Positions 1 through 33,460 of a DNA stretch of 33,460 nucleotides are shown here, piece after piece. This stretch comes from Verrucomicrobiota bacterium (GTDB lineage: Bacteria; Verrucomicrobiota; Verrucomicrobiia; Limisphaerales; Fontisphaeraceae). Position 1 is the first letter of the stretch, and each line of letters starts with the position of its first letter. The stretch covers positions 1 through 33,460 of the forward strand of contig JBAXGN010000077.1 of the NCBI GenBank assembly GCA_037139415.1, read 5' to 3'. The notes under the pieces were generated by a model. That model had not been told where the DNA came from. It saw only the letters and a list, made by a program, of their open reading frames with translations, and searched no databases. Position numbers and translations under genes: made by a program.

Positions 1-133
1 GCAGCCATAATCTGCTGGCGACAGACAATATCTATTTACGGATAAGCACTAAATATATCTTGAATAGTCGTTTCTTGTTTCATAATCGATTGTTCTTTAG
101 GCAGGTGTTGCGATAGAGGGCAAAAGGTTTTGA

Positions 134-277
134 TCAGGGTGTGGTCGTGCTAGCGAGGATTCCCTTGTCACGGGCCATATTGAGAGCGTGAATGTTGTCA
201 AAATATTGTTCCAATGCTACCAACTCGGCACGATTTTCCGAAGTGGGCTGATGGCCAACATGTATTGGTGATTTCAT
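134..277 (-). CDS. possible small protein, 47 aa
   Basis: A short open frame from ATG (277) to TGA (134). The translation begins MKSPIHVGHQ, has a helix-prone middle (ENRAELVALEQYFDNIH) and ends in STTTP. An AAGGAG-like sequence lies on the same strand about 17 nt before the ATG, which is longer than optimal. It lies downstream of, and in the same direction as, the exonuclease gene. I do not recognise the family. It is listed because composition and a ribosome-site-like motif make it plausible, but chance occurrence is not excluded. Confidence 0.3.
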   Translation of the reverse strand: MKSPIHVGHQPTSENRAELVALEQYFDNIHALNMARDKGILASTTTP

Positions 278-325
278 TTGTTGTGTTATTGCTACTCCTT
301 CGGTTGACTCATTGCAATATTTATT

Positions 326-886
326 TCAAAAACTTCCCGACAACACGCCCGATTTCTTAAGCAACTCGGCTGGCGTCTTTGCGTTTGCCTGTTTCATCAT
401 GGCCAGCAATACACGTCCGGCGGCCTCGGCGTCGGCTTGGGCGTGGTGGTGGTTAAACTCATGGCCGATGTGCGCCGCCAGGGTGCTGAGTTGGTGGTTG
501 GGCAGGTCCGGCCAGACTTGCTTGGCGAGACGGTAGGTACACAGGTAATCAAACGCGGAGCATTGCAGGCCGAAATATTTCATGGTGGCGCGCAATCTTT
601 CAATGTCGAATTGCGCATTATGTGCGATCACGATATCGGCACGGGTCAGGTGTTTCAGTAATTCCGGGGCGATGGCGGGGAATTCGGGGGCGTTCTTCAC
701 GTCGAACCAGGTCAGTTTATGGATTTCGGTAAAGTCCTCCCGAAACCAGCCGTGGCCTTTGGGCGGGCGCACCAGCCAATAGGGCGACTCAACCAGCGCG
801 CCATCCTTAAATACCGCGAGCCCAGCGGCACAGATGCTGACGTGGGAACGATTGGCGGTTTCAAAATCTAGGCTGGTGATGAGCAT
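326..886 (-). CDS. DEDDh-family 3'-5' exonuclease (DnaQ/RNase T-like)
   Basis: Predicted 186-residue single-domain 3'-5' exonuclease of the DnaQ-like fold, expected to trim single-stranded or mismatched nucleic acid ends in the cytoplasm using two metal ions. The Exo I motif is DFE near residues 7-9, Exo II is HNAQFD with Asp near 94, and Exo III is HHAQAD with His near 147 and Asp near 152, so the full DEDDh set is visible. No polymerase or helicase domain is attached, so this is a stand-alone enzyme and not a Pol III alpha fusion. An upstream in-frame ATG exists at 940, but the extra residues are encoded by the neighbouring hairpin repeat, so the start at 886 (MLITSLDFET) is preferred. Substrate cannot be told from sequence. 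Its 5' end resembles fragments found twice in the adjacent tandem repeat. Confidence 0.85.
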   Translation of the reverse strand: MLITSLDFETANRSHVSICAAGLAVFKDGALVESPYWLVRPPKGHGWFREDFTEIHKLTWFDVKNAPEFPAIAPELLKHLTRADIVIAHNAQFDIERLRATMKYFGLQCSAFDYLCTYRLAKQVWPDLPNHQLSTLAAHIGHEFNHHHAQADAEAAGRVLLAMMKQANAKTPAELLKKSGVLSGSF

Positions 887-929
887 GGCTTTTGCAAATT
901 CTATGGGTTGGGAGGTTTTTGTGGTTTCG

Positions 930-1325
930 TACCCCCTCACTTTTTTTCTCTCCCTTGGGGAGAGAATTTTCGTTATCCGGCTGAGGGAACATATTTGAAT
1001 GGTTGCGACCTACGCTGGGTATTGCCGTTGATTTAAGGGTGGAAAAATTAGCGGTTTCAAAATCGAGGGTGGTGATGTTCATGATGTCTCAAAGGTGGCC
1101 ATAGTTGTTGGTGGGATCAGGACGCAACTCCTTCAGAGTTGGGGGACACCTGCGCGCCCGACCCAAGGTAGGATTGCCCCCCACTTTGCCCTTGGCCGAT
1201 CCAACCGTTGGGCTTCGATGACGCAATCCCATTCGGGATTGAACACAGCCAGGTGATGCACCGTTAAGGTTGATGGTGATCATGTTTTTTCAATCTCTAC
1301 AGGTTGGGATAACACTGCGGTTCCG
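930..1325. repeat. 396-bp tandem repeat, unit A
   Basis: First full copy of a direct tandem repeat with an exact 396-bp period. By eye it differs from unit B at about five positions. It starts with a 58-bp nested hairpin repeat (930-987), then carries a fragment resembling an exonuclease 5' end (1051-1082) and palindromes such as CAACTC-CTTCA-GAGTTG (1125-1141) and CAATCCC-ATTC-GGGATTG (1224-1241). Short leftward open frames inside it are identical in both units and look like passengers, not genes. Confidence 0.9.
1051..1082 (-). pseudogene. exonuclease 5'-end fragment, copy 1
   Basis: Reading leftward from ATG at 1082, the first 12 codons give MNITTLDFETAN, close to the intact exonuclease start MLITSLDFETAN. 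At the DNA level, 28 of 32 bases match positions 855-886. The frame then runs into unrelated sequence and the hairpin repeat, so only the beginning of a gene is left. It may come from a diverged paralogue instead of the neighbouring gene itself. Confidence 0.6.
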
Positions 1326-1721
1326 TACCCCCTCACTTTTTTTCTCTCCCTTGGGGAGAGAATTTTCGTTATCCGGCTGAGGGAACATATTTGAATGGTT
1401 GCGACCTACGCTGGGTATTGCCGTTGATTTAAGGGTGGAAAAATTAGCGGTTTCAAAATCGAGGGTGGTGATGTTCATGATGTCTCAAAGGTGGCCATAG
1501 TTGTTGGTGGGATCAGGACGCAACTCCTTCAGAGTTGGGGGACACCTGCGCGCCCGACCCAAGGTAGGATTGCCCCCCACTTTGCCCTTGGCCGATCCAA
1601 CCGTTGGGCTTCGATGACGCAATCCCATTCGGGATTGAATACAGCCTGGTGATGCCCCGTTAAGGTTGATGGTGATCATGTTTTTTCAATCTCTGCAGGT
1701 TGGGATAACACTGCGGTTTCG
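1326..1721. repeat. 396-bp tandem repeat, unit B
   Basis: Second full copy of the 396-bp unit, directly abutting unit A, with the same order of parts: hairpin repeat (1326-1383), exonuclease-like fragment, and the two palindromes at 1521-1537 and 1620-1637. The few differences from unit A cluster near the right end. The high identity points to a recent duplication. Confidence 0.9.
1447..1478 (-). pseudogene. exonuclease 5'-end fragment, copy 2
   Basis: Duplicate of the fragment at 1051-1082, identical in sequence, starting at ATG 1478 and encoding MNITTLDFETAN before the similarity to the exonuclease ends. It was carried along by the 396-bp duplication. Confidence 0.6.
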
Positions 1722-1779
1722 TACCCCCTCACTTCTTTTCTCTCCCTTGGGGAGAGAATTTTCGTTATTCGGCTGAGGG
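1722..1779. repeat. third, partial unit: 58-bp nested hairpin repeat
   Basis: The array ends with the hairpin module alone. It has an inner perfect stem TCTCTCCC-TTG-GGGAGAGA and an outer pair CCCTCA/TGAGGG that would enclose it. Two substitutions are visible relative to the copies at 930-987 and 1326-1383. It lies just downstream of the following leftward gene. Confidence 0.8.
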
Positions 1780-1789
1780 AGCATATAAT

Positions 1790-2080
1790 TTAAAACAATC
1801 CCAACCGTTGGTAGTGGGTTTCATCTTTGGGGAAGGGATCGGTTTCCCGCCAGCCTTCCAGTTTAAGATCAGTGATAATATGTTGGCGGGCGGCTTCGGC
1901 AGCTTCGCTGCCCCACAGTTTGCACACCTCTTCAATGCCTGCCAGGTGATGGCGTTTCTTGCGGTGGCGCATACCATAGGGCGGTTGACCGGCGAATTCA
2001 TCCAGCCAGCGATGCACTTCGGCATAAGGTTTGCCAAAGGTGTGCTGTGCCTCGATACAGTGTTGTTCAAAGGTGGGCAT
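1790..2080 (-). CDS. small conserved hypothetical protein, DUF6915-like
   Basis: A 96-residue soluble protein starting at ATG 2080. The motif FGKPYAEVHRWLDE followed by RHRKKRHHLAGIEE matches, from memory, a widespread family of small bacterial proteins of unknown function (DUF6915-like, with the RHR..RHH signature). Several His residues sit close together, which could bind metal, but that is speculation. It lies 9 bp downstream of the ExbB/TolQ-type gene on the same strand and is probably co-transcribed with it. Family assignment is tentative; that it is a real gene is likelier than not. Confidence 0.6.
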   Translation of the reverse strand: MPTFEQHCIEAQHTFGKPYAEVHRWLDEFAGQPPYGMRHRKKRHHLAGIEEVCKLWGSEAAEAARQHIITDLKLEGWRETDPFPKDETHYQRLGLF

Positions 2081-2089
2081 GGTTATTGT

Positions 2090-2824
2090 TTATTCGGGCA
2101 GATACTCATTTTCCAGCTTGGACACCAGTTCCTGGGCAAAGATATCCAACTCTACGGTAGTGGCGCGCAATTGATGCACCAGGTAGTTGTAACCGAACAT
2201 TGACGGGATGGCGACCAGCAGACCGGCTACGGTGGTGACCAAGGCGGCAGATACTCCAGGTGCCATGGTGGCCAGGCTGGCTTCGCCCTTCATGGCGATG
2301 CCGCTAAAGGTGCTCATCACGCCCCAGACAGTTCCCAACAACCCCAGAAACGGAGCGCCGCTGACTGCGATGGCCAGTATGATCAATCCGGATTCCAGTT
2401 TGAGGGACTCCATGGCCACCGTGTTTTCCACGGCCCGTTTCACCAGTTCCATGCCTTTGAACGACACCCACTGGCGGGCGGCTTCACCGCTGCTACCAGC
2501 CTTGAGGCGGGTCTTGAGGCTGGAACAACCGGCCTGGTAGATGGCAAACATGGGGCAACCCTCAATGCTTATGCGCCGCTCATGCATCTCCATCACCGCC
2601 GATTGGCCGTTAAAACCGTCGGCAAAGTGGGTGTTCAACTTTCTGGCCCGGCGGATTTGCAGGGCCTTGGCCACCATCACCGACCAGGCGATAACGGAAA
2701 ACAGGAGCAGCAGAAGAATGATGCCCTTTGCCTCCGGCGTCGCCTGCCGCCAGATGAAAGTCAGTTCTGTAAATTGGGTAAAGCCTAGCATAATTAAATG
2801 TGTGTTAAAATGAGACACTTTCAT
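2090..2824 (-). CDS. MotA/TolQ/ExbB-family proton channel protein
   Basis: A 244-residue inner-membrane protein of the TolQ/ExbB family. Members form proton channels that, with an ExbD/TolR partner, energise outer-membrane transport or envelope integrity. The three-span pattern is visible: a first hydrophobic segment near 34-55, a second near 145-172 with the hallmark GLLGTVWGVMSTF, and a third near 188-212. A cytoplasmic loop lies between the first and second. Start at 2824 (MKVSHF) is the longest; the internal ATG at 2791 (MLGFTQ) also fits family N termini and neither has a clear ribosome site. No ExbD/TolR or TonB gene is adjacent, which is unusual. The next gene downstream is the DUF6915-like one. 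Confidence 0.85.
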   Translation of the reverse strand: MKVSHFNTHLIMLGFTQFTELTFIWRQATPEAKGIILLLLLFSVIAWSVMVAKALQIRRARKLNTHFADGFNGQSAVMEMHERRISIEGCPMFAIYQAGCSSLKTRLKAGSSGEAARQWVSFKGMELVKRAVENTVAMESLKLESGLIILAIAVSGAPFLGLLGTVWGVMSTFSGIAMKGEASLATMAPGVSAALVTTVAGLLVAIPSMFGYNYLVHQLRATTVELDIFAQELVSKLENEYLPE

Positions 2825-2907
2825 CGCAGGATGGCAAACGGCAAGGGGACATTCCCTCCTTGGGTTTGTTGCATAAATTTATGCTTTCGGAAGCCACTGT
2901 GGTTTCG

Positions 2908-2965
2908 TACCCCCTCACTTTTTTTCTCTCCCTTGGGGAGAGAATTTTCATTATCCGGCTGAGGG
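2908..2965. repeat. 58-bp nested hairpin repeat, isolated copy
   Basis: Fourth copy of the repeat seen at 930, 1326 and 1722, here outside the tandem array and between two leftward genes. It has the same TCTCTCCC-TTG-GGGAGAGA hairpin and flanking CCCTCA/TGAGGG pair, with one visible change in the spacer. Location between genes and dyad symmetry are typical of REP- or MITE-like elements. Confidence 0.8.
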
Positions 2966-3091
2966 GGATGGGCTTGAAGGTTCGTGCTCTCATTTCGGTA
3001 TGGCCGCTGATTCCAGAACACCCGAACGGTTTCCGGTAAAGCACAAGATACTGGTTTTAATTTCCTCATAGTAATATGCCTGATCGGGTCG

Positions 3092-3547
3092 TTATGTGAA
3101 TTGAGCCAGGGTGCCTAAAACAATGCGGATGGAGGCTTTGGTTTGCGGGGTGAGATTGCGGTCGGTCAGGTCATCCGTTTGCAGTTTCCAGATTAATTCG
3201 TAGTTGAGGTCATGGAAGCGCAGTTCAACCTGACATCGCTCATCGTATTTGAGTTGGGATACCAGTTGCTCCAACTCTTTCTTCAGTCGTTCGGTATCGG
3301 GACCGGTGGCGGATTCGGTTTGTTTAAGGCGTGGCAGGAGGTTCAACACACCGGTCTTAATACTGTCGTCAACAACCATGGCCGGGAACTCGCTGAGAAT
3401 TTGGATCGGCGAACTGTCAATCCCGGTCTGGCCGCCGGGCAGTGCCAGGACCAGGTAGGCTTTCAGGTCCGGATATTTTTTCCGAATCAGGTTGAACCGC
3501 TGTTTGGCGGCAGCAACCGCACTCTGTAATTGATCAGCATTTAGCAT
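3092..3547 (-). CDS. hypothetical protein, 151 aa
   Basis: A soluble protein I do not recognise. Starting at ATG 3547 (MLNADQLQSAVAAAKQRF) it has an amphipathic first helix, a hydrophobic strand (AYLVLALPGG), a charged helix rich in Leu, Glu and Lys (TERLKKELEQLVSQLKYDE) and a C-terminal VLGTLAQF. No signal peptide or membrane span is seen. An upstream in-frame ATG (3583) would add a Cys/Arg-rich stretch (MIRCRYRCMV) that looks unlike coding sequence, so the inner start is preferred. It is flanked on both sides by repeat-containing spacers. Confidence 0.6.
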   Translation of the reverse strand: MLNADQLQSAVAAAKQRFNLIRKKYPDLKAYLVLALPGGQTGIDSSPIQILSEFPAMVVDDSIKTGVLNLLPRLKQTESATGPDTERLKKELEQLVSQLKYDERCQVELRFHDLNYELIWKLQTDDLTDRNLTPQTKASIRIVLGTLAQFT

Positions 3548-3636
3548 GGATAACACCATGCACCGGTATCGGCAGCGGATCAAAGGAACTGAATGTCCCC
3601 AATCTTTGTCCAGAAATGGGGTGTCACAAGAACAAG

Positions 3637-3678
3637 GCAGGAGGCGGACATGGCAAAAAAATTAGCTGGCAGAAAAAT
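3637..3678. repeat. 42-bp direct repeat, copy 1
   Basis: Begins GCAGGAGGCGGACATGGC and ends GGCAGAAAAAT; the same 42 bases recur at 3912-3953 without a visible mismatch. It includes AGGAGG followed by an ATG, but the frame after it is short in both copies. Confidence 0.85.
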
Positions 3679-3911
3679 TATGACCAGAAGATAGAAGCTG
3701 GGAGTTTGGAGTTGGAACGGGGTGGGGAATTAAACCGCTAAACAGGCGAAAAACGCGAAATACATTTGCGGATTGAAAGCCCATCCAGACGCCGTTTGCG
3801 TTCTGTGACAGTTTTCTGCAAAAGCAATTGGGTTCCCATTTTTATGCCAGTTTATTTTTCTGCAAAATCGGCTTCCCATTTTGTTGCTGTTTTCAGTCTC
3901 CCACTGGCAAT

Positions 3912-3953
3912 GCAGGAGGCGGACATGGCAAAAAAATTAGCTGGCAGAAAAAT
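3912..3953. repeat. 42-bp direct repeat, copy 2
   Basis: Exact second copy of 3637-3678, in the same orientation and 275 bp further on. The sequences following the two copies (ATTATGACCAGAAGATAG and ATGAAACCAAAGAAGATAG) are also similar, so the original unit was probably longer. Confidence 0.85.
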
Positions 3954-3990
3954 GAAACCAAAGAAGATAGGAGATTGGAGGCAGGGCACC

Positions 3991-4039
3991 AGTGAACAGT
4001 TATCAGTGAACAGTTATCAGTGAACAGTTATCAGTGAAC
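3991..4039. repeat. 14-bp tandem repeat, 3.5 copies
   Basis: AGTGAACAGTTATC repeated three times (3991-4004, 4005-4018, 4019-4032) plus half a unit (4033-4039), with no mismatches. A period of 14 is not a multiple of three, so it is unlikely to be coding. It lies just downstream of the leftward 86-residue gene. Confidence 0.95.
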
Positions 4040-4076
4040 CGCGGAAAAGATGTGTTGCGAATCCAATCCCCGTCGG

Positions 4077-4337
4077 TCAAGCGTGAGCCAGGTTATCAGT
4101 CAAGCGGTTTTCTTCTCGCGCCCGGTCGCGGGCTCGTTCTTGAAGCAGGCGCGTGAGCATACCGCCACCCGCAAACCGCCCATAAAGGGAATGAACCGCC
4201 TCCAAGGCGTCTTGTTCGCCCTTTACCGCCAGGTTGGTCTGGTCCAGAATACGGGAAATCTGCCTCCAGATTTCGCGTTTTTCGTCAACCGACAACGTCC
4301 GGATTTCTTCCAACACATGTTCAGCCGTTGCTGTCAT
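4077..4337 (-). CDS. small helical hypothetical protein, 86 aa
   Basis: Starts at ATG 4337, and its first four bases overlap the last four of the upstream 330-residue gene (ATGA arrangement), which suggests translational coupling. The sequence is strongly helical, opening with VLEEIRTLSVDEKREIWRQI and ending in an Arg/Glu-rich tail. The N terminus resembles small antitoxin-like or adaptor proteins only in a general way. No toxin family is recognisable in the partner, so I do not call a toxin-antitoxin pair. Confidence 0.6.
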   Translation of the reverse strand: MTATAEHVLEEIRTLSVDEKREIWRQISRILDQTNLAVKGEQDALEAVHSLYGRFAGGGMLTRLLQERARDRAREENRLTDNLAHA

Positions 4338-5326
4338 AGCTTAAATTTACTGTGGGTCATCCGCCCGGTCAAGCGGGGAATAAATTCCGTCCGGAGACGG
4401 CTGATGCGTTTGGGACTAGTACCCGGCACCCAGCCAAGGCCGGCGCACAGGAACTCATGCTTCTTTTCACCTTTCAACCCAAGCCGTTTGGCTTCGGCAT
4501 CGAGGTGACGCAGTTTCTCGGCATTCTGTTTCCGTTCGGTGATGCCTTCAGCCAAGGCGGCACCCTGACGCTTGGGTACGCGCACGCGATGCAGCCTGGC
4601 GATGGCGTCCCAGCAGATGTCCCGCTTGGGGTCGAACGACCAGTAGGCGGGGATGTGGATCATCGTGCCGTACGCCGAGAGGTTGACCGAGAGTTTGAAG
4701 GTGAGCGGGTGATCGTATTTCATCCCAAAGAGATTCCACCGCAGGCAAAACGCATCAAACACCGCCTGAAACACCGCCGCTGGGGAGCGCATGTTCACTT
4801 CAAAGGAAGGCCGCAAATTGCGCTCCACACACATGCTGCGCCGGATTACGCCCTTGTGCTCACGATAGGCTTCGACATCAAAAGCCGCCTTGATCCGCGC
4901 CCATTGCCGTCGTAACTCGGGATTGGTCTTGGTCTCCTGCGCGTGCTGATAAAATTTAACCTGCGTTTTGACCAAATTCTCGTAGGTGCCGGCATGGACC
5001 TGCTTTTCGTGATCCGCCACCGCTGTGCAGACGGTTTCGTTAGGTGGTTCCGGCAGCATTTCAATGACCAGTTGTTGCTGCGCGTTCAATTTCTTGCGTT
5101 TTTCCAACGTCGCCAGGCAATCCACCATCACATCCTGGATATTAAACGGCCAGAGCGTCGGAGGGACAAACATCCACAGGTATAGCGCGTGCAATGAAAG
5201 GACTGCGGTTTCGGTCAGCTTGGGGATGACTGCATGATAGCGGCGCAAAGCATCCTCCGCCCAGTTGGCCCGGTCAAAAGCGCGGGCTTTGAGCTTCTCC
5301 AAATCACGATCAAGTGCGGTGGTCAT
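4334..5326 (-). CDS. hypothetical protein, 330 aa
   Basis: A soluble, basic protein with no signal peptide that I do not recognise. It starts at ATG 5326. Features visible: a hydrophobic segment near residues 40-62 (LSLHALYLWMFVPPTLWPF) followed by an acidic/hydrophobic stretch, a Lys/Glu/Gln-rich helical middle, a Cys- and Trp-containing region near 180-245 (including SVNLSAYGTMIHIPAYWSF), and a Lys/Arg-rich C terminus. It heads a two-gene unit with the overlapping 86-residue gene. The basic tail could favour nucleic acid binding, but this is a guess. Confidence 0.6.
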   Translation of the reverse strand: MTTALDRDLEKLKARAFDRANWAEDALRRYHAVIPKLTETAVLSLHALYLWMFVPPTLWPFNIQDVMVDCLATLEKRKKLNAQQQLVIEMLPEPPNETVCTAVADHEKQVHAGTYENLVKTQVKFYQHAQETKTNPELRRQWARIKAAFDVEAYREHKGVIRRSMCVERNLRPSFEVNMRSPAAVFQAVFDAFCLRWNLFGMKYDHPLTFKLSVNLSAYGTMIHIPAYWSFDPKRDICWDAIARLHRVRVPKRQGAALAEGITERKQNAEKLRHLDAEAKRLGLKGEKKHEFLCAGLGWVPGTSPKRISRLRTEFIPRLTGRMTHSKFKL

Positions 5327-5441
5327 GGTATTTCGGCGGTTGGTTAAGCCTTTCCATGCGTCACTTTCGTTTCAAACTCCAGCGGCCTCGCCGCCAGACC
5401 TGAGGGACTTTCACCCCCGGCTACACACCGCTTCTCCGAGC

Positions 5442-5723
5442 TTATGATTTTCCCTGCCGCACCTGTTCCTTCTTTTCCTCCAGTTCGTTCTGGAAGGTTT
5501 TGCGGTCGCTGACGAGTTGTTTCTCGAGCTGCTGGACTTCCTCGGGATCGCCCTTGTCATAGGCCTTGGCCAGCTTGCCCTTGATGAAAATTTCGCGGTC
5601 GGCCACCTTGGCCTTGTATTCGGCCTCCAATTCGGCCAGGCGCTTCTTCTGTTTATCCGTCACCTTGACGGTGGGCGACTGTTTGGACAGCCGCTCCATG
5701 GCTAATTCATACGCAGATTTCAT
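5442..5723 (-). CDS. coiled-coil hypothetical protein, 93 aa
   Basis: A small, highly charged protein starting at ATG 5723 (MKSAYELAMERLSKQ). Almost the whole length is predicted helix with heptad-like Leu/Ala spacing and alternating Lys/Glu, for example KKRLAELEAEYKAKVADREI, which suggests a coiled coil. No enzyme motif, signal peptide or membrane span is seen. I recall similar short proteins in Verrucomicrobia and Planctomycetes, all without known function. It is the first gene of a leftward run with the 330- and 86-residue genes, 115 bp away. Confidence 0.6.
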   Translation of the reverse strand: MKSAYELAMERLSKQSPTVKVTDKQKKRLAELEAEYKAKVADREIFIKGKLAKAYDKGDPEEVQQLEKQLVSDRKTFQNELEEKKEQVRQGKS

Positions 5724-5937
5724 GGGTTTATTCGCTTAATTCGTTCATTCAACTAACGACAGCATGGCACTGTTCGCTGTCTCGGGCAAGCGTCTTCGAC
5801 AGCACGTTGTTACCGATGCACCGTCGTGCCGTTCTGATTGAATGCAGCCTAAATCGTCAGCAACAAACCGAAGTGCTTTATCCAGAGGCCAACCTGACCT
5901 CGTTGACTGTTTTATCCAGCGTCCGCGCAAAAAAACT

Positions 5938-7773
5938 CTATTTCTGCTGCACCGTAAACACCGCGGCCTTGGTAAAGCCGGATGGATTGAGGGTGGTGGG
6001 CAACTTTTGCCAGTACAATTCGCCACCAGCGCCTTGCTTGCACCGGAAGTACCCCAGCAGCATTCCTTTGTTCGCATACAGCGGCTGATAGAGCGGCACA
6101 TCGCCCCAGACGGAGATGCCCGTGGTTAGCGCGACCGCCGTGCCGTCGCTGAGTTTGCCACTGGTGGTCGTAACGCCGGTCGGCGCGACTTTGATGGTCA
6201 GGGTGCCCAGATTATTCGTATCCGTGATCACATACGTCCCCTGGAACGCATTGGTTTTGGCGACCACTTTCCGATCCGCCATCAAACCGGCCTGCCAGCC
6301 GCCCACCGGGCCGACATCGCCGTACATCCCCAGCGAATCCGGTTCCACCTTGATCCGCACGCGCAGTGCTGGCTGCGTGCCGCGCGCCACCCAATTGGTG
6401 GCGTAACCGGCCGCATTAAAGGCGCCGGACAACGGATAACTCTTGCCCTGATTCAGCAGTTGGCCGGTGTAGCTCCCTTTATCCGTCAGCGTCAGCTTCA
6501 ACGCCCCCGAGTTGGTCCAATCCGTGCTTTCGTAACCGAGCGTGAAGATTCCCTGATAATCGCCCTTGTCCGCGATGAAGCGGTTGGTGACGAAGTTCGC
6601 CGTAAGCTGCAAATTGGGGCGCATTTTAAATACCAGGTTCGGATTATTGGTGACTACCGCGCCGTTCGCCACCCAGTTGGAAAATATCTGGCCTGCGGCG
6701 GGCACCGCCTTAATGGAATAGTTCCGGCCGATTTCCAGCAGCATATTATTCATGGCGGGCAGGATCGTGCCCGCCCCGGTTTGGCTGACGCTCAACGCCG
6801 AGGTTTGCACGATGACAAACGCCACGCTGCTGGTGCGCGAGCAATTTCCAGACGCATCCACCGCGTAAGCCCGCAGCACGTTGGTGCCGGCGACCACCCA
6901 TGCCACATTGGTCCACGCCTTGGTGCCAGTGACCACGTCAAACGTCCCGCCGTTGATTTGGCAGAATACTTTATCCACGCCAACATTGTCCGCCGCCGTG
7001 CCCCGCACGGTAACAATCGAGCCATTGGTGAGTATCCGTTGACCGGGTGTCGGAGTGGCGATCACCACGGACGGAGGGGTCTTATCCGTGGTGCCTCCGC
7101 CACCACCTTTGGTAACATCCACGCCGCCGATCACCCCGCTCACCAAAACACTCGTGGTCCGCGTCTGCGGCACACCGGGCACGGTGGTTACGGTTTCAGA
7201 TTTCACTGCGCCGACATTGGGCGCCAGATAAAAGGTCATTTGCGCGGTGCTGGAGATGGATTGGCCCATGACCGTCGTCGTCGTCGTCATGGTCTCCACC
7301 ACCTTCAAACAATTATTAAACGTTCCCGCCGGAACGGTCACCGACCCGCCCGCACTGACCGTTCCGCTGATGGTGACGCTGGCACTGGCACCCGAAACGG
7401 TGAAGTGGCTCGTGCCGCTGAATGAGCCCTGAGTGGCCAGGGCGGACTCGGTGATTGATAAGAGCGCGGGCGAATAGACGGTCGAAACGCCCCCCGCCAC
7501 CACGTCGTAGCTCACGACACTGCCGCCCGAGTAGCCAATGTGCGCGACACTGGATAAACTGCCCACCACCGTGGTAACCTTCAGCGCGCCGGGATACCCG
7601 CCATCTCCGCTCGCGTACGTTGTCGTGGCGTTGCCACTGGTGGAGCTCATGGTGTAGTGGTCGCCCACGTGCATCGGCCAGTAGGTTTGCAACGCCCCAC
7701 CCTGCACATTAGGAGAAATCAGCCACAACGGCAGAAAGCCGACGGTCCAGATCAAGTTCTTGAATAATTTCAT
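5938..7773 (-). CDS. secreted multidomain protein with Ig-like and InlB B-repeat-like domains
   Basis: A 611-residue exported protein starting at ATG 7773, with a GAGG ribosome site nine bases upstream. Residues 1 to about 25 form a signal peptide (MKLFKNLIW then a hydrophobic core). Residues about 30-215 resemble the beta-rich TapB/DUF3108-type domain (YWPMHVGDHYTM at its start, VPAGTFNNCLKV within it). A Gly-rich linker (222-230) precedes an Ig-like domain (about 232-322). A divergent InlB B-repeat-like module follows (about 327-396, GQIFSNWVANG...NLQLTANF), then two beta-rich repeats to the end, the first with GSYTGQLLNQGKSYPLSGAF. There are no catalytic motifs. A surface or extracellular binding role is inferred from architecture alone. 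A possible leader ORF overlaps its start. Confidence 0.8.
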   Translation of the reverse strand: MKLFKNLIWTVGFLPLWLISPNVQGGALQTYWPMHVGDHYTMSSTSGNATTTYASGDGGYPGALKVTTVVGSLSSVAHIGYSGGSVVSYDVVAGGVSTVYSPALLSITESALATQGSFSGTSHFTVSGASASVTISGTVSAGGSVTVPAGTFNNCLKVVETMTTTTTVMGQSISSTAQMTFYLAPNVGAVKSETVTTVPGVPQTRTTSVLVSGVIGGVDVTKGGGGGTTDKTPPSVVIATPTPGQRILTNGSIVTVRGTAADNVGVDKVFCQINGGTFDVVTGTKAWTNVAWVVAGTNVLRAYAVDASGNCSRTSSVAFVIVQTSALSVSQTGAGTILPAMNNMLLEIGRNYSIKAVPAAGQIFSNWVANGAVVTNNPNLVFKMRPNLQLTANFVTNRFIADKGDYQGIFTLGYESTDWTNSGALKLTLTDKGSYTGQLLNQGKSYPLSGAFNAAGYATNWVARGTQPALRVRIKVEPDSLGMYGDVGPVGGWQAGLMADRKVVAKTNAFQGTYVITDTNNLGTLTIKVAPTGVTTTSGKLSDGTAVALTTGISVWGDVPLYQPLYANKGMLLGYFRCKQGAGGELYWQKLPTTLNPSGFTKAAVFTVQQK

Positions 7774-7841
7774 ACGTCATTTCCTCTATTTTTAGTGTCG
7801 TTGTCCCACACTTGCCGTTTCCGCACGGAAAGAACTGACAC
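7770..7841 (-). CDS. possible 23-codon leader ORF overlapping the secreted-protein start
   Basis: A GTG (7841-7839) sits eight bases after a strong AAGGAG (7855-7850). The frame reads MSVLSVRKRQVWDNDTKNRG and three more codons, then ends at a TGA sharing bases with the ATG of the 611-residue gene (ATGA overlap). Most genes in this window lack a clear Shine-Dalgarno sequence, so the combination stands out. It could couple translation of the main gene or be a leader peptide. The peptide has no known motif and may not be made. Confidence 0.35.
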   Translation of the reverse strand: MSVLSVRKRQVWDNDTKNRGNDV

Positions 7842-7849
7842 AACTTCCA

Positions 7850-7855
7850 CTCCTT
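7850..7855 (-). promoter_or_regulatory. strong Shine-Dalgarno sequence (AAGGAG)
   Basis: AAGGAG on the minus strand, eight bases before the GTG of the putative leader ORF and about 76 bases before the ATG of the secreted protein. It is too far to serve the main ATG directly, which has its own weaker GAGG at 7786-7783. Confidence 0.45.
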
Positions 7856-7876
7856 ACATATAAAACTATTGGCAAA

Positions 7877-7908
7877 AAACAAAAAATGGAGCCATTCATT
7901 TTTTGTTT
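7877..7908. repeat. AT-rich 12-bp inverted repeat
   Basis: AAACAAAAAATG (7877-7888) pairs perfectly with CATTTTTTGTTT (7897-7908) around an 8-base loop. It lies upstream of the leader ORF and downstream of the truncated peptidase remnant. It could be a weak bidirectional terminator or an operator; sequence alone does not decide. Confidence 0.6.
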
Positions 7909-7979
7909 AATGGTAACCTTATTTTGATGAAAAAGGCGGCCTATGCCTGATTCCAAACCGCTCACTTCAGCATTAAAAA

Positions 7980-8174
7980 CTATAGTTGTTGAAGCAACCC
8001 GGCAAGGGCCGCTTGGTTGCGCAACGGCAGGCCGATGGCCAACCGCAGGCGATTGGTGGCTGGCAGGCGTTCTGTTGGCGTCAAACGTGTAACGGCATCA
8101 GGAACATGGCCGCGCAAGGTCTGCCGTTCTGCGCTCCATGCGGACGTGAACGAGAACAACAGCAGCCAGCCCAT
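7980..8174 (-). pseudogene. truncated pro-kumamolisin (S53 peptidase) N-terminal remnant
   Basis: A 64-codon frame from ATG 8174 encodes a signal peptide (MGWLLLFSFTSAWSAE) followed by the start of a pro-kumamolisin activation domain. The run GHVPDAVTRLTPTERLPATN and then LRLAIGLPLRNQAALAGLLQ are, from memory of the family, typical of the propeptide of sedolisin-like serine-carboxyl peptidases. Family members normally continue with LYDP and several hundred residues including the catalytic Glu, Asp and Ser. Here the frame stops at TAG straight after LLQQL and nothing similar follows, so the enzyme is lost. The likely cause is a deletion that joined the remnant to the upstream region of the 611-residue gene. 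Confidence 0.7.
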
Positions 8175-8535
8175 AAACCAGGTGCTGATTGAGACCAGTG
8201 TCGTTGAACGTCCTGCACTGCCAGCCAAGCTACAACCGCCCCCTTCGGAATGCGGAACAACCGCATCCTTATCCTGACTCCATATCCCATACTCACTCAT
8301 AACCAAAGATGTTGCACAAATCCAATAGCGCAAGGGGCGGAGACCAAGGCAAAGATATGTGTGCTTGGCACGGGAAAAGTCCGCGCATCGTACAAGGACG
8401 CCCACCCGTTTTTTATCAAGCCAGCCTTACCAGTTGCCCGGCGTCCCCCTCACGTATCATGCCACACGGTATTCCTCGCGACATTCCGCGCCCAAAGCTT
8501 GTCAGACCCGTGGGAGTCAGATAGGCTCCTGGCCG
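8175..8535. other. intergenic region between divergent units
   Basis: About 360 bp between the peptidase remnant and the LptF/G-type gene. I see no gene, tRNA or clear hairpin terminator. Open frames on both strands lack family resemblance. It presumably holds the promoter for the rightward permease-kinase unit, but no convincing -35/-10 pair could be picked by eye. Confidence 0.45.
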
Positions 8536-9648
8536 ATGCGTCTGTTACATCAATACCTGCTGCGCGAATTTCTGGTGCCGCTGGGATTTTGCTTATGCGG
8601 CTTCCTGATCTTTTGGGTGGCATTCGATTTGTTTGGGCAAATGGACGAGTTCCAGCGGGCCGGGCTGAAACCGTTGGATGTGGCCCAATATCTCCTGGTG
8701 ACCTCGCCCGATATTCTTGGGCGCGTGGTACCGGTGGCCTTGCTGCTGGCCATGCTGTACGCCTTGACCAATCACGCGCGCCACAACGAGCTGACGGCGA
8801 TGCGGGCAGCGGGACTCAGCCTGTGGAACTTGGGCATACCGTATTTCGGCGTGAGCCTGGCCTGCGGTTTTCTGTTATTTGCAGTGAATGAACTGCTGTT
8901 GCCAGACAGCGCCGAAATGGCCGAAGGCATCCTCAACAAATACACGGTGCAGAGCAAGCAAGGCGCGGCGAATCAATGGGTAAAAAACCTTTCCTTCATC
9001 AACGCTTCCGAGATGCGCACCTGGCAGATTGGAGCCTATCACATGCAGACCTACGAGATGCTTCGCCCGCACGTGGACTGGAAGAAACCGGACGATTCCC
9101 GGATGGAATTGTATGCCGAGCGCGCTGTCTATGGCAATGGCATCTGGAATTTCTTCCAGGTGCAACAGATTCTGTATCCGCCCGGCGCGCTGGTGCCGTC
9201 CCGCTTGACCACCAATTATCTCGCGCTGCCGGAGTTCACCGAAACGCCACGCCAGATCAAGAGCGAAATTAAAATCAGCGCCATGTCCAGCCTGCGGGAG
9301 ATGCGCGGGGCCTCGTTGTCGCTGATGGAAATTCTGGAATATCAGCGCTGGCATCCCGAGGCGCGCCGGGATCACCGCCTGAACACCAAGTTTCATGTCC
9401 GTCTGGCCGCGCCCTACACCTGCCTCATCGTGGTGCTGATCGCGATCCCATTTGGCGCGGCATCCGGCCGCCGCAACGCCTTTGTGGGGGTGGCCAGCAG
9501 CATTTTTTTCTGTTTTACATTTTTTGTAGTGCAACGGCTGGGCGAAGCCTTGGGGCTGGGCGGACGGATCGACCCCTGGCTGGCCGGCTGGTTTCCAAAC
9601 CTGCTGTTTGGCACCCTGGGCGCGATATTAACCAGCCGGGTGCGCTGA
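8536..9648 (+). CDS. LptF/LptG family LPS export permease (YjgP/YjgQ)
   Basis: A 370-residue inner-membrane permease of the LptF/LptG family, which with LptB extracts lipopolysaccharide from the inner membrane and feeds it to the periplasmic bridge. The N terminus (MRLLHQYLLREFLVPLGF) and the following span are family-typical. Three hydrophobic segments lie in residues 1-125, a beta-rich periplasmic domain spans about 130-280, and three more segments lie near the C terminus, with IAIPFGAASGRRNA between the first two. The start at 8536 is chosen because upstream codons read as non-family sequence. F versus G cannot be settled, and the usual second permease gene is not adjacent. The histidine kinase gene follows after 15 bp. 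Confidence 0.85.
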   Translation: MRLLHQYLLREFLVPLGFCLCGFLIFWVAFDLFGQMDEFQRAGLKPLDVAQYLLVTSPDILGRVVPVALLLAMLYALTNHARHNELTAMRAAGLSLWNLGIPYFGVSLACGFLLFAVNELLLPDSAEMAEGILNKYTVQSKQGAANQWVKNLSFINASEMRTWQIGAYHMQTYEMLRPHVDWKKPDDSRMELYAERAVYGNGIWNFFQVQQILYPPGALVPSRLTTNYLALPEFTETPRQIKSEIKISAMSSLREMRGASLSLMEILEYQRWHPEARRDHRLNTKFHVRLAAPYTCLIVVLIAIPFGAASGRRNAFVGVASSIFFCFTFFVVQRLGEALGLGGRIDPWLAGWFPNLLFGTLGAILTSRVR

Positions 9649-9663
9649 TGGATTCACCGTGTT

Positions 9664-11391
9664 ATGACTGATTCACTGTCCGATTTGCAACGGCGGTATG
9701 AGCGGCTGAACCTGTTGTATCAGGTCGGCAACGTCATTCATTCCACCCTGGACCCACAGCAGGCGCTCGACCTGATCCTGAATGAAGTGGTTCGGCTGAC
9801 CCGCGCCTCCAGCGGTTCCATTGTCCTGATCAATCCCAACACCGGATTTCTGGAAATTGAGGCCGCGCACGGGCTGCCGCCAAATGCGCGCCAGATCAAG
9901 CTGCGCGTCGGCGAGGGCGTTACCGGCTGGGTGGCTCGCACCGGCAAACCCGCGCGCGTGGGCGATGTCCGCAAGGATCACCGGTACGTGATGCTGCGCG
10001 AAAATATCCGCTCGGAACTGGCCGTGCCGCTCTATGTCGAGGGGGAACTCCGCGGATTGGTGAATGTGGACTCGGAGAGCCTGGATGCTTTTACCGAGGA
10101 TGACCAGCAGTTGCTCGAAGAATTATCGGTCCAGGCGGCCCGGGTCATTCACAATACCTGGTTGTACGAGCAACTCCGCCACAAGGCACGCCTGTTTGAA
10201 TCCCTCGTCAGCGTGAGCCGGGCCATTAACTCCACCCTGAGTTTGGATGAAGCGCTACGGGTCATCACGCGCGAAGCCTGTCATTTGATGGACGCGCACG
10301 TCTGCTCCTTGCTGCTGCTGGATGAAACGCACGAATGGCTGGATGTTCGCGCCCATCACGGCGCCGGGCCGGATTACCTGAGCAAACCCCGTCTAAACGT
10401 GGCGGAAAGCCTGGTGGGCAACGTGGTGCGCCGGCGCAAAGCCGTCCAGGTGGCCAACGTGCAAACCAGCAGCCAATACCAGAACCTGGACGTGGCACGC
10501 AAGGAAGGGCTGGTAGCACTGCTGAGCGTGCCACTGGTGTACGGGGCTCGCGCCATCGGCGCGCTAAACGTCTATACCGGCCAGGTACATACGTTTTCCA
10601 ACGAGGAAATCGTGATCCTCGCGGCGCTGGCGGAACTCTCGGGCATTGCAATTGAAAAAGCCCGCCTCTACGAGCGGGTGGTGAACCTGGAAGAACAATT
10701 GCGGCAAAACGAGCAACTCTCCGCCCTGGGCCTGCTGGCCGCAGAGGTCGCCCACGAAATCCGCAATCCGCTCACCGTGATGAAGATGCTGTTCCACTCC
10801 CTCGAATTGAAGTTTGAACCGGACGATCCACGCGCCCGGGACAAGGAGGTCATCGTCGAGAAAATGGAGCATCTCAACCGAATCGTGGAAAAAATCCTCG
10901 ACTTCGCGCGCTGCTCGGAACCGCAGTTGGGCCCGGTGGACCTGAACCAAGTGGTGGACGACCTCAGCCTGCTGGTGCGGCATAAACTGCGCCAACACAA
11001 GATTGAGCTGGTGCGGGAGACGGACCCCGAACTGCCAGCGGTTCGCGGGGATGCCGCGCAACTAAGTCAGGCGTTTCTCAATCTGACCTTGAACGCCGTC
11101 GAGGCCATGCCGAACGGTGGCCGGTTCACCATTCGCTTGCGACGGCTGCCACGCTCCACCCGGGTGGCCTCGCACGTCGCGGTGGAGTTCGAGGATAACG
11201 GCGAAGGCATGACGGAAGAGCAACGAAACCGCGCCTTCACTTCGTTGCTAAACACCACCCGCACGCGCGGTACCGGCTTGGGATTGGCCATCGTCAACCG
11301 CGTCGTGGAAGCCCATCGCGGGCACGTCATCGTGAAATCCCAGCCTGGCAAGGGCACTCGCTTCCGCATTACCCTGCCGGTCAAAGGGTGA
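9664..11391 (+). CDS. double-GAF sensor histidine kinase
   Basis: A 575-residue cytosolic histidine kinase. Two GAF sensory domains occupy about residues 10-165 and 180-335, the first containing GEGVTGWVARTGKPA. A short coiled linker leads to the HisKA dimerisation domain with the H-box EVAHEIRNPL (phospho-acceptor His364). The ATPase domain shows the N-box (LTLNAVEAMPNGG, Asn477), G1 (DNGEGM, 511-516) and G2 (GTGLGLAIV, 536-544). No membrane span or receiver domain is present, so it should sense a soluble or membrane-derived signal through GAF and pass phosphate to an unlinked response regulator; none is encoded in the window. It follows the LptF/G-type gene by 15 bp and is probably co-transcribed. 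The ligand is unknown. Confidence 0.9.
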   Translation: MTDSLSDLQRRYERLNLLYQVGNVIHSTLDPQQALDLILNEVVRLTRASSGSIVLINPNTGFLEIEAAHGLPPNARQIKLRVGEGVTGWVARTGKPARVGDVRKDHRYVMLRENIRSELAVPLYVEGELRGLVNVDSESLDAFTEDDQQLLEELSVQAARVIHNTWLYEQLRHKARLFESLVSVSRAINSTLSLDEALRVITREACHLMDAHVCSLLLLDETHEWLDVRAHHGAGPDYLSKPRLNVAESLVGNVVRRRKAVQVANVQTSSQYQNLDVARKEGLVALLSVPLVYGARAIGALNVYTGQVHTFSNEEIVILAALAELSGIAIEKARLYERVVNLEEQLRQNEQLSALGLLAAEVAHEIRNPLTVMKMLFHSLELKFEPDDPRARDKEVIVEKMEHLNRIVEKILDFARCSEPQLGPVDLNQVVDDLSLLVRHKLRQHKIELVRETDPELPAVRGDAAQLSQAFLNLTLNAVEAMPNGGRFTIRLRRLPRSTRVASHVAVEFEDNGEGMTEEQRNRAFTSLLNTTRTRGTGLGLAIVNRVVEAHRGHVIVKSQPGKGTRFRITLPVKG

Positions 11392-11442
11392 ACCGAATTC
11401 AAGTTTAGAAGCTCGACAACCGGACGGATTGCTTCTATTGGT

Positions 11443-11949
11443 ATGCGCATGATGCGTTTGATGCTATCAGTATTGGCAGCGGCGAGCCTAGTCTGCGGCT
11501 GCGCGACTCAAACTGGACGCCAGGCAAAGTTGCCCGAGACCGCGCCGGGAAGCGGCGAAGCCGGGTCGTTTATCCTGGAGCAGGCGTTGACATTTGCCGC
11601 GCGTCCAGTGAAAACCAACGATCTGCCGGAGATCACCGGCCAATGGCGCTATTCCAAGGACGAATACGGTGCCACCGTGTTGATGACCCGTGAACAATTC
11701 TTTGAAGCGGAGGCCTTTCTGCACCAACTTTTTGGAAAACCCGAGCGGGAGCAATGTGAATCGGTCTATGGTGGCATCCTGGCCACCTATGACGCGGCGT
11801 CCATCGGCGCGGAAGTTCTTTACGGGTACGACAACGAAGGCACGCATATCTCCGTGTTAAAGGCCATGACGAACGAGGAACTGGCGACCGCGCTTAAAGC
11901 GCATCCCCAGGATAAACGCTTTTTACGATCGTTGGAGTATCACCGTTAA
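11443..11949 (+). CDS. small lipoprotein, 168 aa
   Basis: Starts at ATG 11443. The first 20 residues (MRMMRLMLSVLAAASLVCGC) form a lipoprotein signal with Cys20 in a lipobox-like VCGC. The mature part is soluble and mixed alpha/beta: GQWRYSKDEYGATVLMTREQ, a helical FFEAEAFLHQLFGKPE and a C-terminal stretch ending in SLEYHR. I do not recognise the family. It sits 51 bp after the kinase gene on the same strand, so membership of the same transcript is possible. Envelope location is inferred from the signal. Confidence 0.7.
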   Translation: MRMMRLMLSVLAAASLVCGCATQTGRQAKLPETAPGSGEAGSFILEQALTFAARPVKTNDLPEITGQWRYSKDEYGATVLMTREQFFEAEAFLHQLFGKPEREQCESVYGGILATYDAASIGAEVLYGYDNEGTHISVLKAMTNEELATALKAHPQDKRFLRSLEYHR

Positions 11950-11978
11950 GCTGCCGGCGGCCCGGTCCCCCGGTCAAC

Positions 11979-13208
11979 CTATCGCCTTCGCTTTGCAGGG
12001 GCGCAGAAATAGCCGCCCCGCACCCGCACCGCCCGCGCGCCACCGATGGAAGGCCCCTCGGTTTTACCCGCTTCAAACAACGCCGTATAACGGTAGTCAA
12101 AATTCTCCAGTTTGACCCGTTCGATGGAGCGACCAATAAACCGTTCAATGGCGGAGACATGCATGGTATCTTCGGCCACCATCAAGGTAAATGCATCCCC
12201 GCTGGCCTCGGCGCGTCCCGTGCGCCCAATGCGGTGAACGTAATCCTCCGGATGCTGGGGCACGTCGAAATTAATGACATGACTGACATTGGCGATGTCC
12301 AAACCCCGCGCCGCAATATCCGTCGCCACCAACACCTCGAAGCGTCCGGCGCGAAAACCGTTCAAGGCTTCCTCCCGCTCGCGCTGGGTGCGGTTGGAAT
12401 GCAGCACCGCCACGGCGTGCTGATTCTTCTTCAGAAAACTCGCAATGCGATCCGCGCGGTCCTTGGTGCGGCAGAAAATGATGACGGAATCGTAATTCAC
12501 GCGATCCAGCAGCGCCTGGAGCAAATCGGATTTTTGATAATCGCTCACCGGGTAGATGACGTGTTTGACGGTCTCCGCCGGGGTGCGGCGCGCGCCAATC
12601 TCGACGGTCTGCGGGTCCTTCATCGCCCACGAGATCAGGGTCTCGATTGCGGGCGGGATCGTGGCGGAGAATAGCGAGGTATGCCGCGCGCGCGGGCATT
12701 TTTCCAAGATGGTCCGCACATCCGGCAGAAAGCCCATGTCCAACATCCGATCCGCTTCATCCAACACGGCGTATTGCACCGCGTCCAGATGGCATTGCCC
12801 CTGGCGAATATGATCCAGCAGCCGCCCCGGGGTGGCCACAATGATATCCGTGCCTTTGGCCAACTCGTCGCGTTGCCGCCCGTAACCCACGCCGCCGTAA
12901 ACAACGGTGACAGTCAAATCGGTAAAGCGCGCCAAGTCCCGGAACGCCGTTTCCACTTGGGCGGCAAGTTCCCGCGTCGGTTCCAGCACCAGCACCCGGG
13001 TACGGGTTTCGTGATGGCCCAACTTGGTAATGATCGGCAGTGCAAAGGCCGCCGTCTTGCCGGTGCCAGTCTGCGCGCTGCCAATGACATCCTGGCCCGT
13101 CAAAATCAAAGGAATCGTCCGCAACTGGATTGGGGTCGGTTCCGTGTACCCCATGGCCTTCACACCTTCCATTGCCTGCGCCGAAAGTTTTAACTGAGTA
13201 AATCCCAT
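11979..13208 (-). CDS. DEAD-box ATP-dependent RNA helicase (RhlE-like)
   Basis: A 409-residue helicase with all core motifs: Q motif (TEPTPIQ near 22-28), Walker A AQTGTGKT (45-52), PTRELA (77-82), TPGRLLD (126-132), DEAD (150-153), SAT (181-183), ATDIAARGLD (295-304) and HRIGRTGR (325-332). The C-terminal extension is short and Arg-rich, ending in APAKRRR. Members unwind or remodel RNA during ribosome assembly or decay. The compact form and opening MGFTQLKLSA are closest to the RhlE subgroup, but subgroup assignment by eye is uncertain. It is divergent from prfC, with 108 bp between, and convergent with the lipoprotein gene. Confidence 0.9.
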   Translation of the reverse strand: MGFTQLKLSAQAMEGVKAMGYTEPTPIQLRTIPLILTGQDVIGSAQTGTGKTAAFALPIITKLGHHETRTRVLVLEPTRELAAQVETAFRDLARFTDLTVTVVYGGVGYGRQRDELAKGTDIIVATPGRLLDHIRQGQCHLDAVQYAVLDEADRMLDMGFLPDVRTILEKCPRARHTSLFSATIPPAIETLISWAMKDPQTVEIGARRTPAETVKHVIYPVSDYQKSDLLQALLDRVNYDSVIIFCRTKDRADRIASFLKKNQHAVAVLHSNRTQREREEALNGFRAGRFEVLVATDIAARGLDIANVSHVINFDVPQHPEDYVHRIGRTGRAEASGDAFTLMVAEDTMHVSAIERFIGRSIERVKLENFDYRYTALFEAGKTEGPSIGGARAVRVRGGYFCAPAKRRR

Positions 13209-13316
13209 ATAATATTGAGCTGATTAAGCCCTATCTGACTTAAGAAGTCAACCATGGACACACCTATCGCGGTTCTGCTTGCCCTTCGCTGATTTCCTGC
13301 TAACGTCCCCGCCCCG
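13209..13316. promoter_or_regulatory. divergent promoter region, helicase/prfC
   Basis: The 108 bp between two genes pointing apart must hold promoters for both or for one of them. The side near the helicase is AT-richer (ATATAATATTGAGC at 13207-13220). No convincing paired -35/-10 elements or operator can be named by eye. Confidence 0.35.
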
Positions 13317-14918
13317 GTGAGTATCGCACAAGAAATACAGAAGCGGCGGACCTTCGCCATCATCTCGCATCCGGACGCGGGTAAAACCACGTTGACGGAG
13401 AAGCTATTGCTTTATGGTGGCGCGGTGCAGTTGGCGGGGTCGGTCACTGCGCGCAAAAGTCAGCGCGCGACCACCTCCGATTGGATGGAACTGGAACGCA
13501 AGCGCGGCATTTCCATCAGCTCCACCGTGTTGCAGTTCGATTATAACGGGGTGCGCATCAATCTGCTCGATACCCCTGGCCACAAGGACTTTTCCGAAGA
13601 CACGTATCGTGTGCTGACGGCGGTGGATTCGGTGGTGATGGTAATTGATTCAGCCAAGGGCATCGAGGCGCAGACGCGCAAACTGTTTGAAGTGTGCCGG
13701 CAGCGCGGGGTGCCGATCTTCACGTTCATGAACAAATGCGACCGCCCCATGCGCGAACCGCTGAAGTTGCTGGATGAGTTGGAGTATGTGCTGGGCATCG
13801 GGGCGTTCCCCGTGAATTGGCCCATCGGCACCGGGTTCGAGTTTCAAGGGGTGTATGATCGGCGCGCCAAAGAGGTGCATTTATTCGAACGCACCGTGAA
13901 GGGACAGTTCCGTGCGCCGGTATCCATTGGCAGCCTGGCCGATCCGGTGATTCGCGAGCGGTTGGACGATGTGACGTATGCCAAGGTGATGGAGGAGCTG
14001 GAGATTTTGGAACTGGCTGGGGAGTCGTTCGATGAGGAATCGGTGCTGGCCGGGCAGACCACGCCGGTCTTCTTCGGCAGCGGCATTAATAATTTCGGCG
14101 TGCAGTTGTTGCTGGATGGTTTCCTCAAGCATTCGCCGCCCCCGAGCCCGCGTGTGATGGCGGGCACGCCCATCGCCCCGGATAATCCGGCATTTTCGGG
14201 GTTCATCTTCAAGATTCAGGCAAACATGGACCCGCGGCATCGCGACCGCATCGCGTTTTTGCGCGTGTGTTCGGGGAAGTTCGAGCGGGATATGACGGTC
14301 ATCCATTCGCGCACGAATAAAAAGATGCGCCTGTCCAGTTCGCATAAGTTGTTTGGCAATGAGCGCGAGACGGTGGATGAGGCGTACCCGGGGGACATCA
14401 TTGGGCTGGTGGGACATTCGGAGTTTGGCATCGGCGATACGCTGACGACCGATCCGTCCATCGTGTATAAGGAAATCCCGCGGTTCACGCCGGAGGCGTT
14501 CTCCTATTTGCATAATCCGAACACGGCGAAGTATAAACAGTTTCGGCAGGGGCTGGATCAGTTATTGCAGGAAGGGGTGATCCAAGTGCTGCATTTGCGC
14601 AACGCGGCGAGCAAGGTGGCGCTGTTGGCGGCGGTCGGCCCGCTGCAATTTGAGGTGGCGCAATACCGGCTGGAAAGTGAATACGGGGCGGAGTCACGTC
14701 TGGAAGCCGCGCCATGGACGGTGGTGCGTTGGCTGCCGCCGATCTTGAAAGAGGAAGACTTGGACGCGCTTTCGCTGCCGACCGGTTCGCGCCTGGCCTA
14801 TGACATGGCGCAGCATCCCGTGGTATTGTTCGCCACGGAATGGGCGGCGAATTATTTTATGGAAACCAACCAGAAAACCCCGCTATCCAAGTTGCCGGTG
14901 GAACTGCAGCCCGAGTGA
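13317..14918 (+). CDS. prfC: peptide chain release factor 3
   Basis: A 533-residue translational GTPase that removes RF1/RF2 from the ribosome after termination. The GTPase domain has the RF3-type P-loop SHPDAGKTT (17-25), DTPGH (85-89) and NKCD (139-142), with the opening RRTFAIISHPDAGKTT characteristic of RF3 as opposed to EF-G. The remaining domains run to the C terminus (PLQFEVAQYRLESEYGAE, typical of RF3). The start is GTG at 13317 (MSIAQEIQKRR); no in-frame ATG precedes the P-loop. Length matches the family. The uup-like gene follows after 42 bp on the same strand, making a translation-related pair. Confidence 0.95.
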   Translation: MSIAQEIQKRRTFAIISHPDAGKTTLTEKLLLYGGAVQLAGSVTARKSQRATTSDWMELERKRGISISSTVLQFDYNGVRINLLDTPGHKDFSEDTYRVLTAVDSVVMVIDSAKGIEAQTRKLFEVCRQRGVPIFTFMNKCDRPMREPLKLLDELEYVLGIGAFPVNWPIGTGFEFQGVYDRRAKEVHLFERTVKGQFRAPVSIGSLADPVIRERLDDVTYAKVMEELEILELAGESFDEESVLAGQTTPVFFGSGINNFGVQLLLDGFLKHSPPPSPRVMAGTPIAPDNPAFSGFIFKIQANMDPRHRDRIAFLRVCSGKFERDMTVIHSRTNKKMRLSSSHKLFGNERETVDEAYPGDIIGLVGHSEFGIGDTLTTDPSIVYKEIPRFTPEAFSYLHNPNTAKYKQFRQGLDQLLQEGVIQVLHLRNAASKVALLAAVGPLQFEVAQYRLESEYGAESRLEAAPWTVVRWLPPILKEEDLDALSLPTGSRLAYDMAQHPVVLFATEWAANYFMETNQKTPLSKLPVELQPE

Positions 14919-14960
14919 CGCGCCGACCTGCGCCCGATTTCGCGTTCAACGATTTAAATC

Positions 14961-16877
14961 ATGTCCACGATCATCAATGCCACTGGAATCTCTGTTCGCT
15001 ATAACGACCAGCTTTTGCTGGACGGCGCGACGCTGACGCTGGAGGACTCGGACCGGGTGGGCATGGTAGGCCGCAACGGTTGCGGGAAGTCCACCTTCCT
15101 GCGCATCCTGGCCGGATTGCAAGCGCCGGATACTGGAGAAGTGACGCGCCGGCGCGATCTGGTGGTGGGGTATCTGCCACAGAAATTTGAGTTGGACCTG
15201 ACCTTGACGGTGCGGGAGAACATTCGTGGCGGGGCGCAGCATGTGCTGGATTTGATTCACGAATTCGAGTCGTTGCCCGCCACGTCGCGCAAACACGCCG
15301 AGCTGGAACAACGCATCCAGACGCTGGACGGCTGGGGGTTGGATCACCGCATTGAGACCGCCATGGCGCATCTGAATTGCCCCAGCAACGAACAGCGCAT
15401 GGACACCTTGTCCGGCGGGGAACTGCGGCGCGTGGCATTATGCCGCGCCATTATTTCCCGCCCGGACCTGTTGATCCTGGACGAGCCGACCAACCATCTC
15501 GATACGGAATCCATTGAATGGGTGGCGGACTTTCTGGAGGAATACCCCGCCGCCTTCCTGCTCGTGACGCATGATCGTTATTTTCTGGACCGCGTCACCA
15601 ACCGCATGGTGGAACTGTCCAATGGCACGTTCTATTCCCATGCCGGTAATTATACCGAGTACCTCTTGGCCAAGGCAGAGCGCGACGCGGCGATGGAGGT
15701 CATCGAGCATAAACGCCAGATGTTTCTGAAGCGTGAACTCGAATGGGTGCGGCGCGGCCCCATGGCGCAACGGTCCAAAGCCAAAAATCGGTTCGAGCGC
15801 TATTATGATGTCGCCGCCCAGGGACCGCCGGCGTTGGATGGCACCGTGGATTTGGTGATCCCCCCCCCGCCGCCGCTTGGCAATCGCGTCGCCGAATTGG
15901 TGAAGGTGGGCATGGAACTGGGCGGGAAACGGCTGTTCGCCAACTTGAACCTGACCTTTGCCGCCAATCAGCGCATGGGCATCACCGGGCGCAACGGCTT
16001 GGGCAAAACCACGCTGCTCAAAATCATTTTGGGCCAACTTGAGCCGACCGAAGGCTCGGTCAAACTTGGGCAACTCACGCGCTTTAATTACGTGGATCAG
16101 GGCCGGTTGCAATTGAACGAGGAACGCACCGTCCTCGAAGAAGTCAGCGACGGCACCGAATTCGTGCTCTGGGGGGAAACCCGCATTTCGTTGCGCGCAT
16201 ACCTGAAACGATTCCTGTTCAGCGACGAACGCATCGCCTCCCAGGTGAAACACCTCAGCGGCGGCGAGCGCAGCCGCCTGCTCCTGGCGCGCATCCTGAA
16301 GATGGGCGGAAACTTCCTGATTCTCGACGAGCCCACGAACGACCTGGACTTGGCCACGCTCCGCGTGTTGGAAGAGGCGCTGGTGGCGTTTCCGGGTGTC
16401 GTGATGGTCGTCAGCCACGACCGCTATTTTCTCAACCGCGTTTGCACCGACATCCTCGCCTTTGAAGGCGACGCCCAGGTGACCCATAGTGTCGGCGATT
16501 ACGATTATTACGCGGAGAAGCGCCGCCGCCAATTGCAGGAAACGTCCGCAAATCGCAGTAAAGCCGCTCCGGCAACGCACGGTTGGACGGCAGAAGCCGC
16601 AGAGGCGCGGAAAAAGCCGACCCCCAATCGTCCGCGCAAATTATCCTTTAAGGAGACGCGTGAATTGGAGGGCATTGAGGCGGTGATTCTGGCGGCGGAA
16701 GAAAATGTGTCCCGTATCGAGGCGCTCTTCCTGGAAACGGATTTCCACCGCAAATACGGGCAGCGCATGGAGGAGCTGAACGCGGAACTCGCGGCGGACA
16801 AAGCCCGCATCACCCAACTCTACGAACGCTGGCAGGAACTGGAAGCCATTCGGGCCGGGGCTGCGCCTGCGGAATAA
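14961..16877 (+). CDS. uup: ABC-F family ATPase, Uup-type
   Basis: A 638-residue protein with two ABC ATPase domains and no membrane spans, the ABC-F layout of ribosome-associated factors. Domain 1 has Walker A GRNGCGKST (37-45), signature LSGGE (150-154) and LDEPTNHLD (173-181). Domain 2 has GRNGLGKTT (343-351), LSGGE (432-436) and LDEPTNDLD (455-463). Between them, about 240-300, lies the basic linker with RRGPMAQRSKAKNR. The C-terminal tail after about 560 opens KLSFKETRELEGIEAVI and forms a helical hairpin, which marks the Uup subgroup. Such proteins act on the ribosomal E-site region, and Uup also affects transposon excision and DNA junctions in E. coli. It lies 42 bp after prfC. Confidence 0.9.
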   Translation: MSTIINATGISVRYNDQLLLDGATLTLEDSDRVGMVGRNGCGKSTFLRILAGLQAPDTGEVTRRRDLVVGYLPQKFELDLTLTVRENIRGGAQHVLDLIHEFESLPATSRKHAELEQRIQTLDGWGLDHRIETAMAHLNCPSNEQRMDTLSGGELRRVALCRAIISRPDLLILDEPTNHLDTESIEWVADFLEEYPAAFLLVTHDRYFLDRVTNRMVELSNGTFYSHAGNYTEYLLAKAERDAAMEVIEHKRQMFLKRELEWVRRGPMAQRSKAKNRFERYYDVAAQGPPALDGTVDLVIPPPPPLGNRVAELVKVGMELGGKRLFANLNLTFAANQRMGITGRNGLGKTTLLKIILGQLEPTEGSVKLGQLTRFNYVDQGRLQLNEERTVLEEVSDGTEFVLWGETRISLRAYLKRFLFSDERIASQVKHLSGGERSRLLLARILKMGGNFLILDEPTNDLDLATLRVLEEALVAFPGVVMVVSHDRYFLNRVCTDILAFEGDAQVTHSVGDYDYYAEKRRRQLQETSANRSKAAPATHGWTAEAAEARKKPTPNRPRKLSFKETRELEGIEAVILAAEENVSRIEALFLETDFHRKYGQRMEELNAELAADKARITQLYERWQELEAIRAGAAPAE

Positions 16878-16892
16878 TCTGGTTGGCCGGTC

Positions 16893-17423
16893 TTATTTCA
16901 ACTTGGCGACGGCCACCTTCATTTCCTCAAGGTGAACCTCGGCTTTTGAGGTATCCGTCACATGCTTGATTAGTCCGTCCTTGCCAATCAGGAAACTCAC
17001 GCGGCGCGCCATGTTTACACCGAAAATGCGTGTGCCATAGCCGTCGGCGATCTTCCCGTCCGTATCGGCAAGTAATGTAAAATTCAAATGCTGGTTAGCG
17101 ATAAACTTCTTATGGCTGTCCGCGTTGTCAAAGCTGACACCCACGACTTCCACTTCGGCTTTCTTTAACTCTTCCAGACGATCACGCAAACCGCACGCCT
17201 GTTTGGTGCAACCGGGGGTGTTGTCCTTGGGATAGAAATAAAGCAGCACAGCCTTTTTGTTGCGTTGCGCTTCCAGGGTCCAAGCCTTGCCGTCCTGATC
17301 CAAACCGGCGATGGCAGGCGCTGGCGTGCCGACTTTGGGCAGGTCGGTTGCGGAAAGCGACATGACCGTCAGTCCGAGCATCATGGTTCCAGTCCATATC
17401 CAATTACGTATCTGCTGTTTCAT
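16893..17423 (-). CDS. exported BCP/PrxQ-type peroxiredoxin
   Basis: A 176-residue thiol peroxidase with an N-terminal export signal (MKQQIRNWIW, then a hydrophobic stretch to about residue 24). The peroxiredoxin fold follows with the motif YPKDNTPGCTKQACGLRD: peroxidatic Cys72 and, five residues on, resolving Cys77, the spacing of BCP/PrxQ enzymes. It reduces hydroperoxides, here most likely in the periplasm. The start at 17423 gives a normal signal peptide; two upstream in-frame ATGs (17444 and 17432) are possible but would put extra residues before it. It converges with the uup-like gene, 15 bp apart. The electron donor is not evident. Confidence 0.88.
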   Translation of the reverse strand: MKQQIRNWIWTGTMMLGLTVMSLSATDLPKVGTPAPAIAGLDQDGKAWTLEAQRNKKAVLLYFYPKDNTPGCTKQACGLRDRLEELKKAEVEVVGVSFDNADSHKKFIANQHLNFTLLADTDGKIADGYGTRIFGVNMARRVSFLIGKDGLIKHVTDTSKAEVHLEEMKVAVAKLK

Positions 17424-17551
17424 AATGCGCATAACGTACTGCATGTTGGCGGCGTGTCAAAGTGGATTGCCATCAGCTCTTGAAAAGGGGTTGAATCCGG
17501 CGGGAGAACCAACTAAGGTTGACTCATGCAACACCAGCGAAAAGAACAGTA

Positions 17552-18520
17552 ATGATGATGACGACACTCAAACGCAATTCGTATCTATTCCTTGCGGCAA
17601 CCTTCATTTTGGCGGGTTGGCTGGGATTAGGGACTCCTTTGGTGACGGTTCTGTTTTCGTATTTCGTGCTGTGCAAACTGCACGTTTTTAACCGCAATTG
17701 GATGACGGTGACGTTGTTTGTGGTGTTGGTGTCCGTCATCTGCCTTGCCTTGGGTTATGTTCTGGACCAAGCCGTTAGAACCCTTCCGCTAGTAATGGAG
17801 CGCGCCGTGCCACAGGTGATCCAGGTGGCCAAAAGTCATAACTTGGAATTACCGTTTTCCGATTGGGACAGCCTGAAATCATACACCCAAATCATGATGA
17901 AAGGGGAGATGGACCATGTGACCGATGCGGCTAAAATTGCTACTAAACAATTCGTCTTTTTGATCATTGGTTTCGTGATCGCCATCAGTTTGTTTCTTAA
18001 CTCGGCCAAAATGCTGCATCTGCCTGAGCACGAAGGGGAAGAAAATCTGTATGTGGCTTTTTACTCGGAAATTGCCGACCGGTTTCGCTCCCTCTACCAG
18101 TCGTTTGCCACGGTCATGGGCGCCCAGTTGTTGATTTCCACCATTAATACGACCCTGACTTCGATCTTTGTGATTTGGATTGCCTTGCCCCACGCCGTGG
18201 TCGTCATTGGGGTCACGTTCCTTTGCGGCATGTTGCCGATTGTGGGGAATCTGATTAGCAACACCGTCATTGTTGGCATTGCACTGACGGTGTCGCCGGA
18301 ATTGGCCGTGTGGGCGCTGGCGTTTTTGATCGTGCTGCACAAGCTGGAGTATTTCTTGAACAGCAAAATCATCGGTAATCAGATCAAGAACCCGGTGTGG
18401 TTGACCTTGATTGCGCTGATTCTGGGGGAACGTTTGATGGGTATCACCGGAATGATCCTCGCCCCGGTCATTTTACACTTTATCCGGATTGAAGCCTCGC
18501 AGGTTAAACTCAAAGCGTGA
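17552..18520 (+). CDS. AI-2E family permease (YdiK/PerM-like)
   Basis: A 322-residue integral membrane protein of the AI-2E/PerM family. Hydrophobic spans lie near residues 9-30, 31-50 and 52-75, then a soluble loop to about 130, and further spans to the C terminus. The conserved end (HKLEYFLNSKIIGNQIKNPV and the later GITGMILAPV) is typical of the family. Members are variously linked to AI-2 export, Na+/H+ antiport or unknown transport, so the substrate is open. Start: ATG at 17552, one of three successive ATG codons; a TTG at 17519 is an alternative with a GGGAG about 13 bases before it. The gene converges with the rhodanese gene, 25 bp apart, and looks AT-richer than its neighbours. Confidence 0.82.
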   Translation: MMMTTLKRNSYLFLAATFILAGWLGLGTPLVTVLFSYFVLCKLHVFNRNWMTVTLFVVLVSVICLALGYVLDQAVRTLPLVMERAVPQVIQVAKSHNLELPFSDWDSLKSYTQIMMKGEMDHVTDAAKIATKQFVFLIIGFVIAISLFLNSAKMLHLPEHEGEENLYVAFYSEIADRFRSLYQSFATVMGAQLLISTINTTLTSIFVIWIALPHAVVVIGVTFLCGMLPIVGNLISNTVIVGIALTVSPELAVWALAFLIVLHKLEYFLNSKIIGNQIKNPVWLTLIALILGERLMGITGMILAPVILHFIRIEASQVKLKA

Positions 18521-18545
18521 CCTGGTCAGGTGCAGCGGACCCTGA

Positions 18546-18938
18546 TCATTCCACCGGTTTTCCGGCACCCTGCCAGGCACCATAGCCGCCTTTGAGATCC
18601 ACCAGGCTGCCGAATCCCAACTTGACGAGTTTATTGCAGGCTTTGGCGCTGCGCACCCCGGCGGCACAATAGACCAGGTAAGTCTTCGTTTTATCCAACG
18701 CGGTGGCTTTCGATTCAAATTCGGTGCCAAGATAATCCACGTTTACCGCTCCTTTGACGTGGCCACCCTTGAATTCCCCCGGTGTGCGCACATCCAACAC
18801 CACCACTTTGTCGCCAGCCATGAGTTGCGCAAATTCGTCTGGCCCCGCCCGTTTGATGGCGGCGGAATCCGCAGCGGAACACCCGCTCAATGCGCCCATT
18901 AAGGTCGTCAGCCAGCTAAACATTTTCAGTGTTTTCAT
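18546..18938 (-). CDS. rhodanese-domain lipoprotein
   Basis: A 130-residue lipoprotein. Residues 1-20 form a lipoprotein signal ending in the lipobox LSGC (Cys20). The rest is one rhodanese domain with VVVLDVRTPGEFKGGHVKGA near 45-64 and the active-site loop CAAGVRS with Cys91. Rhodaneses carry sulfane sulfur on this Cys; exported ones may handle sulfur compounds or thiol redox in the envelope. The start at 18938 gives the normal signal, whereas a longer in-frame ATG (18980) adds an implausible leader. It sits between the AI-2E permease gene (convergent) and the GIDE-LemA gene on the same strand, 57 bp downstream of the latter. Confidence 0.85.
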   Translation of the reverse strand: MKTLKMFSWLTTLMGALSGCSAADSAAIKRAGPDEFAQLMAGDKVVVLDVRTPGEFKGGHVKGAVNVDYLGTEFESKATALDKTKTYLVYCAAGVRSAKACNKLVKLGFGSLVDLKGGYGAWQGAGKPVE

Positions 18939-18995
18939 TCGGTTACTTACTGGTTTATGGTAGCACGAAAAAGGACCCATGCCAACCCGGAACCG

Positions 18996-20318
18996 TTACT
19001 CCGCAAATTTAACCACCACCGACGCACGCTCGAAATCATTGGCGGCCATCAGCGGCTGGGGTTGCATTTTGGCCAAACCGGCAAGGAAACGATCCGGGAT
19101 AATTTCCAGGCGCACATTATGCTGGGTGGCAATTTCATTATAATAACTGCGCGCCAGCGCAATACGGGTTTCCGTATCCGCCAGGTTTTGCTGCAAGTTG
19201 AGGAACGACGGTTGCGCCTTGAGTTCCGGGTAGCGCTCCGCCACGGCCAGCATGACCTTGCCCACGGCGGAAAAGTCCGGCCCCGCCACTCCGGGCGCGG
19301 TGGCGGTCAATTGATTGCGCAGGGCGGCAACTTCGGTTTGCAGGGTATTTTCGTAATCGCGCAGGCCGGTGACGGTGGTTACCAGGTTGGGGATCAAGTC
19401 GTGCCGACGTTTCAATTGCACCTCCACCAGCGACCACGCCTGCCGGACCCGTTGCCGCAAATCAACCAGGCTGTTGTACGCCATCCACACCCAACCAACG
19501 CTGGCCGTCAGAATATACAGCGTCCCGGCCAGCACCAGCCAGCCCGGGGCGATTCCGTTGGCTGCCCCCCGCGCCTGCTGGAAAAATACACCACTCACGG
19601 CCAACAGCAGCCCGAGGAAATGCCAGCCCCAAAAGGCCCAACCAAAACTACGGCTGATCTCCTTCTCGCTCCGCGTGGAGATCAAGTACAGGGGCGCGTT
19701 CTTATCGGCGGCGATTTCGGCGGCCACCATATCCTTGCGTTCGCGCGCCTGCCCGAGAATGTACAAAGGCACGTGCAATTCCATGGCCTGCTCGGTGAAC
19801 CGCCGCCGATGATCCGAGTCCGCCACCGCCCATCCGGGACCTTTGGCATAATATAGTGGGTCCTCAGGGCCGCAGGTGACCGAGAAGACGGATTGTGGCT
19901 CCAGCGTGGCGCCTTCGGGTTGAATCAGGAGATGACCATAATCATCCTTGAGGTAGAACGGCGTCATCTCGTCGCCGCTCGCCACACTCTTCCACCCGCT
20001 CTCGTGCCGCGTGCGCGTGCGGGTATTACCCTTGTCATCCGTGTAAGTTTCGACAACGGTGCGCGACCAGTGTTCCTCCACGGAGTAGCTGTACTGCACG
20101 CAACGCCGCTCCGCCAGGAAGCTAATCAGGGGCTCCGCACATTCAGCCGTTCCCTTCACCTCGACCAACCCGATAAACACCCCGGTGGTTTTGGACGTGG
20201 GCAGATTATCCACCAACCGCTGCCGTTTGTTTGCCCGCAAGGCCAGCAGGAGGAAGATAATCGCGAGAACTCCGCCGATCACCGGCGGCAGCCACATTTC
20301 TGGAGCGCCTGCATTCAT
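18996..20318 (-). CDS. membrane protein fusing a GIDE-type domain to LemA
   Basis: A 440-residue protein starting at ATG 20318 (MNAGAPEMWLPP); a GTG at 20327 is an alternative. A transmembrane helix covers about residues 8-27. Residues about 38-225 resemble the domain of mitochondrial GIDE/MUL1-type proteins, with GLVEVKGTAECAEPLISF and the paired CVQYSYSVEEHW. No RING finger follows, so it is not a ubiquitin ligase. Two more spans (about 230-252 and 264-286) lead to a LemA domain (about 290-440) recognised from YNSLVDLRQRVRQAWSLVEV and QLKRRHDLIPNLVTTVTGL. Function of both domains in bacteria is unclear; a role in envelope stress or membrane organisation is possible. The fusion gives the LemA part an internal position. 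Confidence 0.8.
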   Translation of the reverse strand: MNAGAPEMWLPPVIGGVLAIIFLLLALRANKRQRLVDNLPTSKTTGVFIGLVEVKGTAECAEPLISFLAERRCVQYSYSVEEHWSRTVVETYTDDKGNTRTRTRHESGWKSVASGDEMTPFYLKDDYGHLLIQPEGATLEPQSVFSVTCGPEDPLYYAKGPGWAVADSDHRRRFTEQAMELHVPLYILGQARERKDMVAAEIAADKNAPLYLISTRSEKEISRSFGWAFWGWHFLGLLLAVSGVFFQQARGAANGIAPGWLVLAGTLYILTASVGWVWMAYNSLVDLRQRVRQAWSLVEVQLKRRHDLIPNLVTTVTGLRDYENTLQTEVAALRNQLTATAPGVAGPDFSAVGKVMLAVAERYPELKAQPSFLNLQQNLADTETRIALARSYYNEIATQHNVRLEIIPDRFLAGLAKMQPQPLMAANDFERASVVVKFAE

Positions 20319-20425
20319 GTTACCCACAGCATACCGCCCGGGCCGCCATAGTTAAGTGGAAAATCACGCGGAATTTATAATGCCCCAGCGGCCAGGGAAC
20401 AAACTATGACAAAAGTGGCGGAGAA

Positions 20426-21841
20426 CTACCGCACCCGGCGGAGGCGTATGGCGAGGTCTTGCTCATAGTAGGGCAGGAACAGGCGCATGCTGCTACCGGC
20501 AATTTCCAGACTACCTTCCACCGTCAGTTTGCCACTGATAGGATTGAGCGATTCCACTTCATAAGCACCCGGAGGCAATTCAAACGTCAGGTCGGCCAAC
20601 CCGCCGCCATTCAGATAGATTGCGTAGGCGCGGCCTGGCTCGGATAACACCTGGACGCGTTTGCCGACTGGCAGTTTGGTTTTAATGACTGCCTGATCCG
20701 GTTTCATGCGGATGAAGTCCATGCCCTCAATAAACTTCTTCAAGATGCCCAATTGTTGCCGCAGCGCCGGACTGCCGCCGCCGGGTTGTTTAGCGGGATA
20801 CTCGAAGGTGCCGTCCTCGCGACCCACCGCGAACGAGTAATCCAAGTGATTGAACAGTCCGCCGCCCGCGAGTATGAATTCCCAGCCTTCCCGGCGATAC
20901 GTCGCGTCATTGGTGCCTTTGAATCCGGTTTCGTTGTTGCCGATGACTTTATTCAGCGCGTAATTCATCGCCACGGCCTCGGGCGGCGAGGCGTAATGGA
21001 AATTGAAAATGGATACCGCCGGGTGTGCATTGGTGATAAGCGCTTGGCCATTGGCGATGTTCTGCGAAATCAAGTGTTGCCCCCGAAGGCTCTTTTCCTC
21101 AGCCACGATGAGGTCGGCCATGTGCTGTTGCCATGCCATGGTGACGCCGCCAAAGTACGGCTCGTTGCAGAGTTCGTAGTAGATATTCTCGAAGTTGGCG
21201 AGTTCCCCGACCAAGCGGCGGACCATCGCCTCCTGCACGGGCAGCAGCTCGCCATGCTGATCGAGCGTATAGACATTGGTGCGCCCCACGGTGCCGACGT
21301 TATTCACGTTATTCCGCACATTAAGGGGACTAAGCGCCCATTGAGCCTCATCGTAGAACGGACAAAACAGGTTAATCTCAACGAAGATATCCCGCCGCGC
21401 CGCCTCAGTGACGAAATCCCTCAGACGATTGAAATATTCCGCGTCCCATTGATTCAGGTCGAATTTATTGCCGCCATTGGCGTAACCCGGTGTGTCGCTG
21501 CGCGCCCACGGACAGAGGAAACGATTCGTCGCGGGAGCGAGCGTGTTGCTGGCGATGTTGAACGCGCCTTCGGGCTCAACGTAAGCACCGGTGAAGACCC
21601 GCGTCAGGTTCAGGCCATTGGCCGCCAGCGTGTCGAGGTACTTCACATAGTTGAAGTCCGGGTTCAGCACCGCGCCATAATGTTCGCCTGCCGTGATGAG
21701 GAGGACGGGTTTGCCGCGATACTGAAAATAGTGCGGGTTCTGCGGATGCAATTTCAGCGGGCGTACTGGCCGCATCGGCATTGCGAGCGCCGCCTCGGCG
21801 GTCAGCCCGGCACACAACCAGATTAATAATACAAACTTCAT
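20426..21841 (-). CDS. secreted glycoside hydrolase, clan GH-A type (cellulase-like)
   Basis: A 471-residue exported enzyme starting at ATG 21841 with a signal peptide (MKFVLLIWLCAGLTAEAALA). A TIM-barrel domain spans about 30-375. The acid/base Glu227 lies in YYELCNEPYF (the NEP motif of clan GH-A) and the likely nucleophile Glu304 in GNNETGF, giving the retaining pair. The C-terminal 90 residues form a beta-sandwich (AYAIYLNGGG, then LPPGAYEVESLNPISGKL) resembling the collagenase-associated putative collagen-binding domain found after such barrels. The exact GH family and the polysaccharide substrate cannot be assigned by eye. Upstream in-frame ATGs exist but would remove a normal signal peptide. 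It lies 40 bp after cbiO on the same strand, probably by chance. Confidence 0.8.
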   Translation of the reverse strand: MKFVLLIWLCAGLTAEAALAMPMRPVRPLKLHPQNPHYFQYRGKPVLLITAGEHYGAVLNPDFNYVKYLDTLAANGLNLTRVFTGAYVEPEGAFNIASNTLAPATNRFLCPWARSDTPGYANGGNKFDLNQWDAEYFNRLRDFVTEAARRDIFVEINLFCPFYDEAQWALSPLNVRNNVNNVGTVGRTNVYTLDQHGELLPVQEAMVRRLVGELANFENIYYELCNEPYFGGVTMAWQQHMADLIVAEEKSLRGQHLISQNIANGQALITNAHPAVSIFNFHYASPPEAVAMNYALNKVIGNNETGFKGTNDATYRREGWEFILAGGGLFNHLDYSFAVGREDGTFEYPAKQPGGGSPALRQQLGILKKFIEGMDFIRMKPDQAVIKTKLPVGKRVQVLSEPGRAYAIYLNGGGLADLTFELPPGAYEVESLNPISGKLTVEGSLEIAGSSMRLFLPYYEQDLAIRLRRVR

Positions 21842-21881
21842 GGGTAGTGGGTACCATTGGCAGTCCGCGCTGCCAAACATT

Positions 21882-22640
21882 TTAGGACGCATGATGGTGC
21901 GGATGGATATGCTGCAAGATGTGCGGGCGTTCCAATCCGTGCGCCAGCATGAGTTCCTCATTGGACAACAGTTCCCTGGTTTTGCCCTCGGCCACGATGA
22001 CGCCGCGTTCCATTACGATCACCCTTGGGCAAAGTTCCACCACCAGTTCCAGGTCATGGGTGGCGATCAATTGGGTGATAGGTAGGGCACGCAGCAACGC
22101 CTTCAACTCCCTGCGTCCGCGCGGGTCCAAGCCGCTGGTCGGTTCATCCAGTACCAGTATTTTGGGCTGGCACGCCAGCAAACCCGCCAGACACACCCGG
22201 CGCTTCTCCCCATGGCTGAGGTGATGCGGTGCGCGGTGCGCATAGCCATCCAGGCCGGTCTGGGTCAGCGCTTGGTTGACGCGCGTCTCCACCTCGGCTT
22301 CCGATAAACCCAACTGGCGTGGGCCAAACGCGATATCCTCGCCCACCGTGGGGCAGAACAACTGGTCATCCGGGTCTTGGAATAGCAATCCAACCTCCGC
22401 CCGGATTTGCGCCAGATTATCGCCCGCCACCGTTTTCCCAAAGACACGGATGGTCGTGGGTTTGGCCGAGAATTCGGACAATAGCCCGTTCAAATGCAAA
22501 AACAGCGTGGATTTTCCCGCGCCATTCGGCCCCACCAAGCCCACGCGCTCGCCCTCTCCAATAGTAAAAGTCACCTCGCGCAAGGCCTGCGTGCCGTCCG
22601 GGTAGCGATAACCCAACTGTTGGACTTCCAATGCGTTCAT
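21882..22640 (-). CDS. cbiO: cobalt/nickel ECF transporter ATPase CbiO
   Basis: A 252-residue ABC ATPase powering the CbiMQO metal importer. Motifs: Walker A GPNGAGKST (37-45), Q-loop FQDPDDQLF (87-95, typical of ECF ATPases), signature LSHGE (141-145), Walker B ILVLDEPTSGLD (161-172) and H-loop His195. The signature carries His where LSGGE is usual. The C terminus is His-rich (HILQHIHPHHHAS), which could bind the metal ion. The start at ATG 22640 is fixed by a 4-base overlap with cbiQ, showing coupling. Only one ATPase is present, so it should work as a homodimer, as in known CbiMNQO systems. Confidence 0.92.
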   Translation of the reverse strand: MNALEVQQLGYRYPDGTQALREVTFTIGEGERVGLVGPNGAGKSTLFLHLNGLLSEFSAKPTTIRVFGKTVAGDNLAQIRAEVGLLFQDPDDQLFCPTVGEDIAFGPRQLGLSEAEVETRVNQALTQTGLDGYAHRAPHHLSHGEKRRVCLAGLLACQPKILVLDEPTSGLDPRGRRELKALLRALPITQLIATHDLELVVELCPRVIVMERGVIVAEGKTRELLSNEELMLAHGLERPHILQHIHPHHHAS

Positions 22641-23239
22641 GTTTTCCACCCTCGCGCTTGCATGGCGTTGTAAATGCGTTCCGCCCGCTCGGAAGAACGT
22701 ACGAATAGCTGCGCAATCACCGTGGAGAGGGCGTGCCACAGCAACCACCGTTTGGGAGTAAAGGTCCGGCATTGTCGCGCCCGCTGCATCCGGTGCATTT
22801 CCTCCAACAACACAAACACGTACCGGTGCGTCAGCGCCAGCGTGGTGACCAACAGGGCGGGAACCCGCAAGGTGCGCAACGCGCCGAGCAGTTGGGAAAA
22901 AGGCGTGCTCAGGGAAAGCAGAATCATGCAGCCCAGGCAGAGGGTGCTTTTCACCAGCATGGAGGCGAAGATTAAACCGCCATTCGGTTGAAACAGGGAT
23001 AAGAGGGCGATTCCCAGAATGAAGGATTCGGCCACACATAGCCGCTTGAACACAGTCTGCCATGGAGCGCGGGTCCACAGCCCGGCCAACAACAAGGCCA
23101 CGGCCGCGCCAGCCGAAATGTCCCAACGTGTCCGGGGAGCCAACGCCACGGCGATGACATAAAACAGTGCGGCAATCAGTTTGACTGTGGCGGGCAAACC
23201 GCCGTGCGCGGGAGAAGGAGATGACGGGTGAAAATGCAC
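22637..23239 (-). CDS. cbiQ: cobalt/nickel ECF transporter scaffold CbiQ
   Basis: A 200-residue transmembrane (T) component that links the substrate-binding CbiM to the ATPase CbiO. About four to five hydrophobic segments are visible. The coupling region near the C terminus ends RAERIYNAMQARGW, the CbiQ hallmark that contacts the ATPase. It is shorter than typical members (about 225-270 residues), mostly through a short N terminus. The start is GTG at 23239 (MHFHPSSPSP); no nearby ATG fits. It begins five bases after cbiM ends and overlaps cbiO by four bases, so the three genes form one unit. Confidence 0.9.
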   Translation of the reverse strand: MHFHPSSPSPAHGGLPATVKLIAALFYVIAVALAPRTRWDISAGAAVALLLAGLWTRAPWQTVFKRLCVAESFILGIALLSLFQPNGGLIFASMLVKSTLCLGCMILLSLSTPFSQLLGALRTLRVPALLVTTLALTHRYVFVLLEEMHRMQRARQCRTFTPKRWLLWHALSTVIAQLFVRSSERAERIYNAMQARGWKT

Positions 23240-23244
23240 AGTGC

Positions 23245-24195
23245 TTATGAAGCGGTGTGTGGTTTTGCCGGGGTCAGCCAGCGCGCCAACAAATAGGCCA
23301 AGGCGAATGCCACAATGGTGCCCAGCGCACCGGCAATCGCTGTGCCCACGGTGGCCGAGTGCAAGCCGGGAATCACATAGTCTGGCAGCGGCGCGGCAAA
23401 TAACGGTGCGGCGGCTTTATGCTCAAAGCCAAGACGTGTGGCGATGGCCTCCAATCCATCCGGCCAGGAGCAGGCCATTGGGGCAACGAAGATGGCTAAC
23501 CCCAGGGAGATCAGCAAACCATGCGTTACCAATTCGCCGGCCTGCGGTTGCAGGTTTGGCTGGGAAGACTCGGAGAGCAACTCCGGTCGCGTGCGGGCGA
23601 TGGCCGCCACCACCAAAGTGGTGATGAACGCCTCCCCGATGCCAATCACCAGGTGAACCAACGTCATCGCCGGCAGCGCTAGATTCCAGGCGACCGTGCC
23701 GGATAGCGCGAGTTGCCCCGCGCAACCAATGGCGGCGGCCACCGTCGAAACCCAGGCGGCGAACGCGGTCGCCAACAATTGGACGCGCAAACTAGAACCC
23801 GCGATGCGCCGCACGGCCAGATACACGCCATATCCGGTGCCGGTGGCCAGGATCGCCATGTTGAAAATGTTCGCCCCAAGGGCGGTCACCCCACCGTCAT
23901 TGAACAGCAGGCATTGCAGGATCAGGACGGCGCTGAGCACCAGCATGGCGGCGCTTGGCCCCAGGAGCACGGCGGCCAGCGTGGCCCCGATCAGATGCCC
24001 GGAGGTGCCCCCGTACACCGGAAAATTAAGCATTTGCGCCGCGAACACGAACGCCGCCGCCAACCCGATCAAGGGCACGCGTGCCGGTGTCAGCCGCCGC
24101 CGGATTTGCCGCATCGCCAAAGCCAGCGCCCCGGCGGAAATGACCGTGCCGGCCACCGCCGTTTTACCATCCAAAAATCCATCTGGAATATGCAT
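23245..24195 (-). CDS. cbiM: cobalt/nickel ECF transporter substrate component CbiM with C-terminal PDGLE domain
   Basis: A 316-residue substrate-specific component. The start is decided by function: at ATG 24195 the protein begins MHIPDGFL, and in characterised CbiM/NikM proteins Met1 amine, His2 and a downstream His (67 in NikM) coordinate the metal. Here GGTSGHLIG puts a His exactly at 67. An ATG at 24204 would bury this N terminus. About seven membrane spans follow. The last 95 residues form an extra domain with PDGLEAIATRLGF and a final membrane helix, the PDGLE/CbiN-like module that replaces a separate cbiN. Ni2+ versus Co2+ cannot be told. A small palindrome lies about 30 bp upstream. 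Confidence 0.92.
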   Translation of the reverse strand: MHIPDGFLDGKTAVAGTVISAGALALAMRQIRRRLTPARVPLIGLAAAFVFAAQMLNFPVYGGTSGHLIGATLAAVLLGPSAAMLVLSAVLILQCLLFNDGGVTALGANIFNMAILATGTGYGVYLAVRRIAGSSLRVQLLATAFAAWVSTVAAAIGCAGQLALSGTVAWNLALPAMTLVHLVIGIGEAFITTLVVAAIARTRPELLSESSQPNLQPQAGELVTHGLLISLGLAIFVAPMACSWPDGLEAIATRLGFEHKAAAPLFAAPLPDYVIPGLHSATVGTAIAGALGTIVAFALAYLLARWLTPAKPHTAS

Positions 24196-24568
24196 CGCGC
24201 GCATTCATTAAAACGCGTCATACGATTTATGCAATAAATATTACGTTCAGTTTTCTCCTCATGGTTGAAACTGCGTCGGGCGTCGGACGGTTTTCAAGCG
24301 CCCACTGTTCGTTGGACCATCGAATTGGCGCAGGTTGTTGCTGCTTGAATTAAGCCTGGCATAACGACGGGGATTAGGTTGGGTAGGGGAAATTCTTGGG
24401 GGGCCGGTTATTTCCTTCGCTAACTTCCACTGCAAAACATTGACAAACTAGCCTTGCTCATGGTTCCTTGACGGGACTAAATAACGGTATGCATCGGACG
24501 TTTGCCTTAAACTGCTGGTTGTGCCGCGAAGCAGGCGCTTCGCGAGCCGCCGTCATTCGTTTTTCCCC
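24196..24568. promoter_or_regulatory. divergent intergenic region, cbiM/arnB
   Basis: About 370 bp between oppositely oriented operons, presumably holding both promoters. No B12-riboswitch box or full NikR-type half-site pair is visible on the cbiM side. On the arn side TTGACA-like and TAAATA-like strings occur around 24440-24485 but not at standard spacing. Two dyads, at 24225-24239 and 24343-24355, are the only clear structures. Confidence 0.4.
24225..24239. promoter_or_regulatory. perfect palindrome upstream of cbiM, candidate operator
   Basis: ATTTAT-GCA-ATAAAT, a perfect dyad with a 3-base centre, in an AT-rich pocket 30 bp before the cbiM start codon. The position suits a metal-responsive repressor site overlapping the promoter, but it matches no operator consensus that I can state with confidence. 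Confidence 0.35.
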
Positions 24569-25744
24569 ATGAATTCCTCCGCCGAACCATTCCTGCCATT
24601 TGCCAAACCGGCCATTAGTGCCGCCGCCATCGCTGAAGTCACCGCGTGCCTGGAATCCGGGTGGATCACCACGGGGCCGCGCACGAAACAGTTTGAGAAG
24701 ATGTTGCAGGAATACGTGGGGGCCCCTTCCGCCCAAGCGTGTTCTTCCGCCACCGCAGGCTTGCTGATGGCGCTGCTTAGCTTGGATTTGCAGCCGGGCG
24801 AGGAGGTCATCACCACGCCCATGACGTTTGCCGCCACGCTGAACACCATTGTGTTGGCGGGTGGCGTCCCGGTGCTCGTGGATGTGGAGCCGGGTACGTA
24901 CAATATGGACGTGACGCGGTTGGCCAAAGCGATCACGCCGCGCACGCGCGCGATCATGCCGGTGCACTTCGCCGGGTTGCCGGTGGATCTGGACCCGCTC
25001 TACGAACTGGCGCGGCAACATAAGCTGCGGGTCATCGAAGACGCCGCCCACTCCATCGGCGCAACCTACAAAGGTCGGAAGCTTGGTAGCTTCGGGGATA
25101 CGCAGGTGTTCAGTTTTCATCCCAATAAGAATATGACCACCGGGGAAGGCGGTTGCGTGGTTACGCGGGATGAGGCGATGGTGAAGCGCATCACCCTGCT
25201 GCGGTTCCACGGTATTGACCGCGAGGCTTGGGCGCGCTTTCACAAGGGTGGCAGCCCCCATTACGAGATCGTGCTGGCGGGGTACAAATTCAATTTCATG
25301 GACCTTCAGGCCGCACTAGGCATACATCAGTTGCCGGAGTTGGACGGCTTCAACCGGCGGCGCGGCGAGTTGGTGAATCGGTATTACGAGCACGTGGGCG
25401 CATGGAAGGCGCTGACGCTGCCGTCCCGCCCAAGCTACGAGCATACACATGCCTGGCACCTGTTCGCGCCGCTGATTAACCCGGAGGTCGCCGGCTTGGA
25501 CCGCGACCAATTCATTGACGCCCTTAAGGAGCACAACGTTGGCACGGGCGTGCATTACCGCGCGATTCACTTGAGCCCGTTCTATCAGGACAAGTACGGG
25601 TTTAAGCGCGGCGATTTCCCGAATGCCGAGGCCATCTCGGACCGCGTCGTCAGCCTGCCGCTGTTCCCGACCATGACCGAGCATGAGCAGAACCGGGTCA
25701 TCCGCGCCATGGCGGCGATCTTTAAACTTTCCTCTCCCGTATGA
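24569..25744 (+). CDS. arnB: UDP-4-amino-4-deoxy-L-arabinose--oxoglutarate aminotransferase ArnB
   Basis: A 391-residue PLP enzyme of the DegT/DnrJ/EryC1 family. It converts the 4-keto pentose made by the ArnA decarboxylase to UDP-L-Ara4N using glutamate. Similarity to E. coli ArnB is visible throughout: LESGWITTGP, SSATAGLLMAL, ITPRTRAIMPVHFAG, VIEDAAHSIGATYKGR, the PLP-binding Lys187 in FSFHPNKNMTTGEGG, AWHLFAP, and VSLPLFPTMTEHEQ near the end. It starts at ATG 24569; an ATG further upstream (24521) adds an Arg-rich leader without family match. It overlaps arnC by four bases and is the first gene of the arn unit. Confidence 0.93.
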   Translation: MNSSAEPFLPFAKPAISAAAIAEVTACLESGWITTGPRTKQFEKMLQEYVGAPSAQACSSATAGLLMALLSLDLQPGEEVITTPMTFAATLNTIVLAGGVPVLVDVEPGTYNMDVTRLAKAITPRTRAIMPVHFAGLPVDLDPLYELARQHKLRVIEDAAHSIGATYKGRKLGSFGDTQVFSFHPNKNMTTGEGGCVVTRDEAMVKRITLLRFHGIDREAWARFHKGGSPHYEIVLAGYKFNFMDLQAALGIHQLPELDGFNRRRGELVNRYYEHVGAWKALTLPSRPSYEHTHAWHLFAPLINPEVAGLDRDQFIDALKEHNVGTGVHYRAIHLSPFYQDKYGFKRGDFPNAEAISDRVVSLPLFPTMTEHEQNRVIRAMAAIFKLSSPV

Positions 25745-26700
25745 GCGCCATCCAGTTATCCGTCGTCATCCCGGTCTTCAATGAAGAGGCGAACCTGCGC
25801 CCGCTGTTCGAGCGCCTGACCAAGGTCATGGACGCGCTCAACAAACCGTGGGAGGTGATCTTCACCAACGACGGGAGTTCCGATCGCTCAATGGAGTTGC
25901 TGCGGGAATTTCATCGCCTGCGCCCCGCGCAGGTGCGCGTGATTGATTTCAACGGCAACTTTGGCCAGCACACCGCCATCATGGCCGCCTTTGAGCGGGT
26001 GCGCGGGGAAATTATCATTACCCTCGACGCCGACCTGCAAAATCCGCCGGAGGAAATCCCGAAGTTGCTCGCCAAGATGGATGAGGGCTACGACGCCGTG
26101 GGCGGTTGTCGTACCAAGCGCAAGGATTCCTTTATGCGCAAGTCTTCCTCGCGCCTGATTAACTACGTGCGCGAGGTGACCACGGATATCCGCATGACCG
26201 ATCAAGGCTGCATGCTGCGCGCGTATCGCCGCCCGGTCGTCAAGGCGATTGTCCAGACCGGCGAGCGCTCGCTCTTCATTCCCGCGCTGGCGTATAAGTT
26301 CGCTGGAAGATCCGGCGAGGTGGAGGTCAACCACGACGAGCGGGCCGCCGGGGAATCCAAGTACAGCTATTATAAGCTTATCCGCCTGAACTTCGACCTG
26401 ATCACCGGCTTCACGCTGGTCCCGCTGCAATTGTTCACGCTGTTCGGTTTCGTGGTTTCCGGCCTGAGCGCCATCCTGGTGCTCTACATGGCCTATCGCC
26501 GCATTTTTATGGGGCCGGAACTGGAAGGCGGCTTCACGCTGTTCGCCATCATGTTCTTCATGGTTAGCGTGGCGATCACCGGCATCGGCTTGATCGGCGA
26601 GTACGTGGGCCGCACCTACCAAATGGTCATGCGCCGCCCGCGCTACGTCACCCGGCAAGTTCTGGAGCAAGTGGAAGAGAGTAAAAAGTTGCATGAGTAA
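25741..26700 (+). CDS. arnC: undecaprenyl-phosphate 4-deoxy-4-formamido-L-arabinose transferase ArnC
   Basis: A 319-residue membrane-anchored family 2 glycosyltransferase that moves L-Ara4-formyl-N from UDP to undecaprenyl phosphate on the inner face of the cytoplasmic membrane. The catalytic domain shows NDGSSD (43-48), GQHTAIMAAF and the metal-site LDADLQNPPEEIP (DAD 96-98). GCMLRAYRRPVV and GESKYSYYKLIRL also match E. coli ArnC. Two hydrophobic helices near the C terminus and the tail GEYVGRTYQMVMRRPRY complete the family pattern. The ATG overlaps the end of arnB and its last eight bases overlap the next gene, a sign of coupled translation. Confidence 0.93.
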   Translation: MSAIQLSVVIPVFNEEANLRPLFERLTKVMDALNKPWEVIFTNDGSSDRSMELLREFHRLRPAQVRVIDFNGNFGQHTAIMAAFERVRGEIIITLDADLQNPPEEIPKLLAKMDEGYDAVGGCRTKRKDSFMRKSSSRLINYVREVTTDIRMTDQGCMLRAYRRPVVKAIVQTGERSLFIPALAYKFAGRSGEVEVNHDERAAGESKYSYYKLIRLNFDLITGFTLVPLQLFTLFGFVVSGLSAILVLYMAYRRIFMGPELEGGFTLFAIMFFMVSVAITGIGLIGEYVGRTYQMVMRRPRYVTRQVLEQVEESKKLHE

Positions 26701-27649
26701 ACCGCGCGTCATCGTCTTTGGTTATAGCGAAGTCGGCTACCAATGCCTGGAGCTGCTGTTGCGCCGTCAGGCCAACATCGTCGCGGTGTTTACCCACGCG
26801 GACAACCCCACTGAGAACCATTGGTTTCGCTCGGTAGCGGATCTGGCGCGCCAGCATCAGGTGCCGGTCTTCACTCCCGAGACGCTCAGCCCGCCGGAAT
26901 GCGAAGCCCAGTTGCGGACGCTTGCGCCGGATTTGATGTTCTCCTTTTACTATCGGAAGATGATCCCCTCGCGCCTGCTGGACCTCGCCCCGCTCGGCGC
27001 GTTCAACATGCACGGCTCGTATCTGCCCAAGTATCGCGGCAAAGCGCCCGTCAATTGGGCGGTGCTGCAGGGCGCGACGCAGATCGGCGCCACCCTGCAT
27101 TACATGGTCAAGCGCGCGGATGCCGGCGATATCGTGGATCAGGAAGCCGTGCCCATCGGGCCCGAGGAAACCGCCGCGCAGATCATGGAGAAAGTGCAAC
27201 AGGCCGCCATCAAGGTGTTGGAACGGCAACTGGACAACCTGCTCGCCGGGCGTGCGCCGCGCCACCCGCAGGATGAGAGCCAGGCCACCTACTTCAGCGG
27301 ACGCAAGCCGGAGGATGGCCGCATCCAGTGGACCCAACCGGCCACCGTCATCTTTAACCTGGTCCGCGCCGTCACCCGCCCGTACCCCGGCGCATTCACC
27401 GATCTTATGGATGCCCGCATGTTGGTCTGGTGGGCCAGGCCACTGCCGGGCGCGACGAGCGGCAAGCCGGGCGAAATCGTGCGCGTGAATCCCCTGACGG
27501 TGGCTACCGGCCAGGGCCTGTTGGAAATTTCGGATGCCCAGTGGGTCCAGCGGGATAACCCGGCGCAATCCATCCCCGCGCCCGCGCTGCAACCCGGCCA
27601 ATGTTTTTCGGATTCCCCATCGGCAACGCTTAACCCTCCACCCCATTAA
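26693..27649 (+). CDS. arnA: ArnA formyltransferase (UDP-L-Ara4N formyltransferase), stand-alone
   Basis: A 318-residue enzyme equal to the N-terminal half of enterobacterial ArnA. It formylates the 4-amino group of UDP-L-Ara4N with 10-formyl-tetrahydrofolate. Catalytic residues are in place: Asn105 and His107 in FNMHGSYLPKYRG and Asp143 in MVKRADAGDIV, equivalent to E. coli N102, H104 and D140. FSFYYRKMI and VRAVTRPYPGAFTDL also match. The C-terminal 50 residues form the OB-like subdomain and end in a Pro-rich tail. Stop codon TAA is at 27647-27649. The next gene starts in the same frame one codon later, so the two together would spell a full-length ArnA if the stop were lost. Confidence 0.92.
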   Translation: MSKPRVIVFGYSEVGYQCLELLLRRQANIVAVFTHADNPTENHWFRSVADLARQHQVPVFTPETLSPPECEAQLRTLAPDLMFSFYYRKMIPSRLLDLAPLGAFNMHGSYLPKYRGKAPVNWAVLQGATQIGATLHYMVKRADAGDIVDQEAVPIGPEETAAQIMEKVQQAAIKVLERQLDNLLAGRAPRHPQDESQATYFSGRKPEDGRIQWTQPATVIFNLVRAVTRPYPGAFTDLMDARMLVWWARPLPGATSGKPGEIVRVNPLTVATGQGLLEISDAQWVQRDNPAQSIPAPALQPGQCFSDSPSATLNPPPH

Positions 27650-27652
27650 AAC

Positions 27653-28714
27653 GTGAGCAAAAAAATCCTCATCCTCGGCGTCAACGGCTTCATCGGAAAC
27701 AGCCTGACGTGGCGCATTCTCAACACGCGCGACTACGATATCTACGGCATGGACATGAGCGACAATAAGCTGTCGCATTGTCTCGGCCACAAGCGCTTTC
27801 ATTTCTTCGAGGGCGACATCACGATCAACCGCGAGTGGATCGAATATCACGTACGCAAGTGCGACGTCATCGTGCCGCTGGTGGCGATCGCCACGCCGGC
27901 CCTGTACGTCAAGGACCCGCTGCGTGTCTTCGAATTGGACTTCGAGGCCAACATGGAGATCGTCCGCAAATGCGTCCAGTACAAGAAGCGCCTGGTTTTC
28001 CCGTCCACCTCGGAAATCTACGGCATGGCCAAGGATGCCGAGTTCGACGAGTACACCACCAACCTGACCTACGGGCCGATCCCGAAGCAGCGCTGGATTT
28101 ACGCCTGCATCAAGCAACTCCTGGACCGCGTCATCTTTGCCTACGGCGAGAACAAGGGGCTCGATTACTCCCTGTTCCGGCCCTTCAATTTCATCGGGCC
28201 GAAGCTCGACGACATCAACGAGCCCAAGGAGGGCAGCTCTCGCGTCGTCACCCAGTTTATCCACAACCTCGTTCACGGCAAGCCGATCAAGCTGGTGGAT
28301 GGCGGGCAGCAGCGGCGCTGCTTTACGTTTATTGACGACGGCGTGGATTGCCTGACGCGCATCATTGACAACAAGGATGGCGTCGCGACCCGCCGCATCT
28401 TCAACATCGGCAACCCCGCCATGAATTATTCCATCCGCGACCTCGCCTATATGCTCGTGGACATCATCAAGACGGAGCCGGACTTCGCCGAGTTCCGCCC
28501 CATGGCGGAGAAGGCGCAGATTGTCGAGGTGGACTCCGGCGAATATTATGGCACGGCCTACCAGGACATCATCCACCGCGTGCCCTCCATCAAGGAGGCG
28601 GAAAAGCACCTGGGCTGGAAGCCGACCACCGACCTACGCACGGCGCTCAAGCTCACGCTGGACTACCACCTGCGCAATAATAATTACGAGCTGAACATCA
28701 ACGAGACCCGCTAG
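27653..28714 (+). CDS. arnA: ArnA dehydrogenase/decarboxylase (UDP-glucuronate decarboxylase), stand-alone
   Basis: A 353-residue NAD-dependent enzyme equal to the C-terminal half of ArnA. It oxidises and decarboxylates UDP-glucuronate to UDP-4-keto-pentose. It has the nucleotide motif GVNGFIG (9-15), Ser120-Glu121 in FPSTSEIYG, Tyr150 and Lys154 in RWIYACIKQLLDR, and Arg309 in YQDIIHRVPS, matching E. coli S433, E434, Y463, K467 and R619. CDVIVPLVAIATP and DGGQQRRCFTFIDDG are also diagnostic. The start is GTG at 27653, after TAA and one codon (AAC) following the formyltransferase, with no clear ribosome site, so translation probably depends on reinitiation. Plain UDP-xylose synthase is a less likely alternative given the arn context. 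Confidence 0.92.
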   Translation: MSKKILILGVNGFIGNSLTWRILNTRDYDIYGMDMSDNKLSHCLGHKRFHFFEGDITINREWIEYHVRKCDVIVPLVAIATPALYVKDPLRVFELDFEANMEIVRKCVQYKKRLVFPSTSEIYGMAKDAEFDEYTTNLTYGPIPKQRWIYACIKQLLDRVIFAYGENKGLDYSLFRPFNFIGPKLDDINEPKEGSSRVVTQFIHNLVHGKPIKLVDGGQQRRCFTFIDDGVDCLTRIIDNKDGVATRRIFNIGNPAMNYSIRDLAYMLVDIIKTEPDFAEFRPMAEKAQIVEVDSGEYYGTAYQDIIHRVPSIKEAEKHLGWKPTTDLRTALKLTLDYHLRNNNYELNINETR

Positions 28715-28717
28715 CGG

Positions 28718-29635
28718 ATGGGGGACGCCGCGCCACAACTCGCCATCAAGATTGACGTGGATACCTACCGCGGCACGCGCGAAGGCGTGCCCGCGCTGGT
28801 GGCGCTGCTCAAGCGGATGCGCGTGCCCGCCACCTTCCTCTTCAGCCTGGGGCCGGACAACACCGGCCGCGCCATCACCCGCATCTTCCGCCCCGGCTTC
28901 TTCAAGAAAGTTTCCCGCACCAACGTGACCAAGCTCTACGGCTACCGCACGCTGCTTTCCGGCACGCTGCTGCCCGCGCCGCACATTGGCCGCCGCTGCG
29001 AAGCTTTGCTGCGGCAGGTGCGCGATCAGGGCTTTCCCGTGGGGATTCATTGCCACGACCATTACCGCTGGCAGGACCACCTGGCCGGCATGTCCCTCGA
29101 TGAAACCCGCCGCGAATTCCAGCAGGCCGTCGCGGAATTCGAGCGCGTCTTTGGCGAACCGCCCCAGACCGCCGGCGCGCCCGGCTGGCAAACCACCGTC
29201 CACAGCCTGCAAGCTTACGACGAGGCGCACCTCCTCTACGCGAGCGACTGCCGCGGCACCACGCCGTTCCTGCCGCGCGCCCACGGCCTGACCTTCCGCA
29301 CGCCGCAGATCCCCACCACCTTGCCCACGCTGGATGAACTGCTCGGCCGCCCGGAATATCCGGACGCCGCCATCGTGCCCCATTACCTGAAGCTGCTGCG
29401 GCGCGACACGCCCAACATCCTCACCAGCCACGCCGAGATCGAAGGCAACCATTACCTGGGGCTGTTCGAGGAACTGCTCGCCGCCGCCCAGCGCCAGGGC
29501 GTGCAATTCACCACCATGGAAGCGCTGGCCGCGGACCTTGCGAAGCACCCGCAAACCCTGCCGATTTGCGACGTGGCAGCCGGCACAGTGGATGGCCGCT
29601 CCGGCACCGTGACCGTGCAACTGCCCGCCGCGTAG
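28718..29635 (+). CDS. arnD: 4-deoxy-4-formamido-L-arabinose-phosphoundecaprenol deformylase ArnD
   Basis: A 305-residue polysaccharide-deacetylase-fold enzyme that removes the formyl group from undecaprenyl-phosphate L-Ara4FN. Matches to E. coli ArnD include IKIDVDTYRGTREGVPAL (metal-binding Asp), GPDNTGRAITR, LYGYRTLLSGT, VGIHCHDHYRWQ (metal His residues), AGAPGW, SDCRGTTPFLP, QIPTTLPTLDELLGR and SHAEIEG. It starts at ATG 28718, three bases after the preceding stop, and is the last gene of the arn unit. An intrinsic terminator follows immediately. The transferase ArnT that would put the deformylated sugar on lipid A is not in the window. Confidence 0.92.
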   Translation: MGDAAPQLAIKIDVDTYRGTREGVPALVALLKRMRVPATFLFSLGPDNTGRAITRIFRPGFFKKVSRTNVTKLYGYRTLLSGTLLPAPHIGRRCEALLRQVRDQGFPVGIHCHDHYRWQDHLAGMSLDETRREFQQAVAEFERVFGEPPQTAGAPGWQTTVHSLQAYDEAHLLYASDCRGTTPFLPRAHGLTFRTPQIPTTLPTLDELLGRPEYPDAAIVPHYLKLLRRDTPNILTSHAEIEGNHYLGLFEELLAAAQRQGVQFTTMEALAADLAKHPQTLPICDVAAGTVDGRSGTVTVQLPAA

Positions 29636-29658
29636 AAGCTGCCTCCGGCTGCTTTTTT
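29636..29658 (+). terminator. intrinsic terminator of the arn operon
   Basis: AAGCTGCC-TCC-GGCTGCTT forms an eight-pair stem with one T-T mismatch and a 3-base loop. It runs into six T residues (29653-29658). It begins at the base after the arnD stop codon. Confidence 0.8.
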
Positions 29659-29758
29659 CTTTCCCCCCACCCGCCCGTTTCCAAATCGGGTTGAAAGCGC
29701 ATTGGAATTAGCTGGAAAATTTGTTTGATATTTTCCGCGCGGTTCCCATGATTTGGCC

Positions 29759-30649
29759 ATGAGCGACGCGACGTTATTGACCATTGAACTGCCGGGCATC
29801 CGCAAACTTAAGAGCGGCAAGGTCCGCGAGATATTTGATTTGGGGGACCGCTTCCTGTTTGTGGCCACTGATCGCATCTCCGCGTTTGACTGCATCATGC
29901 CCAACGGCATCCCGCGCAAAGGCGAGGTATTGACGCAAATTTCCCATTTCTGGTTTGACCGCACTGAAGCGCTGGTGCCGAACCATCGCCTGGCGAAGAG
30001 CGCGGACCCGCTCCCCGCTTCGCTGCAACCTTACACCGCCCAACTCGCCGGACGCAGCATGATTGTCAAAAAGGCCGAACCCCTGGCCATCGAGTGCGTG
30101 GTGCGCGGCTACCTGGCGGGCTCGGGCTGGAAGGAATACAAGAGCCAGCAGACGGTGTGCGGCATCAAGCTGCCGCCGGGCCTTCAGGAATCTTCGGAAT
30201 TGCCGGAGCCCATTTTTACCCCGGCCACCAAGGCCGAGACCGGTCATGATGAGAATATTGATTTCGCCCGCGCCGCCCAAATCGTCGGCCCTGCGATTGC
30301 CGAGCAGGCGCGCGATCTCAGTTTGAAGATTTATCGTTCGGCCCGCGAATATGCGCGGCAGCGCGGCATCCTCATCGCCGACACCAAATTCGAGTTTGGC
30401 CTGTTCGAGGGCAAGCTGATTCTGATTGATGAAGTGTTGACGCCGGACTCCTCCCGCTTTTGGCCCACCGACCGCTACGAACCCGGACGCGGCCAACCGA
30501 GTTTTGACAAGCAGTTTGTCCGGGACTACCTGGAAACGCTGGATTGGGACAAGACTCCTCCCGCGCCGGCGCTGCCGCCCGAGGTGGTGGCCCGCAGCCA
30601 GGCAAAATACCTGGAGGCCTACGAGCGCCTGACGGGGAAAAAGCTGTAG
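29759..30649 (+). CDS. purC: phosphoribosylaminoimidazole-succinocarboxamide (SAICAR) synthase
   Basis: A 296-residue cytosolic purine-synthesis enzyme that joins CAIR and aspartate with ATP to give SAICAR. Motifs: KLKSGKVREIFDLGDRFL near the N terminus, VATDRISAFDCIMPNGIPRKG, IECVVRGYLAGSGWKEY, FTPATKAETGHDENI and LILIDEVLTPDSSRFWP. The length near 300 matches the longer SAICAR synthase type and not the short type of about 240 residues. The start is ATG 29759; a TTG two codons earlier is less likely. It lies beyond the arn terminator and so should have its own promoter in the 100 bp before it, which includes an AT-rich stretch (TTTGTTTGATATTTT at 29719-29733). Confidence 0.94.
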   Translation: MSDATLLTIELPGIRKLKSGKVREIFDLGDRFLFVATDRISAFDCIMPNGIPRKGEVLTQISHFWFDRTEALVPNHRLAKSADPLPASLQPYTAQLAGRSMIVKKAEPLAIECVVRGYLAGSGWKEYKSQQTVCGIKLPPGLQESSELPEPIFTPATKAETGHDENIDFARAAQIVGPAIAEQARDLSLKIYRSAREYARQRGILIADTKFEFGLFEGKLILIDEVLTPDSSRFWPTDRYEPGRGQPSFDKQFVRDYLETLDWDKTPPAPALPPEVVARSQAKYLEAYERLTGKKL

Positions 30650-30762
30650 CCTGACCCGGATATATCAGCGAACCCGCGCTCCATTTGCGCATTGCGAAAG
30701 TTCAGCCCACCGGCTATTGAGAACCTGTCGTTCGCGTACGTAAACCCAATGACGTGTTAATC

Positions 30763-32613
30763 ATGAGCAATTCAAACGCAACCTTGCGCTCCCGCTTGAG
30801 CTATGAACCGCAGGCGCTGAAGTTCGGCACCAGCGGACGGCGCGGGGAAGTCATTCACCTGACCCAACTAGAAATCTATATCAACGCGCTGGCGGAATTG
30901 GAATATCTGCGCTCGCTGCCCGCCGGCGAAGGCGGCCTCCGCGCCGGGGACCCGTTTTACTTCGCGTATGATCTGCGCCCGAGTTCCAGCCGGTTCGTGC
31001 CGGAGCAGCAAGGCCGGGGAGAACTTGCGCAGGCCATCGCGCAAGCCATCCAGGATGCCGGGTTGCGCCCGGTCAATCTGGGGGCCATCCCCACCCCTGC
31101 CCTCACCTGTTACGCCCTCGCGCAAGGCTGCGGCAGCATCATGGTCACCGGCAGCCACATTCCGTTTGATCGCAACGGCTACAAAACCAATTCCGCCAAG
31201 GGCGAGCTGTTGAAGCGGGACGAAGCGCCCATCAACGCGCGCGTCGAGGAAGTGCGGGCGCGCGTGTACCGCCAGCCGTTCGCGGACGCGCTGTTCGATG
31301 AGCGCGGCATGTTCAAGACCGGTTCCCGCCCGCTCCCGGCGGCCACCGATGCGGCGCGCCGCTTTTATCATCGGCGTTACCTGGAGTTCTTTGGCGCGGG
31401 CAGCTTGAAGGGCTTGCGCCTACTGGTCTATCAACACTCCGCCGTGGGGCGCGATCTGTTCGTGGAAGTGCTGGAGAGTCTGGGGGCCGAGGTCTTCCCC
31501 GCCGGGCGCAGTGACGCCTTTGTGCCGATTGACACGGAGAACATTGACCAGGCGCAACTGGCGCAGATCCAGCAACTGCTGGACGCCGTGACCGCCCAAC
31601 ACGGGCCGGTACACGCGGTGGTCTCGCTGGATGGCGATAGTGATCGCCCGCTGCTCCTGGGCGTGGAAGCCCACGCCTCCGCCGGCGGCACGCACTATCA
31701 AGCGCGCTTTTACGGCGGCGACCTCGTCGGCATGGTCGTGGCGGAATTCCTGCGCGCGGATGCCGTGGTCGTGCCCATCAGTTGCAACGACGCCATTGAT
31801 CGCGGCCCGTTGCGGGACCGGCTGGAGCCCAAGACGCGCATCGGCTCCCCCTTCGTCATCGCCGGCATGGAAGCAGCGCGCGCCCAAGGCCGCCGCCGGG
31901 TGTGCGGTTGGGAGGCCAACGGCGGGTTCCTCACCGGCTCGGAGGTGGAACGCCAGGGCCGGGTGCTCACCGCGCTGCCCACGCGGGATGCCCTGCTGCC
32001 GATCCTGTGTACGCTCGCCGCCATGCAAGAACAGGGCCTCACCATGGGCCAACTCTTCGACCGCCTGCCCAAGCGCTTCAGCAAAGCCGCCTTGCTCAAG
32101 AATTTCCCGCGCCCGATCAGCCAAAAGATCATCGCCCGCTTCTCGCTGGCGAATGCGGACATTCGCGAACTCGTCATTTCCCCAGGTAGCCGCCGAGGTA
32201 ACGAGGCGGAACCAGGAATTTCGGAATGCGGAACGCGGAATGCGGAATGCGGAACCGGCCGAGGCAACGAGTATTCCGCCATTCGCAATCCGCAATCCGC
32301 AATCTCCGATGTCCGTCTCCTTACCTCGACGGCTACGAGCGCGGATGAAGTTGCCCGCATCGTGCGCGAATTATCCAGCGTGTTCAGCGCCGCCCATGGC
32401 TTTGATGCCGTGGCGAAGGTGAATTACACGGATGGCCTCCGCATCTATTTCCACAACGGGGATGTGGCGCACGTCCGCCCCTCGGGCAACGCGGATGAAC
32501 TGCGCATCTACGCCGTGGCCGACTGCCAGGAACGCGCCAACACCATCGCCCAACTGGGCGTGGCCGAACCGATGGGATTGCTGCGCACGCTGGAAAAGAT
32601 GGTGGCGCAATAA
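30763..32613 (+). CDS. phosphoglucomutase/phosphomannomutase family protein with an in-frame repeat insertion
   Basis: A 616-residue alpha-D-phosphohexomutase that would interconvert sugar 1- and 6-phosphates. The order is: N-terminal KFGTSGRRGEVI, catalytic loop IMVTGSHIPFDRNGYK with phospho-acceptor Ser131, Mg2+ loop SLDGDSDRP (Asp290, 292 and 294 region), sugar-recognition loop GWEANGGF, and C-terminal phosphate-binding VRPSGNADELRIY. The last two differ from the usual GEESGH and RPSGTEP, so substrate is uncertain. Residues about 475-525 come from a 151-bp inverted-repeat element inserted without breaking the frame (SRRGNEAEPGISECGT and onward), between VISPG and SADEVARIV. The start is ATG 30763; a GTG at 30754 is possible. 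Confidence 0.87.
   Translation: MSNSNATLRSRLSYEPQALKFGTSGRRGEVIHLTQLEIYINALAELEYLRSLPAGEGGLRAGDPFYFAYDLRPSSSRFVPEQQGRGELAQAIAQAIQDAGLRPVNLGAIPTPALTCYALAQGCGSIMVTGSHIPFDRNGYKTNSAKGELLKRDEAPINARVEEVRARVYRQPFADALFDERGMFKTGSRPLPAATDAARRFYHRRYLEFFGAGSLKGLRLLVYQHSAVGRDLFVEVLESLGAEVFPAGRSDAFVPIDTENIDQAQLAQIQQLLDAVTAQHGPVHAVVSLDGDSDRPLLLGVEAHASAGGTHYQARFYGGDLVGMVVAEFLRADAVVVPISCNDAIDRGPLRDRLEPKTRIGSPFVIAGMEAARAQGRRRVCGWEANGGFLTGSEVERQGRVLTALPTRDALLPILCTLAAMQEQGLTMGQLFDRLPKRFSKAALLKNFPRPISQKIIARFSLANADIRELVISPGSRRGNEAEPGISECGTRNAECGTGRGNEYSAIRNPQSAISDVRLLTSTATSADEVARIVRELSSVFSAAHGFDAVAKVNYTDGLRIYFHNGDVAHVRPSGNADELRIYAVADCQERANTIAQLGVAEPMGLLRTLEKMVAQ
32186..32336. mobile_element. 151-bp MITE/REP-like element inside the phosphohexomutase gene
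   Basis: The ends form an imperfect inverted repeat: GTAGCCGCCGAGGTAACGAGG (32186-32206) against the complement of 32316-32336, 18 of 21 positions pairing. The inside holds heptamer runs of the kind GCGGAAT (32222-32255) and, inverted, ATCCGCA (32285-32304). No transposase is encoded. It contributes about 50 codons to the host gene without a stop. I see no certain target-site duplication. Confidence 0.7.
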
Positions 32614-32674
32614 ACGCGGAATTCCCTTCCTGCCCGTTGACGAGCGCAATCAATGGGTGGGAGGAAGACGAAGA

Positions 32675-32983
32675 TCATTTATTCAAAATTCCATTTGCTA
32701 TAAAGGCAGCCGAATACAAAGTCACCCAGCAAATCGCTCCGATGAAGTATGGCGCAAAATACAACCGAGCTTCCCTTGATCTGCATCGTTCAGAACATAA
32801 TCGAGCAATGATGTAACCGATACCTACGACCACCAACACCATAACAGAAACCGTCTGATGAATACTATAACGCGAATTTAAGTTGGCTTTGGATAGGGTA
32901 AAGCCGACACTTAACGCTAGTACGATCCACCCAATAGCACAGACAATTCTTCCAACTAGAGTGACTTTCTCAGGAGATTTCAT
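32675..32983 (-). CDS. small membrane protein, 102 aa
   Basis: Starts at ATG 32983 (MKSPEKVTLVGRIVCAIGWI). Three hydrophobic segments lie near residues 9-30, 42-60 and 78-97, with a Cys/Arg-rich loop (RLCSERCRSREAR) between the second and third. The family is not recognised. The stretch is visibly more AT-rich than the genes around it and lies between the mutase gene and a palindrome-rich region, which would fit acquired or fast-changing DNA. No clear ribosome site is seen. Confidence 0.55.
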   Translation of the reverse strand: MKSPEKVTLVGRIVCAIGWIVLALSVGFTLSKANLNSRYSIHQTVSVMVLVVVGIGYIIARLCSERCRSREARLYFAPYFIGAICWVTLYSAAFIANGILNK

Positions 32984-33139
32984 CTTTAGCTTAACAGTCT
33001 TCCTGAACGCCCTTCGCGTTCATGGTTTCCGGTGGCCAGTTGGTTTTCATGGTGCCGACTATCCCTAAAAAGGACCCGCCAGTCAATTGCAAAACGGCAT
33101 GGCGTAGATGTGTGGGGTCTTGCCAGGCATGGTTTCTGG

Positions 33140-33156
33140 CATCCCTTTGGGATGCA
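33140..33156. repeat. palindrome GCATCCC-TTT-GGGATGC
   Basis: Perfect 7-bp arms around TTT. Similar to the CAATCCC-ATTC-GGGATTG palindrome in the tandem array at 1224-1241, which suggests related repeat families spread over this genome. Confidence 0.75.
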
Positions 33157-33219
33157 TTGGGTGTATTGGATGGCTTTCCGGAGGTCATGCCCTGTTTCCC
33201 TCATGACGACTACTATATG

Positions 33220-33237
33220 TCATCCCTCGCGGGATGA
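33220..33237. repeat. palindrome TCATCCC-TCGC-GGGATGA
   Basis: Perfect 7-bp arms around TCGC, sharing the CATCCC/GGGATG core with the palindrome 80 bp to its left. Confidence 0.75.
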
Positions 33238-33292
33238 GGTGGCGGGGCCTTGTGTATTTCGATGCCTGCCGGGAAATTTCGTGCCGTGCCAC

Positions 33293-33432
33293 CGTACCGC
33301 AGACTTCCAAGTCTGCTGTATCGCCGACTTCCCAGTCGGCAGACGGTTTGTCATTTCCCAGCGCGCTCGAATTCCTAACGCCTTGCAGGTTAGGAAACCT
33401 GCGATACAGCAGACTTGGAAGTCTGCGGTACG
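33293..33432. repeat. perfect 32-bp inverted repeat enclosing nested palindromes
   Basis: The arm at 33293-33324 (beginning CGTACCGCAGACTTCC) is exactly the reverse complement of 33401-33432. Each arm itself contains the palindrome GCAGACTT-CC-AAGTCTGC or its complement. The 76 bp between hold GCCGACTTCCCAGTCGGC (33323-33340) and GCAGGTT-AGGA-AACCTGC (33385-33402). The right end runs toward the window edge, so the element may continue. Confidence 0.9.
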
Positions 33433-33460
33433 AAACGCGGCGGCACGCTTCCCAGTACCG

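Follow-up and report, generated by a model that had tools for sequence, protein, structure and literature searches.

A GTAG-type REP dimer read in frame through a phosphohexomutase gene and its dispersed relatives in a Verrucomicrobiota genome

Palindromic repeats that are read through by genes are already known from Rickettsia and Opitutus. Rickettsia carries palindromic elements (RPEs) of ca. 150 bp, which lie in frame in genes and encode a conserved peptide (PMC10969869, reviewing Ogata et al. 2000, 2002); RPE-4/6 of R. conorii end in the tetranucleotide CGTC (PMC3733652). The same work described intragenic REPs of the GTAG and CGTC types, with most of the intragenic GTAG copies present in the verrucomicrobium Opitutus terrae. 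In-frame REP dimers encode 20–30 amino acids and clusters 43–82 amino acids, such copies constituting a minority; DNA-repair genes are among their hosts, and many N-terminal copies were set aside as likely misannotated starts (PMC3733652).

Here we analyse the window, i.e. the whole stretch of 33,460 nucleotides on contig C77 of the 7.9-Mb genome (378 contigs) of an uncultured Verrucomicrobiota bacterium, together with a genome survey based on pattern matches and retrieved sequence stretches. A segment read through by a phosphohexomutase gene of this window (Table 1) is very probably a mobile, non-autonomous GTAG-REP dimer with a heptamer spacer, whose insertion into the stretch linking domains III and IV has been tolerated.

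Table 1. Features of the window and in-frame copies of the element elsewhere in the genome (positions refer to the window, contig handles to the genome assembly).
Feature	Location	Strand	Description
Phosphohexomutase-superfamily gene	30754–32613	+	619 aa including the insert; PGM_PMM I–IV (Pfam)
REP-dimer (BIME/MITE-like) element	32186–32336	+	151 bp; in frame in the mutase, residues ~478–528
Left REP	32186–32210	+	GTAG + hairpin CCGCC-GAGGTAACGA-GGCGG
Heptamer run CGGAATG	32222–32254	+	4.7 copies; occupies the spacer's first half
Probable degenerate internal REP	32252–32275	+	GCCGAGGCAACGAG at 32258–32271; from direct reading against other dimers
Heptamer run, opposite orientation	32281–32305	+	ATTCGCAATCCGCAATCCGCAATC, complement-sense; translated AIRNPQSAI
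Right REP, inverted	32312–32336	-	GTAG + hairpin CCGTC-GAGGTAAGGA-GACGG
MidA-like methyltransferase	C124		Internal in-frame copy; ~57–64 residues where homologues have 0–7
BirA	C135		Internal in-frame copy
TatD nuclease	C297		Internal in-frame copy
Glycosyltransferase-TPR protein	C38		Internal in-frame copy
Mfd	C68		Internal in-frame copy
Ketoacyl synthase	C5		Internal, single REP, different frame
OppA-like protein	C7		N-terminal group
Secretin	C217		N-terminal group
LptD-like	C49		N-terminal group
GH5	C160		N-terminal group
Phosphoesterase	C95		N-terminal group
NHL/Ig protein	C3		N-terminal group
PQQ protein	C14		N-terminal group
Gene on C198	C198		N-terminal group
Putative lipoprotein	C3		N-terminal group

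The repeat element and its family

The element opens with GTAGCCGCCGAGGTAACGAGGCGGA and closes with the reverse complement of GTAGCCGTCGAGGTAAGGAGACGGA, the two sequences being identical at 22 of 25 positions. The original prediction of a 151-bp inverted-repeat element in the coding frame with internal heptamer runs is borne out; its inverted ends are also real, their length being 25 bp instead of the 21 bp given there. One 25-bp pattern matches both terminal REPs in their opposite orientations at a chance expectation of 0.02 matches per window, and two pattern matches were obtained in none of 100 shuffled windows. The folding energy of the element strand amounts to −46.5 kcal/mol versus −27.7 kcal/mol for shuffles (z −6.3). 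An Rfam scan of the window produced no matches. Because of the degenerate REP core inside the spacer, the comparison with dimers of 70, 84, 85 and 91 bp suggests a mosaic, in which an ordinary dimer of ca. 85–91 bp (32252–32336) would be preceded by a partial unit.

The REP unit is a GTAG-tagged hairpin composed of GTAG, CCGYC, the loop GAGGTAANGA and GRCGG. Its pattern yielded 60 genome matches with 0 to 1 mismatch and none for the reversed-pattern control, the GTAG start of the copies being fixed by the search pattern with one mismatch permitted. Positions 5–9 and 20–24 pair to form the stem, and at positions 8/21 the 65 copies compared have T-A (44), C-G (16) or mismatched (5) bases; this covariation corresponds to the pattern expected for a maintained hairpin. 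The search for other copies, as recommended in the original prediction, thus recovered ca. 60 of them dispersed over dozens of contigs, and most clusters lie outside genes with two coding flanks, mostly in intergenic positions. They are arranged as single units, as inverted dimers of 70–113 bp and as clusters, compared to 151 bp for the copy in the window. The flanks of the copies are unrelated save for a short preference outside the GTAG (CC at −9/−8, Y at −3 and C at −1), which is what insertion into favoured target sites should produce. Sister REP families were found in the same genome by a looser pattern, and the wider family is present in 30 of the 116 genomes searched, which comprise the own genome of the window and relatives from the order; some of them contain ca. 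200 copies.

None of the eight Y1_Tnp genes in the 378-contig assembly is a RAYT/Y1 gene flanked by the window REP, so that the mobilising enzyme has to be postulated: the element most probably moves as a single-stranded hairpin by means of a RAYT/IS200-like Y1 (HUH) transposase. Two of the eight genes (on C97 and C147; L061 and L062) are situated near the sister palindrome GTAGCAGCCGAAGTAATGAGGCTC, which is present on one side only; they encode near-identical IS200-like Y1 transposases and are candidate mobilisers of the GTAG family. In seven REP-rich relatives, 30 Y1 loci were inspected; a palindrome pair, of the sister type, occurs near L258 alone, and none of the loci is convincing for the window REP.

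Further repeats were observed in the window and the genome. A second palindromic repeat of the CAGACTTCCAAGTCTGC type (33293–33432; 49-bp arms, 86% complementary) is located just downstream of the mutase gene, and a similar sequence is read inside an ORF near C82:1-1200 (L240). A tandem repeat with a 396-bp unit (2.2 copies, 98% matches) spans 923–1786, with a diverged part-copy at 2868–2972, and the region 3633–4039 contains two copies of a 46-nt direct repeat (98%), at 3633 and 3908, and after them the perfect 14-bp tandem CAGTGAACAGTTAT in 3.6 copies. GCGGAAT heptamer arrays devoid of REP ends occur at C35:44508-44804, C85:80-636 and C29:25633 of the window's genome (G000); some of these arrays are regularly spaced (126 bp, 171 bp) and perhaps represent a separate repeat class.

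In-frame copies and their reading frame

Elements that add protein sequence to a gene had been predicted to be rare, which the data do not support: besides the copy in the mutase, the own genome contains at least six further internal in-frame copies with homology support, recognised by coding scores, Pfam matches and homologues, and about ten copies at gene N-termini; the relatives contain many, and such copies are published (PMC3733652, PMC10969869). In the N-terminal group the element either follows the start codon and precedes the hydrophobic signal-peptide core, or lies near the N-terminus; the former position is found in exported proteins at the loci L121, L123, L129, L110, L109, L119 and L137. 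The genome screen yielded no copy whose two coding flanks share a strand but differ in frame. The insert of the MidA-like protein (L105:3055-4401) also holds a second, unrelated repeat, the HPILLPQGGEGARRAVEG region, with matches at several further genomic sites, and two repeat families therefore share one loop of this gene.

The REP unit is stop-free in five of six frames and the typical heptamer spacer in all of them. Despite this freedom, the SRRG/RLLTSTAT frame is used by 20 of the 22 read-through elements, counted as copies with a coding flank in an open frame of 150 codons or more; those on C5 and C233 are read in another frame only. With a chance of 2 in 5 per copy, 20 or more of 22 would be expected with a probability of ca. 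1e-6, provided that each copy counts as independent, and this may be untrue. The bias hints at selection for an open frame without proving it.

We consider it possible, though less likely than not, that the element is a protein-coding palindrome in the manner of the Rickettsia RPEs, whose frame SRRG..SAIRNPQSAIS..RLLTSTATK is kept by selection. The peptide would either be harmless in proteins and leaders or aid the retention of the element, and this proposal adds to the insertion explanation rather than opposing it. Besides the frame bias, it is favoured by a near-identical peptide (SAIRNPQSAIS..RLLTSTATK) common to ten proteins and by several N-terminal copies, e.g. that on C7, in which no ATG, GTG or TTG separates the element from the hydrophobic core; where such a start codon is missing, the element is translated if the leader is. 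On the other hand, the sister REPs of three related genomes (G038, G081, G099) are read about equally in all five open frames, although these counts are blurred by many antisense open frames in the GC-rich DNA. The composite peptide is nearly restricted to the window's genome, whose copies may stem from a few sources with the frame and the target preference already fixed. A crude version of such a preference, the motif G-N-R-N4-GG after the element, was rejected as the cause of the bias, as it occurs in all coding phases; weak as the motif is, it does not favour the observed phase of the SRRG/RLLTSTAT codons (706 of 4295 sites). The bias would thus reflect either the spread of a small number of sources that share a favoured target phase, or selection on the peptide. 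A stronger formulation appears somewhat more doubtful still, namely that the palindromic GTAG-REP/heptamer element is a coding cassette with one frame kept in about 20 genes and its peptide under selection. Its sites would be interdomain loops and leaders in front of signal-peptide cores, and selection of the kind proposed for RPEs would act in an unrelated REP lineage.

The insertion in the mutase gene

The host protein matches all four PGM_PMM domains, domain II with 26.9 bits being below the Pfam cut-off of 29.3 bits. Its nearest solved relative is the Brucella phosphoglucomutase (pdb-code: 4hjh; profile match with E 8.9e-111), onto which the AlphaFold model superposes with a Z of 50.4 and 2.0 Å over 467 residues. 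The four domains together with the fold place the gene in the phosphohexomutase superfamily. Domains I–III extend as far as residue 442 and domain IV begins with residue 538, in agreement with the predicted location of the insert between the third and fourth domains.

The homologue comparison proposed at the outset was performed with ca. 80 mutase homologues from other genomes, aligned with the homologues of an earlier search. The segment is absent from every homologue whose alignment reaches the insertion site, and the original prediction, which homologues carrying it would have refuted, withstands this check; the match ends at ISPG on the left side and restarts at SADEVARIV on the right side. 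In between, the homologues have ca. 17 linker residues, compared to ca. 50 residues of the element in the window protein, and the distance between fixed anchors is 126 residues versus ca. 93 in the close family. The anticipated 50 extra residues are thus correct for what the element encodes, whereas the net gain over the homologues is ca. 33. As the element length of 151 bp corresponds to 1 mod 3, the reading frame would not have survived an exact insertion by itself; either part of the original linker must have been lost or a short stretch duplicated, at the time of insertion or later.

The AlphaFold model (28 sequences) has a mean pLDDT of 85.9 and values below 50 at residues 479–489 and 491–526. 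These residues closely coincide with the insert, between the strand 470–476 and the helix 530–543, and the insert is consequently predicted to be a disordered loop between domains III and IV, although AlphaFold confidence is often low regardless where no aligned homologue shares the segment. The stretch 479–526, predicted to be unstructured, also accords with the supposition that the site tolerates a loop.

The long loop added to the mutase could point to a decaying pseudogene whose frame is open by chance. We regard this as very unlikely, given 619 stop-free codons (30754–32613) that include the element, strong hexamer coding scores in the identical frame on both of its sides (1.02 and 1.14) and the retention of family-invariant columns. 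An old native linker of lineage-specific low complexity, which arose by heptamer expansion and was never mobile, might be considered in view of the variable linker length among homologues and the heptamer runs found elsewhere in the genome without REPs (31 of 49), but it was rejected as extremely improbable because the segment is present in no homologue and both of its ends are the dispersed, inverted REP that also occupies unrelated intergenic sites throughout the genome.

In the preferred scenario of a mobile insertion, a dispersed REP dimer would have inserted into the mutase linker, and the gene would have stayed open owing to the five stop-free REP frames and the stop-free heptamer spacer. 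Counting against it are the negative search for a transposase gene flanked by this REP and the length of 151 bp, for which a compensating change has to be supposed. The element would be translated as a disordered loop of ca. 50 residues that, judged from the sequences, replaces ca. 17 linker residues of the homologues. The mutase presumably still works, both its activity and the neutrality of the loop being assumed here. Gene-breaking copies were probably lost, which would leave behind the intergenic copies and those tolerated in frame in loops and leaders.

Comparison with described palindromic repeats

The closest likeness is to the GTAG REP superfamily, with which the window family shares the hairpin with a GTAG foot, the high dispersed copy number and the inverted dimers with spacer; this assignment is based on the features described in PMC3733652. 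Also in common are the imperfect hairpin of 20–40 bp, the mostly intergenic location, the minority of copies in frame inside genes and a DNA-repair host, here Mfd. The window family differs by its heptanucleotide spacer, one dominant frame and many copies in signal-peptide leaders. Neither a near-single frame nor a heptamer spacer nor a placement in signal-peptide leaders was found described in the open-licence papers on GTAG REPs. Since read-through as such is established, only two traits of the family are unusual, namely its bias towards one frame and its placement in front of signal-peptide cores.

The BIME/REPtron systems with a RAYT (TnpA-REP) are similar in combining two inverted REPs with a spacer and in the presence of Y1 transposase genes in the genome, and dissimilar in that no RAYT gene flanked by the window REP was found. 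The heptanucleotide STRR of cyanobacteria are dispersed tandem runs of 7 bp. The heptamers of the window's genome may resemble them in this respect, whereas many of the copies here combine such runs with REP ends. Annotation of these genomes should take into account that extended low-complexity inserts of repeated type, like the corresponding extensions of leaders, derive from REPs.

With the Rickettsia RPEs the element shares a palindrome of ca. 150 bp located in frame in unrelated genes and a conserved peptide; it differs by its GTAG tag, compared to CGTC in R. conorii, and by its origin from a different phylum. The likeness would lie in the way of working, and membership in the sequence families RPE-1 to RPE-10 is not claimed. 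Whether the RPE-encoded peptide is under selection has been an open point since these elements were described. If the frame bias holds, the family analysed here would offer a test case for selection on an element's peptide outside Rickettsia. The Verrucomicrobia-type GTAG REPs constitute a second lineage of small mobile palindromes that regularly supply functional-looking genes with additional peptides in the manner of RPEs.
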